DNA from: Paenibacillus sp. G2S3
Lineage (GTDB): Bacteria; Bacillota; Bacilli; Paenibacillales; Paenibacillaceae
Direction of reading: 5' to 3'
DNA: 64,000 bases
NCBI RefSeq assembly: GCF_030123105.1
Contig: NZ_CP126095.1
Location: 5,766,001 to 5,830,000 of the forward strand
Part shown: positions 1-64,000 of the stretch, piece after piece
How positions within the stretch are numbered: position 1 is the stretch's first letter
Layout of the letters: every line of letters begins with the position of its first letter
Position numbers and translations under genes: made by a program
Notes under the pieces: model-generated
Database searches by the model: none
Told to the model about the DNA's origin: nothing
What the model saw: only the letters and a program-made list of their open reading frames with translations

Positions 1-1441
1 CATAAAATGAACAAACTTCCAATCTCCTACTATAATAAATCGGCCACAGGTGATATTTTATCCCGGGTAACGAATGATGTAGATACTATCGGGCAATCGA
101 TGAATCAAAGTATAGGTAATGTCGTGACCGCCATAGCTATGTTCGTCGGTTCGATCGTCATGATGCTGAAGACCAATGTAATTATGACCCTTACCGCTAT
201 CGTCGCAACGATCATCGGCTTTGGCCTTATGGTGGTCATTATGAAGAAATCGCAGAAATATTTTGCTAGCCAGCAGGAGTATTTAGGTAAAATCAACGGT
301 CATGTCGAAGAAGTGTACACAGGACATAATGTAGTTAAAGCGTATAATGGCGAAGCGCAGATGCGCACTACCTTCCAGGAATTAAATCAGGGGCTGAAGA
401 ACAGCGCCTTCAAAGCGCAATTCCTCTCTGGGCTGATGCCACCGCTGATGGGCTTTATTGGTAATCTAGGATTCGTTGCCGTCTGTATCGTTGGTGGTGT
501 ACTCGCCATGAACGGCACGATTTCATTTGGGGTTATCGTCGCCTTCATTATGTATGTACGTTACTTTACCCAGCCGTTGTCCCAGATTGCCCAGGCAGCG
601 CAGAGTCTGCAAGCTGCATCTGCAAGCTGGCGGACGCGTGTTCGAATTTCTGGAGGCTGAGGAAATGGAAGACGAGAGCCACAAAGAGAACACACTGCCA
701 ACTGCTAAAGGTAAAGTGAAATTTGACCAAGTACAATTTGCGTATGAGACTTCAGAAAAACTGATTATCAATAACTTCTCGACAGATGTAAAACCTGGGC
801 AAAAAGTGGCTATCGTTGGTCCTACCGGCGCAGGCAAAACTACGCTGGTCAATCTGCTCATCCGATTCAACGAATTGACGGGCGGAGAAATCTACATCGA
901 TGACACGCCGATCAGCAGCCTGACGAGAGAGAATATTCATGATCTGTTCTGTATGGTCCTGCAGGATACTTGGCTGTTTGAGGGTACCATCAAAGAGAAC
1001 CTGATTTACAATCAGCAGAACATAACAGACGAGAAGCTTATAGAGGCTTGCAAGTCCGTTGGCCTGCACCGCTTTATTAAATCCTTAAGTGAAGGATACA
1101 ACACCGTACTGAACGATAAGGTTAATCTGTCCGCCGGACAAAAGCAGCAGCTGACCATCGCTCGCGCGATGCTGAAAGATGCGCCAATGCTCATTCTTGA
1201 TGAAGCTACAAGCTCAGTGGATACCCGTACAGAGCTGCTGATTCAACAGGCGATGGATAAGCTTATGGAAGGCAGAACCTCTTTCGTTATCGCACACCGG
1301 CTCTCAACGATCAAGAATGCTGATGTGATTCTGGTCCTGAAGGACGGCGATATCCTGGAAAGCGGCAGCCACGCAGAATTACTGGCTCAGAACGGATTCT
1401 ATGCAGAGCTCTACAATAGCCAGTTTGAGCAGGCTTCATAA
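1..1441 (+). CDS. ABC exporter subunit (fused membrane and ATPase domains), 5' partial, frameshifted
   Basis: Exporter-type ABC half-transporter, probably one subunit of a heterodimer. The window opens inside the membrane domain, so the N-terminus is missing. Hydrophobic helices run to about base 590. The ATPase domain follows with Walker A GPTGAGKTT (near 818), signature LSAGQKQQ (near 1126), Walker B LILDEATS and H-loop AHRLST. The frame changes near base 625: the first frame reads LQAASA and is then lost, and the next frame resumes as GRVFEFLEAEE. One surplus base would explain this. The partner subunit would be expected just upstream, outside the window. The substrate cannot be told from sequence. 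Confidence 0.85.
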
Positions 1442-1480
1442 TCGAAGCTTGCAAATCCTCTCTTATTTCCCTCATAATAA

Positions 1481-1530
1481 AAACGATAAAAAACTGCAAC
1501 TCAATCATGAGCTTGCAGTTTTTTATCGTT
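1481..1530. terminator. Bidirectional terminator
   Basis: Long inverted repeat with arms AACGATAAAAAACTGCAA and its complement around a short loop, A-rich on one side and T-rich on the other. It sits between the convergent ABC exporter and RNA methylase genes, so it can serve both strands. Confidence 0.8.
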
Positions 1531-1557
1531 AATACTCTGTTCCTTTTTTAAAGCAGC

Positions 1558-2346
1558 TTAAACCTTCCGCTGCCGCATTCCCTCAAACAGCAAAATCGTC
1601 GCTGCCATCGCCGCATTCAGCGATTCCGCCCGCCCTGCCATCGGGATAATGATACTCTTGTCCACGAGTCGCGCCGTTTCCGGCGAAATCCCCTTACCCT
1701 CGCTGCCAATCAACAACCACTGGCTGCCATGAAAATCGTGCTCATAGCATGATTCTTCACCCTGAAGCGAAGTGCTCACCAGCAGTGTCCCATTTTCCCG
1801 GGCCTGTGGCAAAATCTCACTTAAATCTCCCTCCACCACAGGGAGATGGAACATTGAGCCCATCGTGGAACGAATGGTCTTCGGATTGTAGAGGTCGGCA
1901 CACCCTTGGCCGAGGATCACTCCGTCTGCTTCCGCTGCATCCGCGCTGCGGATGATGGTGCCGACATTGCCGGGGTCCTGGACACCGTCCAGGACAACCA
2001 CCAGACTATCCTTCTTCGCAAGGATAGCCTTTACCGCCTGCTGTTCCTTCCGCACGATTGCGAACACCGGCTGCGGTGTATTAGTGCTGCTGCATTTCGA
2101 AATGATCGCCGCTGATACGCCAATCACATCCATGCCCTGAACGGACTGAAGAAGCCCCTTGAGTTCAGCGGGCATTCCTTTGTCGAGGTCATAGGCCAGA
2201 CATTCTACATCAACTTCTGCTAGCAGCGCTTCCTGTACCAGATGAACGCCTTCTACGATATATTTACGAGCCTTGTCACGGTGCTTTTTCTCCTGTAGCC
2301 CGGCCCACTCTTTAACCCGCGTATTTTGCGGAGACATGATTTCCAT
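1558..2346 (-). CDS. TrmH/SpoU-family RNA 2'-O-ribose methyltransferase (YsgA-like)
   Basis: SAM-dependent RNA ribose methylase of the SPOUT class, 262 residues, the normal family length. The N-terminal third looks like the SpoU substrate-binding domain. The catalytic domain shows the three family motifs: DPGNVGTIIRSADA (about residue 127), LLIGSEGKGIS (about 213) and IPMAGRAESLNAAMAA (about 235), the last forming the trefoil-knot SAM pocket. The start is supported by AAAGGAAG five bases upstream. In B. subtilis the homologue ysgA lies next to sspI, and sspI is also near here, which favours a YsgA-type rRNA methylase. The target base is not known. Confidence 0.88.
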   Translation of the reverse strand: MEIMSPQNTRVKEWAGLQEKKHRDKARKYIVEGVHLVQEALLAEVDVECLAYDLDKGMPAELKGLLQSVQGMDVIGVSAAIISKCSSTNTPQPVFAIVRKEQQAVKAILAKKDSLVVVLDGVQDPGNVGTIIRSADAAEADGVILGQGCADLYNPKTIRSTMGSMFHLPVVEGDLSEILPQARENGTLLVSTSLQGEESCYEHDFHGSQWLLIGSEGKGISPETARLVDKSIIIPMAGRAESLNAAMAATILLFEGMRQRKV

Positions 2347-2448
2347 AAAGTCTTCCTTTCTTATGCCTTGCCATTTATTCTTGCTCTTATATCTTTGCTT
2401 TTTGCTCTTTTACTCCCCTATAAACCTGATGATTACGTTACCCCTCAC

Positions 2449-3108
2449 CTACTGATACGCGATCTCCAGCTTAGTCAGATTATCTTTATGCCCAACGATT
2501 ACAAGGATATCCCCATCGATCAAACGATCCTCTGCGCGAGGGGAGATGTTCATCTCTTCACCTTGGCGAATAGCCATTACGTTACAGCCATATTTTGCGC
2601 GGATATCGAGCTCTTGTAGATTTTTCCCGATCATTGATCCGGATACCTTCATGTCCAAAATACTATAATCAGGCGACAGCTCAATATAATCCAATATATT
2701 AGGCGAAGCCAAATGATGCGCAACCCGCATTCCCATATCCCGTTCAGGATAAATCACCTTGTCCGCACCAATTTTTCCTAATACTTTGCCGTGCAGCTCA
2801 CTTTTGGCTTTTGCGATAATGGCTGGTACACCAAGGTCCTTCAGGATTAAAGTTGTCAAAATGCTTGCTTGGATGTCCTCTCCAATAGCCACAACCACCA
2901 CATCAAAATTGCGAATACCAAGTGCTCGTAGCGCTTCCTCATCTGTTGAATCTGCAGATACGGCGTGTGTTACTATATTTGAAATCTCCTGTGTCCGCTG
3001 CTCGTCTGCATCAATCGCAAGTACGTCAAACCCCATACCGCTGAGTGCTCTTGCAACACTGGATCCGAAACGCCCCATGCCAATGATGGCATATTGTTTT
3101 TTGGCCAT
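2449..3108 (-). CDS. Ktr/Trk K+ uptake regulatory subunit (KtrA/KtrC type)
   Basis: Cytosolic gating ring subunit of a Ktr potassium channel, 219 residues, full length. The RCK N-domain begins with a nucleotide-binding GMGRFGSS loop (residues 10-17) and an acidic residue ending strand 2 (LAIDAD). The middle matches the KtrA/KtrC core (AIGEDIQASILTT and KIGADKVIYPERDMG). A C-terminal RCK_C domain follows from about residue 135. No membrane subunit (KtrB/KtrD) is adjacent, as is usual for ktrC. Sequence alone does not separate KtrA from KtrC. A GGGAGG ribosome site precedes the ATG. Confidence 0.9.
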   Translation of the reverse strand: MAKKQYAIIGMGRFGSSVARALSGMGFDVLAIDADEQRTQEISNIVTHAVSADSTDEEALRALGIRNFDVVVVAIGEDIQASILTTLILKDLGVPAIIAKAKSELHGKVLGKIGADKVIYPERDMGMRVAHHLASPNILDYIELSPDYSILDMKVSGSMIGKNLQELDIRAKYGCNVMAIRQGEEMNISPRAEDRLIDGDILVIVGHKDNLTKLEIAYQ

Positions 3109-3244
3109 GTCTTATGTACCTCCCGTAGCATTTCTATATCTAAAACAGTATAGCATAAGCGAACAAAAACTTGAATTTCCAGCATCTATACAGGGTACAT
3201 TAAAACGAAGTGAATATCACTATATTTCAAAAAGGAGGTACTTT

Positions 3245-3481
3245 ATGCCGGTTACTATTGACTTACGCCAGGCGATTATTCATAAAGTGCATGGTCAATC
3301 TGAAGAAGATTTGCGGCATATGATTGAAGGCTCGGTAGACGGACCGGAAGCAGCACTCCCGGGACTTGGCGCCGTGTTTGAAATGATATGGAAGGACTTA
3401 GACACCGCTAAACAAGATAATTTGGTTACTATGCTGCATGATCACCTGGAGACGATTACTCCCGGGAATATCACTTCATAA
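3245..3481 (+). CDS. sspI: Small acid-soluble spore protein SspI
   Basis: 78-residue protein of the SspI family, a minor small acid-soluble protein found in spores of Bacillales. It is acidic, with the family pattern of an N-terminal LRQAII segment and a central EGSVDGPEAALPGLG segment. AAAGGAGG lies five bases before the ATG. In Bacillus this gene is read by the forespore sigma factor SigG. A CATTAAA box at 3198 and an upstream TGAATT are compatible, but their spacing (20) is not ideal. It is transcribed divergently from the Ktr gene. Confidence 0.93.
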   Translation: MPVTIDLRQAIIHKVHGQSEEDLRHMIEGSVDGPEAALPGLGAVFEMIWKDLDTAKQDNLVTMLHDHLETITPGNITS

Positions 3482-3496
3482 CTAGCCGCAACTAGT

Positions 3497-3550
3497 GAAA
3501 AACCTCCGCTTTCCCATTGTGCAATTGCACGCTGAAGGCGGAGGTTTTTA
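3497..3550. terminator. Bidirectional terminator between sspI and prfC
   Basis: Stem AAAACCTCCGC paired with GCGGAGGTTTT, with A- and T-runs on the outer sides. It lies between the 3' ends of sspI (+) and prfC (-) and can end both transcripts. Confidence 0.85.
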
Positions 3551-3579
3551 TTAGCAATCAGGAGGTTGGAGCTTCCTGA

Positions 3580-5177
3580 CTATAGTAATGCTTTTGGAGC
3601 CATCTCTAGGAACTTAGCTGTCGGGTTCTTATCCATCGCTGTCCGCATAGCATATTCATTCTCGAACAACACGACAAAATTGCCCTTCTTATCTGTAACG
3701 AGCGTAGAGTTAATACGGAACTTACTCGCATCTGGTTTAGCATCATCTACGATCCAACGCGCGAACTGATATGGCATACGCTGCAACTGAACATCCACAC
3801 CATATTCACCCTTCATGCGGTACTCGAACACCTCAAACTGCAGCTGTCCAACTACGCCGAGCAGAATATCGTCAAAGTTAACCGTACGGAATACTTGAAT
3901 CATACCCTCTTCAGTTAGCTGGTCGACACCCTTCTGGAACTGCTTCGATTTCAAAGCATTTTTAATACTCACTTTAGCAAAAATCTCTGGTGAGAATGTT
4001 GGCAGCTCATCGAATTCCAAATCTCCAGCCTGACTCAGTGTATCTCCAATTCTAAAAATACCTGGGTCAAACAGCCCGATAATATCTCCCGGATAAGCTT
4101 CCTCTACGATATCACGATCTTGCGCCAAGAATTGTTGCGGCTGGGCCAGCTTAATGTCCTTACCCGCACGTACATGCTTCACACTCATGCCCCGTTCGAA
4201 CTTCCCGGACACAATACGTAGAAAAGCAATCCGGTCACGGTGAGCCGGGTTCATATTGGCTTGGATTTTGAACACATAGCCAGTAAACTTCTCGTTCATT
4301 GGTTCTACCAAACCTGTAGTACTACGGCGTGGTTCAGGCTTCGGTGCCAGATCCAAGAAATTATCGAGGAAAGTTTGTACGCCGAAATTGTTGATCGCAC
4401 TACCGAAGAACACAGGTGTGAGTTCACCACTTAGTACTTTTTCATAGTCAAAAGCATCGCCTGCTACATCCAGCAGCTCCAGATCCTGACACAGTTGATC
4501 ATGCAGATATTCTCCAGCCATTTCACGAATGATTGGATCACGATATCCGTCGACCTTTTGTACCTTGATTACGGAGTGATCGTCACCTTGGAACAGCTCC
4601 ACCTGATTCTTCATCCGGTCATATACGCCGCATAGCTCACGTCCACTACCGATCGGCCAGTTCATAGGCACAGAGCGAATACCCAGTACCTGCTCCAGCT
4701 CTTCCATTAGATCAAACGGACTGCGTCCTTCACGGTCCAGCTTATTGATAAAAGTAAAGATCGGAATCCCACGTTTAGCACATACCTGAAACAGCTTGGT
4801 CGTTTGGGTTTCCACACCTTTTGCTACGTCGATAAGCATGACCGCACTATCCGCTGCTGTTAGTGTTCGGTAGGTGTCCTCACTAAAGTCTTGGTGACCC
4901 GGTGTATCCAAAATATTCACACGGTGATTCAAATAATCAAACTGCATCACAGAGGAAGTAACAGAAATCCCCGTTGCTTTTCAATTTCCATCCAGTCACT
5001 CGTTGCATGCTTGTTCGCCTTACGGGCCTTAACCGTTCCCGCCAAACGGATAGCACCACCGAATAACAGTAGTTTTTCCGTTAAAGTTGTTTTACCCGCA
5101 TCCGGGTGGGAAATGATCGCAAAGGTTCTGCGTCTATCCACTTCCTTTTGCAGCTTCTGATCTATTGCTTTGTTCAT
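3580..5177 (-). CDS. prfC: Peptide chain release factor 3 (RF3), frameshifted
   Basis: GTPase that recycles RF1/RF2 from the ribosome after termination. The first 70 residues carry G1 HPDAGKTT and end in EIEKQRG. The rest continues in another frame with [20 protein letters not shown] (G3), NKLDREG (G4) and the RF3-specific domains up to the C-terminus. The break is at 4968-4972, in a run of four G on the coding strand. One more G restores [13 protein letters not shown] and a 532-residue protein, the family length. I consider a base-calling loss more likely than a dead gene. A start at 5177 ([20 protein letters not shown]) fits RF3 N-termini. Confidence 0.9.
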
Positions 5178-5526
5178 TACACATATCCCTTCATATATAA
5201 AATTCCTGCTTCTGCTTCAATTACACTGGGGTTATCTTCAAATCGGTGCTCTGCTCATTGTTCATACCCCTTCATTTCTAAATGAATAGCTATCTTAGGT
5301 CTAGCTCCAGTCCGCTTCAAGTGAAAGCATCCTCTAAAGTATATCAAAATCCGGCAGACATTATCTACTAAAAAGCTTGTGCAGCAAAATATCTCCCAAA
5401 ACAGGTCTATATCCTGTTCACCAGTTCCCATAGCTCAAGAAGAAAAACGCCTGACTGCGTCCTTATTGCACTTATTCCCTAATAACAATCCCATTCCCGG
5501 GTGATTCAGGGCAGATAAGAGCGCTA
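5178..5526. other. Intergenic region upstream of prfC, nothing recognised
   Basis: About 350 bases between the prfC start and the 52-bp repeat array. I see no open frame with a ribosome site, no strong hairpin and no clear promoter. The prfC promoter should lie here. Confidence 0.5.
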
Positions 5527-6718
5527 GCTCGTTTACGTTATCGGAGACACACTGTATTCGGTTTTTCGCATACAATCGGCTCGTTTACGTTACTGGCAGC
5601 ACATTGTATTCGGTTTTTCGCATACAATCGGCTCGTTTACGTTACTGGCAGCACATTGTATTCGGTTTTTCGCATACAATCGGCTCGTTTACGTTACTGG
5701 CGGCACATTGTATTCGGTTTTTCGCATACAATCGGCTCGTTTACGTTACTGGCGGCACATTGTATTCGGTTTTTCGCATACAATCGGCTCGTTTACGTTA
5801 CCGGCGGCACATTATATTCGGTTTTTCGCATACATTCGGCTCGTTTACGTTACCGGCGGCACATTATATTCGGTTTTTCGCATACAATCGGCTCGTTTAC
5901 GTTACTGGCAGCACATTGTATTCGGTTTTTCGCATACAATCGGCTCGTTTACGTTACCGGCGGCACATTGTATTCGGTTTTTCGCATACATTCGGCTCGT
6001 TTACGTTACCGGCGGCACATTATATTCGGTTTTTCGCATACATTCGGCTCGTTTACGTTACTGGCAGCACATTGTATTCGGTTTTTCGCATACAATCGGC
6101 TCGTTTACGTTACTGGCGGCACATTGTATTCGGTTTTTCGCATACAATCGGCTCGTTTACGTTACTGGCGGCACATTATATTCGGTTTTCCGCATACATT
6201 CGGCTCGTTTACGGTACTGGCGGCACATTGTATTCGGTTTTTCGCATACAATCGGCTCGTTTACGTTACTGGCGGCACATTGTATTCGGTTTTTCGCATA
6301 CAATCGGCTCGTTCACGTTACCGGCGGCACATTGTATTCGGTTTTTCGCATACACTTGCTCGTTTACGTTACTGGCAGCACATTGTATTCGGTTTTTCGC
6401 ATACATTCGGCTCGTTTACGTTACCGGCGGCACATTATATTCGGTTTTTCGCATACAATCGGCTCGTTTACGTTACTGGCAGCACATTGTATTCGGTTTT
6501 TCGCATACAATCGGCTCGTTTACGTTACCGGCGGCACATTGTATTCGGTTTTTCGCATTCATTCGGCTCGTTTACGTTACCGGCGGCACATTATATTCGG
6601 TTTTTCGCATACATTCGGCTCGTTTACGTTACTGGCAGCACATTGTATTCGGTTTTTCGCATACAATCGGCTCGTTTACGTTACTGGCGGCACATTGTAT
6701 TCGGTTTTTCGCATACAT
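5527..6718. repeat. 52-bp tandem repeat array, 23 copies
   Basis: Twenty-three head-to-tail copies of a 52-bp unit containing TTCGGTTTTTCGCATACAAT and CGGCTCGTTTACGTTA. Counting the TTCGG start point, copies begin at 5557 and recur every 52 bases to 6337; one unit is 51 bases, and the last copy starts at 6700. Copies differ at a few fixed positions (CTGG/CCGG, CAGC/CGGC, TTGTA/TTATA, CAAT/CATT). Each junction holds a short dyad, ATTGTAT to ATACAAT, around 12 bases. Because 52 is not a multiple of three and the unit lacks stops, all three plus frames are open, giving repetitive spurious proteins of 360-409 residues with no ribosome site. Confidence 0.95.
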
Positions 6719-7189
6719 TTGTCCGTAAGCTCGACTAAAACATGCATTTCGGAGGATAAGGTCCGTTCGGTCGTCCCAAAGAGGTGTGTGTTAATTGAAA
6801 ACAAGGCTCCCCATGGCCCCCCGTTGAATATAGGCCCCTCCCTTGATTTCGTTTCCCATTTCTCCGCAGTCTCTTATAGTAAAATAGTTGTATTTCCTAC
6901 ACTTATAAGAAGTATTAGCATTTCCAATCGCCTTTAGTTGTATTTGATGCAATTAAAAATTCAATGTGCTAGCTATTCGGCCTTATGCGGAGAAAATAGT
7001 TGCAGAGAATACACTTAAAAGACTAATTTCCACCCAATATGTGATTTTAATTATACAAAGTGCAGTTATTTGAAAAATACTCCTGTCGCCCGAGCGGCAT
7101 TTGTAGCCAGTGTGGCCTTGGGAGGCTGAGTGACCTTGTTGGCCCAAGCGACCTGGCAGGGGCTGAGTATTCTCTAATCTCAGCATTAC
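6719..7189. other. Intergenic region holding four-dyad cluster 1
   Basis: About 470 bases between the 52-bp array and the zwf terminator, with no convincing gene. Its main content is the regularly spaced dyad cluster at 6885-7068, listed separately. Confidence 0.6.
6885..7068. repeat. Four-dyad repeat element, copy 1
   Basis: Four 21-bp imperfect palindromes with 8-base arms and a 5-base centre, consensus TARTTGYA-N5-TRCARYTA, at 6885-6905, 6935-6955, 6997-7017 and 7048-7068. Start-to-start distances are 50, 62 and 51. The same arrangement (51, 62, 51) recurs at 58615-58799, so this is a defined element and not chance palindromes. CGGAGAA lies just before the third dyad in both copies. Function unknown. 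Confidence 0.8.
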
Positions 7190-7223
7190 AAAAAATCTCC
7201 CTGCATCCTCTGCAGGGAGATAG
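7190..7223 (-). terminator. Terminator of zwf
   Basis: On the minus strand a perfect ATCTCCCTGCA stem is followed by six T residues, just after the zwf stop. Confidence 0.88.
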
Positions 7224-7237
7224 CATTAACACAAAGT

Positions 7238-8789
7238 TTAGTTATTCTTCAGCCATACTACATTATCTTCTTCCTGACCGTTTACCGGCCACCAATGGAA
7301 GCCATCCTGAGCGAGCAATTGATCCGCTTCAACCGGACCCCAAGTGCCAGCAGGATAAGCAGATAGATCACTTGATTCTTCCTTCCAAGCCTTCGCAATA
7401 CGATCCACGAATGACCATGCCGACGATACCTCATCCCAACGAGTGAAATAAGTGGAATCTCCGCGTGCGGCATCATGAAGCAAGCGCTCGTAAGCTTCCG
7501 GAGAATTGATTCCAACCAAACAGCTCTGACAGAAGTCCATAGCAAGCGGTTGAATTTCAGACTCGGAACCCGGCTTCTTGGCATTGATCTTTACATAAAT
7601 GCCTTCCATTGGGTTCACACGGATAACAAGCAGGTTAGGCTCCAGTGTATGCTTTTGTCCCAAATAAACATTGGTTGGCATTCCCTTGAACTCAACTACC
7701 ACTTCCGTTGTCTTCACCGGCAGACGTTTACCTGTACGAATGTAGAATGGAACTCCAGCCCAGCGGAAGTTATCTACAAACACACGGGCAGCAAAATACG
7801 TCTCAGTACTCGATTCAGGATCAACCTTATCTTCCTGACGATAAGCAGGAAGGGTCTTCCCATTGTGCAAGCCTTGAATATACTGTGCTCTCACGACATT
7901 CTCACGAACCTCGTCAGATGTACCATAAGGACGAAGTGAACGAAGTACCTTCACCTTCTCGTCACGAATATCTTCTGCAAGCAGACGGCTTGGTGGTTCC
8001 ATCGCGATCATAGTCAGCAGTTGCAATATATGATTTTGGCCCATGTCCCGTAAGGCTCCAGCATGGTCATAGTAACCACCACGCTCTTCAACACCTACGG
8101 TTTCGCCAAGTGTAATTTGAATATTGGCAATATGCTTATTATTCCAAAGCGGCTCGAAAAAAGCATTGGCAAAACGAATGACTTCGATATTCTGAACCAT
8201 TTCTTTACCAAGATAATGATCGATCCGGTAGATCTCCTCTTCCTTGAATACCTCACGGATCTGCTCGTTCAAGCTGCTCAGCTGACTCCAGGTTATATCC
8301 AAAAGGCTTCTCGATGACGAGGCGATTCCATCCTGTGCTATCCAGCATGCCGCCAGCCTTAAGGTTGAACGAAACACTACCGAACAATTCAGGTGCGAGC
8401 GCAAGATAGAACATCCGATTGCCCGGAATTCTGAACTTCTCTTCAAGAGCTTCTGTTTGAGCTCTTAATTCACGGAAGCCATCAATATCGTTGATGTCCA
8501 GAGATTTGTATTCAAAATGCTGTACAAACTCATTCCATTCGCTCTCTTCTCCCGCTTTATAACGGCAGAATTCAAGGATGGATTCCTTCACATCACTTCT
8601 AAATTCTTCCTGAGTACGCGGGCGCCGCGCCACGCCAATTACCGCAAAATCATGTGCCAGCTTACCTTCACGGTACAAGCTGTAAATCGCCGGGAAAAGC
8701 TTACGCCGGGCTAAATCTCCGGTTGCCCCAAAGATAAAAAAGACAGCACCGGGTGTGTGCAGTGCATCAAGGGTTTGATTTTCAGCCAT
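7238..8789 (-). CDS. zwf: Glucose-6-phosphate 1-dehydrogenase, frameshifted
   Basis: First enzyme of the oxidative pentose phosphate pathway, making 6-phosphogluconolactone and NADPH. The N-terminal part has the Rossmann motif GATGDLARRKLFP (about residue 20) and the catalytic-lysine motif EKPFGYNL. The second part, in another frame, has the substrate-binding RIDHYLGKE and the conserved C-terminal domain. The break is near 8274: AESAEQL should run into NEQIREVF. One surplus base accounts for it, and removing it gives 516 residues, the normal length. The gene is monocistronic, with its own terminator. Confidence 0.92.
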
Positions 8790-8979
8790 GGCTCCTCATC
8801 TTTCTGTATGTAATATAGTTTATTGACATTCTCAGCGTCGAGAAAACGACGTTATGTCATTTTAGCATATTCCTAAAAAGGATGCTATCAGATTCCTGAC
8901 AAATACTCTCGGGATTTCGCAAATTTCAATTAAAATTTCTTATTACTACCTATATCTCCGCTTATAAAAGAGCAATATG

Positions 8980-9794
8980 TCAATATTCTATGGTGATTAA
9001 TGGAAATCCAATCGTTAGGCGATTCGTCCCATGTTGATCTTCCTGATGCACTGCGATTTGCGCTGAAACCGAATGGTTGCCGCTAACTATAGAGCGTTTT
9101 AAATCAAGAATTGAATACGTACGGCTGACTGTTGCTACATCCTTATAGCTCTCTTTCTCATCCACGGCTTTAAACTGCTCTTTAAGTAATCCTTCTGTTT
9201 GTGACAGTACGCCTTCAGGTCCTCCCTGTTGGTCAGCGATTCCTTGAAGGGATACGTTCCATTCTGCCTTGATGTTACTTTGTTCTAGAATTGTACTTAC
9301 TTCATCAGCAAGCCCCTGAAAGCTAGCTTCATCCTTTAAATCAGCCGTATCTAACGTCACAATAACATAACTATTTCCTTCTTCAAGCTCACTCCAAAAT
9401 AAGGAGAGACGTGATCCATATGGTTTTACCGCTGCTGAACGATAAGTCATATGCCCATCTTCATCAATACCTGACGGTACTGTCAATCCAAGACGGGTGC
9501 TAAGCTTAGCCACTTCTACAGAAGGATCATTGTAACCGCTGATTGCCCCTTGCCATTTTAAGACGATACGTAGTGGTGAACCAGATACCGTTGTTTTCGT
9601 CCCGAGATCTATTAAACTCATCAGAGAACCATTCAGTTCTGATGTTACTGATGCTTGTGAAACAACTTCGTCTTGATCGATTGATTTTGCTTTAACACTT
9701 TGAAGGTTTACCAGTAGAGCTACAGTGAAGCACAGGAATAATAATATAAAAAGAGTCCCTTTTTTGTTCCGTTGTTCAACATAACCTTCAGCAT
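8980..9794 (-). CDS. ywmB: YwmB family protein (DUF1779), secreted, frameshifted
   Basis: YwmB-family protein of unknown function, found in spore-forming Bacillales. The body shows family features: YRSAAVKPYGSRLSLFW, the SYVIVTLDT strand and a C-terminal NRLTIGFPLITIEY. A continuous frame covers only 213 residues. Upstream in that frame lies a hydrophobic segment (TLFILLFLCFTVALL) without a start codon, while an ATG at 9794 with a GGGAG ribosome site reads the other frame. One A missing from a run at 9760-9765 joins them into a 271-residue protein with an N-terminal signal or anchor sequence. Confidence 0.8.
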
Positions 9795-9877
9795 AATTTA
9801 TTCTCCCTTTCGAACCTCTCTAGCAATCTACTAGACAGTATGTACGAATTAGGAGATTCTAAACCTGGTCCATCATT

Positions 9878-9909
9878 AAAAAAAGACTGAAGCAAGAGGC
9901 TTCAGTTCT
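9878..9909 (-). terminator. Terminator downstream of liaR
   Basis: ACTGAAGC stem around a CTCTT loop, followed by seven T on the minus strand, just past the liaR stop. It separates the lia genes from ywmB. Confidence 0.85.
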
Positions 9910-9916
9910 TTGGTTT

Positions 9917-10576
9917 CTATTCAGCTAGTCCATTTTTATATGCATAAATTGCTGCTTGGGTTCGGTCTTCCACACCCAGCTTCGCGAGAATATTCGTTAC
10001 ATGAAATTTCACAGTCTTGATCCCAATAATTAGTTGGTCCGCGATATCTTGATTCGATTTACCTTGCGCCAGCAGACGTAATACTTCCATCTCGCGCTCC
10101 GTAAGCTCTTTATAAGCAGGTGATTCACCTTTTGCATTGTTTCGAAAACGATTCATCATTTTAGAGGCGACCTGTGACTCGAGTACAGACTGCCCTCTTG
10201 CCGCAGCGCGTATAGCATCCGCCACTTCGCTAGCTCGTGAGGTCTTTAATAGATAACTGAACGCACCCGCTTCAATCACCGGATACATTTTTTCATCATC
10301 CAGATAGCTTGTCAACACAATAACTTTGATTTCGGGATACTGCTTCATTAGCTGTTTGGTCGTTTCAATCCCATCCATGCCGTCCATTACGAGATCCATC
10401 AAAACTACATCCGGATTGTACTCCTGTGCCAAGCGGATACCTTCTTCCCCGCTTCCAGCTTCCCCTACGACTTCAATTCCGTCTTCAGTACCTAGAACAG
10501 CAGCTAGTCCGATCCGTACCATTTCATGATCATCTACAAGCAATACTTTAATGGCTTCCTCCATCTCCATGGTCAC
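9917..10576 (-). CDS. liaR: LiaR-type response regulator (NarL/LuxR family)
   Basis: Response regulator of the cell-envelope stress system LiaFSR, 219 residues. The receiver domain shows the acidic pair VDDHE (about residue 15), phosphoacceptor VLMDLVMDG (Asp about 60) and switch residues TSY and K. The C-terminal LuxR-type helix-turn-helix reads [15 protein letters not shown] to [15 protein letters not shown]. The frame begins with GTG, five bases after AGGAGG; an ATG two codons on is possible. It follows liaS by 12 bases and liaF before that, the order known from Bacillus. Confidence 0.92.
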
Positions 10577-10588
10577 TCTTTCCTCCTA

Positions 10589-11622
10589 TTATTCATTGAC
10601 TAACGGAACGGTAATTTCAATCCGCATTCCTTTACCCGGAGCGGTAATAAACTGAATGGAACCTCCGATTTCATTCATCCGCTCCTGCATATTCGACAAA
10701 CCGTAGGAAGTTTGTTTACTATCATCCAATTCAAAACCGATCCCATCATCACGGAGCGTCAAACGAACCGTATCTCCTCGCCGGTGAAGTCTGATTTCCA
10801 TCTTTTCTGCTTTCGCATGACGAAGCGTATTGGAGATTGCCTCCTGTACAATACGGAATAAGTGATTCTCTACCCCTTTTAGCAATTGTACATCAGGGTC
10901 CATCTCAAACACGATTTCAATCGGAACCTTAACCTTAAGTTCCTTGATCAACTCCTGTAGCCCCTGCGCCAATCCCTTACCTTCCAAATAAACAGGTCTC
11001 AAATGTAGCAATAATGCTCTCATCTCTGATTGAGCGACAGCAGACATTTCTTCAATAAGTGCAATTTGCCGTTGCGCCTTGTCAAAATCCTTCTCCAGCG
11101 TCCGACCTACAGCCGTGGCGGTCATAGAGATCGCAAACAACTGCTGTGAGACAGCATCATGCAATTCACGCGCAAGCCGCTGGCGCTCTTCCATAATAGC
11201 AGATACTCGTGCTTGCTCTGCGAGCTTCGCGTTATTTGTAGACAAACGCTGTAGCGTTGTCACTTGGTTTTCCCATTTTCCGCTGATTCGACCCAATTGT
11301 TCTCCGAGCCTTCCCAGCTCATCGTCACCCAAGTCAGGCATAGATAGCGTTAAGTTTCCCTTCTCCCACAATACGAGAGTTTCTCTCAGGCGTTCCAACT
11401 TTCGCTTTACCCGGAAGCTCTGATAGAAACCAAAGCCAACCCCGAAACCCATAGGCAGTAGAATTAGAGTAAATGCCGTGCGTAATCCAATCATCCAGCT
11501 TTCAAAAGGCTTCAAATAGCCATATGTATACATGGTGTACAATATCACAAGCAGCATGACAAAAGAGAACAGAGCCCCTCACCCATACTGCGTGACATCA
11601 TATTTTTGTTCTTTTTATCCAT
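10589..11622 (-). CDS. liaS: LiaS-type sensor histidine kinase, frameshifted near the N-terminus
   Basis: Membrane sensor kinase partner of LiaR. Two transmembrane segments come first (LLVILYTMYTYG; LRTAFTLILLPMGFGVGF), then a HAMP-like linker, the phosphoacceptor helix ARELHDAVSQQLFAISM and an HATPase domain (NTLRHAKA, DDGIGFEL). The long frame starts at 11557 inside the first helix. An ATG at 11622 with AAGGGAGGG upstream (MDKKNKNMMSRSMGEGL) is in another frame. One C missing near 11570 joins them into a 344-residue protein. The gene lies 30 bases after the reconstructed liaF. Confidence 0.9.
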
Positions 11623-11652
11623 ACGGGGACCCTCCCTTCTGTATCAAACTAA

Positions 11653-12298
11653 TCAGGATAATCGCACATCCAAATCTCCCATTAAATAAGACACACTAAA
11701 TTTCACCTTATATTCACTGCTCTCATAGTTAGGGACTTCCAATTCAGACGGTTTAGCATACCAGTATCACGTTGGTTACCGAATTCAATCGATCCAAACA
11801 GCACAAAGGCTTCGATTTCTATACCAAAATCATCTGACAATTGAATGTCCATATCACCAAAGATCCCTTGAAACAGCATAACCGTTTCCTTTTGCTCCGC
11901 CATAGCCAGTGAAAGATCAAGATCGGCCTCTCCAAGGATATGCCATGAGCTGAGGCTATGCATCACCCAGGGTGAGCGATCCCAGTCAAATCTAGACGAA
12001 AAGTTCTGCTTCTGCATAAACCCTTCCTTACGCTGAACTCTTTTGGATTTAGTAAAAACATTCCCAGTGAGATCAAGCAAATCCCCAACACGAGCACCAA
12101 ATGATCCAGCAAAAGCAATATAGCGCCAATCCCGAGCAGCTTATAACCCTGCTTTACTTTGCCTGACGTCGTGCGGTAGACCCCTAGAAGCAGGAATAGA
12201 AGCGCGACAATGGAGAAAAAGCCGAGCCATCTACCAAAAATCATCATGCAGCCAACACCGATCAGTCCGATGGCAATCAAACGGTTTCGTTTATCCAT
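11653..12298 (-). CDS. liaF: LiaF-type negative regulator of LiaS, two frameshifts
   Basis: Membrane protein that holds LiaS inactive without stress. The N-terminal half has about four hydrophobic helices. The C-terminal half is the cytosolic LiaF domain (HILGEADLDLSLA, QGIFGDMDIQLSDD, FVLFGSIEFGNQ). Two single-base losses break it: one in a GGG run near 12021, joining SVRK to GFMQKQNF, and one in a CCC run near 11732. Repairing the second lets the protein end in YKVKFSVSYLMGDLDVRLS with stop at 11653, giving 215 residues. AGGAGG precedes the ATG. Confidence 0.85.
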
Positions 12299-12395
12299 TT
12301 CGCACCTCCTATAAGTTTTGCGTAGCCAAAACTTTGTTATATAGTATCCGTGAATTAATCGTCACTACGAGGAATGTTTAGACTTTCGGTCGCTG

Positions 12396-12450
12396 TTGTT
12401 CACAGATTTCTTTATTTGAACACTCGATAGAGGTTGAAATCCGTGAACAA
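12396..12450. repeat. Inverted repeat, 15-bp arms
   Basis: TTGTTCACAGATTTC (12396-12410) and GAAATCCGTGAACAA (12436-12450) are inverted copies with one mismatch around 25 bases. A GC-rich semi-palindrome GGCGAACGCTATCGC follows at once. There is no T-run, so it is not an obvious terminator. Confidence 0.7.
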
Positions 12451-12567
12451 AGGCGAACGCTATCGCTCCTACAGTTCCAAACTTCCTCTCCCTGACTTTA
12501 CACCGGCTTAAAGTTTAAATTTTGCTTCGAAAAACCATCTTCGTCAATATATTATAGCCAGCTGCTA

Positions 12568-12610
12568 CAAAAGCCATATCGGTATGGAGATCCATACCGT
12601 ATGGCTTCTT
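12568..12610 (-). terminator. Probable terminator of the psp cluster
   Basis: Inverted repeat AAGCCATA-CGGTATGG around AGAT, about 45 bases past the pspA stop. On the minus strand the T-run after the stem is short (CTTTTG), so efficiency is uncertain. Confidence 0.6.
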
Positions 12611-12653
12611 CTTGTCCAGCATATCATATCTACTTAAGTTTTAGGAACAGGAT

Positions 12654-13358
12654 TTAATCTTCTTTTTTGTTTAAAGAAGGAGCAGCCGGTGTATCATTCA
12701 GCTTGCTTCTCAGTGCAGCCAGTTGCTCATCCACTTTCAGTTGTTTCTCAACATCGACTGGTTTAGTGTAAGCAGCGGATGGGCTGTAAGGTGCACGCAT
12801 TACATCTGCTTCTGCTTCAAGCTGCATAATCTTCTCTTCCATCCGGTGGAATCCGAGTGACGCACTGCCACTTTCGATGGAATGTACGCTACTGATTTGT
12901 GTCATTTGTTTCTTCGCTTTAGCCATTTGAGCGCGGGATACGAGCTCGTTACGTTTGTTGCGAAGCTTGTAGAATTCATCCTTCATATCGTGCAGCTGCC
13001 CAACCAATTCCTTCGCTTGCACTTCAGCTTGAGCATGAAGATCGCTGTATTCCGCTTGTTTTTGATCGAAGTATATTTTTTCTTCCAACAGCTTGCGGGT
13101 AACTTCTTCTTGGCCGTTTTTCAATGCCAATTCAGCTTGTGCTCCACGTTGTGCGGACATTTTTGCTGCTTCTTCCACGCGTTGCTTCATGCGACGTTCG
13201 TTCGCCATTTGCTTGGCAACTGTAACTTCTGCTTCGTGGATTTCAGCCTCCATATCGCGCAGATATTGGTTAAGCATTACGATTGGGTCCTCTACCTTAT
13301 CCAACAAGTCATTTACCGACGCCTTAGTCATATCTTTAATTCTTTGAAATACTCCCAT
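12654..13358 (-). CDS. pspA: PspA/IM30 family envelope-stress protein (LiaH-like)
   Basis: Phage-shock-type peripheral membrane protein that forms large coats on stressed cytoplasmic membrane. 234 residues, almost all helical and highly charged, with the family start [25 protein letters not shown] and a coiled coil to about residue 170. The last 45 residues are a Pro/Ala-rich tail ending NKKED. GAAAGGGG precedes the ATG. It follows the PspC gene by 3 bases, so the two are surely co-transcribed. A second PspA-like gene lies two genes upstream. Confidence 0.93.
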
Positions 13359-13361
13359 GAT

Positions 13362-13829
13362 TTACAATTCCCCTTTCTCATATTTAGACAGTTTTTGTTT
13401 GAGTTCTTCAACTTCTTTTTGCAGAGCCTTCTTCTCGATATCCTTCATCATCGCATCCAAACCGGAATCCGGTGCGGAATATGCGTTGTTCTTCTCAAAA
13501 TTAGGATTGTAGTTAGGTTGGCGTCCGTAAGGTCCATGTCCGCCATTAGCCTGCGGTCCGTGTCCATGTTCTGGTCTACCTGAGTAAGGACCATCGAATG
13601 GGCCACCCGGTGCACCAGGGCCTGGTCCGAAAGGATTATAATGCGTAGGCTCCTTCGGAATGACCAGCGCTGCAATGAAGTACACTGGAATCACGGCACC
13701 TCCTGTAAACGGAATGCTGACCAGTAACAGAATCCGGAATAGCGTGGAATCAATACCGAGTGTCTCAGATAATCCACCTGCAAGACCCGTCATCACTTTA
13801 TCTCTAGTTGAACGATATAATCGACTCAT
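13362..13829 (-). CDS. pspC: PspC domain membrane protein with Gly/Pro-rich linker
   Basis: PspC-domain protein. Residues 1-60 hold the domain (MSRLYRSTRDKVMTGLAGG, then two hydrophobic segments). A long linker rich in Gly, Pro, His and Asn follows (about 65-115), then a C-terminal coiled coil (ALQKEVEELKQKLSKYEKG). I start it at 13829 because AAAGGAG stands seven bases before this ATG; an in-frame ATG at 13850 lacks a site. PspC proteins signal or buffer PspA at the membrane. The gene is sandwiched between two PspA homologues. Confidence 0.88.
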   Translation of the reverse strand: MSRLYRSTRDKVMTGLAGGLSETLGIDSTLFRILLLVSIPFTGGAVIPVYFIAALVIPKEPTHYNPFGPGPGAPGGPFDGPYSGRPEHGHGPQANGGHGPYGRQPNYNPNFEKNNAYSAPDSGLDAMMKDIEKKALQKEVEELKQKLSKYEKGEL

Positions 13830-13865
13830 AGCGCTACTCCTTTCCACCATTGTTCAGTTTCTCCT

Positions 13866-14510
13866 TTAAGCGTGCCATTTCTCTTCGAGTACGGTTGCTA
13901 CAGTCTCACCTGCTTGCACCGCATATTCCTGTCCCATACGACGTACATCGCGCAGGCTCTTCGCTTCTAATTCCCAATCTGACATCCGATCTTCCAGACG
14001 TCCGAACATTTTGGGAACATCACCGCCATTACCATAAGCACTTGCTCTTTGGTTCATACGTTGCTGTAGTCTCAGCGACTCCATCCGTGCCGCGTAATAC
14101 TGACGTTTGCTGTACACTGTCTGATACTCTATTTTCAGCTCATTCAGCTGTCCTTCAAGTTCAAACAAGGATTGCTTACTTTGTTCAAGTAGCCCGCTGT
14201 ACTGCTCCAACTTTTCCTCGTGAATGATCTTTTCTTGTAAAGCCAACTTTGCCAGATGATCTTCGCCCGCTTTTAATGCGAGTAACGCCTGTTCCTCACG
14301 TTTATTTCTCATGGCAGTCGCTTGATTCACTTGCTGCTGCAATTGCTTCGTATGGGAAGCGTATTGCTGATACAGTCTTTCAGCTTCACTGATTTCCTCG
14401 CGAGTTGAATGTAGAAATTGATCAATTAGCTTCACAGGATCTTGACTTTGCTCTAGACGTTCATTTAGATTAGCTACTGTAATATCCCTCATGCGACGAA
14501 AAACACTCAT
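13866..14510 (-). CDS. Second PspA/IM30 family protein
   Basis: 214-residue PspA-family coiled-coil protein (MSVFRRMRDITVANLNERLEQSQDPVKLIDQF start), clearly diverged from the PspA two genes downstream. The central helix is rich in Gln and Glu, and the tail lacks the Pro-rich end of its paralogue. A GGGAGGGAGCAGGAG stretch precedes the ATG. It is probably co-transcribed with the small membrane protein upstream and pspC downstream. Two different PspA proteins in one operon suggest mixed or alternative coats; that is inference. Confidence 0.88.
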   Translation of the reverse strand: MSVFRRMRDITVANLNERLEQSQDPVKLIDQFLHSTREEISEAERLYQQYASHTKQLQQQVNQATAMRNKREEQALLALKAGEDHLAKLALQEKIIHEEKLEQYSGLLEQSKQSLFELEGQLNELKIEYQTVYSKRQYYAARMESLRLQQRMNQRASAYGNGGDVPKMFGRLEDRMSDWELEAKSLRDVRRMGQEYAVQAGETVATVLEEKWHA

Positions 14511-14554
14511 AATCTCCTGCTCCCTCCCTGCTTCTTGTTTAAGTACAATTCTTC

Positions 14555-14857
14555 TTAATAAGTACCATTTCTTCTACCCTTTAAAGCTGACACTCCCCAT
14601 ACGATCAACGCCACACCTAGCAGTGGTCCGATGATCCAGGAAAGCTTCGCGATCAGGGACATGACACCAATGAACATTAGTACCCAACCGATAACCTTGC
14701 GTCCACTCTTAATTCCATAGTACCCGAGAACAACCAGCAATACTGGGAACAGTAGTCTGAAAATACCGTGAATCAGAGGAAGCGCTAAACCGAGTAGCAT
14801 TACCGCACCAATCACAATCAGTACAACCGCCAATCCGTTTCCTTGTCTTCTTTGCAT
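14555..14857 (-). CDS. Small membrane protein (LiaI/LiaF-N-like)
   Basis: 100 residues, almost wholly hydrophobic, with three to four predicted membrane helices (LAVVLIVIGAVMLLGLAL; LFPVLLVVLGYYGI; VIGWVLMFIGVMSLI; IIGPLLGVALIVWGVSAL) and a basic C-terminus. It resembles the membrane half of LiaF and the LiaI anchor proteins that recruit PspA-type proteins. It is the first gene of the psp cluster. Its promoter must lie between 14858 and 15040; TTGAAA and TAGAAT are present on the minus strand but only 15 bases apart. Confidence 0.75.
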   Translation of the reverse strand: MQRRQGNGLAVVLIVIGAVMLLGLALPLIHGIFRLLFPVLLVVLGYYGIKSGRKVIGWVLMFIGVMSLIAKLSWIIGPLLGVALIVWGVSALKGRRNGTY

Positions 14858-15040
14858 TATTTTCTCACCGCCTTTCGTTGTCCTTAACCTTATAGCCTTA
14901 TTCTAGAGCAATTCGCAGACTTTCAAAACAGACCAACGACGGTTTTTGGTACTGGACCTTAGTCGAGGTAGCTGTACGACTGCAGACCACTATAGGGCTA
15001 GCAAAGCACTTTTCATCAATGAAATAGCGACTTTAATGAG

Positions 15041-15061
15041 AAAAAACCCCAATTTAGGGGT
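15041..15061 (-). terminator. Terminator of the two-component operon
   Basis: ACCCC-TAAATT-GGGGT stem-loop followed by a T-run on the minus strand. Its place just after 15084 supports the reconstructed end of the histidine kinase. Confidence 0.8.
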
Positions 15062-15083
15062 AAGGCTTGGAGTATTTTCAGAA

Positions 15084-16106
15084 TCAGCGTATCGGCAAAA
15101 ATATAGAAAAACACTCCCTTTACTTAGCTCGGATTTCACCTTTATATATCCACCCTGCTCGGTCACAATTTTACGGGCTAAATAAAGACCTATGCCAACA
15201 CCTTCAGTTCCATTGGAACCCGCACCTCGGTAAAATCGTTTAAAGATGTCATTAATCTCAGTGACAGGAATTCCTATTCCAACATCGGCAACATCAATCC
15301 TTGCAAAAAGCTCATACCTGCGAATCGTAATCCTAACCCTCCCGGACCCAAGTGTATATTTCAGAGCATTATCGATGATGTTATAGATAGCTTCTCCCGT
15401 CCACTTGGGATCATGTTGCAGCGTAATCTCCTGATCGGTTTCAAGTAAGATTTCTATATCCTTTAGCTCTGCTGCTGGAAACGCCTGTTTAATGGCTGAC
15501 AACACCGTATTCTCAAGATTATGCTTCTCCGCATGAAGCTCTATAATACCGGATTCAAGTCGTGATAACTTGATCAGATTCACCATGAGCCAAGATAACT
15601 TCTCAATTTGACTACCCATATGACGAGTAAATTCACTGCGCTTTTCAGCAGGGAGCCCTTTATCCATCAGAAGACTGTTATACATCCCTAAATTAGCTAA
15701 AGGGGTCTTGAGTTGATGAGAAATATCAGAGATCAATGTTTTGACCTCGTGACTCTCTTCACGATAGCGCCGCTTCTGCGAAGACAACAGCTCAGATAAT
15801 TGAAGGATCTGATGCTGTAATTTAGAGAGGAGTGTATCCTCCTGCACCGGGAACATCTGAGTCATTTGTCCATTGATAAGATCTTGAATCAATCCCGACA
15901 ATGAAGATAGAGTGTTTAACATTTCTTTACGAAGAGCGAACACAAAACCTGTAAACAGCAGGGCTATCACGCTGACAAACACCACGTGATCCGATAACTA
16001 CAGATCTCTCAGGCTTATAATAGATAAGCATAGAGCCAAACAAAGCCACGACTACAACAAAAAGGGCGAAAGAACTCCAAATTATTTTTATAAAAGGGTT
16101 CTTCAT
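15084..16106 (-). CDS. Intramembrane-sensing histidine kinase (BceS-like), two frameshifts
   Basis: Sensor kinase with two N-terminal membrane helices joined by only about ten residues (YYKPERSVVID), the architecture of kinases that sense through a partner ABC transporter. DHp helix: DISHQLKTPLANL. HATPase motifs: NIIDNALKYT, DVGIGIP, GVGIGLYLARKIV. A surplus base near 15991 splits the first helix from the rest. One T missing from a run at 15106-15110 spoils the end; restoring it gives GSVFSIFLPIR and a stop at 15084. The repaired protein has 340 residues. The start at 16106 overlaps the regulator's ribosome-site region. Confidence 0.85.
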
Positions 16107-16108
16107 CC

Positions 16109-16785
16109 TTACTCTCCCCATGTGTAGCCGATACCGAATACAGTTTTAATATATTGACAGTCTTTAGGATCATCCTCTATTTTGGCCCGCAGCCTACGAA
16201 TATTTACGCTCAGCGTATTCTCATCCACGAAATTACCTTCAATATCCCATAGCTTCTCCAGCATCAACCTCCGAGTAAGAACCTGTCCTCTATTCTCGGT
16301 AAGAATGGCCAGTAGACGATACTCATTGGTAGTTAGTTTTATTTCCTGTCCATATTTGTAAACCTTCATTTTGGCTGAGTTAATCGTAATATCCTTGTAT
16401 TGAAGCAGCTCTGAGCTACCACCAGTGGCTGTTCGACGAAGTACAGCCTTCACACGCTGTAAAAGAACAACCATACTAAACGGCTTAGCGATATAATCGT
16501 CTGCCCCTAGCCCAAATCCAGTGACCATATCCTGCTCAGTATCATTGGCCGTTAGAAAGATTAACGGAATGGAATTCGTTCGCCGAATTTCTTGGCACAG
16601 TGCAAGACCACTCCCATCTGGCAGATTAATGTCCAAAAGGACCAGACCGATGGTCTGATCCTGAATCGCAGAGGCCCCTCCTGGTAAGAAAAGGCCTGAA
16701 TAATACTATAGTGTTCTTTTTCAAGCATGAACTTTAGCCCCTCATTTAAGAGACTGTCATCCTCTACAATTAGAATGGTTGTCAT
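16109..16785 (-). CDS. OmpR-family response regulator, frameshifted
   Basis: Response regulator paired with the downstream kinase. The receiver domain starts MTTILIVEDDSLLNEGLKFML and continues, after a break at 16675-16678 (a G run one base short), as GLVLLDINLPDGSG with the phosphoacceptor Asp. The C-terminal winged helix is typical OmpR/PhoB (ITINSAKMKVYKYG to RRLRAKIEDDP and GIGYTWGE). The repaired length is 225 residues. It stands immediately after the ABC permease gene, so it probably controls that transporter, as BceR-type regulators do; that is inference. Confidence 0.87.
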
Positions 16786-16851
16786 TGAAACTCACCTCTA
16801 TACCTATCATTGTAACAAGCAGAGGAAGGCTACGCTGTAAATTAAATAGCT

Positions 16852-19343
16852 CTATTCCATTTGCCGTAGACGTTCCACAATGCTGTCCTTTTTAATTTGC
16901 TTATAAGCAATAAGCGGAACACTCAGGCAAACCACAAAAACGAGTACAATTGCAATAGAAAGCGGAAGGGTTGGGAAGCTAAACACAGCATAAGTAGCTT
17001 CTTGGCTGAACAGGCTATAAGCACCATAACTGAGTAATGTGCCTATTGTTGAGATTAACAATGTCGATATGATCGCATAACCTGCCCCTTCGAACAGCAG
17101 CAGCTTTCTCATCTGCTTAGAGGTCATCCCCACGCTCTCCATCACTGCGAACTCCAGTTTTCGGGCCACAACGCCAGTATACATAATATTAATGTAATTC
17201 AATATTCCAATCAGCGCTAGAATGAGTGCAATGCCTCCACCCATAATATAAAAGGTTAGCTTGGCCGATTCCATGAACTTTTCCATATACAGCTTCGACT
17301 CCAGCTTCAGCTCACCATCTCCGCCGATGAGTCCTTCCAATTGATCGGTAATCTGCTTCCAGTCTTTTGGGTCAGCATTAATATACACTTTACTTATAAG
17401 TGGGTTTTTCATGTATTTCTCCATAGCAGTATGACTGATGTATACATTCGGAGCTACAAAATGTGACGATCCTAGCGAGCTGAAATCAGCAAGCCCTCCA
17501 ATTTCGAAAGATTGTGCAGCTTCGCTGTTTATAGGACTGATTTGAAAGTTATCTCCCATCTTAATACCACCGAGATTAAAATTGTCCAGCAGGGCAATCT
17601 CACCCTTTTCAAAACGTTTCATATCCACAGTGATTCTTAATTTCTCTTCCATCTTCTTGAGCTGATCTGAATCTAGCCCAATAACATGGGTCATTGAAAA
17701 CATGCCTTGAGGCTTAGCCAATTGTTCATCGGTAGGGCGATCTGTGTGATATGATTTTGCGAATTCATCCATATACTTACTGAATACCTCAGGATCATAC
17801 TTGATCTGACCTATCCCAGTGTAAGCTTTGAAGACCTCTTTACTCCCTTTATATCCTGAATTTCCTTGATCATATCCTCTGTAATCTTGGCTTTCTCTTC
17901 CCCTCGAATCCAAAGGACATCGTTTGATTGGACAGCGTGAAGTCATTATCCATGTATTCAGCAATAAAATGATCCGTACTCATACTAAGTACAAGTGTAT
18001 TGATTACCAGAAAAGTCGTGAGCCCCAGAAATAAAGAGAGAAACACAACCATCGCCCGTTTTTTCACTCTAAAAATATTACGCCAGGCCAGTCGATGCAG
18101 CTTAGATCCGCCAGTTCCCCGCTTCGTCTTAGCTTTAACCATCGTCCCTGTATATCTCACCGCTTCTATTGGAGAGACTTTACCAGCTATAGAGGCAGGT
18201 TTGATAGCGCTAAACATGGTGGTCAACCAAGCAAACAACGCAGCTCAATAAAGATTAACGGATGAAAAGAAATCACCACGCCCGTATCCAAATCCATTGT
18301 ACTCATAGCCAGGGGCACCATTACGAAGGAAGTCACAGCTCCTGCGGCAAGTCCCAGTGGGATAGCGATAAGCGCTAACCGTGAGGCTTGTGCCCTGACT
18401 ATTTTTTAATTTGCTGCTGTGTAGTTCCTAGCGTTCTAAGCAGACCGTAGAACCTTGTATCCCGTGAGACAGAAATATAAAGCACATTATAGATCAGTAA
18501 ATATCCGCTCAGCATAACAAATAATATAATTCCAGCGTAACCGATCAAAGTCGCTGTTCTATCCGAAGAGGTAGACGATTGGTTAGAAACAGGTTCGAGC
18601 TTTTGATTTTTTCCAAAGGAATATCCTGTTGCAAACGTGAGATAAGTTCATCCGTGTTTTTCTCATTAAATAAAACAGTGGCATTTTGGGATTCCCAAGA
18701 TCTACACCATGTGCTTCAGCAAAAGCCCCCGATACCAGCATAGCGCCAGTATTTCCGGTACGGGCATGACTGTAATCGGTAAACCATCCACTTAGTATGA
18801 AGTTGTTACTCTCTTGAGATTTCACCCCATCGCGCGTAACGGAGTAGGTAAATGGCAAGCTCATGCCAATCTGCGGATCATCCATCCCCATCGACTGTAA
18901 TATCCATAAAGGAACGGCAATTTCATTGTCCTTCTCTGGGTACTTGCCCTTGAGCCCGTCGATTACAGGCTTACGCATCTCTGTCCATTCCGTAGAGTCA
19001 TACCAGAGCAAAGCTAAACTAAGATCTCCCATTTCAGGAGTTTTGACAACATTCCCTACTTTGGACTGAAGTCCGATGGTCTTAATATAGGAAAGCGTCT
19101 TTAACTTGTTTAATTGCTGTTCTGACGGTGAGGTCAAGTAAACATCAGCCATGGTTCCGTTTATTTTCAATTGCTGCATTTCAAAGGTTTTATAGTTGCT
19201 CAGTCCAATACTAAAAAAGAAGTAATGAGCCAGGTAGTAAGCACGATGGCTAGAATTACAAACCAGTTTCTGGTCCGGTTGGCTTTCAGGCTTCTGCTCG
19301 TCAGCTTTTTAACAATCGGCTTATTGCTGTTTGGAAACATCAT
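16852..19343 (-). CDS. FtsX/MacB-type ABC transporter permease, seven frameshifts
   Basis: Large permease working with the ATPase just upstream. The start at 19343 (MFPNSNKPIVKKLTSRSLKANRTRNW) has GGAGG eight bases before it and overlaps the ATPase end by 23 bases. The order is: one membrane helix, an extracytoplasmic MacB_PCD-like domain (about 200 residues), an FtsX domain, a second extracytoplasmic domain, and a C-terminal FtsX domain ending in KKDSIVERLRQME. Seven places each lack one base: about 19215, 18685, 18602, 18405, 18244, 17901 and 17840. Restoring all seven gives exactly 832 codons plus stop. A true pseudogene is possible, but neighbouring genes show the same error type. Confidence 0.8.
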
Positions 19344-20016
19344 CACAATGCCCTCCAGTAATTTTACCGTCCTCTATCCGGATGGTCCGGTCTGCAAGCT
19401 GAGCAATCTCTTCATTATGAGTAATCATTAGAATCGTCTGATTAAACTGTCTGCTTGTTACTTTGAGTAATCCAATGACTTCTTGACTAGTGATGCTATC
19501 CAAGTTCCCTGTAGGTTCATCGGCTAGGATAATGGATGGTTTAGCAGCTAAGGCCCGTGCGATAGCAACCCTTTGCTGCTGACCGCCTGAGAGTTGACCT
19601 GGGAGGTTGTCCAATTTTTGCGAGAGACCTAACGTATTCACAATATGATCCACGAATTCCTTGTCTATCTTGTTCCCATCCAACTCTATAGGTAGCACAA
19701 TATTCTCGTATACATTCAGAATCGGCACCAGATTATAGTTCTGAAACACAAATCCGATCTTTCTTCTTCTAAATACGGTTAACTCATCATCCTTCATCCC
19801 AAAAATATTCTTACCATCTATGACCACCTGACCCTCTGTTGCTCGATCAAGCCCGCCTAGCATATGTAAGAGCGTTGACTTCCCACTTCCTGATGTCCCG
19901 ACGATCGCTATAAATTCACCGTTGTTTACCTCTACGTTAATACCATCCAGTGCCTTGACCAGGTTACTTCCCTTACCATAATGTTTACTGAGATTAACCG
20001 CGCTAAGTACAGCCAT
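19321..20016 (-). CDS. ABC transporter ATP-binding protein (MacB/LolD family)
   Basis: Intact ATPase: Walker A GTSGSGKST, Q-loop FVFQNYNLVP, signature LSGGQQQRVAIARAL, Walker B ILADEPTGNLDS, H-loop MITHNEE. This subfamily drives FtsX-like permeases that expel or sense antimicrobial peptides. I start it at 20016 (MAVLSAVNLSKHYG), preceded by GGAGATGGG; an upstream in-frame extension lacks a site. It is the first gene of the ATPase-permease-regulator-kinase operon, all read in one direction. Confidence 0.9.
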   Translation of the reverse strand: MAVLSAVNLSKHYGKGSNLVKALDGINVEVNNGEFIAIVGTSGSGKSTLLHMLGGLDRATEGQVVIDGKNIFGMKDDELTVFRRRKIGFVFQNYNLVPILNVYENIVLPIELDGNKIDKEFVDHIVNTLGLSQKLDNLPGQLSGGQQQRVAIARALAAKPSIILADEPTGNLDSITSQEVIGLLKVTSRQFNQTILMITHNEEIAQLADRTIRIEDGKITGGHCDDVSKQQ

Positions 20017-20124
20017 ATTCCCATCTCCATTCCGCTTTGTTATTCTACAGCCCATTATATAGAGCAGTTCTTACATTCTAGTGACACATCAAAATATCCC
20101 CACAATACATACTTTCTGATATGT

Positions 20125-20155
20125 AAAAAAGACTTGCCCATAATGGACAAGTCTC
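20125..20155 (-). terminator. Terminator of the met operon
   Basis: AGACTTGTCC-ATTAT-GGGCAAGTCT stem-loop followed by six T on the minus strand, about 30 bases after the metQ stop. Confidence 0.9.
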
Positions 20156-20183
20156 TATAAATTGCTGACCTAGCTATTTAAGC

Positions 20184-21010
20184 TTATTTAAAAGCTGGCA
20201 ACGCGATATCCGCATAATTATCTTCAAGGAATTTCTTCACTTCTGGTCCGCTAATCCGTTTAGCTAGCTTCTGAATCGCATCAGAGTCCTTGTTGTCTTC
20301 ACGCGCAACCAGGGTGATCGTGAATTCAGAATCCGCGCCTTCAGTAATCAGTGCATCTTTCTTCGGTGTCAATCCAAGTGGGCTAGCATAAGCCGGAGTC
20401 ATTGCCACTAGATCTCCATCATCCAGCATACGAGCCAACATCAATAGATCTACTTCCTCAAACTTAAAGTTTTTGGATTCTCAGTAATGTCTGCTTGTGT
20501 AGCCTTGATGCCTACGCCTTCTTTTAGCTTAATCAAATCCGCAGCAGCGAACATTTGTAAAGAACGACCGATATTTGAAGGGTCATTAGCCATTACTAGT
20601 GTTGCACCTTCCGGCAGATCCGCAACATTCTTGTAACGCTTGGAGTATCCACCGTAAATAGCGTCATAGACAGGCTGTACCTCTACTAGATTGGAGCCTT
20701 TGCTTTCATTAAACTGCTTCATATAAGGAACGTGTTGGAAAAAGTTAGCGTCTACCTCTTTATTCGCCAAAGCCTCATTGGGCTGCACATTGTCAGACAG
20801 AACAACGATTTCAAGATCAATACCATCTTCCTTCAGGAGTGGCTTAACAATGTCCAGAATTTCCGTCATTGGTGGAATTAAAGTAGCAATCTTTAATTTC
20901 GTTAGCTCATCGCTACCTTTTGCAGAATTGTTCTCGGCTGCTTTATTAGAGCCACAACCCGCTACTACCAATACCATTAACATAAGCACAACTATCATTG
21001 ATTTTTTCAT
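20184..21010 (-). CDS. metQ: Methionine ABC transporter substrate-binding lipoprotein, frameshifted
   Basis: NlpA/MetQ-family lipoprotein. Signal peptide MKKSMIVVLMLMVLVVAGC with lipobox VAGC (Cys 19), then TKLKIATLIPPMTEILDIVKP and the family motif NEALANKEVDANFFQHVPYM. The frame breaks at 20470-20474, where one A is missing from a run; repairing it joins TENPKNFKFEEVDLLML to the rest and gives 275 residues. I start at 21010 because that gives a canonical lipoprotein signal. It is the last gene of metN-metI-metQ. Confidence 0.9.
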
Positions 21011-21073
21011 TACTACAACTAACCCCCAGTTTATATTCAATCATTTTGTATAACATATATTTGAAGTACAGGA

Positions 21074-21735
21074 TCAACGCTTATCTAACAGCCGTGAGAT
21101 CGTTCCTCCTGTGAATTGAACCAATTGAACTAATACAATCATCACAACAATCGCATAGATCATCACTTCAGTCTCAAAACGCTGATATCCATACCGGATC
21201 GCAAAATCACCAACCCCGCCCCTCCAACAACCCCCATTACAGTCGAGTAAGAGATAAAACTAATGGTAGAGGTAGTAAGTCCGAGCACTAGACCCGAACG
21301 CGCCTCTACATACAGGAATTTAAAGATCAACCCCAGCTTCGAGGCTCCCATAGACAACGCCGCTTCTATGACTCCTTTAGGAACCTCCAGCAATGACTGC
21401 TCCACCAGACGAGAGTAATAAGCAATAGCAACTATGGATAATGGAACCGTGGCTGCCATTGTTCCAATCGCAGTTCCGACAAGGAAGCGAGTGACGGGAA
21501 TAAGTGCAACGACAAGCAGCAGAAATGGAAATGAACGGATAATATTTACGATGCTGTTAAGCACCAATGATAATGTTTTATTCTCATAGAGCTGCCCTTT
21601 CCGGCAAAAGAACAACAACGTCCCGAGCGGAAGCCCCAGCAGCAGTGCGGCACCAACAGAAATGCCGACCATTATAAAAGTTTCTCCGATCGACTCCCAC
21701 ATCTGTGCCTGATATTGAAGTACACTATCAAACAT
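21074..21735 (-). CDS. metI: Methionine ABC transporter permease, frameshifted
   Basis: MetI-type permease starting MFDSVLQYQAQMWESIGETF with five to six membrane helices and the ATPase-contact loop EAALSMGASKLGLIFK. The frame fails near 21210 after GGAGL. One missing G restores GDFAIRYGYQRFETEVMIYAIV, the conserved C-terminus, and a stop at 21074, for 220 residues. A weak site AGCGGGG precedes the ATG. Confidence 0.88.
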
Positions 21736-21748
21736 GAGTTTCCCCGCT

Positions 21749-22511
21749 TTACCCAGAATTTGATCCCGGTACGAGCCAGTACGAACTGCAGCAGGTCGGA
21801 AATCACCGTCATTGCGAGAGAACGAATCTACGATTCGACCATTTTCCATCACGGATACGTGCGTGCATATGCTTTGACAACATCCATCTCATGCGTAACA
21901 ATCACTACCGTAACCCCAAGGCCCCCATTAATATGCTTCAGGACATCCAGAATATCCGCAGTTGTACCTGGATCTAGTGAGGATGTTGGTTCGTCACATA
22001 GCAATAGTCCTGGACTGTTCGAAAGCGCCCGGGCGATCGCCACACGTTGTCGCTGTCCTCCACTTAGCTGTGCAGGATATTGCTCTGCCTTATCAGCCAA
22101 TCCGACAAAATCGAGACATTCCTTCACCCGTTTCATCCGTTCACGTTTCGGCACCCCTGCCAATTCCAGTGGGATCGAAATATTGCGGCTTACCGTGACG
22201 TTATTTACCAAATTAAATTGCTGAAAAATCATCCCTATCTTTTCCCTAGCTTTCCGTAGCTGTTTACTCGGCATTTCGGTTAAATCATGCCCATCTACGG
22301 TAACTGTCCCTTGATCCGGCTTTTCCAGCAGATTAATTAGTCGCAGCAGCGTGGATTTCCCTGCCCCGCTTTCACCAATAATCCCGTGAATCGATCCTTT
22401 CTTCACATCCAGCGATACATCATCCACCGCCTGATACATGCCGTCCTTCAGCTTGAATGCTTTACTCACCCCACTCAGCGATAGGATTGCAAACTCCCCC
22501 TTCCTTTCCAT
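21749..22511 (-). CDS. metN: Methionine ABC transporter ATP-binding protein, frameshifted
   Basis: MetN-type importer ATPase: Walker A GESGAGKST, Q-loop IFQQFNLV, signature LSGGQRQRVAIARAL, Walker B LLLCDEPTSSLDP, H-loop THEMD. A base is missing near 21868: VVKAI should run on into CTHVSVMENGRIVDSF. As sequenced, the continuing frame has no stop before metI. One further missing G at 21751-21754 would create TAA at 21749 and a 254-residue protein. This form lacks the C-terminal NIL domain of long MetN proteins. The true end is therefore uncertain. No S-box was seen upstream. Confidence 0.82.
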
Positions 22512-22797
22512 TTATACTGGAACCTTCTAAGCCAAGGTTTGTACTATAATTATTTAAAAACTGTTTTACTAAAAATCTCTTTAAATAATAAGGCATTTTA
22601 TGTTCTGTGTCATCATTTTTCTTTAAATGATATATCAGGAAAAAATGGTGATAACATAAAAACCCTTTATACCGGGCTATTTTTACGTGTTTATCTCCCT
22701 AATAAATTACTGTACAACTCCCTCTTCAAATCAGGATTCTCCTGTTACCTAACTCCTAAACCCCTGTTACATCTATTTCAGGAACTAGATAGCCACG
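22512..22797. other. AT-rich leader/promoter region of the met operon
   Basis: About 290 bases between metN and the next terminator. I looked for a SAM (S-box) riboswitch on the minus strand and could not find its conserved core. A weak stem CCCTTTATACCGGG followed by T residues is present near 22660-22680. Otherwise nothing recognised. Confidence 0.4.
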
Positions 22798-22835
22798 AAA
22801 AAAGGATGTCTAAGCTCGATAGCTTAAGACATCCT
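22798..22835 (-). terminator. Terminator of the nucleoside salvage operon
   Basis: On the minus strand GGATGTCTTAAGCT-ATCG-AGCTTAGACATCC is followed by six T. It lies 24 bases after the ADP-ribosylglycohydrolase stop. Confidence 0.9.
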
Positions 22836-22859
22836 ATAATTCTTTTCGTATTCCCTGAT

Positions 22860-24257
22860 CTAAGACTTTCCGTCAAGCTCCTTGCGAATCTTCAAGAACA
22901 CCTGATAGCTGCGCTCGGCGCATTCCGAAATCGCTATCGGATGGAACCCAGGCAGATCCGCATATAGCGTATCATGGAGTGGTTCAACCCACGAAGCCGG
23001 CAGCACACTTGCTCCAAGCTTCGCTCCCATGATAGAGCCGACAGTAGCACCGTTACAGTCTGTGTCCATTCCTCCGTATACGGAAGTAACGACCGCTTTT
23101 TCAAAATCATTCCCGCCATAGACCAGCGAAGCAGCTACAAGAGCAGCATTATTATTGGTGTGCACCGCATCATAGTGGCTGAATGTATCCCAAATCTTAC
23201 TTACCAACTCCCGCTCACTTTTGGCCTTCTGCGCAATATCTATACCTCGTAGAACGTCACTTGCCAGACGACTAGTACTAGGGATCTCACTAAGACCAAT
23301 CTCAAGAATACGCTCGTTATCCTTTTCAGCAAAAGCTGCCGAAATCATCGCCGCATTAAACATCTCGCCATAGATCCCGTTCTTCACATGTGAAAAAGAA
23401 GCATCGCGCCAGCCTAACTCCGCCGCAAGCTCAGGATGACCTGCTGCACCATAAGCCAGTCCATCTGCGCGTATAGCTGCACCAATCCACTCCCGGTATG
23501 GATTTAAGTGCATCCGCACTCTTTCCTGCCGCGCCAGCCAATCCGCAGGCTTCTCACCATGCAGATGAGACGTTTCCTGTGCAAAATTCATATATGACTG
23601 TGTTTCCGCCGTACATACCTGAGCGTATGTCAGATGTTTATGCCAGAGCTTCCCGATATCCCAAGAATCCCAGTTCAGCCCCTTTTGCTCCAGCAACATA
23701 AGGCCTAGAACCGTGTAACGAATATCATCATCGCTCTCCATAAACTTTATAGTCTCGCTGGTACTCGCATACGTCCAATCACTTAAGCCAAGGCCATATT
23801 CTGCCTCTGCCCGCGAATGCCCAGGCGTATAGCCAGTAATGGGCCATGCATCGGCACCACGGAACCACAGCTCAATATTCTCCCAGCCCGGACGTCCATC
23901 TTTACCGTAGAGGTAGTCCCAATACTCCAGTGGTTTTCCAAGTGCGCAACCGACACTTCTACCTAGCCAAGCTCCGTAGAACTTATCTCTCCATTCTGCT
24001 TTGCTCCAGTCAGTCTCAAGCTTGCGTGGACCTTCTGGACGAAGACGACGAATCTCCTCCAGTGAAGATGGCTCTTCATAAGGAAAGTCCTCGGCAATCG
24101 TGAGTTCCATCAACTCGTTGTATACTTGCACCAGCTTGATCTCATCGGCACCTGCAGCGGCTAGTTTTTCCGCGAAGCCGTCAATCTTGCAGCCTTCTTC
24201 TCCACGCTGAACCAATTCAAACTGAACCGTCTCCTGAAGTCTCTCCCATCCTGCCAT
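22860..24257 (-). CDS. ADP-ribosylglycohydrolase family protein
   Basis: 465 residues, intact. The ADP-ribosylglycohydrolase (ARH) core starts near residue 88 (WRDKFYGAWLGRSVGCALG). The two metal-binding clusters are visible: SDDDIRYTVLG (about 174) and GGMDTDCNGATVGSIMG near the C-terminus. The first 85 residues are an extra, mostly helical extension. Family enzymes hydrolyse N- or O-linked ADP-ribose or related ribosides. Here the gene follows a nucleoside hydrolase (RBS GAAGGGAAC within the preceding gene's end) and a nucleoside ABC importer, so a role in ribonucleoside or ADP-ribose salvage is more likely than protein de-modification. That is inference. Confidence 0.88.
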   Translation of the reverse strand: MAGWERLQETVQFELVQRGEEGCKIDGFAEKLAAAGADEIKLVQVYNELMELTIAEDFPYEEPSSLEEIRRLRPEGPRKLETDWSKAEWRDKFYGAWLGRSVGCALGKPLEYWDYLYGKDGRPGWENIELWFRGADAWPITGYTPGHSRAEAEYGLGLSDWTYASTSETIKFMESDDDIRYTVLGLMLLEQKGLNWDSWDIGKLWHKHLTYAQVCTAETQSYMNFAQETSHLHGEKPADWLARQERVRMHLNPYREWIGAAIRADGLAYGAAGHPELAAELGWRDASFSHVKNGIYGEMFNAAMISAAFAEKDNERILEIGLSEIPSTSRLASDVLRGIDIAQKAKSERELVSKIWDTFSHYDAVHTNNNAALVAASLVYGGNDFEKAVVTSVYGGMDTDCNGATVGSIMGAKLGASVLPASWVEPLHDTLYADLPGFHPIAISECAERSYQVFLKIRKELDGKS

Positions 24258-24260
24258 AGG

Positions 24261-25214
24261 TTAGTTCCCTTCAGCCGCAAACAGCTCTTGATCTAGCTTT
24301 TCCAGTGAATCAAAAATCAACTTCATAAATGCTTCCCGGTCTACTCCCACCAGAACTTCTACATTTGCTGGACGATCTGTTTTCTTTCTTTTGTCTGCAA
24401 CCGTCATTCCACGTGTTAGCTTGCCTTCTGTCTCCACCGTTACATACAGATGCTCGGATTCAAACAGTTCTGGGTGCAAGAGCCAAGCTACTGCGCATGG
24501 ATCATGCAGTGCACTACCGACATAGCCCATTTTCTTTCCGTAAATCGAATAGAAATCTAGCAGCTCTCCGACCATAGTGGACACTGGCCCACGCTCTTTC
24601 AATGCTACGATCTCATCTTCGAAAATCGCTGCCTTATCGGTCACATCCAGACCACTCATCGTGATCGGAATACCCGATTCAAACACGATACGAGCGGCTT
24701 CTGGATCTACATAGATGTTAAACTCCGCAGTAGAGGTTACATTTCCATAAGAAATTCCTCCGCCCATCAGTGAAATCTTTTCAATTCTTTCCTTAATCTC
24801 TGGATAAGCAGTGATTAGCAGGGCGATATTTGTTAAAGGAGCCATCGGTACGAGCGTAATCTTCTCCTCCGAAGAACGGATAATATTTAGCATAAATTCT
24901 ACAGCGCCTTCTTCTACAGGCCGGAATTTACTTGGTGGCAATAGCGGACCGTCCATGCCAGATTCACCATGTGCCTCTTCCCCTGTAACAAGCTTGCCGA
25001 ACAGCGGACCCGCAGCCCCTTTGGCTACAGGAATATCAGCATTCACAAAGCTGATCACTTTAAGTGCGTTTTCTGTGATTTTATCGAGGATCTGGTTTCC
25101 ACCAACCGTTGTAATCCCGCGCAGATCCAGCTTCTCCGAATTTGCTATTGCAAGCAGGATAGCGATTGCGTCATCATGCCCTGGGTCGCAGTCAATAATA
25201 ATAGGTGTTCGCAT
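24261..25214 (-). CDS. Inosine/uridine-preferring nucleoside hydrolase family protein
   Basis: Cleaves the N-glycosidic bond of ribonucleosides to base plus ribose. It shows the Ca2+/substrate signature DCDPGHDDA (residues 8-16), the second conserved region EFNIYVDPEAARIVFESG, and the C-terminal HDPCAVAWLL carrying the active-site His-Asp. About 317 residues, full length. I chose the ATG at 25214 because AAGGAG stands nine bases upstream; the ATG two codons earlier is only three bases from it. It lies between the importer genes and the ADP-ribosylglycohydrolase. Substrate preference is not decidable by eye. Confidence 0.92.
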   Translation of the reverse strand: MRTPIIIDCDPGHDDAIAILLAIANSEKLDLRGITTVGGNQILDKITENALKVISFVNADIPVAKGAAGPLFGKLVTGEEAHGESGMDGPLLPPSKFRPVEEGAVEFMLNIIRSSEEKITLVPMAPLTNIALLITAYPEIKERIEKISLMGGGISYGNVTSTAEFNIYVDPEAARIVFESGIPITMSGLDVTDKAAIFEDEIVALKERGPVSTMVGELLDFYSIYGKKMGYVGSALHDPCAVAWLLHPELFESEHLYVTVETEGKLTRGMTVADKRKKTDRPANVEVLVGVDREAFMKLIFDSLEKLDQELFAAEGN

Positions 25215-25258
25215 AGTCATTCACTCCTTAGTTGTATAGATCCTCGTTACTCCTATCG

Positions 25259-26196
25259 CTATTTCACTAGTGGGCTCTTAAGCTTTTTGTTCTTCTTCCG
25301 TGTCTCAGATACGGCATAGATCACTAGTCCAATTACCGTTGCTACATAAGGAAGCGTCCCGATCAGTTCTGCTGGAATCTTCAGGACTTGTAGCGCATTC
25401 GACAAGGCGTCTGCCGTACCAAATAATAGAGAGGTCAGCGCCGTACCCACTGTCGTACTTCTACCCATAGACTCTGCGGCAATCGCAATCCAGCCCCGAC
25501 CTGCGATCATATCGCGAGTGAACAGTGACAGGTAACCCATCGACATATAAGCCCCACCCAAACCAGCGAAAAATCCACTAAGCAGCAAAGCCATATACTG
25601 TATTTTCACAACACTTACACCCACAGATTGAGCCGCATGTGGATTTTCACCCACTGAACGAATGCGCAGGCCAAGCGGTGTACGGTTTAAGAGATAGTAG
25701 ACAACAAACACAGCAATGATAGATACATACGTCAAAATGTGATGCCCCGATAAAATAGGCCCTAGCACGGGAATATCCTTCAGCAAAGGAATCTCTACAC
25801 TAGGTAGCACTTTACTCGCCAGAGAAGTAGAAGATCCCTTGTCTCCACTTAGTAGATAAAGAATAAACACGGTTCCTCCCGAAGCGAACATATTAATAGC
25901 TACGCCGCCCAGAATGATATGTGTTTTAAATTTCAGTGTGAAAAAGCTAATATTCCAGCGATCAGTGTTCCGGACATCACGGCCCCAAGTAAACCTACCC
26001 ACGCGCTATGCGTGTAGCTGCTTACAATGACACCAGCTAACGCCGCGACAAGCATGATGCCCTCCATACCGATGTTGATGATACCAGCCCTATTAGAGAT
26101 TAGCGCTCCCAGTGCGGCGAATAGAATCGGTGTCGTCACTCGAAGGACGGAGAAGGCAAAGTCAGTCGTAAAAATTACATCAAACAAGCTGTTCAC
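25259..26196 (-). CDS. Nucleoside ABC transporter permease (NupQ-like), frameshifted
   Basis: Permease of the BmpA/Nup family (branched-chain/ribose superfamily). The N-terminal part has SNRAGIINIGMEGIML, the conserved motif of this permease type, and the C-terminal part has TRDMIAGRGWIAIAA. A T run at 25941-25945 lacks one base; restoring it joins GILAFFTLKFKTHIILGGVAIN and gives 312 residues. It starts with GTG, and its first bases overlap the stop of the upstream permease (GTGA), indicating coupled translation. Confidence 0.88.
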
Positions 26197-27239
26197 GCTT
26201 CCTTCGCCTCCTTCAAGAGCATCCGATTTTTCCAGAACTTCAGGAATTGCTCAGCCGAAATTAGAAGAATGATAATCGCCTGTATGATAGAAATCATCTC
26301 TGAAGGTACATCAGATAAACGTGCCATCATATCGGCTCCGATCCGGATATACGCAAGGAACAATGCAGCACCGATTACGGATAGCGGATTATTTTTGGCT
26401 AACATCGCTACAAGGGCACCATCTAAGCCATAACCAGGTAACGAAGTCCATTGGAATCGGTTATACATCCCTAGTACTTCTACAGAACCGCCCATCCCCG
26501 CGATAAAACCAGCAATCAAGTGAACCAGTATAACAACCTTCGCTGTCTTCATGCCTGAATAACGTGCAAAGTTCCGGTTGATACCTGTCATGCGCAGCTC
26601 GTATCCCCATTTAGTCTTGTATAGGAATAGATGCGCTGCAATAATAAGTACGATAACGATAATAAGTCCGGTATGAATGCGGGTGCCAGGTACCATCTTA
26701 CTCAGCAGTGCCGTTTTCTCGAATTTGTAGGATACATTGGCGAAAGCTTTTGCATCACGTAAATGATAGTTCAGTAGATATAAACCTACTCCAAACAAAA
26801 TATTATTGAACATCAAGGATGTAACCAGCTCATTAGCATTCCATTTGGCTTTGAGGATCCCGGGTATTGCCGAGAGCAACGCCCCTACAATAGAACCCGC
26901 AGCAATAGCTACGATCGGATGAAGCCACCCGTCCAGCGTTAAATGAATAGCCAACACGGAAGTTACAACACCGGAGAAATAAAAAATCCCTTCAGCTCCT
27001 AAGTTGAACATATTTGCTCGGAACAACAAGGAAACTGCTAGCCCAGTGAACATGAGCGGAATGGCCATCTCAATCACATTACCGATATGACCTTTACTGG
27101 ATAGCGGCTCAAATAGGAATATCCCAATCGTCTTCACCGGCTGATTGCTGACCAATGAGATGATCAGAAAAGCAATAGCGAGTGCAATTACGATTACTGC
27201 CGATGTTCGAATGTATTCAAAATATTTTACTTTAAACAT
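26193..27239 (-). CDS. Nucleoside ABC transporter permease (NupP-like)
   Basis: Intact 348-residue permease with eight to ten membrane helices. Motifs typical of Bmp/Nup importers: LLFRANMFNLGAEGIFYFSG and the cytosolic YELRMTGINRNFARYSGM loop that contacts the ATPase. Its ATG overlaps the end of the ATPase gene by eight bases, and its stop overlaps the next permease start. Together with the double ATPase, NupQ-like permease and BmpA-type lipoprotein it forms one importer. Confidence 0.92.
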   Translation of the reverse strand: MFKVKYFEYIRTSAVIVIALAIAFLIISLVSNQPVKTIGIFLFEPLSSKGHIGNVIEMAIPLMFTGLAVSLLFRANMFNLGAEGIFYFSGVVTSVLAIHLTLDGWLHPIVAIAAGSIVGALLSAIPGILKAKWNANELVTSLMFNNILFGVGLYLLNYHLRDAKAFANVSYKFEKTALLSKMVPGTRIHTGLIIVIVLIIAAHLFLYKTKWGYELRMTGINRNFARYSGMKTAKVVILVHLIAGFIAGMGGSVEVLGMYNRFQWTSLPGYGLDGALVAMLAKNNPLSVIGAALFLAYIRIGADMMARLSDVPSEMISIIQAIIILLISAEQFLKFWKNRMLLKEAKEA

Positions 27240-28792
27240 GATTTACGGCCCTCCTGATTTGCTCCTCGTCCTGTCGATGAATCCCTAGCATATAAAGCCC
27301 TAATTCTTCTTCACTAACCTTGGAAGGCTCCTCGAAAAAGGCAACAATCTTTCCTTCATACATCACTAGTAGACTATCGCTGATCTCTAAGATCTCATTT
27401 AAGTCTGCTGACACTAGCAAAATAGCGCAATCGTCTGAGCGTAGCTCTAACAGCTTTTGATGTATGAACTGCGCCGCGCCTATATCCACGCCCCGTGTCG
27501 GCTGCTCTGCAATAAGCAGTTGCGGTTCTGTAGAACACTCTCTAGCTACGACAACCTTCTGCATGTTACCACCTGATAACATACCTATTGGCTGAGAAGG
27601 TCCCGAACAGCGGACTTTAAATTCTTCTACAAGTGATACTGCAAGCTTGGCAATTCGTGATCCATTTAAAAAGGGTCCTTTATTCATAGCTTTTGTACGA
27701 TACTGAGTGGACAGCAGATTATCCGCTATGCTCGCATCACTGGCTATCCCTTGATGCATCCGATCCTCTGGGATATAGGAAACGCCTAGCTTACGAATAT
27801 CCAAAATATCCGATTCACGAATATCCTTTCCCTTCACTAGCACAGAGCCCTGACTTGAAACTCCTCTTAAACTCCCCGTAAGAGCCTCAATGAGCTGTGT
27901 CTGCCCATTCCCTTCTACGCCAGCAATCCCGATAATTTGTCCCCGCGTACCGCAAAGTTGATATCTGTTAGTAACGCTTTGCCGTGTGCATCATTTACAC
28001 CTAGGCCCTGCACAGTGAGTACCGGCTCACCAATAGACAGAACCTCCTTGTCGTATTTCAACACGACGTCTCTGCCCACCATAAGGCGTGAGATTTCTTG
28101 CTCCGTGACATCCTTCGTTTGGAAGACACCTTCACTACGTCCACTACGCATGATCGTAATTCTGTCGCAGATCGCTTTAACTTCTTTCAACTTGTGTGAA
28201 ATAAAAACAATCGTATGACCCTGCTCTCTTAACTGCTTAAGCTCCCGGAACAATTCCTCTGTTTCCTGTGGGGTCAACACTGCGGTCGGCTCATCCAGAA
28301 CGAGGATTTTTGCACCACGCAGCAGCGCCTTCAGAATTTCAACCTTTTGCTTCATACCAACCGTGAGATCCTCCACTTTTGCTTTTGGATCCACTGCCAG
28401 ATTGTATTTCTTCGCAGTCTCTTCGGTCATGCGTACAGCTTCTGCATAATTGATGCCAACGCCCTTACGAGGCTCCATGCCCAGCACCATGTTCTCTGCT
28501 ACCGTAAAGAAGGGACCAGCATAAAATGCTGGTGAACCATGCCAATTCCTCTATCAATGGCATCCTGAACAGATTGCAGCTTCACTTTTTCACCCTTGAT
28601 AAAGATTTCACCTTCACTAGGCTCTTCCATGCCGAACATGATCTTCATTAAAGTTGATTTACCAGCGCCGTTCTCACCCGCAATCGCATGAATTTCTCCC
28701 TCACGTAAAGAAAAATGCACATCTTTATTTGCAACGACGCCATTGGGATACACCTTGGTAATTCCCCGCATTTCCAGCAGAGCTTTGTTCAT
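27232..28792 (-). CDS. Nucleoside ABC transporter ATP-binding protein (NupO-like, two ATPase domains), two frameshifts
   Basis: Tandem-ATPase protein like NupO/RbsA. Domain 1: Walker A GENGAGKST, signature region LTVGMKQKVEILKAL, Walker B ILVLDEPTAVLTP. Domain 2 lacks a strict Walker A but has LSGGNMQKVVVAREC and LLIAEQPTRGVD, as usual for the degenerate half. Two one-base losses break it: 28506-28508 (joins MLVPSFTVAENMVLG) and 27941-27944 (joins AVRGGQIIGIAGVEG). The repaired length is 520 residues from the ATG at 28792. A terminator-like hairpin separates it from the lipoprotein gene upstream. Confidence 0.88.
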
Positions 28793-28825
28793 CGGTCTCA
28801 ACGCCTTTCCACTTGGAGGTCTGCA

Positions 28826-28871
28826 AAAATATACAGCTGGAATTCTTCGGATAGAAGAAGCTCCAACTGTA
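28826..28871 (-). terminator. Intercistronic terminator/attenuator between lipoprotein and ATPase genes
   Basis: Stem ACAGTTGGAGCTTCTTC with a near-complement, followed by ATTTTTG on the minus strand. It lies between the BmpA-type gene and the importer ATPase, so partial termination could make more binding protein than transporter. Confidence 0.75.
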
Positions 28872-28894
28872 GGTTTATCACTTTATAGCTAAAC

Positions 28895-30033
28895 TTAAGG
28901 CTTAACTGCGTTACGAATGGCTTCTACTTCTGAGGTTTCCATTCCCATCGCGTTATCTACTGTAATTTCTTTATTGATCAGCTTCTGCTTCACTTCTTCA
29001 ACTTTAGCCTGAAGATCGGCCGGGAAGACATTTTTATAGATCTCATTCTCTGCAATGCCCACGCCATCATCTACAAAGCTCAACACATCACGTTTGCCCA
29101 TTTCAAGCGTGCCCTCTTGTAATTTCTTCACGGCACCCAGAATAGCACTATCAATCTTTTTAATAGAAGAAGTAACGATCAAGTTTGCTTTTTCGCTATC
29201 TGTCTCGTTAAGCAACATTGCCTGATCGGAGTCTACGCCGATAGCATATTTCTTCTTCTCCTTAGCTGCATCAAAGATCCCAAGACCTGTACCCCCAGCA
29301 ACGTTAAAAATAACATCCACACCGGAGTTATATTGAATCAGCGAAAGCTCCTTGCCTTTAGCCGGGTTAACGAAATCACCAGCATAAGAAAAAGCGACCT
29401 TCACTTCAGGATCAACATATTGAGCACCCTGAATGTAACCAACCAAGAAAGCATTAATCCCTGGAATGTCCATACCGCCTACAAAACCGATCACATTCTC
29501 AGGATTAGCATTAGGCATATCTGATTGTGTTGCTAGCGCTGCTACAGCACCTGCCAGAAAAGATACTTCATTTGTTGCATAAGACATGTTGTACATATTC
29601 TCTGGTGCTTCATCTATATCGGTATCATAGTTAATGAATTTTTGTCTGGATATAATTCAGCCGTTGCATTAAACATCTCTGTAATTTCCGATCCGCCAGA
29701 AATAATAACATCCCAGTTCTCAGCGGCGATATCGTTAAACGTAGGCTCCCATTTCGTTTTATCGACACCCATTTCTACAACCTTTGTTTCTGCACCCAGT
29801 TCATCCTTAACCTTTTGCAAACCGCTATTTGCAGAGTCAAAGAATGATTTATCTCCAAGTGTTCCTGGAATCAGAAGTACAACTTTGAGTTTATCCCCTG
29901 AACCTGTTTCTCCACCTTCGACTGCATTAGATCCTGCATTCGCGGAAGATCCATTACTCGACGTATTATTTCCACAGGCTGTGACCATTACCATTACTAC
30001 TAGTAACAACAAAGAAAGAACTTTCTTTTTCAT
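28895..30033 (-). CDS. BmpA/PnrA-type nucleoside-binding lipoprotein, frameshifted
   Basis: Substrate-binding lipoprotein of the importer. Signal peptide MKKKVLSLLLLVVMVMVTAC (lipobox VTAC) is followed by a Ser/Gly/Asn-rich linker, then VLLIPGTLGDKSFFDSANSG, the ligand-loop start of the Bmp family. The later part has SYATNEVSFLAGAVAALAT and NPENVIGFVGGMDIPGINAF. One A is missing from a run at 29637-29643; repair joins YPDKKFINYDTDIDEAPENM and gives 379 residues. AGGGGGAA precedes the ATG. It is the first gene of the salvage operon, divergent from an AraC regulator. Confidence 0.9.
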
Positions 30034-30358
30034 TTTCTATTCCCCCTATTTATAGTTGGTTAGTAATTTGAGAGGCTCTCCTTCTTAGTCCGTTGTATAT
30101 TTCACGATTTAGATGGAAACTCTCATGTTGCAAGTTACATTGTCAACAATTTAATGATTTTAACGAATAGACTCAAAAATAGAGAGAAAATTATCATTTT
30201 TATAAATTATCCGACTAATTTCCGAACGAGATGGCCAGTCAGGTTGCTAATTTTCGGATTTGTTGATACGATCATATCAAATATTAATGAAAATAATTAT
30301 ATGATTTCGGTCATATTTTTGTACGATTCGGCTAAAACGTAATTATTGGAGGGTCATC
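30034..30358. other. Divergent promoter region of the salvage operon and AraC gene
   Basis: AT-rich, 325 bases. A TTGACA box is present on the minus strand (30141-30146), but the -10 at 17 bases is poor. I looked for a purine riboswitch and did not find one. Binding sites of the AraC protein would be expected here. Confidence 0.4.
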
Positions 30359-31108
30359 ATGGATCGTGTTCTATATATTGTAAATGCAGCACATGAGGTT
30401 AATACCTATATTCCACCGCATCAGCATGAATGCTATGAACTGGTCTATTACTTAAATGGATCGGGCACTACTAATGTGGGGTCGCGAAGTTATCATTTTC
30501 GTTCTTCTTCATTCGCGCTAATACCACCCAATCATAAACATGACGAGAACCATCGCGAGGATGCTACTATACTATTTGTAGGCTTCCATTCAAATCACCC
30601 AAATATGGAGAATTTGCAAGGCGTCTATGAAGATGATAAAGACCATACTGTTCTACAAATCTTGCTTCGGATGAAAGCAGAATTTACACGCAAGCAAGAT
30701 GGATTCTCCGAACTATTGAATCTGCAAATGAGCGAAATCACTGTTCATCTGATACGGCTTCTTAGCGCCTCTGGTTTTCAGTCTCCAACGGAAGACAGAG
30801 TACAATATGTTCTAAACTATATGAATGAGCATTACCGCCATAAGCTATCAGTCGCAACACTCTCTGAGATGTCTGGATACAGCTATGATCGTTTCCGCCA
30901 TTTATTTAAAGAGCGATTCGGTTCTTCACCTCTGCGCTATCTACTATTGAAACGTCTGGATTATGCAAAATCTCTCTTGCAGCATACCCAAATGCATATC
31001 TCTGAAGTATCCGCTGCCGCTGGGTTTGTGAATGACGCCCAATTCTGCAATATGTTTAAACGTGAAGTTGGTCTCACGCCGCGGGCATTCCGATTAAGCA
31101 GTCAATAA
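30359..31108 (+). CDS. AraC-family transcriptional regulator
   Basis: 249 residues, intact. The N-terminal half is a cupin-like sensor (YIPPHQHECYELVYYLNGSG, about residues 17-36). The C-terminal half holds the two AraC helix-turn-helix units (SVATLSEMSGYSYDRFRHLFKERFG and the ISEVSAAAGFVNDAQFCNMFKREVG segment). TTGGAGGG precedes the ATG. Divergent orientation to the importer and hydrolase operon suggests it controls that operon in response to a sugar or nucleoside; the ligand is unknown. Confidence 0.9.
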   Translation: MDRVLYIVNAAHEVNTYIPPHQHECYELVYYLNGSGTTNVGSRSYHFRSSSFALIPPNHKHDENHREDATILFVGFHSNHPNMENLQGVYEDDKDHTVLQILLRMKAEFTRKQDGFSELLNLQMSEITVHLIRLLSASGFQSPTEDRVQYVLNYMNEHYRHKLSVATLSEMSGYSYDRFRHLFKERFGSSPLRYLLLKRLDYAKSLLQHTQMHISEVSAAAGFVNDAQFCNMFKREVGLTPRAFRLSSQ

Positions 31109-31127
31109 AACAACACTCCACACAAAA

Positions 31128-31163
31128 GGCCGTTGATTAGAGACGCCTCTAATTCAACGGCTT
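31128..31163 (+). terminator. Possible terminator of the AraC gene
   Basis: GCCGTTGA paired with TCAACGGC, with an inner GAG-CTC stem. There is no clear T-run, so termination is uncertain. Confidence 0.5.
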
Positions 31164-31184
31164 AAGAATAAAAGCTCAAAGACA

Positions 31185-31231
31185 AAAAAGGTTTGTAAAG
31201 TTGCTTATACAAGCGACTTTACAAACCTTTT
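31185..31231 (-). terminator. Terminator of the rRNA-tRNA operon
   Basis: Long stem AAAGGTTTGTAAAGT with its complement, then six T on the minus strand, directly after the last tRNA (Leu). Confidence 0.92.
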
Positions 31232-31235
31232 GATA

Positions 31236-31314
31236 TACCGGCGAGAGGACTCGAACCTCCACGGTTTCCCTCTCGATTTTGAGTCGAGCGCGTCTGCCAT
31301 TCCGCCACGCCGGC
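31236..31314 (-). tRNA. tRNA-Leu (CAA)
   Basis: Anticodon stem CTCGA/TCGAG with loop CTCAAAA; long variable arm of a class II tRNA; acceptor GCCGGCG. CCA is not encoded, unlike the rest of the cluster. Confidence 0.95.
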
Positions 31315-31328
31315 ACATATGAAATTAA

Positions 31329-31402
31329 TGGAGGCGCCACCCAGATTTGAACTGGGGATAAAGCTTTTGCAGAGCTTTGCCTTACCACTTGGCTATGGCG
31401 CC
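31329..31402 (-). tRNA. tRNA-Cys (GCA)
   Basis: Anticodon loop CTGCAAA; acceptor GGCGCCA pairs with TGGCGCC; CCA encoded. Confidence 0.95.
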
Positions 31403-31414
31403 ATATGAAAAATT

Positions 31415-31489
31415 TGGAGCGGACGACGGGAATCGAACCCGCGACCCTCGCCTTGGCAAGGCGATGCTCTACCGCTGAGCCACGTCCGC
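31415..31489 (-). tRNA. tRNA-Gly (GCC)
   Basis: Anticodon loop TTGCCAA on stem CGCCT; acceptor GCGGACG; CCA encoded. Confidence 0.95.
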
Positions 31490-31495
31490 ATAAAA

Positions 31496-31570
31496 TGGCT
31501 GGGGATATAGGATTTGAACCTATGCATGACGGAGTCAAAGTCCGTTGCCTTACCGCTTGGCTAATCCCCA
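31496..31570 (-). tRNA. tRNA-Gln (TTG)
   Basis: Anticodon loop CTTTGAC; acceptor TGGGGAT pairs with ATCCCCA; CCA encoded. Confidence 0.95.
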
Positions 31571-31589
31571 ATAACATTTTAAAGTAAAA

Positions 31590-31666
31590 TGGGGCGACTG
31601 ATGGGTCTCGAACCCACGAATGCCGGAACCACAATCCGGTGCGTTAACCCCTTCGCCACAGTCGCC
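31590..31666 (-). tRNA. tRNA-His (GTG), copy 1
   Basis: Anticodon loop TTGTGGT; extra 5' G opposite C73 as in all tRNA-His; acceptor GGCGACT with AGTCGCC; CCA encoded. Confidence 0.95.
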
Positions 31667-31710
31667 ATATTAAACTGAATTTTGTTGCCATTCTTCTTTG
31701 TTAAAGTAAA

Positions 31711-31787
31711 TGGGGCGACCGATGGGTCTCGAACCCACGAATGCCGGAACCACAATCCGGTGCGTTAACCCCTTCGCCACGATCGCC
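31711..31787 (-). tRNA. tRNA-His (GTG), copy 2
   Basis: Nearly identical to the adjacent tRNA-His; differs in the acceptor (GGCGATC with GGTCGCC, one G-U pair). Flanking bases are also alike, which points to tandem duplication. Confidence 0.95.
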
Positions 31788-31809
31788 ATATTAAACTTTA
31801 GAAAGAATT

Positions 31810-31883
31810 TGGCAGGGGCAGCAGGAATTGAACCCACACCAACGGTTTTGGAGACCGTTGTTCTACCTTTAAACTATGCCCCT
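31810..31883 (-). tRNA. tRNA-Trp (CCA)
   Basis: Anticodon loop CTCCAAA on stem ACGGT; acceptor AGGGGCA; CCA encoded. Confidence 0.95.
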
Positions 31884-31889
31884 AAAAAC

Positions 31890-31975
31890 TGGTGGAGGAT
31901 GATGGATTCGAACCACCGAACACTTACGTGAGCAGATTTACAGTCTGATGCGTTTGGCCACTTCGCTAATCCTCC
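31890..31975 (-). tRNA. tRNA-Tyr (GTA)
   Basis: Anticodon loop CTGTAAA; long variable arm; acceptor GGAGGAT; CCA encoded. Confidence 0.95.
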
Positions 31976-31980
31976 AAGGA

Positions 31981-32056
<76 letters not shown>

Positions 32057-32083
32057 ATGGCACTCATTCTATTGTGGAAATCA

Positions 32084-32159
<76 letters not shown>

Positions 32160-32169
32160 AAGGTAAAAA

Positions 32170-32247
32170 TGGCGGAACCGACGAGATTCGAACTCGCGAT
32201 CTCCTGCGTGACAGGCAGGCATGTTAGGCCAACTACACCACGGTTCC
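32170..32247 (-). tRNA. tRNA-Asp (GTC)
   Basis: Anticodon loop CTGTCAC on stem CCTGC; acceptor GGAACCG; CCA encoded. Confidence 0.95.
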
Positions 32248-32269
32248 AAAAGATACAATTGCTTAATGA

Positions 32270-32350
<81 letters not shown>

Positions 32351-32367
32351 TCGTTCTTAAATATTTA

Positions 32368-32442
32368 TGGTGGAGGCTGAGGGATCGAACCCCCGACCCT
32401 CTGCTTGTAAGGCAGATGCTCTCCCAGCTGAGCTAAGCCTCC
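32368..32442 (-). tRNA. tRNA-Val (TAC)
   Basis: Anticodon loop CTTACAA on stem TCTGC; acceptor GGAGGCT; CCA encoded. Confidence 0.95.
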
Positions 32443-32497
32443 ATAAACAACAATTGTTATTGTACCAAACTACACTATGTAAAATCAAGTGAAAATT

Positions 32498-32572
32498 TGG
32501 TGACCCGTATGGGATTCGAACCCATGTTACCTCCGTGAAAGGGAGGTGTCTTAACCCCTTGACCAACGGGCC
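32498..32572 (-). tRNA. tRNA-Glu (TTC)
   Basis: Anticodon loop CTTTCAC on stem CCTCC; acceptor GGCCCGT with one G-U pair; CCA encoded. Confidence 0.95.
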
Positions 32573-32589
32573 ATACTAAGTAAAATTTG

Positions 32590-32681
32590 TGGCGGAGAGA
32601 GGGGATTCGAACCCTCGAGACGCTTGTGGCGCCTACACGATTTCCAATCGTGCTCCTTCGGCCAAACTCGGACACCTCTCC
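32590..32681 (-). tRNA. tRNA-Ser (GGA)
   Basis: Anticodon loop TTGGAAA on stem CACGA; long variable arm; acceptor GGAGAGG; CCA encoded. Confidence 0.95.
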
Positions 32682-32684
32682 ATA

Positions 32685-32760
32685 TGGCTCCCCGAACAGG
32701 ACTCGAACCTGTGACAACTCGATTAACAGTCGAGTGCTCTACCAACTGAGCTATCAGGGA
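32685..32760 (-). tRNA. tRNA-Asn (GTT)
   Basis: Anticodon loop CTGTTAA on stem CTCGA; acceptor TCCCTGA; CCA encoded. First tRNA after the 23S gene, where a 5S gene would be expected. Confidence 0.95.
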
Positions 32761-32803
32761 ATATTCATACCAGGCTTGATCGCCTGAAAACTGAATCCGA
32801 GTT

Positions 32804-32817
32804 GAATTTGCGTTTTA
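32804..32817 (-). other. 23S precursor processing stem, 3' half
   Basis: TAAAACGCAAATTC (minus strand) is exactly complementary to GAATTTGCGTTTTA at 35819-35832 on the other side of 23S. Such stems are cut by RNase III or mini-III during rRNA maturation. Confidence 0.8.
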
Positions 32818-32823
32818 AGTATA

Positions 32824-35750
<2,927 letters not shown>

Positions 35751-35818
35751 TGATTTTTCCCAAAGAAAAATCTCACTAATAACATTTACTTGTTTACACA
35801 AGTTGCTAAAAGATGTTC

Positions 35819-35832
35819 TAAAACGCAAATTC
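35819..35832 (-). other. 23S precursor processing stem, 5' half
   Basis: GAATTTGCGTTTTA on the minus strand; pairs with the 3' half at 32804-32817. Confidence 0.8.
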
Positions 35833-35979
35833 GTTTCGGTATCCAGTTTTCAAGGATCAAGTCTTACTTGAGAGCTTAAACTCTCAAAACTGAGCAACGA
35901 GTGAGTAACAGGCCTAAACCTGAGATTTGGAAGTTTAACTTCCGATTTGAATGTTTCCATTGCAGGAAACGATTCTCCA

Positions 35980-37539
<1,560 letters not shown>

Positions 37540-37697
37540 TATTGAAAAGAGCGATATGCTCATTTTGAAACATCTGACGAGAAAATTAATTCTCTAATTT
37601 TGGATTTCACTCTCGTGATTTCCTACTCACTCGTTGTTCAGTTTTCAAAGATCAAGCTGTTTATTTCGTCGTTGTGTTGTTCAGCAGCGACCTTTAT

Positions 37698-37727
37698 AAT
37701 ATATCACAGCGTCCTCGTTTTAGTCAA
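37698..37727 (-). promoter_or_regulatory. rRNA promoter, 16S-proximal
   Basis: TTGACT (37722-37727), 18 bases, TATATT (37698-37703), with an A/T-rich block directly upstream that resembles an UP element. Confidence 0.75.
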
Positions 37728-37804
37728 CCTTTTTTTAATTTCTTTTTTCGGTTGTCTTTCGAATGTTTTCGAAAGCACATCTCTGTGTCAGAGGGACGAG
37801 TTAT

Positions 37805-37834
37805 AATTTAACACATGAACAATGAAAGAGTCAA
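37805..37834 (-). promoter_or_regulatory. rRNA promoter, distal
   Basis: TTGACT (37829-37834), 18 bases, TAAATT (37805-37810). Same -35 and spacing as the proximal promoter, typical of tandem rrn promoters. Confidence 0.7.
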
Positions 37835-37881
37835 CCATTAATTTATTTGAATAAATAAGAGCGCATCATAATAGTAAACAA

Positions 37882-37908
37882 ACAAAAAAGAGAGTGCTCA
37901 GCCTCTCC
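37882..37908 (-). terminator. Terminator of ygxA
   Basis: GAGAG/CTCTC stem with six T on the minus strand, between the ygxA stop and the rrn promoters. Confidence 0.7.
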
Positions 37909-37964
37909 CTATCCCTACTTACTTTATCTATAGATTACCGGCAAATCCTGCATCTAATTCTTCT

Positions 37965-38843
37965 CTATAAGGTATATCGGATCGCATGACCCTCTCCCCC
38001 GTATCCCTCGCCCCATAAAGTAATCTCACGAATTAACGAACGAGAAACAAGCTTTCGTAATACCAGGGGTAACTCAGCCTCTAATTGGCATAGGCCAGAA
38101 TGCTGAAGTAATTCTTTTATACTCCACGCTTCTTTACGGCTACTCAAAATATTAAAGAGCAAAGCACAACAATCGGTCATTTTGGACATAATTCCAAATT
38201 CACAGGCTAGAAGAACAAGCTCAACTCTTTGCTCTAAGGTCTCCGTGCTGATTGTTAGTTCTTCATATAGTTTATGGACCGAAGTGTTCATACTTTTAAC
38301 CTGCTCCCAAACAGCTGGCTCTGGAAAGGTGCCCGCTTCACTGACTTCTATTCTTGCCCAATGATATAGAGCCATCAATACACAGTTATAAGCATCCATA
38401 ATACAGCCAGCTTCTATATACCGCTTAGATTTCACATACAAATGCAAGAATCGCGCAAACTCCATAAACTCCACTCGTTCCTTAAGTGGCCCTTCAAACT
38501 GCAAAATCTCCCGGCGCATATCCCCTAGTATTCCTTTGGGATCCCAGATCACTTCCCCAATCATCAAACTAGTAAGGAGCTCGTTATTATCTCCCGCCAT
38601 GACAGCCCGCTCCAAAGCGGAAAGGCCAATATGGACTGACTGGGTCCGTGTGTCACCGGCAATGGTGTGGCGAACAATATGTTCTAAATCCTGTTCCTCA
38701 TGCAAAACTAACACAACCATATCAAAATCCTGAAGTAGCGCGCTTTGAAATGGAGTATTCCCTTTCTGCCGTAAAGCGACAGCTCCCAAAACATTCTCTT
38801 CAAACGTTTCTCCACTCAACAAAGTTACATTGGACAATTCCAT
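37965..38843 (-). CDS. ygxA: YgxA-like nucleotidyltransferase-like protein
   Basis: About 292 residues, soluble and mostly helical. It matches the position and character of B. subtilis YgxA, a nucleotidyltransferase-like protein of unknown role. I see no complete catalytic G-S-x-D signature, so activity is doubtful. I start at 38843 (MELSNVTLLSG) because GGAGGG lies just before it; the ATG five codons earlier lacks a site. The order perR, ygzB, ygxA, 16S is the same as in B. subtilis around rrnD. Confidence 0.8.
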   Translation of the reverse strand: MELSNVTLLSGETFEENVLGAVALRQKGNTPFQSALLQDFDMVVLVLHEEQDLEHIVRHTIAGDTRTQSVHIGLSALERAVMAGDNNELLTSLMIGEVIWDPKGILGDMRREILQFEGPLKERVEFMEFARFLHLYVKSKRYIEAGCIMDAYNCVLMALYHWARIEVSEAGTFPEPAVWEQVKSMNTSVHKLYEELTISTETLEQRVELVLLACEFGIMSKMTDCCALLFNILSSRKEAWSIKELLQHSGLCQLEAELPLVLRKLVSRSLIREITLWGEGYGGEGHAIRYTL

Positions 38844-38970
38844 GCTTCCCTCCATTAAATTTGGCGAATTTGCGTCCAGTCAGTTATAATTCAGTTATAA
38901 TTATTATTCTACATATGAAAGACAGTTCCTTCTGGACAACCCAACTATATTTAGTTAGGAGCAAACACTC

Positions 38971-39336
38971 ATGAAGTTTAAAACGGCCAAGATCAACGCT
39001 TTTCGCACATGGGGATTACTGCTCACAATGCTCGGAATGGGACTTATGGTTTTGGGTACAGCAGGCATCGTATTCTGGGGATCGACTGGGAAAGTCTTCG
39101 CAGGAATCGGACTTGTAATCGGTTTAATTTCCATGATGGCAAGTCTTGCAATCTATTTCTGGGCTGGCATGCTGTCAACAAGTGCAGTTCAACTAGAGTG
39201 CCCAGAGTGTCACAAGCTGACCAAGATGCTCGGCAAAACAGACCGCTGTATGTTCTGCCATACCATTCTTACTATGGATCCAGCTGAGGCCACTATTACT
39301 GCAGATCAGCTTGAGCATCAGCAACTAAACCACTAA
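38971..39336 (+). CDS. ygzB: YgzB family small membrane protein (UPF0295)
   Basis: 121 residues. Two membrane helices (WGLLLTMLGMGLMVLG; GIGLVIGLISMMASLAIYF) are followed by a zinc-ribbon-like C-terminal domain with two Cys pairs (CPECHK and CMFCHT). This is the UPF0295/YgzB pattern; function unknown. It is encoded opposite to ygxA, with its start 128 bases from the ygxA start. In B. subtilis ygzB also lies between perR and ygxA. Confidence 0.88.
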   Translation: MKFKTAKINAFRTWGLLLTMLGMGLMVLGTAGIVFWGSTGKVFAGIGLVIGLISMMASLAIYFWAGMLSTSAVQLECPECHKLTKMLGKTDRCMFCHTILTMDPAEATITADQLEHQQLNH

Positions 39337-39397
39337 ACACATTTTACAGAGGCTCTTTACTAACTAGTTAAAATGCACTCAAATAATTGCTAATACA

Positions 39398-39432
39398 ACA
39401 AAGAGGCCCCCGATATGGGAGCCTCTTTGTTT
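39398..39432. terminator. Bidirectional terminator
   Basis: AACAAAGAGGC and GCCTCTTTGTT arms around a short loop, between the convergent ygzB and GH18 genes. Confidence 0.88.
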
Positions 39433-39451
39433 GTTATAAATGAAATTATGA

Positions 39452-41173
39452 TTACTTATGAATTTCTTGTAGTGCTTCCCATGCTGATGGATTGCTAAAG
39501 CTGCGATTCCATGATCCGATGCCTCCAAGACCCATGGACTTAGCAAGCTCAACTCTTGATTTTAAGCTCACCTTATCTTCTATCCATATTTTCTTAAGAG
39601 CGCCATCTTCCTTGTATTCTACGTAATTCTGCCCAGCATCCTTATCAAATGTCGGAGTTAGCTTTTTCTCTTTGATAATCTTTTCTACGGCATTCATACT
39701 AACCGATTTAGAGCTTACCTTTGTCTTGCCATCTACTTGAGCCTCAGTCCAGATGCGGGTGTACAATGGGATCCCCAAAATCACCTTCTCAGGCGGCACA
39801 TTGTCTTCCTCTATGATCCGGCTTATTGAATTCTCCACCCAAGGTAAGGAGGCAACAGAGCCCGCGATAGGGCTAGCCGCCCAATGTTCATCATATGCCA
39901 TCACTATTAGATAATCGACTAGTGTCCCAAGAGCCTTACGATCAAGGAACGCAGACCACATCTCACTATTGGATTTAGGAGTCACGTCTATGGAGACGAT
40001 TAGATTCTTCGCCTGAGCCATCGGTTTTAGCTCTCGCATAAATTGAGTGACATTCTCTCCGTCTTTCGTATACACATTTTCAAAGTCGATATTAATTCCG
40101 TCCAGATTGTATAAATCCGAATACTCTAAGATCTGTACGATTGCGTTCATCCGTTTCTCATAGCTGGACAATGCCTCAGTAGTCATGTCAGGATCGAAGC
40201 TATTGCTAAGCAATCCCCATACCTCTATCCCGCGCTCATGCGCCCACTGAACATACGCACTGTCGGCCTGACTGCGCACATTGCCATCACCATCTATAAT
40301 ACTAAACCAGGTTGGGCTAGCCACGTTAACGCCTGTTAGCTCACCGAAGGTTTCTGGATTTGGTTTGCGTTGGTAAACAGCTTCCCAATACAAATTCACT
40401 GACTTCCCTTTCCAGTTCCGTTCAGCGCGTGATGGCGTGGATTTCTTCGGCTCCACTGTCTTTTCACCATCTCGAACAATGTCACTTGCCTTGGCATAGC
40501 CTGCGTACCCGCTGCTTAATTGTACAAACAGCCAGTCCTTATTTTCCTCATTCCAAATATTCACGACTGCCCCAGGAGACATATCCGCAACTATAGGTGC
40601 GTGAATGGACGCTTCATTTCGTAGAGCTACTGACTTGTCTCCTTTTTCACCTTTTACTTTTCCTAGCGAGACAGTCTCTCCTGCCATCATCAATAGTACT
40701 GCGCCAGTATTGGTATCCTCTTGAATTTCAAACCCGTACAGGTCCTCTAACACATCCTCAGGAAGGTAGGTTACCTTCTCCTTTACTTCAGGTGCTAACC
40801 GCAGCTGCAGCGGACGATTGTTCAGACTGGCATCGGTTTTATCCTCCTGCATGTATAGAAGTTCGCTATCCGTTGATAAGATGACCGATTTCGTCTTTTC
40901 TTCATAACGAATGGACGGATCCACATACTCTTGCAATAACGGTAATGGTAACAACATGCTATCCCCAGTCCCACTAGCTGAATAACCTGTATGCTCTCCT
41001 TTTACAAAGATGGGATGCTCTTGAGCTTTCCAGTCCACATCTATATGCTGACGATTTGGCAATACATAAAATACTACCCAGTAAGCTGCTGCTACAATGA
41101 TTAAAAGTCCAAACAAGCGCCAAAAAAAACCTCCGCGCTTTTTGACGCGTCTCTGTCCCAGTCTTCTGTCCAA
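39452..41173 (-). CDS. Membrane-anchored GH18 family glycosidase with SH3 domain
   Basis: 573 residues. Basic N-terminus and one membrane anchor (FGLLIIVAAAYWVVFYVL), a copper-amine-oxidase-N-like region (about 50-150), a bacterial SH3 domain (about 175-235), then a GH18 barrel. The catalytic motif is intact: DGINIDFENV (D-x-x-D-x-D-x-E). This architecture is that of spore-cortex or cell-wall N-acetylglucosaminidases such as SleL/YdhD. It starts with TTG, eight bases after GGAGG. It interrupts the perR-ygzB neighbourhood known from Bacillus. Confidence 0.88.
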   Translation of the reverse strand: MDRRLGQRRVKKRGGFFWRLFGLLIIVAAAYWVVFYVLPNRQHIDVDWKAQEHPIFVKGEHTGYSASGTGDSMLLPLPLLQEYVDPSIRYEEKTKSVILSTDSELLYMQEDKTDASLNNRPLQLRLAPEVKEKVTYLPEDVLEDLYGFEIQEDTNTGAVLLMMAGETVSLGKVKGEKGDKSVALRNEASIHAPIVADMSPGAVVNIWNEENKDWLFVQLSSGYAGYAKASDIVRDGEKTVEPKKSTPSRAERNWKGKSVNLYWEAVYQRKPNPETFGELTGVNVASPTWFSIIDGDGNVRSQADSAYVQWAHERGIEVWGLLSNSFDPDMTTEALSSYEKRMNAIVQILEYSDLYNLDGINIDFENVYTKDGENVTQFMRELKPMAQAKNLIVSIDVTPKSNSEMWSAFLDRKALGTLVDYLIVMAYDEHWAASPIAGSVASLPWVENSISRIIEEDNVPPEKVILGIPLYTRIWTEAQVDGKTKVSSKSVSMNAVEKIIKEKKLTPTFDKDAGQNYVEYKEDGALKKIWIEDKVSLKSRVELAKSMGLGGIGSWNRSFSNPSAWEALQEIHK

Positions 41174-41296
41174 AATATATCCTCCAGATAATAATATGAT
41201 TTTTAATAGAGTCTAACATTACGATTATAACATCCACTTGGTTTCGTATAACCAGTAGAAAATAGTCATTTATCCTACAAATTGTTATATTCAAGA

Positions 41297-41334
41297 AGGA
41301 TAGCGTGAAACTTATATGTTCTTATATTTTTAAA
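41297..41334. repeat. Dispersed hairpin repeat, partial copy
   Basis: Shares GTGAAACTTATA and TTCTTATATTTTTAAA with the full copy at 48416-48479. The left arm is missing. Confidence 0.7.
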
Positions 41335-41338
41335 AAAA

Positions 41339-41381
41339 TAAAAACGTGAGTCCTCCGCTTTCGGATTTCGCACGTTTATTG
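41339..41381 (-). terminator. Terminator of perR
   Basis: AAACGTG...CACGTTT stem with an inner ATCCG/CGGA pair, followed by T-rich sequence on the minus strand. Confidence 0.75.
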
Positions 41382-41423
41382 TGATAACTTGGTAGATTGC
41401 CTTGATACCGTTCTGTTTTAGCC

Positions 41424-41855
41424 TTAATGCTGCGTCTCTCTACAACTTTTGCAAATTCCATGCAGCTCCATACGCAAACCTGTAATCTTAAAGCCTGTAG
41501 CTTGCTCAGCATGCAGCTCTACATCCCTAAGTGAAGGATAACTGAAATCCTCAATCTTACCGCATTGCTGACATATAACATGATAATGATCAGACACATT
41601 GGCATCAAAACGGCTGGAGCTATCCCCATAGGTCAACTCACGAACCATGCCAGCTTCCATAAACATCTTGAGATTATTATATACGGTTGCCACGCTCATG
41701 CTCGGAAATTTAGGCTCTAATGCCCGATATATATCGTCAGCTGTAGGATGATTCATTGCTTCCATCAAATACGTAAGAATCGCATGACGCTGGGGCGTAA
41801 TACGGACACCTGTTGTTTTTAATTGTTCCAATGCATGTTGTACGCCACTCCCCAT
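41424..41855 (-). CDS. perR: Peroxide-sensing repressor PerR (Fur family)
   Basis: 143 residues. Winged-helix part RITPQRHAILTYL and HPTADDIYRAL (with the metal-ligand His), recognition region SVATVYNNL, then the regulatory site DANVSDHYHVICQQCGKIED, which supplies His and Asp ligands for Fe/Mn, and the two structural-zinc Cys pairs CQQC and CKSC. These are PerR, not Fur or Zur, features. Start at 41855 follows AAGGCGGTG. A PerR-box-like sequence overlaps its own promoter, so self-repression is likely. Confidence 0.93.
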   Translation of the reverse strand: MGSGVQHALEQLKTTGVRITPQRHAILTYLMEAMNHPTADDIYRALEPKFPSMSVATVYNNLKMFMEAGMVRELTYGDSSSRFDANVSDHYHVICQQCGKIEDFSYPSLRDVELHAEQATGFKITGLRMELHGICKSCRETQH

Positions 41856-41895
41856 GACTGTCACCGCCTTTTAAATTTAAAAATAAAAGAAATTT

Positions 41896-41933
41896 TTCTT
41901 ATAATTGTAAGACTGGGTTTCCAATCTTGTCAA
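41896..41933 (-). promoter_or_regulatory. perR promoter with overlapping PerR box
   Basis: TTGACA (41928-41933), 18 bases, TACAAT (41904-41909). Over the -10 lies TTACAATTATAAGAA (41896-41910), which matches the Bacillus PerR box TTATAATNATTATAA at 11 of 14 fixed positions. Confidence 0.7.
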
Positions 41934-41981
41934 CGAAGTCGATACATTATATTCATTATTATATAAGAAAAATTACTTTTT

Positions 41982-43892
41982 TCAATATCCACTCATATTT
42001 AAGTTGCTGTTTCCCTCCACCTGAACCTTGAACTCACCTGTGCCCACTTCACCAGATATCTTCTTCTTATCAATGGTTAGGCTAGGTAAATCTGAAATTA
42101 TATCGCCATATCCACTAGAGCCATTCAACTTATAGTTCCCTAATAGCGGTAAATACAACTGGATATCGCCAACCGCGCTATAAATGTCCCAGTCTCCTCC
42201 TACTTCATGTGAACGAACATCAATGATGCCATTTAAGGATTCTGCATGCAGCTTCGCTCTGGCTCCATCAATCTCTAAATTACCATTCTTACTGGAAATA
42301 TCGATCTCGGCTTCATTTCCGATTGCACCGATATTGCCAACTGCCGTTGATAATTTCAAGGCCCCTGTAACGTTCCAAGCATTCATGTTGCCACCGCTTG
42401 TCGATAATTCAACACTGCCCTGGACGGATCTTGCACGTACAGCTCCATTTAGTGTTTTCCCCTTCACATTACCAAAGATACGATGAAGAATAAGTTCTCC
42501 ATTCCCCGTTTCCAGCGAAATATCTTCGATCGCTTCTATGTTCTGCAAGGTGATCCCACCATTCATAGTACGAACATCGAGGTTAAACCGGCGGTCTTCC
42601 GGCAAGGTAATGTCTAGATCCATTCGCGGCTGACGTTTGCCGGATTCTCCATAGGCCTTACTGTTTGAAGTGATTTTTATAGTTGGTCCTTCAACAACAT
42701 CCACAAAGGACTGCTCCGAAATAGCTTCAGCCATCGGACCCTCTAATTGATCTACCCAGACTGTAGTAGTAATTTGAATATTATCTACAGGTGCACGATG
42801 CAATAAAATATCCCCATTAATACCATCAACAGATATTTTGGCTGTATTTAACTCCACTGGCACAATTAGCGGAGCCTTCTGAAATTTGCTTCCCTTAGCC
42901 TCGCCATAGTCGACTGCAGCAGCTGTAAGGTTGAGACTCACATTTTTCCACAGATATAAGTAATGTTCTTGTTCGGCAACAATAAACACACTCGCAGCAA
43001 GCAATATAGCAGATAAAAGGCCGCGTAAATCCAATCTGATTTTTGTTCCCTTTTGTACAGAGCCTGAACGACCAGAGAAGAAATACATGAACAGAAACTC
43101 AATCCCCCATAACACTGGAATGACTGGCCACCACTTCAAGAGAAGAAGCATATAATCGGATCCATCTTTCCAATCTAGAAATAACGGGATGGCAATAGCA
43201 ATAAGCAAGACCGATGCCGTATATCTTCCTACACGCCGGTTATGAGACTCATTTTTTTTGCGCGAAACGATTCCTCTGACAATTTCTCTCGCTCCTATAT
43301 ATGTACCACCACATAATAGAACTGCAGACACGGCCACTTCGGAGTAATGCTCAATAAAAAATTGCAGCCATGCTGGCTTTTGGCGAAACAGAATGAGAAG
43401 CGATCCCCCTAAAAGAAGTAGAAATCCAAAGGATACGCCGGGTTCACTGACGATACTACGACGCTTAGGAGGTGTAGTTATTTTTGCCACAGGATCATCA
43501 AGCTCTTGATCTTCAGGGTAACGGAGAATCTTGTCCGCTGATTGCAGTACATCATACACATTATAGAAATATATCGCCGGAATAATTAGTGCAAGTAAAA
43601 TAAGCAACGGAACATTAATCTGCATTCCAATGGATGAGAAATAAATTAAAGCTGAGATATCCAATAGTATCAAGAAGATAAAGGTAATTCCTTTGCGGAG
43701 AAGCCCAAAGTATAAGTGCCCAGTTCCTGGGATGAGAGCTGCCAATAGTCCAGCGATAAATTTGCGTTTGCGGCGGCGCCGTTTTGGACGTGGTGGGATT
43801 ATCTTCTTCTGAATCTCACTCTCCGTAGTCTCAAGATCGGCTGAACCCCGCTGCTCTTCCTGCGCTGAGAGCATTGCAGAATCATTTGTCAT
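41982..43892 (-). CDS. Multi-spanning membrane protein with C-terminal DUF4097-like beta domain
   Basis: About 636 residues. The charged N-terminal tail (PPRPKRRRRKRK) leads into a TM2/DUF5683-like pair of helices (LLAALIPGTGHLYFGLLRKG). Six or more further helices reach residue ~320. The last 280 residues are a repetitive beta-strand domain (VRTMNGGITLQNI, LETGNGELILHRI, LSTAVGNIGAI) like DUF4097 putative adhesins, probably outside the membrane. I start at 43892 (MTNDSAMLSAQ) because AAAGGAGGAG lies seven bases upstream. Such proteins often sit in envelope-stress networks; role here unknown. Confidence 0.82.
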   Translation of the reverse strand: MTNDSAMLSAQEEQRGSADLETTESEIQKKIIPPRPKRRRRKRKFIAGLLAALIPGTGHLYFGLLRKGITFIFLILLDISALIYFSSIGMQINVPLLILLALIIPAIYFYNVYDVLQSADKILRYPEDQELDDPVAKITTPPKRRSIVSEPGVSFGFLLLLGGSLLILFRQKPAWLQFFIEHYSEVAVSAVLLCGGTYIGAREIVRGIVSRKKNESHNRRVGRYTASVLLIAIAIPLFLDWKDGSDYMLLLLKWWPVIPVLWGIEFLFMYFFSGRSGSVQKGTKIRLDLRGLLSAILLAASVFIVAEQEHYLYLWKNVSLNLTAAAVDYGEAKGSKFQKAPLIVPVELNTAKISVDGINGDILLHRAPVDNIQITTTVWVDQLEGPMAEAISEQSFVDVVEGPTIKITSNSKAYGESGKRQPRMDLDITLPEDRRFNLDVRTMNGGITLQNIEAIEDISLETGNGELILHRIFGNVKGKTLNGAVRARSVQGSVELSTSGGNMNAWNVTGALKLSTAVGNIGAIGNEAEIDISSKNGNLEIDGARAKLHAESLNGIIDVRSHEVGGDWDIYSAVGDIQLYLPLLGNYKLNGSSGYGDIISDLPSLTIDKKKISGEVGTGEFKVQVEGNSNLNMSGY

Positions 43893-43938
43893 ATCTCGGC
43901 TCCTCCTTTCGTAAACATTTGTCTGTGTATATGATTCT

Positions 43939-44409
43939 TCAAAGTGAACCACTCCGATAAAAATCAATCAATTCTACGCCGGGAGCAACTTCCTGCGACC
44001 CATTAGGCACAAAACCATGCTTGCTATACAAAGAAACGGCAGGCAAGTTTAGTTTCCCCGTAGATACGATGTATTGCTCCATTTCTGAGAAATGTTCAAA
44101 CACATATTCCAAAAGACTGCTTGCTATACCTCTACGGAAAAAATCCGGTCCCACCATCATCCGTGTAATCGTAAGTTTGCCCGGTGATTCTTCCTCTATT
44201 GCAATAGCACCCATCAGATCTTCCTCTTCATCGAAGCAGCCGTAAAAATCCTCTTTAGAGTGGCTGAGCATCTCTCTCGTCTCCATGAGCGGTGGGATCT
44301 CACGAAACCCTATTAACTCTGCTTCTAGTCGGTAGGCCTTATGCTGGAGGCTCCATAGTTCATTAACGGTACTATCATCCTGCAGGTTTAGCTTAATAAT
44401 TGTATTCAT
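43939..44409 (-). CDS. GNAT family N-acetyltransferase
   Basis: 156 residues, full GNAT fold length. Acetyl-CoA motif A reads TRMMVGPDFFRRGIASSLLEYV (R-R-G-I-A), and motif B region VSLYSKHGFVPNG near the C-terminus. The substrate cannot be predicted. It stands alone between the large membrane protein gene and a hairpin that ends gatB transcription. Confidence 0.87.
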   Translation of the reverse strand: MNTIIKLNLQDDSTVNELWSLQHKAYRLEAELIGFREIPPLMETREMLSHSKEDFYGCFDEEEDLMGAIAIEEESPGKLTITRMMVGPDFFRRGIASSLLEYVFEHFSEMEQYIVSTGKLNLPAVSLYSKHGFVPNGSQEVAPGVELIDFYRSGSL

Positions 44410-44431
44410 CCCTACTAGTCCCCTTATATGC

Positions 44432-44466
44432 CGCTAAGGGCCTGCCGTTGCCGACAAGCCCTTAGC
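44432..44466 (-). terminator. Hairpin after gatB, probable terminator
   Basis: GCTAAGGGC and GCCCTTAGC arms. There is no T-run on the minus strand, so it may be a weak or factor-assisted terminator. Confidence 0.55.
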
Positions 44467-44531
44467 TTATTACATAAGTATATTACCCCAAGTATAAACA
44501 ACGTTATCGACTACTAAAGACGATAATCGTT

Positions 44532-45965
44532 TTAATTGCCCAATACCTCGAGCAAAAGCTTATTCGCAAGACCTGGATTTGCCTTACCTTTACTTTCTTT
44601 CATAACTTGTCCTACGAGGAAACCAATTGCTTTCTGTTTACCTGCTTTATAATCTTCCACTGATTGCGGATTAGCAGCTACGACAGCTTCAACAATTCCT
44701 TTAATGGCACCTTCATCGCTGATTTGTACCAGACCTTTTTCCTCAACGATTACAGCAGGTAATTTACCGCTCTCTAGCATTTCTTTAAATACCGTTTTAG
44801 CGATCTTGTTGCTGATGGTTCCGCCTGCAATGAGGCCGATCATTTCTCCGAGCCCTTGCGGCGTAATTTTGACCTGAGACAAGTCCAGGTTATTACTGTT
44901 CAAATAAGCAAGCAACTCACCCATGATCCAGTTAGCTACAGCTTTGGCATCCTGCGTATAAGTAAGGCATCCTTCGAAAAAGTCCGCTAACGGTTTTGAG
45001 GAAGTGATCACACCAGCATCATAAGCTGTAAGACCCAGTTCTTCACTGTAGCGAGCTCGTCTTGCATCCGGTAGTTCCGGGATCGTCGAACGAATGGATT
45101 CTTTCCAGGCATCGTCAATATGCAGCACGATCAGATCTGGATCTGGGAAATAACGATAATCGTGCGCTTCTTCTTTCCCACGCATAGATAAAGTTTTTCC
45201 TTGCGCTTCATCCCAGCGGCGAGTCTCTTGCACAACCACTCCACCATCATCCAGGATCTCAGCTTGACGATATTGTTCATACTCCAGTCCACGCAGTACT
45301 CCGCGGAAGGAGTTCATGTTCTTAAGCTCTGCTCTAATGCCGAATTCCTCTTGTCCTTCTGGTCGTAGACTGATGTTCGCGTCACAGCGCATCGATCCCT
45401 CTTCCATCTTGACATCGGATACATCGCAGTATTGCATAATCGCACGGATTTTCTCCAGATAAGCCCGAGCTTCCTCTGGCGTGCGCAAGTCTGGCTCAGA
45501 TACGATTTCGATGAGCGGTGTTCCCACCCGGTTAAAATCGACAAGCGACGCAAAACCGCCATCAACGTGAGTGAGCTTACCTGCATCCTCTTCCAAATGA
45601 AGACGAGTAATGCCGATTCGTTTGGTCTCACCATTAACTTCAATGTCAATCCAGCCGTTCAAACCGATAGGCTGATCGAACTGCGAAATCTGATAGGCTT
45701 TCGGAGAATCAGGGTAAAAATAGTTCTTGCGGTCGAATTTACTAACATCACCAATGGTGCAATTCAGCGCCATCGCTGCTTTCATAGCGTAGTCTACCGC
45801 TTGTTTGTTAAGAACTGGCAATACGCCGGGGTGACCCAGGCAGACAGGACAGGTATGTGTGTTAGGCGGAGCTCCAAATTCAGTGGAGCATCCGCAAAAG
45901 ATTTTGGAGTTGGTATGAAGCTCTACGTGAACCTCTAAGCCGATGACCGTTTCGTATTTAGACAT
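44532..45965 (-). CDS. gatB: Asp-tRNA(Asn)/Glu-tRNA(Gln) amidotransferase subunit B
   Basis: Kinase-like subunit of the GatCAB transamidase, which activates Glu-tRNA(Gln) so that GatA-derived ammonia can make Gln-tRNA. Typical start [13 protein letters not shown], zinc-site Cys residues ([20 protein letters not shown]), [14 protein letters not shown], and a C-terminal YqeY-like tail ending [19 protein letters not shown] take the ATG at 45965; an ATG four codons earlier is only two bases from its GGAGG. Last gene of gatC-gatA-gatB. tRNA-Gln is encoded in the window. Confidence 0.95.
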
Positions 45966-45988
45966 AAGTAATCCCATTCCCTCCTTTA

Positions 45989-47446
45989 CTACAGCTGTGG
46001 ACGCTGCTTGTGATGATCTGTATTTTGTTCAAAAGCGTGAGCAACACGCAGAATCGTACTCTCGTCAAATTCTTTACCGATAATTTGCAAACCTACTGGC
46101 ATGCCTTCCGCAAAGCCACAAGGAACGCTAACGGCAGGAATACCTGCCAAGCTCACAGGAATCGTGAGAATATCGTTCAGATACATGGTCAGCGGATCTT
46201 CAGTCTGTGAACCTAATTTAAATGCTGTCGTAGGCGCTGTTGGGCCGATGACCACATCATATTTTTTAAAGATGTCATCAAAATCCTGTTTAATCAAAGT
46301 ACGCACTTTTTGTGCTTTTAAATAATAAGCATCATAATAGCCGGAGCTTAGTGCATACGTTCCTAGCATAATACGACGTTTCACCTCAGGGCCAAAGCCG
46401 CGACTGCGGGAGTTTTGGTATAGATCAAGCAATCCTCCGCCTTCATCTACACGTACGCCATAACGCACACCGTCAAACCGGGCAAGGTTCGATGAAGCTT
46501 CCGAAGAAGACAGCAAATAATAAGCCGCTACTGCATACTCCGTATGTGGTAATGAAACTTCTTCCCAGACAGCGCCCATTCCTTCCAGCACCTTAAGTGC
46601 GGACAAGACCGTCTCACGAACAGAAGCATCGACACCAGCACCCAAGTATTCCTTAGGTACAGCGATACGAAGACCGGAAACATCACCAGTCAATGAACTC
46701 AAATAATCAGGAATTTCTACCTTAGCTGAAGTAGAGTCCTGTGCATCATAACCAGCAATCGCTTGAAGCACATATGCAGAATCTTCTACATTACGTGTTA
46801 GTGGACCAATTTGATCAAGAGAGGAAGCAAAGGCTACCAGTCCGTACCGTGATACAAGGCCGTATGTAGGTTTGAGACCTACAACACCACAATAGGAAGC
46901 AGGCTGACGGATTGAACCTCCAGTATCAGAACCTAGTGAGAAGAACACTTCGCCCGCAGCTACAGCTGCAGCAGATCCACCACTTGATCCGCCAGGAACA
47001 CGTTCAAGATCCCAAGGGTTACGCACAGGCCCAAAGCTTGAGTTCTCGTTAGATCCGCCCATCGCGAATTCATCCATATTTAACTTACCGATTGTTACAG
47101 CGTCTGCCTGCTGCAGTTTAGAAGCTACAGTTGCGTTATAAATCGGCTGAAAATTGTTCAGAAATTGGCTGGCACAAGTCGTGCGCAGTCCTTTAGTTAC
47201 AATATTATCCTTAATTCCGGCAGGAAGACCAAACAGCAACCCACGTGCTGCTCCAGATGCCAGTTTGTCGTCCAAAGCGCGTGCAGCGCTACGAGCGCCC
47301 TCCTCGTTCAAGGTCAAAAATGCATTTACTTTCTTATCCCGCTCAGCGATAATCGCCAGCGATTCTTCAGTCAGCTCACTGACCGATACTTCTTTAGCAG
47401 TTAACATACGATGTACTTCAGGCAATCGATTTTGAAACAGGCTCAA
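45989..47446 (-). CDS. gatA: Asp-tRNA(Asn)/Glu-tRNA(Gln) amidotransferase subunit A
   Basis: Amidase-signature glutaminase subunit, 485 residues. The catalytic triad region is visible: Lys in [13 protein letters not shown], and the Ser-cisSer segment [17 protein letters not shown] to [12 protein letters not shown]. It releases ammonia from Gln for transfer to Glu-tRNA(Gln). It starts with TTG, preceded by GGGGGAAG. Intact, between gatC and gatB. Confidence 0.95.
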
Positions 47447-47473
47447 GATTCTTCCCCCTTTCTAATTATGTAG

Positions 47474-47761
47474 TTATTCCAAAACAGCTGGAACCTTGAA
47501 ATGTCCGTCTTCATCATCCGGCGCGTTAAGAAGTGCTTCCTCTTGCGTTAGGCTTTCCTTCACAACATCTTCACGCATCACATTACTAACCTGCAGTACA
47601 TGCGTGGTCGGCTTCACATTCTCCGTATCTAGCTCATTCAACTTCTCAGCATATTGTAAAATAGCATTCATTTGTTCTGTAAAGGTTGCCTCTTCTTCCG
47701 GGCTCAATTGCAGACGAGCCAGCTTGGCCACATGCTGCACATCTTTAACGGTAATGCTCAT
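47474..47761 (-). CDS. gatC: Asp-tRNA(Asn)/Glu-tRNA(Gln) amidotransferase subunit C
   Basis: 95-residue stabilising subunit of GatCAB: MSITVKDVQHVAKLARLQLSPEE start, FTEQMNAILQYAEKLNELDTE middle and the conserved MREDVVKESLTQEEAL and APDDEDGHFKVPAVLE end. GGAGGGA precedes the ATG. First gene of the operon. Confidence 0.95.
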   Translation of the reverse strand: MSITVKDVQHVAKLARLQLSPEEEATFTEQMNAILQYAEKLNELDTENVKPTTHVLQVSNVMREDVVKESLTQEEALLNAPDDEDGHFKVPAVLE

Positions 47762-47855
47762 AAGATAAATCCCTCCTGTTTAAAGGGCTAAAGCGCCCGG
47801 ATAACGTTTTTAATTATATTGTAGAAGCTTGGACAATTCAATGATGGGGTTATAA

Positions 47856-47880
47856 CAAAAAAGCCGGCTTTCGCCGGCCT
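47856..47880 (-). terminator. Terminator of the 47.9-48.3 kb gene
   Basis: AAGCCGGC-TTTC-GCCGGCCTT hairpin with six T on the minus strand, directly after the stop at 47884. Confidence 0.9.
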
Positions 47881-47883
47881 TCC

Positions 47884-48267
47884 TTAAATCCAAGCTCTAA
47901 GATTCACTTGTTTGATGAAATCTGCTTGGGACATGCTTTCTGTTGACGTTGTTTCCGTCTCTTCTGTATCCATATCTTCACCGTTCATCAAATGATGGAA
48001 CAGCTTCTCATTGTACGTGGACAAAGCATAATCAATTAACGCTTCATGCGTTGCTCTTTCAGCCTCAGCTACTAATAAATGTTCTTCCGCCTCAATGTCC
48101 TCGGCTGGAACATAAAAGTTCCTATTAGCCTCCGGTACACGTATAACATAGTCAAACGCATTATCGGGATTGCGGTCGTAAGCAATTAGGTAGCCGTATT
48201 CCCCGATAGGAAGACTCTGCTCGAAAGCGTCCGCAACAATGACAATCTTTTCTCCTAAACGCAGCAT
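47884..48267 (-). CDS. Hypothetical protein
   Basis: 127 residues, acidic. I do not recognise the family. The first 60 residues are strand-rich and begin MLRLGEKIVIVADAFEQSLPIGEYGYLI, suggesting a small beta-barrel. The middle is helical (AEEHLLVAEAERATHEALIDYAL), and the C-terminal 35 residues are Thr/Glu-rich and then end QADFIKQVNLRAWI. GGAGG seven bases before the ATG at 48267 fixes the start. It lies just upstream of gatC but has its own terminator, so it is a separate unit. Confidence 0.75.
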   Translation of the reverse strand: MLRLGEKIVIVADAFEQSLPIGEYGYLIAYDRNPDNAFDYVIRVPEANRNFYVPAEDIEAEEHLLVAEAERATHEALIDYALSTYNEKLFHHLMNGEDMDTEETETTSTESMSQADFIKQVNLRAWI

Positions 48268-48415
48268 CGCCCTACCTCCTGACCCCAAAATCTATCATGA
48301 TTTTGCTTGTTTCAACAGTCTACTAAAAAAAGATAGAACTGTCTAGCGGCAGGCCAGATGATCCTAAAAATTCTACCAAGCAATAACACCTTCGGAGTCC
48401 CCTAAGGACGATGTG

Positions 48416-48479
48416 CGTTTATGCGAGAAATATAAGGATAAGGTATAGTGTGAAACTTATACTTTCTTATATTTTTAAA
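48416..48479. repeat. Dispersed hairpin repeat, full copy A
   Basis: CGTTTATGCGAGAAATATAAG, a short loop region, and CTTATACTTTCTTATATTT: arms AAATATAAG pair exactly, with a further GGTATA/TTATAC stretch inside. It closely matches 53988-54053 in sequence, length and orientation. Confidence 0.8.
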
Positions 48480-48511
48480 TATACTATATTCGATATAGCA
48501 CTGGTTATTAT

Positions 48512-49282
48512 TTAATCGGGTAAGTTGTTCTTTCTTGTCAAAAGCGAAGCCCCAACAAGGCAAATTATGATCAATATACCGGCAGAAAGATATGGACCTG
48601 CTTTAAAGCCCTCTCCAGCTATAAGAATCTCTGCTGACAGCCCGGAAAGCCCTGCGGGTGTCCAGCCAAACCATGTAGGCAATAAGCTTAGACCTAATGA
48701 CAAAGCAGCCATTAACGCCAGTGCTAAAAATGCAGCTACTGGAGGTCTTAAAAAGGCACTAAACAACAACGTAGCTGAGACAACACATAATAACCACAAA
48801 CCATATACTCCAGAAGCTGCAATAACGTCACCCCATGATAATAAGCCAATCAGCTGCTTCGTGTAATAAGCTGCGCCAGCTGCACCCAATCCAAGCGCAA
48901 CAACAAGCAGGGTCAGTTGAGCTGTCCATTTAGCGATCACTATTGCCGCCGGAGAAACCGGTCTTACTAGAATTAATTCCATAGTTCCGCTATAGCGTTC
49001 ACCAGCTAAAGTATTCATCGAGCCTAGCGCCAATACCAGCATTCCAATCGTTCCATACTGTCCCAGTGCTTGCGCCATCACAGCTGCGGCACTCGGTATT
49101 TCATACCCCTCCAGCAAACCTGGGGGCACATCTCCTGAAGCTTTTAATATTTCCGGCAAATAATAAATGGTTAATGGCTGCATAATACCTAAAATGATGA
49201 ACACGACAGGTATCCAGATTAACTTATAACTGCGGACCAGCTCGAGCATTTCTTTTCGATAAAGGACCCAGGTGCTGCTCAT
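48512..49282 (-). CDS. yxlG: ABC-2 type permease of the SigY operon (YxlG-like)
   Basis: 256 residues with six membrane helices and the ABC-2/NosY motif ERYSGTMELILVRPVSPAAIVIAKW. Membrane partner of the YxlF-like ATPase, whose end overlaps this start (ATGA). Last gene of a six-gene operon in the same order as B. subtilis sigY-yxlC-yxlD-yxlE-yxlF-yxlG. Substrate unknown. Confidence 0.88.
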   Translation of the reverse strand: MSSTWVLYRKEMLELVRSYKLIWIPVVFIILGIMQPLTIYYLPEILKASGDVPPGLLEGYEIPSAAAVMAQALGQYGTIGMLVLALGSMNTLAGERYSGTMELILVRPVSPAAIVIAKWTAQLTLLVVALGLGAAGAAYYTKQLIGLLSWGDVIAASGVYGLWLLCVVSATLLFSAFLRPPVAAFLALALMAALSLGLSLLPTWFGWTPAGLSGLSAEILIAGEGFKAGPYLSAGILIIICLVGASLLTRKNNLPD

Positions 49283-50193
49283 ACGCCCACCACCTTCATA
49301 AATAAATCCTCTAATGTGGAAGAGCCTGCTTCAAATTGCAGCAATGGAATTTCGAGCTGCGTCGCTTCGTGCAAAATCGTCCGGCGGGCCATTTCTACAT
49401 CATTCACATTAAATACGGCATAATCTCCAAACAATTGGGACTCCAGTACAAACGGTTTAGAAGCAAGCGATTCCAGCCAATGAATGGCTTCTTTGTGCTT
49501 CTCGGTACGTAATCGAATAACAGGAAGGCTGTATTGTGAACGAAGCTGTGACAAAGACCCCTGCTCTGCAATGCGTCCATGATTCATTAAAATAATATCA
49601 TCACAAATTTCTTCCGCATCATGCAGCACATGCGTGGAGAAAACTACCGTTGTCTCTTCCCGTATTCCTCGTAGCAATTCCATCACTTCCCTGCGGCCGA
49701 TCGGATCAAGTGCAGATACAGGCTCATCCAATAAAAGAAGTCGAGGGCGATGCACAAGTGCCTGTGCTAAACCCAATCGCTGCTTCATTCCACCCGAATA
49801 TCCGCCAATCCTGCGGCGAGCATCGTCTTTGAGTCCTACATGCTTTAGGGATTCTAACGCGCTGCTTGTCGCTTCTTTGGTCCCCATTCCACTAAGCTTT
49901 GCTGCGAATACAACATACTCCTGTCCAGTCATCCACCCGTAAAAGGCTGGAGACTGCGGTACATATCCTAATCCCTTGCGATATTCTGCTCCGGGACGGC
50001 TCCCCTCAAACGAAATCATTCCAGAGGTGGGCTCTAGAAGTCCAGCCAGCATACGTAGTGTTGTCGTCTTTCCGGCACCATTAGGACCCAGTAAAGCGAC
50101 ACAGCGTCCTTTTTCAATTTCAAAGCTTATGTCATTTACAGAAATATGCGTCCCATAGCTTTTGCGTAGATTTGTAACTTGAAGGAGTGACAT
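49279..50193 (-). CDS. yxlF: ABC ATPase of the SigY operon (YxlF-like)
   Basis: 304 residues: Walker A GPNGAGKTT, Q-loop YVPQSPAFYG, signature GYSGGMKQRLGLAQAL, Walker B LLLLDEPVSALDP, H-loop STHVLHD, and an 80-residue C-terminal regulatory tail usual for ABC-2 exporters. I start at 50193 (MSLLQVTNLRKSYG): this ATG shares its A with the TAA of the upstream gene (TAATG), so the two are translationally coupled. Confidence 0.9.
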   Translation of the reverse strand: MSLLQVTNLRKSYGTHISVNDISFEIEKGRCVALLGPNGAGKTTTLRMLAGLLEPTSGMISFEGSRPGAEYRKGLGYVPQSPAFYGWMTGQEYVVFAAKLSGMGTKEATSSALESLKHVGLKDDARRRIGGYSGGMKQRLGLAQALVHRPRLLLLDEPVSALDPIGRREVMELLRGIREETTVVFSTHVLHDAEEICDDIILMNHGRIAEQGSLSQLRSQYSLPVIRLRTEKHKEAIHWLESLASKPFVLESQLFGDYAVFNVNDVEMARRTILHEATQLEIPLLQFEAGSSTLEDLFMKVVGV

Positions 50194-50384
50194 TAGACAT
50201 CTTTCCTTCCTATCGTAAAATAAGCTACGCTGCCTAATATATTTCCGAAAATAATGATTATAATCCACATCCATTTTGGGCCACGCACTCTATCTGCTTT
50301 GGCTAAGGAAATCAAACCGATAATAGCCAGTAAAGCCTGCAAAATGATCAACGGCATAATTAAACCCCAATTTACATCTTCCAT
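50193..50384 (-). CDS. yxlE: PLDc_N domain small membrane protein (YxlE-like)
   Basis: 63 residues, two membrane helices (LIILQALLAIIGLISLA; WMWIIIIIFGNILGSVAYFTIG) with the conserved RGPKWMW / GRKDV pattern of the phospholipase D N-terminal-like family. In B. subtilis YxlE, with YxlC and YxlD, restrains SigY. Position and length match. Confidence 0.85.
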   Translation of the reverse strand: MEDVNWGLIMPLIILQALLAIIGLISLAKADRVRGPKWMWIIIIIFGNILGSVAYFTIGRKDV

Positions 50385-50436
50385 GAAGTACCACTCCTTT
50401 TGTGTTATGAAAGGAACGAGCTCCTATCCTGGACCT

Positions 50437-50649
50437 TTACAACTTCTTTCTCCTACGTCTTTCCGGTAGAATGACAACAAGTAAATAGACCAACGCGGGT
50501 GACGGAACTGTAGTTATAGCCCATAGTCCCCAGAACCAAGCTTTTCTTCCGCGTCGTTTGGCGTCGCGGAACAGCAATGTCCCTTGCAGCATTAATGCTA
50601 TTGCTATGCAAAACCATAACCATAGAGGCACATCCTGCAGCTCATTCAT
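50437..50649 (-). CDS. yxlD: Small membrane protein (YxlD-like)
   Basis: 70 residues, two membrane helices and a strongly basic C-terminus (PERRRRKKL), with FRDAKRRGRKAWFWGLWA between them. Length and place in the operon match YxlD, a SigY regulator. The start overlaps the end of yxlC (ATGA). Confidence 0.8.
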   Translation of the reverse strand: MNELQDVPLWLWFCIAIALMLQGTLLFRDAKRRGRKAWFWGLWAITTVPSPALVYLLVVILPERRRRKKL

Positions 50650-50987
50650 TCTTGCGCACCTTCTCTATTCCTCCTGATCCTCGCTATTCCTAGAGCACTG
50701 AGTCCCGCAATAGGAATAATCGCTTGAATAATCCAATAGATTATCGGAGCAGAACCGAGAATGGATAGAAATACGCTGATCAGGATCAACGATATGCCCC
50801 AGAATAACAGCATCTCTTTACGTTCCATACTCTTTCTATGCACAGAGGCATCAACCATTAACCTCTCCAGTTCCTGTAATGAAGGGGGTGTGATGTCATT
50901 ATATTGTGCATCTAACCGGGCAAGCTCATCTGAAAGCTTATGCAAATACAACTCAGACTCCTTATCGTTATCCTTTTCCATCCTCAT
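50646..50987 (-). CDS. yxlC: YxlC-like anti-SigY protein
   Basis: 113 residues. The soluble N-terminal half (LHKLSDELARLDAQYNDITPPSLQELERL) can bind a sigma factor. Two membrane helices follow (LLFWGISLILISVFLSIL; YWIIQAIIPIAGLSALG). Such a layout fits a membrane anti-sigma factor and the YxlC position right after sigY, whose end it overlaps by 20 bases. Confidence 0.82.
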   Translation of the reverse strand: MRMEKDNDKESELYLHKLSDELARLDAQYNDITPPSLQELERLMVDASVHRKSMERKEMLLFWGISLILISVFLSILGSAPIIYWIIQAIIPIAGLSALGIARIRRNREGAQE

Positions 50988-51513
50988 TCAGCTCCTTTCG
51001 TAGTTGGTTAAGACCAAGGGATACACGCGACTTGACTGTACCTGAAGGAACCCGCATGATTTCGCCAATTTCGTCATAACTATAGCCATAATAATGCTTC
51101 AGTAGAACAGCCACTCTTTGCGCAGAAGGTAATCTGGAGAGGGAATCCAGCACTTCACTCCACTCTTCCCCCCTGCTCTCAAACCGCCAACGAATCGAAC
51201 GAATCCCCTGTTCCTGTTGCTCCCGCTGCTTCCATTCCGCTTCACGCTTCCAGCGCCGCTTGCGATCAATAAATATTCTGGTCGCAATTGTGATTAACCA
51301 AGAGGAAAAGGAAGAAGTTCCGTTATAGGTGTTGATCTTCTCCATACATCTGACCATGGCGTCCTGTACAAGATCCTCTGCCAGCAACGGGTCCATGGTC
51401 ACCTTGATTAAATATTTGAATAAAAAAGTATAGTGTTCTCGCAGCAGTGAAGACAGTGCTGAAGTATCTCCCTGCTGTGCCCGTCTGATTCTCTCCAGCG
51501 ACTGATCGCTCAT
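50968..51513 (-). CDS. sigY: ECF sigma factor (SigY-like)
   Basis: 181 residues. Sigma region 2 reads FKYLIKVTMDPLLAEDLVQDAMVRCMEKINTYNG and region 4 LPSAQRVAVLLKHYYGYSYDEIGEIMRVPSGTVKSRVSLGLNQLRKEL. The start at 51513 (MSDQSLERI) has GGAGG five bases upstream; the longer ATG lacks a site. The five genes behind it match the sigY operon, which supports SigY and not SigW or SigX. A promoter of ECF type lies directly upstream. Confidence 0.88.
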   Translation of the reverse strand: MSDQSLERIRRAQQGDTSALSSLLREHYTFLFKYLIKVTMDPLLAEDLVQDAMVRCMEKINTYNGTSSFSSWLITIATRIFIDRKRRWKREAEWKQREQQEQGIRSIRWRFESRGEEWSEVLDSLSRLPSAQRVAVLLKHYYGYSYDEIGEIMRVPSGTVKSRVSLGLNQLRKELNEDGKG

Positions 51514-51548
51514 CTGCCCCTCCATTCAAGAATTCGTTTCTATTTGTA

Positions 51549-51575
51549 GTACGAATATGTATTATGAATCGTTCA
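51549..51575 (-). promoter_or_regulatory. Candidate autoregulated ECF promoter of sigY
   Basis: TGAAC (51571-51575), 17 bases, CGTAC (51549-51553) on the minus strand, about 35 bases before the sigY start. It resembles ECF promoters (TGAAC and CGT elements). Confidence 0.65.
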
Positions 51576-51588
51576 TTCCGCTTAATTA

Positions 51589-51909
51589 TTATTTTTTGAG
51601 ATCCCACAACTTGCGCCGCCAGGGCTGAATTATCCCTCCCCTTGCCGGAAAACGCCAAAAAAGAGGCATTTTTCTGGGCTCGCCTCCTAAAACCACTGTT
51701 ATTCCCCCGTAAAACAAACGGCTCTCCTGAAGAAAGCCCTCACTAATGTCCTTTTCAGATTGTATGTCTCTACGCTCTATGGATGAACAGAAGCCACCCT
51801 TTCCTGAACAATCCGCAAAACATCGGCAGTTACTGCTGCAGAAATTAGTCCATTTCTCCTTGGAGTCATACCATCCGTGATCCAATGGGTAATATATATT
51901 CTTCTCCAT
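51589..51909 (-). CDS. Small Cys-rich hypothetical protein
   Basis: 106 residues if the ATG at 51909 is used (GGGGGAAG four bases upstream). Five Cys lie within about 17 residues (FCSSNCRCFADCSGKGGFCS), which could bind metal or form disulfides. The C-terminal half has no recognisable domain. I do not recognise a family. It lies between the sigY promoter and the terminator of the MBL operon; coding status is likely but not certain. Confidence 0.5.
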   Translation of the reverse strand: MEKNIYYPLDHGWYDSKEKWTNFCSSNCRCFADCSGKGGFCSSIERRDIQSEKDISEGFLQESRLFYGGITVVLGGEPRKMPLFWRFPARGGIIQPWRRKLWDLKK

Positions 51910-51945
51910 TCTACTTCCCCCCATGCTTTTAAGCCTATATGAAGA

Positions 51946-51987
51946 CAAAAAAAGAACGCAAACCGGGATTAATTCCGCAGTCTGCGT
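51946..51987 (-). terminator. Terminator of the MBL-thioredoxin-DedA operon
   Basis: ACGCAGACTGCGG with a near-complement CCGGTTTGCGT around AATTAAT, followed by seven T on the minus strand. Confidence 0.75.
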
Positions 51988-52094
51988 GCTTCGCGAGGTA
52001 AATGTTACATTTAATTAACCTCATTTTAGTCCTTTTGTAGTCTTTTGTCTATCAAAAATCCCTCGGTTTTTGTCGGTTCTAATAGAATCAACGT

Positions 52095-52724
52095 CTATTG
52101 AGGAACATAAGGGTTGCGAACCTTTTCAAATCCAATGGTTGTCCGTGGACCATGTCCTGGATAAACCTTCACTTCATCATCCATTTTGTATAGCTTGCCA
52201 CGAATAGAATCGAACAGATCTCGTTCCCTGCCACCAGGCAAATCTGTGCGTCCAACTCCTAACTTAAACAAGACATCTCCAGAGAATAGATCATTTCCAC
52301 AAAGGAAACTTACACTGCCTGGAGAGTGGCCAGGTGTATGGTACACACGGAAGGTGTGTCCAATGAATTGCAGAACTTGCCCTTCTGCCAGATCATACTC
52401 CGCAGGATCTGTGGCTAGAGGAGGTGACACCTCCGACCACATTAGTGAACCGTTCAGCTTGGGGCTGCTTAGCCATTCGCTTTCAAGTGGATGTAAATAA
52501 ACAGGGCATTTCTTAGCTTTACGAATTTCTTCTACACCGCCCATATGATCAAAATGTGCATGTGTCAACAAAATAGCTTCGATCTCTATCCCTTCGATAC
52601 TCCGCACTAATGCAGCAGGATTCATACCGGGATCAATAATAATGCCCTTCGCAGGATCCGCACCTGTCAGCAAGTAGGCATTCGTCTGAAGCGGACCTAG
52701 ATTAAATGAACGTATATTTAGCAT
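52095..52724 (-). CDS. MBL-fold metallo-hydrolase (glyoxalase II-like)
   Basis: 209 residues. Zinc ligands are all visible: THAHFDHMGG (about 54-63), HTPGHSPGS (about 129), SGDVLF (about 148) and YPGHGPRTT (about 188). This is the short glyoxalase II-like group (YqgX type), hydrolysing thioesters or similar substrates. It follows the thioredoxin-like gene by four bases and shares its operon with a DedA protein. Confidence 0.9.
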   Translation of the reverse strand: MLNIRSFNLGPLQTNAYLLTGADPAKGIIIDPGMNPAALVRSIEGIEIEAILLTHAHFDHMGGVEEIRKAKKCPVYLHPLESEWLSSPKLNGSLMWSEVSPPLATDPAEYDLAEGQVLQFIGHTFRVYHTPGHSPGSVSFLCGNDLFSGDVLFKLGVGRTDLPGGRERDLFDSIRGKLYKMDDEVKVYPGHGPRTTIGFEKVRNPYVPQ

Positions 52725-52728
52725 GAGT

Positions 52729-53295
52729 CTAGAATCCGGAAATCAGACTACGCAGTTCTTTTGCGATAACTGCCTGATATTCCGTTCCTTCCCCATAGGC
52801 TTGCCCCATGGCCTTACGTGCTTCTGCGATTTTGCTGTCGTAATCAGCGGCCTCACGATCAGGATTCTCACGTTTAAACTCTCTCATTATACGCTGCACA
52901 TGCTCTGGTCTAGGACCCCAATGTCCGAGCACATATCCTCCGGTGTCTGCAAAAATCACGACTGGGACAGATCTGCCACCCATGGTCAAGAAATCATCCA
53001 TAAGCTCCGGATTCTCTTCCAAAATGAATACCTCTGTCTTCATTCCCGCCGTCTCCAGGATACGGAATACAGCAGGAACGTTACGTACTACATCTCCACA
53101 CCAATCCGCTGCTAGGATAAGTACCCGCAAATCGTCGCGATGGTTCAGACTTTCAAAATATTCCTTATCGTTCTCATCTTCCCAAGTAAACTTCTCATAC
53201 CAGGATTCAAAGGCCTGTTGGTTCTTCATCATACTTTCTACGAATTGGCGCGGTGTTAGTCCTTTTCCAAACTTATGAGCTACATTCTGCTTCAT
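52729..53295 (-). CDS. Thioredoxin-fold protein with WCGD motif
   Basis: 188 residues from the ATG at 53295, which has AAAAGGGGA seven bases upstream. The fold is recognisable from LRVLILAADWCGDVVRNVPAVFRIL and the cis-Pro segment GGRSVPVVIFADTGG. The usual WCGPC site is WCGDV, so only one Cys remains and ordinary disulfide exchange is unlikely. This variant group is known in Bacillales; its role is unclear. The start overlaps the DedA stop (ATGA), so expression is coupled. Confidence 0.88.
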   Translation of the reverse strand: MKQNVAHKFGKGLTPRQFVESMMKNQQAFESWYEKFTWEDENDKEYFESLNHRDDLRVLILAADWCGDVVRNVPAVFRILETAGMKTEVFILEENPELMDDFLTMGGRSVPVVIFADTGGYVLGHWGPRPEHVQRIMREFKRENPDREAADYDSKIAEARKAMGQAYGEGTEYQAVIAKELRSLISGF

Positions 53296-53906
53296 TTTGA
53301 AGTCCCCTTTTTCTTGGATTTGTACCATTTAAACACAAAATAAATGATGATCAGAGCGATCGCTACAAGTATAATTTCGTTGGTATACTTAGCTGCTACT
53401 TTGTCAATATCTTCCCATTTATTCCCCAAGGTCATACCCAGATATACAAACAAAGCACTCCATGGAATAACAGCAAGCGTAGTCAACAAAGTGAACTTAC
53501 CTAAAGGCATTTTCGATATCCCAGCTGGAACGGAAATGGCATGACGAACAACCGGAATAAAACGAGCTGTAAAGATTACGCCAGTCCCGTATTTATTGAA
53601 CCACTCTTCCGAATGGTCAATATGCTTCTTTTGAATGAAAATATATTTCCCGTATTTCTCCAAAACAGGTCTGCCACCATAACGACCAATCCAATATACA
53701 AAAATCTGTGCAATGACTCCGCCGATCGTACCGAATAATACGGCGCCAAAAAAATTAATATCACCACTCCATACTAAAAAGCCACCGAAAGCCAGTACAA
53801 TTTCACTCGGAATAACTTCAATCATAAGTCCGATCATAATCCCAAAATAACCAAGACTCTGAATCCATTCAAACAATGTTGAGATCAGATCAGAAATAAC
53901 ATGCAA
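53292..53906 (-). CDS. DedA family membrane protein
   Basis: 204 residues, about five membrane segments. Family motifs: FGIMIGLMIEVIPSEIVLAFGGF and the conserved basic region FTARFIPVVRHAISVPAGISKMPLGKF with the essential Arg residues. DedA proteins take part in polyprenyl-phosphate or phospholipid recycling and membrane potential. First gene of a DedA / thioredoxin-like / MBL operon. Confidence 0.92.
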   Translation of the reverse strand: MHVISDLISTLFEWIQSLGYFGIMIGLMIEVIPSEIVLAFGGFLVWSGDINFFGAVLFGTIGGVIAQIFVYWIGRYGGRPVLEKYGKYIFIQKKHIDHSEEWFNKYGTGVIFTARFIPVVRHAISVPAGISKMPLGKFTLLTTLAVIPWSALFVYLGMTLGNKWEDIDKVAAKYTNEIILVAIALIIIYFVFKWYKSKKKGTSK

Positions 53907-53987
53907 CCGTACTCCTCCTCCCTTTTCCGCAGAATATGGCTATGTATCTAGCATAAACATCTTTGGCGTCTATATAAAGACACTAAG

Positions 53988-54053
53988 CGTTTAAGCGAGA
54001 AATATAAGAACATAAAGTATAGCTCTAACCTTATACTTTCTTATATTTTTAAA
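53988..54053. repeat. Dispersed hairpin repeat, full copy B
   Basis: Arms AAATATAAG...AAAGTATA pair with TATACTTT-CTTATATTT, about 17 base pairs with a 5-base bulge. Flanked by CGTTTAAGCGAG and TTTTTAAAA. Matches copy A over its whole length. Confidence 0.8.
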
Positions 54054-54192
54054 AGCTCTGCCGCTCTGCTCTATTTTCCAGTTTCTCTTAGCCTATTCTA
54101 GCACAAGCAACCTTAACACATCTACTTACAGCGGTCGCGCACTTACCCTATTTCGACCCTCTCTTAAAAAGAGTTAGAACAACCCGTATAAC

Positions 54193-54243
54193 CAAAAAAG
54201 GTGTGCACTTCCAGCAATGAAGATGGAAATGGACACCTTTTTG
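54193..54243 (-). terminator. Terminator of the SDR gene
   Basis: AAAAAGGTGT and ACACCTTTTT arms just after the SDR stop. Confidence 0.8.
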
Positions 54244-54262
54244 TCTAAAATGTAAAAGCTGT

Positions 54263-55021
54263 TTAATAAGCGGTCCATCCGGCATCCGCCGTTATTACCG
54301 TTCCATTCACGAAGCTCGCAGCTTCTGAAGCCAAGAATAAAGCTATCGATGCGATCTCACTGCTTTCCCCTGTTCGCGGCATTGACGCCATACCATCTCC
54401 TGCCTTTTGACTACCAAAAGCACTCGGATTAGACAAATCAATATTCGTCTTTACCCCACCTGGTGCTATAGCATTACAGCGAATTCCAAGCTTCGAGTAC
54501 TGATACCCTACATTTTTAGTCATACCGATGACAGCGTGCTTGGAGGCAGTATAAGCCACTCCTGCACGAGATCCCTCTAAGCCGCCGATCGAAGCTACAT
54601 TGATGATGCATCCACTTTCTTGTGCCATGAAAACCGGTAGCACCCTACGAATGGCTCTCATGGGTCCGGTAACGTTCACTGCAATTACCTTCTCCCATAA
54701 GTCATCTGTGATTTCGTGGGCTGGTGTCATTTTATCCATGATCCCCGCATTATTAACGAGAATATGTAGTCCACCAAATTGTGTACTTGCAGCATCAATC
54801 ATACGCTGAGTATCCTCTTCCATCAAAACATCTGCCTTTAGAGGATACACCACTCCATTGCCATGACCTTGTTCTGCCTTCTTGGCCACCGCTTCAACAG
54901 CCTCCAGATGGATGTCCGCAGCAATAACCTTAGCCCCTTGCTGGGCAAAAAGAAGAGCAATTGCTTCTCCAATCCCAGAACCCGCACCTGTAACAACTGC
55001 AACCTTATTAGTCAGCATCAT
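54263..55021 (-). CDS. SDR family NAD(P)-dependent oxidoreductase
   Basis: 252 residues, classical short-chain dehydrogenase. Cofactor motif TGAGSGIGEA (residues 11-20), an Asp after strand 2 (AADIH) favouring NAD, NNAGIMD, catalytic Ser in NVASIGG, and YTASKHAVIG carrying Tyr-x-x-x-Lys. C-terminal NGTVITADAGWTAY is typical of glucose-dehydrogenase or 3-oxoacyl-reductase-like members. Single gene with its own terminator; substrate unknown. GGAGAGG precedes the ATG pair. Confidence 0.9.
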   Translation of the reverse strand: MMLTNKVAVVTGAGSGIGEAIALLFAQQGAKVIAADIHLEAVEAVAKKAEQGHGNGVVYPLKADVLMEEDTQRMIDAASTQFGGLHILVNNAGIMDKMTPAHEITDDLWEKVIAVNVTGPMRAIRRVLPVFMAQESGCIINVASIGGLEGSRAGVAYTASKHAVIGMTKNVGYQYSKLGIRCNAIAPGGVKTNIDLSNPSAFGSQKAGDGMASMPRTGESSEIASIALFLASEAASFVNGTVITADAGWTAY

Positions 55022-55238
55022 ATATCCTCTCCTCCGCTTCTATATTTCTAACCATTCATCGAGTACTTGCCCAAAGTTAGTATTAGCAAGGGCATAGCCT
55101 CAAACGGCGGTAAATCCAAAGATTCAGTGACAATTTCTTTCTCAATCCAAATGAGGAGAACACGCATTGACAGATAAGAATATGAATGGTTATTATATAT
55201 TTAGACAATTACCTAAATATCGAAATGGTGGGTGGAAT

Positions 55239-55577
55239 ATGAATGAGTCTTTCAAAGCACTAGCTGACCCTACCCGTCGCCAAATCATTCGGTTACTAAG
55301 GGAGAAGGACCGAACCGCAGGTGAAATTGCTGATTTTTTCAACATGTCAAAGCCAAGCATTTCTCACCATCTGAATGCACTGAAGCATGCCGATCTCGTA
55401 CAGGATGAACGAAAAGGTCAATTCATTATGTATTCATTAAATATGACAGTTCTCGAAGAGGTTCTTGGCTGGTTGCTCGAGCTAACAGGTACGGGAAAGC
55501 AAACGGAGACGGAAAGCAAATCGCTGGACGGAAAACAAAGCCGTCAGGATAAGGATTCTGAGAAGGAGGCTGATTGA
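55239..55577 (+). CDS. ArsR-family autorepressor (SdpR-like)
   Basis: 112 residues. Winged helix-turn-helix: ALADPTRRQIIRLLREKDRTAGEIADFF and SKPSISHHLNALKHADLVQDERKGQFIMYSL. No metal-binding Cys pairs, so it is SdpR-like and not a metal sensor. I choose the ATG at 55239 with GGTGGGTGG just before it. The C-terminal 25 residues are a charged tail. It precedes an SdpI homologue with almost no gap, the sdpRI arrangement. Confidence 0.87.
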   Translation: MNESFKALADPTRRQIIRLLREKDRTAGEIADFFNMSKPSISHHLNALKHADLVQDERKGQFIMYSLNMTVLEEVLGWLLELTGTGKQTETESKSLDGKQSRQDKDSEKEAD

Positions 55578-55579
55578 AG

Positions 55580-56233
55580 ATGAAGGATTTTAAATGGAGA
55601 TGGCAAGATACACTGATTGTAATATTAGGTTTAGCTTCATTAGCTTATGCATTAATCAATTATGGCAAGCTGCCACAAGAGCTGCCCGCGCAGTGGGGAA
55701 TTACGGGTAAAGTTAACCGGTATTGGGATAAAAACATAGCTATTTTCATTTTAGGAATCCTGGGCATTGTGCTTCCGCTGATCATGCAGTTCACACGTAG
55801 CATCGATCCTAAACGGGAAAATTATAAGAAGTTCGAAAATGCCTATGCTATGAGCAGACTCGCTATTGGGGTGCTTTTTAATCTCATGCTTGTGCTCACG
55901 GTTGCTTACGGCCTGGGTAAAGATATTAATGTGAGTAAAATAGCTATAGGAGCCCTAGGAGTGATGTTGATTGCGCTCGGCAACTACATGCCACAGGTAA
56001 AAGATAATTATTTGTTCGGTGTTCGTACAGCATGGACGCTCTCTAGCCCAGAGGTATGGCGAAAAACACATCGTCTCTCCGGAAGAATGTGGATGATCGG
56101 CGGGTTGCTTATTTTTGGGGGAGCCTTTGTGAGCGGTGTCTTATCTCAGGCCCTTATTATTACGGCACTTGTGCTTGTTATTCTCGTTCCTGTTCTGTAC
56201 TCTTGGATCATTTCACGTCAGTTAAAATCGTGA
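55580..56233 (+). CDS. SdpI family immunity-like membrane protein
   Basis: About 217 residues, five to six membrane helices. N-terminal DUF1648 motif LPQELPAQWGITGKVNRYWDK and the SdpI signature NYMPQVKDNYLFGVRTAW with SPEVWRKTHRLSG. In B. subtilis SdpI protects against the SdpC toxin and, when toxin is bound, holds back SdpR. AAGGAGG lies ten bases before this ATG; a TTG two codons earlier is only four bases away. No sdpA, sdpB or sdpC gene is nearby. Confidence 0.9.
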   Translation: MKDFKWRWQDTLIVILGLASLAYALINYGKLPQELPAQWGITGKVNRYWDKNIAIFILGILGIVLPLIMQFTRSIDPKRENYKKFENAYAMSRLAIGVLFNLMLVLTVAYGLGKDINVSKIAIGALGVMLIALGNYMPQVKDNYLFGVRTAWTLSSPEVWRKTHRLSGRMWMIGGLLIFGGAFVSGVLSQALIITALVLVILVPVLYSWIISRQLKS

Positions 56234-58482
56234 TGCCAATACACTAAGCCGTCGACTCAGGTCGTCGGCTTGTTCTGTCATTTGGAACTTCCGGTCATTA
56301 TGCTGCTCACCTTTACTTGCCTCATACTCTGCCAACGCTCTATACTGCCGCAGTAGCTCGTTCCCTGAAGCAATACAACCCATGGCCTCCATTCGATTCC
56401 CTTCCGCTAGCTTCTTCCGGCCCATCATAAGCATGCCTTCAACCCCTTTGACCCACTTCACATAGTTGTATTTATCCAGCTTAATACTTCGATGTATCCA
56501 ATATAGTGCAGCTCCCGGATCATCACTGTACATCCATCGTCTAGCCATTTCCCAGCTTAAACTTGCATTCTCCGGAGAATATTTCAAACTCTGCTGCAGT
56601 ATACTCACGCTTTGTTCACCCGTAAGCAGCCTAGATAATACTACAGCTGTTCTAGGTGATTGGCGATTCCACACTAGTGATTGCTGTAGCAAACCAGCCT
56701 TCACCGATGGATCAGCCGCCTGAACTGCTTGTCGGTAGTACCTTTCTCCTTGTGCGGCTTGAAAGGACAATACGGTTAGTATGAGAGAAAGCCCACAGGC
56801 GACAGTGATGAATAGTCGGCGGAGATATGAGTGGGCGAGTTTAGGCGAGGTCGCGGACTCGAAGTGAGTTGACTGCGGAATCGCAGACGTCGAGCGAGTT
56901 GGCTGCGGAATCGCAGACGTCGAGCGAGTTGGCTGCGGAATCGCGGATGCGAAATGAGTTGTGAGCGAACTCATGGACGTAAAGCTGGTAGGCGCAGTTT
57001 GATGTTTCTGCTCATGTTCAGCCAGAGCAAGTGCTGGCAGCCAAAAAAGCAGCAGCCAGATTAATCCGTAGCTCCAGTCAAAATCGACGGCGCTGTGCAA
57101 AACGATAACCAAAAATGGCGGCAGCAGGCGCGGCGATTTCTTAGCCAGCAGCCAGCCTGCTGCTAACAGCATAAGCAGTATGGCTGCAAGGCCGATAAAT
57201 CCTAGGTTCAACAGGATGTCGAGATAACCGCTATGCACCTGGCTGCCTACATAAGGGCGAGACTGGGCGGCGAGGTATGAGCTCCGCCAAGTCTCGCCCC
57301 CCCGGCCCAGCCAGGGTGCTTCTGCCGCCAGCCGGCAGGCGTCGCGGTAAAACAGACCACGCGCGGATACCGTCGATGACGGTCCGGTGATCCGCTCGCG
57401 CACGTGCAGGAGGACGGCGGTGCCCGCCGCCGTCCAACCTATCGCCGCCAATGCCAGCATGGCGGCTCGGCACTACCCGCCGCGCTGCGCTGGCGGCGGC
57501 ACAGCCATAGGCCGGCTAGCAACGCGCCGGCCCAAAGCCCGGCCAGCAACAGCAGGCCGGGCGAAGACTCTACCGCCAACCCGGCACGGGCCAGTTGGCG
57601 GTAGAACAACGCCGCGGCGACCATGGGCGCGGCGCCAGCAGCAAGAAGCGGCGCGATGAGCTGCCGCTTCCAGAGCAAGACGGCGGCGCAGGCGCAAGCC
57701 GCCGTCAGCCATGCGCCGCGTGACTCGCTGAGGAGCAGCGCGGCGGCATACGGGAACAGCGGCAGCAAGCGCAGCAGCGCGGCGGCCGTGCTTCCCGCTT
57801 CTTCCTGCTCCACTCCACCGCATCCATCCCCTCTCTTCTGAGGTCTTTCATAATAAGTAGCAACAGCAAATAGCCGCTCCAATAGAAAAACAGCCATCAC
57901 AGCACCAAAGGCATTAGGATATTCCATCACTCCTGCTAATCTAGCACCTGTAACACTAACTGCAGAGGAGTGGCTATAGGCTACAGCGAAAGGTAACTCT
58001 ATCACCCCGCACACTGCCAGCAAAGCTCTCATGCTTAAGAACATACCCAAAATGGACCACGCGGCAAAGATCAGCTGACGCCCCACTCGATTCAACGCAC
58101 AAAAACAAACCAAAAATGCAAAGCTAGCATACAAGCCCCACCGTAATATTTCATTCATTGTGCCCTGTGCCGAAAGAGGTCCCCTTAACCACTGAACCAG
58201 GTAGAGTGATAGAACTAGCAAAGGCGCGATCAACATTATTTTCACAGCTCTAAGTACTCCACTCGCCCTACCTGCACTACTTCTCCACTTACCCACTCCA
58301 ATGTACAAATAAAGCAGGACCGAAGAGCACATCACAAACCATAAGGTAAGAAAAGGATACATCTCCTCTGTAAAAAAAAATCCTCGCAGCAAACATGCTC
58401 CAACTCCGGCTGTGATTACTAAGGCTGCACTAAAGTATACGATTATTGAATCCAAACTCCGCTCACTGTTAACGCTCCACAT
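56222..58482 (-). CDS. O-antigen ligase-like membrane protein with C-terminal TPR region, frameshifted
   Basis: Reads as one 753-residue protein broken near 57468, where the first frame stops after GSAEPPCWHWRR and the second resumes at MLALAAIGWTAAG; one missing base joins two neighbouring membrane helices. About twelve helices in all. Ligase features: GVMEYPNAFGAVMAVFLLE, LLLSESRGAWLTAAC and YVGSQVHSGYLDILLNLG. A repetitive Ser/Thr/Pro linker (three SAIPQ repeats, DNA 56866-56960) follows, then TPR-like helices. It probably joins or polymerises a surface glycan. The segment around 57240-57830 is strikingly GC-rich. Confidence 0.8.
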
Positions 58483-58556
58483 TTAGATACCCCTGTATTC
58501 GTTAAGTTATCTCTATCCTTTCCACATTTACCCTCCGTAAAACTAGAATGCAAAAA

Positions 58557-58592
58557 GGACGATACCTCTCCACGAAGGAGCTGCATCGTCCT
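58557..58592 (-). terminator. Terminator
   Basis: GGACGATGCAGCTCC-TTCG-TGGAGAGGTATCGTCC hairpin, then five T on the minus strand. Confidence 0.85.
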
Positions 58593-58614
58593 AATGCTCA
58601 CCAAAAAAGCTATA

Positions 58615-58799
58615 TAGTTGCAAAAAGTACAACTAACCTTTGATATTCGTTACTGCGTCCTAGTGTAATTGCATAATGTACAACTATTTTTCGAGAATCC
58701 CGCCAAATACGGAGAATTGTTCGTTTTTAAGTGTACAGAGTGCAGTTAAATCCAAAAAAAGCACCTTCAAAGCATATATAGCTGCACAACATACAACTA
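58615..58799. repeat. Four-dyad repeat element, copy 2
   Basis: Dyads at 58615-58635 (TAGTTGCA-N5-TACAACTA), 58666-58686, 58728-58748 and 58779-58799, start-to-start 51, 62, 51 bases. Nearly every dyad pairs a half-site ending TGCA with one ending TGTA. Same layout as 6885-7068. Function unknown. Confidence 0.8.
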
Positions 58800-58827
58800 A
58801 TCCAACTTACTGTTCCTAATAGTCGTG

Positions 58828-60018
58828 CTATCCCTCCACCGAACTTTCACTCGGAAGCAGGTCAGTGCATACGCGCTCGAGGTAAGGTTTCGCCCCTATA
58901 AAATCACGGAATGCGGTATATTCACGCCATTTGACGGAGTTATCACCACCTGAGCTCTTAACGGCGCGGATCAAAATGTTCTTTGGTGTATTCTCCAGGT
59001 CGATGAATTCCAGCAGCTGGCTACTATAACCCATCATATCGAGCAATTTGGCGCGGATAGCGTCCGTAGCCAAGGCAGAAAAACGTTCCTTCAAAATCCC
59101 ATGTGAAAGCATCGGGCTCATTACTTCATTCTCAATCTGCGCGAACAATTCATGTTGGCAGCAAGGCACAGACAAAATGACGGAGGCATCCCAGCGTACT
59201 GCTTTTTCGAGTGCAGCATCTGTAGCTGTGTCACAGGCATGAAGTGTTATAACCATATCTACCTGATCCAGCTCATTGTACTCCGCAATGTCACCCACAA
59301 GGAACTTCAAGTGATCGTAACCGATCTTCGCAGCAAGCTCATTGCAATGCTCAATTACATCAGCTTTCAAGTCTAGTCCAATAATATTAAGCTCCCGCTT
59401 CTTGCGAACGGTCAGATAGTGATAAAGCGCAAAGGTCAAATATGATTTTCCACAGCCAAAATCAACAATCGTCAATGGCCGCCCGGTTGGAAGATCGGCA
59501 AGTACATCCTCGACCATCTCCAAGAATCGGTTGATCTGACGAAACTTATCGTATCGCTTGGCTAGCACTTTACCTTCTCTATTCATAATGCCGAGCTCCA
59601 CAAGAAAAGGTACAGGGTCCCCATCCTCCAGCACATAGCGCTTGCGGCGATTGTGCGCTAGATCTGGCTCTTCCTTTTTAGTTGGAGACTTAGTAAGGAT
59701 CGATACTTTGAATTTCTTGCTAATTAACACCTGATAATCCGCTTCTACCGTACATAACAGACCTTGTCGGAATGTCTCTCTGAATAAAAGAGTCATTTCC
59801 TCCGCTGCTAATTCAGCCGGTACGTTACGATGTTCAACCTTTGTACCAATATAAGATGCAAACTGATAATGCAGCTTACCCTTTAGTTCGACAGGTTTAA
59901 TCTGTACTTTCGTACAGGTCTCCCCTTTATAACGTACTTGGCTTAGGGTCGCCATAATTAAAGTACGGTCACTTATCAGTTGTTCAATAAGAGCTGTTAA
60001 AGATTCCACAACGCACAT
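58828..60018 (-). CDS. Class I SAM-dependent methyltransferase
   Basis: About 396 residues. The SAM-binding core is in the second half: LTIVDFGCGKSYLTFALYHYL (motif I), NIIGLDLKADVIEHC (motif II), DIAEYNELDQVDMVITLHACDTATD and the SVPCCQHEL segment. This group is annotated as probable RNA methylase, with no known target. Start uncertain: TATAAT at about 60073 sits only a few bases before the most upstream ATG (60066), so I prefer the ATG at 60018 (MCVVESLTALIEQL), though its ribosome site is weak. Confidence 0.83.
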   Translation of the reverse strand: MCVVESLTALIEQLISDRTLIMATLSQVRYKGETCTKVQIKPVELKGKLHYQFASYIGTKVEHRNVPAELAAEEMTLLFRETFRQGLLCTVEADYQVLISKKFKVSILTKSPTKKEEPDLAHNRRKRYVLEDGDPVPFLVELGIMNREGKVLAKRYDKFRQINRFLEMVEDVLADLPTGRPLTIVDFGCGKSYLTFALYHYLTVRKKRELNIIGLDLKADVIEHCNELAAKIGYDHLKFLVGDIAEYNELDQVDMVITLHACDTATDAALEKAVRWDASVILSVPCCQHELFAQIENEVMSPMLSHGILKERFSALATDAIRAKLLDMMGYSSQLLEFIDLENTPKNILIRAVKSSGGDNSVKWREYTAFRDFIGAKPYLERVCTDLLPSESSVEG

Positions 60019-60103
60019 CTCACTTTCGGGATTAAAAATGGAGAATCTATGTCTCCTAACCATCATCGTTCCATTATATCACGGCTCTACAAGAGGTAGC
60101 CTA

Positions 60104-60910
60104 TCAGGGCTTAACATGCAGCTCTCCACTAACTATAGTTATTGCTCGGCCAGACATCTTAATCTGATCTTTGCTTACCTCAAGCTGAAGCAGGCCTCCT
60201 CGTTCGGAAGCTTGATAAGCGATCAACTGCGTACGGTTAAGTCGACTAGCCCAGAAAGGTGCTAGCGCAGTATGCGCTGAACCTGTGACCGGATCCTCAT
60301 TTACCCCCATCTTCGGTGCAAAAAACCGTGACACACAATCAATGCCTTCGGTGGAGCTTTCTGCAGTAACCGCAAAGGCTCTCTCTTCAAGCCGTGATAA
60401 AGCCCCGAAGTCTGGGCTAAGTTCGCGAACTAGGGATTCCTGATCAAGTCGTACAAGTACATTGTCAGCATATAGCATAGTTTCTACTACATTAGCTTCT
60501 GTAATACCAAGTGCTTCTATAAGAGCCGGAATTGTAGGAGAAGACTTAAGCTCATAAGGCGGGAAGTACAGTGAGATCAAGTCACCCGCACGAGAAGCTC
60601 TAAGCAACCCACTGCGTGTATAAAATCTAGCTTCCACATCTGGATCCAGCAATCCCAGCTCCCATAATATATGTGCACTCGCTAGAGTAGCATGGCCACA
60701 TAAATTAACCTCAACCTTGGGCGTGAACCAGCGCAGGCGATATCCATCATTCTCCGGCCAGAGAAATGCCGTCTCTGACAAGTTCATTTCTGCTGCTGTC
60801 TTCAGCATGAATGCCTCGTCGACTGGATGTTTTAGCAAGCATACCGCTGCCGGGTTTCCTGAATATGCTTTTCCTGCAAAGGCATCGATAATAAATAAAG
60901 GGGTATTCAT
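60104..60910 (-). CDS. PhzF family protein (diaminopimelate-epimerase-like fold)
   Basis: 268 residues, two similar halves. N-terminal motif PLFIIDAFAGKAYSGNPAAVCLL, then EMNLSETAFLWP with the catalytic Glu, NLCGHATLASAHIL, and the second-half partner DPVTGSAHTALAPFW. PhzF proteins are isomerases related to DapF; the substrate here is unknown. Its ATG overlaps the stop of the upstream gene (ATGA), so they form an operon. Confidence 0.92.
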   Translation of the reverse strand: MNTPLFIIDAFAGKAYSGNPAAVCLLKHPVDEAFMLKTAAEMNLSETAFLWPENDGYRLRWFTPKVEVNLCGHATLASAHILWELGLLDPDVEARFYTRSGLLRASRAGDLISLYFPPYELKSSPTIPALIEALGITEANVVETMLYADNVLVRLDQESLVRELSPDFGALSRLEERAFAVTAESSTEGIDCVSRFFAPKMGVNEDPVTGSAHTALAPFWASRLNRTQLIAYQASERGGLLQLEVSKDQIKMSGRAITIVSGELHVKP

Positions 60911-61581
60911 AAGGCTTCCGACTCCCTCCGAACTTCTGTGATCCGGCACCACTCTTTCCATCCTTGTTCCACTTCATGGATAGGAAGCGAGCCTTGTTCC
61001 AATTCTTCCGGTGATTTAAGCAGCAGCCGTCTGTACAGCTCATCACCTTCCAGCGAAACATCTTCCCCTTGCTCCCATAGTCGATACAGACTGTCCTCCG
61101 CTTTACTGTAATGCCCGATCGACTCCATATAAACTAGAAGCAGCCGTTCCGTCTTGGCTGGAAGACGATACGCCTTGACTTCCTCTAGAAGTTCATCGAT
61201 ATCAGCTGTCATCTGCAGCATTGCTCGATCAGCGCCGTGCAAATCTGCGTACAAGTATAAATGCAGTGCCCTCATGCTTCTGAATAGTGCTGCATCATTA
61301 TCGCCACTCGCAGCATAAATGCTGCCCTCTTCTTTAAGCAGTTTGGCTACACCTTGAAGCTTATCTGACTCCAACACACCGTTAAAACGGAACATTTCTA
61401 TGATATCTTCTACAGATAGTGAATTTAAGAGACGTGAGTTCAGCGGAAAATGTCGGTTCAATAGCTCATCAATTTCCCATAAGGCTTCCGTTGTCTTCCG
61501 CTCCTGCTTTAGCGTTAGAACCTTGGCAACCATCGCCGTCATATCCTCGATCATGCGGACAATATAGTCTCTTCGGAACAT
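60907..61581 (-). CDS. DUF6483-like helical protein
   Basis: 224 residues from the ATG at 61581, which follows AAAAAGGGGGAAG. All-helical, beginning MFRRDYIVRMIEDMTAMVAKVL, with TPR-like antiparallel helices. Similar proteins are annotated DUF6483 in Bacillales; no function is known. Coupled to phzF by a four-base overlap. The link suggests a shared process, but nothing in the sequence says which. Confidence 0.75.
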   Translation of the reverse strand: MFRRDYIVRMIEDMTAMVAKVLTLKQERKTTEALWEIDELLNRHFPLNSRLLNSLSVEDIIEMFRFNGVLESDKLQGVAKLLKEEGSIYAASGDNDAALFRSMRALHLYLYADLHGADRAMLQMTADIDELLEEVKAYRLPAKTERLLLVYMESIGHYSKAEDSLYRLWEQGEDVSLEGDELYRRLLLKSPEELEQGSLPIHEVEQGWKEWCRITEVRRESEAL

Positions 61582-61779
61582 GAACTTCCCCCTTTTCCAT
61601 ACTGTAACTGTAAAGCTTTTGTATCTAGATATGATATGTGTTCTATTCATTTATCTTAAACCATTGCCCTACGCCATGCCACCAAAGGAATTATAGGAAA
61701 AAGAATGTTATGATTAGGAATGACATATATTGGTGTCGTAATTAGTGTTCCATCCATCCGTAAATTTTAATAGTCTCCT

Positions 61780-61831
61780 AAAAAAGAGGCAGCCCACGCC
61801 AGTAACTTTGACGCGGTGCTGCCTCTTTTTG
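61780..61831. terminator. Terminator of the alpha/beta hydrolase gene
   Basis: AAAAAGAGGCAGC and GCTGCCTCTTTTT arms around a GC-rich loop. Confidence 0.88.
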
Positions 61832-61851
61832 AATTATTATTTCAGCGATCA

Positions 61852-62655
61852 CTAATGGCTGTTAATACTCACCGTAGCTTGGGTGAATTCCTTGATAACC
61901 TCAGCTAACCGTTCAGGAGCTTCAAAGAGGCTCATGTGGCCTGCTCCAGAAATCGTAGCTTGCGTTACATTGGGTTTATCTGAAGTAAAGGTGCGTTCCG
62001 CAGGAATCAGTCCATCCTGCTCGCCAGCAACAAGTAGTACTGGCAGCGTGGTAGCTGTGATCACATCACGTCGATCTGGACGCTCGCGCATCGCCAGTGC
62101 AGCTCCGGCTGCTCCTTGTGGAGGCGTTTTGTAGCCAATTTCTTTTGCTCGCTCCAGCAGCTGCGGTGATGCAGAAGCGGTTGCTTTAGCAAAAATTCCA
62201 GGGACGAAGCTGTCCACAAAAGGAGTAATGCCTTCATTTTGAATCCTGCTGACACTTTTTAATCGATTCTCCCGAGCTTCTTCACTATCCGGATATGCAG
62301 TGGAATGGATTAATCCGAAGCCCTTCAATCGAGAGGCATACCGCTGCGCGAACGAAAGTGTAATATATCCACCAAGTGAATGTCCCAGCATGGTGCATTC
62401 AGAAATTTCAAGTGTATCTAACAAGCCCAGAACATCATCTGCCATTTGTTCAATAGTATAGGGTCCTAGTGGAGCCTCTGAAGCTCCATGACCACGTAAA
62501 TCGGGAGCAATCACTCGGTAGTCGCTGCTTAAAATGGGAATGACTTGCTCCCAGTAATCAGCACTTCCACAAAAGCCATGCAGTAATACAATAACCTCGC
62601 CTTCCCCCTGATCACTGTAGCAAATATTGCTTCCGTCACAACGTACTCTTTCCAT
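61852..62655 (-). CDS. Alpha/beta-fold hydrolase
   Basis: 267 residues. Oxyanion motif LLHGFCGSADYW (about 24-35), DLRGHGASEAP, nucleophile elbow LGHSLGGYITL (Ser about 94), acid region VLLVAGEQDGLIP and catalytic His in SGAGHMSLFEAPERL. Resembles haloperoxidase- or esterase-type members. Monocistronic. Substrate not predictable. Confidence 0.92.
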   Translation of the reverse strand: MERVRCDGSNICYSDQGEGEVIVLLHGFCGSADYWEQVIPILSSDYRVIAPDLRGHGASEAPLGPYTIEQMADDVLGLLDTLEISECTMLGHSLGGYITLSFAQRYASRLKGFGLIHSTAYPDSEEARENRLKSVSRIQNEGITPFVDSFVPGIFAKATASASPQLLERAKEIGYKTPPQGAAGAALAMRERPDRRDVITATTLPVLLVAGEQDGLIPAERTFTSDKPNVTQATISGAGHMSLFEAPERLAEVIKEFTQATVSINSH

Positions 62656-62745
62656 GGCTGCTTCCCTCTTTCCAAAATACTAAGATATATTAACTAATAT
62701 CTATTATTAAGCAAAACAGCTCACCTTGAAACGGGTATCCTATTC

Positions 62746-63309
62746 TTAACGCCCGATTCCAAACCCTTTTGCTGCGGCGGCTGCGATTTGCTCAGCCATA
62801 ACCATAACTCTATGTAATGGGGTCGTCTGCAACGTCCGATAAGGCTTTGGACCATTGATATCTACAATTGCCGCCAAACTATAATGCCCCACTGCGGGAA
62901 GGCATACCCCCACCGATTGTGCTGGCTGAAGCGGCTCATTCGAAACGAAGTAATATCCAAGAGCTACTGGAGATCCTAGGCAAGCATCCACAGCAATAAT
63001 GATATGCTCAGATGAAATCTCAGCGACTCTGGCCACCAAATTATCCGCATCGCAAGGAGATGGCAACGTACCGATTACGTGCGGAAAGCCATATTCCAGA
63101 AGTTTGCTGCCTGTTAATGGACCCAGAGCATCACCTGTAGAACGATCTGTTCCGATGCACAGAAACGTGACTTTCTCTGCTGAATGCAGCGCAGCAATTT
63201 CTTTAAAAAAGGACACCAGTCCTACATCGTCCATTTTACTTCGTTTACCGCTTCCCTGTTCTCTAATTGCCAATACCTTTCCTCCCTTCGATGATATTTT
63301 TGATTTCAT
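62746..63309 (-). CDS. yyaC: YyaC family spore protein (DUF1256)
   Basis: 187 residues. Family motifs FLCIGTDRSTGDALGPLTGSKL, GTLPSPCDADNL, AVDACLGSP and GVCLPAVGHYSLAAIVDI. The fold resembles the germination protease GPR, and B. subtilis yyaC is expressed in the developing spore, so it is usually named a putative spore protease. No clear ribosome site precedes the first ATG; an internal start cannot be excluded. Confidence 0.9.
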   Translation of the reverse strand: MKSKISSKGGKVLAIREQGSGKRSKMDDVGLVSFFKEIAALHSAEKVTFLCIGTDRSTGDALGPLTGSKLLEYGFPHVIGTLPSPCDADNLVARVAEISSEHIIIAVDACLGSPVALGYYFVSNEPLQPAQSVGVCLPAVGHYSLAAIVDINGPKPYRTLQTTPLHRVMVMAEQIAAAAAKGFGIGR

Positions 63310-63416
63310 GCCTTTAATTTAACATGATTTCTGTGGGCCCGACAAAAAAATGGTGATCAAGCTCACAAACATGGTAAAATACATGGATCAGTATACAGAG
63401 AGGATGTTAATAACCT

Positions 63417-63641
63417 ATGGATTTAACACAACCTAGTCAGGAAAATGTTGAATATATGATCGAGGCCATCAAGAACAAGCTGAAGATGGCAAGTGCTGCT
63501 GCGATGCAAGCCTCTGCTTTTTCAGTAGATAAATATGAAGATATCTTCGATGTCTATGAGGTAGCCATGAGCAGCGACAGACTCAGTATTTCTCAGGTGG
63601 AAGCGCTCGTCTCCGAACTCGGTCGTCTACGTCAGAAATAA
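63417..63641 (+). CDS. yfkK: YfkK family protein (UPF0435 / DUF1128)
   Basis: 74 residues, helical, with the family pattern ENVEYMIEAIKNKLKMASAAAMQAS, then YEDIFDVYEVAM and VEALVSELGRLRQK. Function unknown. Its start is supported by GAGAGGATG upstream. Divergent from yyaC. Confidence 0.9.
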   Translation: MDLTQPSQENVEYMIEAIKNKLKMASAAAMQASAFSVDKYEDIFDVYEVAMSSDRLSISQVEALVSELGRLRQK

Positions 63642-63659
63642 TGGTTCTCCCCTTTACAA

Positions 63660-63714
63660 AAAGAGCCCCTCGCTACGTATCTGAGATGGATGCGCAGCGA
63701 GGGGCTCCTTTTTA
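63660..63714. terminator. Bidirectional terminator
   Basis: AAAGAGCCCCTCGCT and AGCGAGGGGCTCCTTT arms between the convergent yfkK and asparaginase genes. Confidence 0.9.
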
Positions 63715-63719
63715 AGTTC

Positions 63720-64000
63720 CTATTTCATGAAATGAAGCTGAAATTCTGTATCCGCATGACCTACCCGTGTACCACCGTCATTGTAGATCACACCTGAAAA
63801 TGCATTACGCAGCTTTTCCAAAGTATTTTTCTGACTGTATCCAATCTGATTTAAAATCGCCTGTACAATAAGTCCCCACTCTTCTTCAGATCCATCTAAA
63901 ATCTTGAAGGCAATACCCAGTCGCTCGCGACGCAAACCGAAGCAATATACCCCTTTAAATCCGCCCTTAGCAATAATATTATCATCTTCCAAAAGAATTG
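63720..64000 (-). CDS. Asparaginase (type II family, PF06089-like), C-terminal part only
   Basis: The frame is open to the window edge, so the N-terminus is outside. The visible 93 residues contain IIAKGGFKGVYCFGLRRERLGIAFKILDG, typical of the C-terminal part of this asparaginase family, where Lys and Gly residues line the active site. The family converts L-asparagine or related amides. Confidence is limited by the short stretch. Confidence 0.7.
   Translation of the reverse strand, partial: ILLEDDNIIAKGGFKGVYCFGLRRERLGIAFKILDGSEEEWGLIVQAILNQIGYSQKNTLEKLRNAFSGVIYNDGGTRVGHADTEFQLHFMK

Follow-up and report, generated by a model that had tools for sequence, protein, structure and literature searches.

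The window, a 64,000-nucleotide stretch of the Paenibacillus sp. G2S3 chromosome (hereafter G000; one contig of 6,698,229 bp), contains two copies of an element that consists of four dyads, each with two 8-base half-sites around a 5-base centre. The positions of the eight dyads (58615, 58666, 58728 and 58779 in one copy; 6885, 6935, 6997 and 7048 in the other) and their spacings (51/62/51 and 50/62/51), as given in an earlier note on this DNA, are correct. The features are:

58615..58799, no strand assigned, four-dyad element of class A (defined below), 185 bp, spacings 51/62/51
58615..58635, no strand assigned, dyad 1 of the 58615 element, TAGTTGCA-AAAAG-TACAACTA
58666..58686, no strand assigned, dyad 2 of the 58615 element, TAATTGCA-TAATG-TACAACTA
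58728..58748, no strand assigned, dyad 3 of the 58615 element, TAAGTGTA-CAGAG-TGCAGTTA
58779..58799, no strand assigned, dyad 4 of the 58615 element, TAGCTGCA-CAACA-TACAACTA
6885..7068, no strand assigned, four-dyad element of class A, 184 bp, spacings 50/62/51, downstream of zwf
6885..6905, no strand assigned, dyad 1 of the 6885 element, TAGTTGTA-TTTCC-TACACTTA
6935..6955, no strand assigned, dyad 2 of the 6885 element, TAGTTGTA-TTTGA-TGCAATTA
6997..7017, no strand assigned, dyad 3 of the 6885 element, TAGTTGCA-GAGAA-TACACTTA
7048..7068, no strand assigned, dyad 4 of the 6885 element, TAATTATA-CAAAG-TGCAGTTA, left half-site damaged in G000 only

The damaged half-site TAATTATA at 7048 reads TAATTGTA in the orthologous copies of the relatives G127, G007 and G001; the ortholog of the 58615 element is tandemly repeated in G001. 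With up to 3 mismatches allowed, the dyad pattern matched the window 25 times (both strands counted), compared with a mean of 9.65 and a maximum of 16 in shuffled sequences, and, when scored for four dyads in register regardless of class, complete elements reached 61–68, whereas 1.2 Mb of sequence shuffled from the window did not exceed 45. A TGCA arm facing a TGTA arm, which had been described for nearly every dyad, is indeed found in 6 of the 8 dyads of the window (the exceptions are one TGTA/TGTA dyad and the damaged one) but does not hold as a general rule: the arms differ at this base in 227 of 408 class A dyads, a mild excess over the 206 expected from shuffling. The word CGGAGAA, reported to precede the third dyad in both copies, starts 18 bp ahead of it in one copy and 9 bp in the other and is therefore out of register, and the aligned linkers contain no such word.

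Two other features are located near the 6885 element. At positions 5527-6717, a 52-bp unit is repeated 22.9 times in tandem, and every copy contains an inverted repeat with a longer spacer (ATTGTAT...ATACAAT); the array, with a period near the 51-bp dyad spacing, stops ~170 bp ahead of the element, and related sequences are present in another G000 locus (L021) and in G007. The zwf gene (glucose-6-phosphate dehydrogenase) is split into two overlapping frames (7238-8446 and 8253-8789); it is a single frame of ~518 codons in nearly all of the 61 genomes searched, and the split reflects either a frameshift or a sequencing error.

Copy number and geometry of the four-dyad elements

The G000 chromosome harbors many more dyads of this motif than those in the window. 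The stretches read contain 30 complete elements, all near 51/62/51 bp, of which 14 belong to class A, with the half-sites TARNTGYA as in the window, and 16 to class B, with the half-sites CTATTGCA, TGATTGCA, TCATTGCA, CTGTTGCA and similar ones. Degenerate copies and lone dyads are present as well, most of the dyads being part of four-dyad units. Across 48 other genomes of the genus, the number of class A-like dyads per genome ranges from 0 to 298, compared with 0 to 10 for a reversed-pattern control.

Among 101 class A elements from six genomes, collected mostly by model search, 67 have the exact 51/62/51 spacing and the remaining 34 deviate by at most one base per gap. In a less biased test, loci were identified in named genomes by the pattern of dyads 1 and 2 alone; of these 42 loci, from Paenibacillus (P. 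wynnii, P. tepidiphilus, P. phytohabitans, P. typhae and others) and Cohnella terricola, 36 have dyads 3 and 4 in place, three (L219, L220 and L224) are cut by the end of the locus, and three (L216, L218 and L240) appear to be split by other insertions. Two of the outcomes that the earlier note had set against its proposal, a lack of further copies and single dyads at random spacing, did not occur: the scan found many copies of the four-dyad plan in G000 and in other genomes, with strict spacing.

Several individual loci display additional arrangements. In P. typhae (L216:7140-7300), a small insertion, whose inverted ends are GAGACAATTTCATAA/TTATGAAATTGTCT, splits the third dyad of an element, and a class B-like remnant comes after it. 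In G000 (L015:4915-5263), a class B and a class A element have one dyad in common, CTATTGCACAAAGTGCACTTA, the left half of which is class B and the right half class A. In the viral contig IMGVR_UViG_2879483077_000001 (L058:54-442) and in L121, there is tandem expansion by a dyad-plus-linker unit of ~50 bp; only one 62-bp gap is present, and the expansion lies to one side of it. The 14 complete class A elements read in G000 are all located outside the interval from about 2.29 to 5.05 Mb, in which class B elements are present; this gap may be due to chance, and elements are listed in the corresponding region of G001 and G022.

Helical phasing, symmetry and arm statistics

The linkers of unrelated copies have no word in common (67 elements aligned, 43 after removal of near-identical copies); only the dyads and the geometry are conserved. 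The A/T content of the linkers swings from ~20% to 95% with a period of 10.0–10.2 bp, in step with the dyads. After removal of near-identical copies, the power of this period was 1.16 in class A (n = 67; at most 0.037 in 300 permutations, 0.056 in the flanks) and 1.30 in class B (n = 16; at most 0.132 in 300 permutations, 0.102 in the flanks), and the period was also recovered from elements found by the dyad pattern only, both in G000 (0.633, n = 13; at most 0.157 in 200 shuffles) and in the named genomes (1.229, n = 38; at most 0.049 in 200 shuffles). In nucleosomal DNA, A/T-rich minor grooves face inward and, by analogy, the phasing of the linkers is the pattern that we would expect for DNA bent steadily towards protein, with its A/T-rich minor grooves inside, although what the period shows is a bending preference and not wrapping as such. 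The dyad centres are T-rich in dyads 1 and 2 and A-rich in dyads 3 and 4, so that the whole element is an inverted repeat at the motif level.

Two readings of the element had been proposed at the outset, a binding platform with the dyads on one face and a folded RNA with four hairpins, for which compensatory changes in the arms were to be sought. We compared the two arms in 408 class A dyads (near-identical copies were removed, from 218 to 125 elements, 102 of them of class A, and three elements of an intermediate word class were excluded from the two class counts). At three variable positions, the two arms agree in fewer dyads than shuffled arms do, namely, at position 3 (165 vs 199.7, z = -3.5), position 4 (123 vs 155.6, z = -4.25) and position 7 (181 vs 201.9, z = -2.05). 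Within a half-site, in contrast, positions 4 and 7 are coupled: A or G at position 4 is accompanied by T at position 7 in 155 of 171 cases, C by C in 138 of 197, and T by either. Four inverted repeats with 5-base loops would be compatible with four hairpins, but the poor match between the arms speaks against them; at the inner pair, 18 of the 56 G000 dyads have C facing A (the 16 T-G cases are the same mismatch on the opposite strand), the spacing changes by whole helical turns (see below), and an Rfam scan of the window at the gathering score detected rRNA and tRNA genes only, with nothing at the elements. A structured RNA is, in our estimate, extremely unlikely. The platform reading, in which the dyads lie on one face of the duplex, is the one that the many copies, the strict spacing, the spacing variants of one turn, the 10-bp A/T period of the linkers and the conservation of the dyads point to.

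Half-site words and spacing variants in Paenibacillales

A search with the model R2, built from 17 class A and 14 class B elements, matched at least 108 of 296 Paenibacillales genomes, from at least 23 of 48 genera, at E ≤ 1e-5 among the best 8 candidates per genome. Both R2 and the model R1 carry linker preferences, so these counts lean towards phased elements, and with the best 8 candidates per genome for the order and the best 6 for the class, absence is weak evidence. In a 398-genome sample of the class, which included members of the order, the best 6 candidates per genome contained only three weak partial matches outside Paenibacillales (E = 1.3e-5, 3.5e-5 and 8.8e-5), and we judged these to be chance matches. 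Plasmids and phages yielded no match, with one query element each; among viral contigs, one Paenibacillus contig (L058) carries a dyad array next to ABC-transporter genes, and none was found with two other word patterns.

The elements are built with diverse half-site words, including TTGTTGTA in G183, G187 and G225, TGAATGCA/TGCCTGCA in G122, TAGTTGGA in G057, TAACTGGA/TAACTGTA in G123 and G190, ATGTTGCA in G085 and G101, and TCGTTGTA/TCATTGCA in G195; words with a four-base centre are present in G030 and G299. A free spacing scan (middle spacing 45–79, outer 47–56) of loci originally found with R2 gave scores of 53–61.5 for the elements and 39.5–46 for the best shuffled sequences. The middle spacing is 72–73 in all 5 G195 elements, 62 in all 3 elements of G101 and both of G183, and 52 in 8 of the 10 G085 elements, the other 2 of which have a spacing of 62 and bear another word. 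The middle spacings of 52, 62 and 72–73 thus differ by whole helical turns, and in G085 the spacing goes with the word.

Conservation at orthologous sites and change of the word in place

In nine pairs of orthologous elements of G000 and G001, picked by the presence of the motif in both genomes, 353 of 360 specified dyad bases are identical, compared with 619 of 908 linker bases and 1063 of 1532 flanking bases, and all 28 changes at R/Y positions preserve R or Y. The expectation that the dyads are kept while the rest drifts is thus borne out. Three more class A sites (L010, L013 and L024), placed by synteny alone, are intact in G001; of the last two class A sites, L015 has its place in G001 occupied by several class A elements, and L018 was not located in that genome. 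The copy downstream of zwf (6885 in the window), with its one damaged half-site in G000, is intact in the relatives G127, G007 and G001; at 26 of the 30 zwf loci read, including one with a class B element (G015), it was not found within 1.5 kb of zwf. Given its presence at only 4 of 30 loci and its integrity in the relatives, this copy was probably acquired by a small clade, which has since retained it. That it was not found at most of the loci counts against the explanation favored below.

Class B, which is still present in G001 (L116), follows a different course. Of the ten G000 class B sites examined, only one (L027) is retained in G001; two have changed word (L186 and L181), three are damaged (L009, L013 and L187), three lack an element (L180, L183 and L184), and one carries a class A tandem instead (L182). 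Hence, not every copy is kept, which counts against the explanation that we favor below. In the two cases of word change, the number of class A half-sites goes from 0 of 8 in G000 to 7 of 8 in G001 (L186/L121) and from 0 of 8 to 5 of 8 (L181/L349), as read from the sequences; one pairwise alignment sets some of these dyads elsewhere.

Genomic context and multiplication of the elements

The elements prefer gene ends. Of 99 elements, 31 are located between convergent genes and 8 between divergent genes, compared with 17 and 28, respectively, of 123 background gaps of at least 100 bp (Fisher p = 0.002 for the excess of convergent and 0.003 for the deficit of divergent contexts; these counts come from crude ORF calls with orthologous loci counted twice, and the p values are uncorrected for that). 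The 30 flanking proteins scanned have unrelated, mostly housekeeping functions. The possibility that the elements are operators of a large regulon, with a global regulator acting on the genes beside each of them, finds some encouragement in the palindromic, operator-like dyads and in the location of some elements upstream of a gene (e.g., L009, hisF); however, it does not fit with the unrelated neighbors, the rarity of divergent placement and a four-dyad unit that stays the same with any neighboring gene, and we consider it improbable.

The products of the genes beside lone G000 dyads include a chemotaxis receptor, a cold-shock protein, a MazE-like antitoxin, PTS, BlaR1-like peptidase, glycoside hydrolase-like and ABM family proteins, and two proteins without a match, with no sequence-specific regulator among them; proximity to lone dyads was accordingly rejected as a guide to the partner gene. 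No protein family with a distribution following that of the elements was found, and the partner protein was not identified among the neighbors scanned. Several phased dyads per site, the occurrence of hybrid dyads, and the tandem growth of elements by one dyad unit (L058, L121 and L015) are also features that one could expect of a resolvase-like recombination site or a centromere-like segregation site, with each dyad bound by a recombinase or a partition protein. Tens of chromosomal copies in both orientations would, however, make dangerous crossover sites, and no gene of such a system lies beside the elements whose neighbors were scanned, so that we regard this role as very improbable.

Copies within one genome are often homologous only as far as the outer dyads, and G044 includes copies that are 95–97% alike; the elements therefore multiply. 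Such multiplication need not be expected of a purely host-owned site and counts against the explanation that we favor. The main alternative is a selfish, non-autonomous mobile element, in which the dyads would be sites of a transposase or recombinase and the phasing would reflect the geometry of a synaptic complex, with no gain to the host. Besides the ends of homology and the near-identical copies, the tandem arrays at L110, L112 and L353, the hybrid dyad that elements of the two classes share in G000, and the sites that are empty in relatives would all be accounted for. Against it, 168 elements showed no excess of target duplications of 3–9 bases over shuffles (class A elements end in TA, so a TA-only duplication could escape), Y1 transposase (PF01797, Y1_Tnp) had no match in 16 element-bearing genomes (G000, G001 and 14 others) among the 20 match-free genomes listed, and copies are conserved at orthologous places, the dyads far better than the linkers. 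No autonomous version came up among the loci read. On balance, we consider a purely selfish element unlikely, albeit with a chance that should be kept in mind. Two specific mechanisms were rejected on these grounds: transposition with target duplication, and a RAYT/IS200 transposase as the necessary mobilizer. PF01797 is present in other element-bearing genomes.

The element is absent on one side in five pairs of loci (L180/L352, L183/L351, L156/L393, L155/L405 and L160/L399), in which the intergenic DNA is too divergent for the junction to be read cleanly; in L160/L399, a hybrid dyad stands at the end. In G007 (L158:1600-2508, compared with L186), a ~900-bp repeat that bears one element of each class, and of which L157 has a second copy, is inserted into another class B element, within its end dyad, and is bounded by a short direct repeat.

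Discussion

The explanation that we consider probable is that the four-dyad element is a docking platform on duplex DNA for four protein dimers, with the DNA wrapped, which is kept by selection and is more likely to serve chromosome architecture than any one promoter. Under this scenario, four dimers of a sequence-specific DNA-binding protein (a helix-turn-helix protein would be our guess) would occupy the four dyads on one face of the helix, forming an assembly with two-fold symmetry about the centre of the element. The ~185 bp of DNA, about 18 turns at 10.2 bp, would be bent or wrapped towards the protein, with the A/T-rich minor grooves inward. Each word class would have its own protein and, when the specificity of this protein changed or the protein was lost, the dyads of the standing elements would change word or decay. 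Selection on the host chromosome would keep individual copies, and the complex might constrain supercoils or insulate neighboring transcription units. We infer host use because individual copies are retained, and chromosome architecture rather than a regulon because of the preference for gene ends and the unrelated neighbors.

A more specific and more tentative proposal, which we put at somewhat below even chances, is that the elements act in a manner akin to nucleosome positioning: tens of ~185-bp sites per genome would each have their DNA wrapped around an assembly of four dimers, and the word would be rewritten element by element as the protein changes, with the helical plan (52, 62, 73) fixed. 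Should the elements turn out to be insulators or supercoil anchors, they would constitute an undescribed chromosome-organizing layer across a whole order of spore formers. DNA wrapping in bacteria would become testable at defined chromosomal sites, and the elements that sister species share but spell with a changed word provide a natural experiment in protein-DNA coevolution.

A literature search, with most of the subscription literature beyond its reach, found no description of a four-dyad element, and the sequence words appeared only in one, unrelated paper on human cells; perhaps, the element has not been described because it is a unit defined by architecture rather than by sequence. Several known kinds of dispersed sequences resemble it in part. 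REP/BIME are short palindrome-bearing intergenic units that are present in tens of copies, favor gene ends and multiply within genomes; they are defined by sequence and have RAYT transposases as partners. The four-dyad elements are likewise dispersed and multiplying, with a preference for gene ends, but their copies have only the dyads and the helical phase in common, many genomes that bear them have no match to a Y1 (HUH) transposase, and the arms are not complementary, agreeing less than shuffled ones. The parS, MatS and Noc sites are scattered palindromic sites of a chromosome-organizing protein, with one operator per site, whereas the elements described here have a fixed four-operator geometry. 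MITEs and ERIC/BOX-type repeats are small intergenic units without genes, from which the four-dyad elements differ in lacking target duplications and, in unrelated copies, a common linker sequence. What sets the four-dyad element apart is that helical architecture defines the unit and that its word can be replaced.

We know of no four-dyad 51/62/51 site for the Lrp/AsnC family. Octamers of this family, such as B. subtilis LrpC, are described as four dimers with the HTH domains facing outward, and a nucleosome-like binding of DNA has been proposed for them (PMC8481266). RemA of Bacillus and Geobacillus is described as an octameric ring around which DNA is proposed to wrap, with 10-bp periodic protection (7 bp plus 3 bp); it targets AT-rich direct repeats of low conservation, located upstream of biofilm promoters (PMC8481266). 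The four-dyad elements differ from these RemA sites in using palindromic dyads; as in wrapping sites of the Lrp and RemA type, their sequence is helically periodic, with an A/T period of 10.0–10.2 bp. Among known behaviors, the wrapping that has been proposed for RemA rings and for octamers of the Lrp type (PMC8481266) would come nearest to that of the four-dyad elements.
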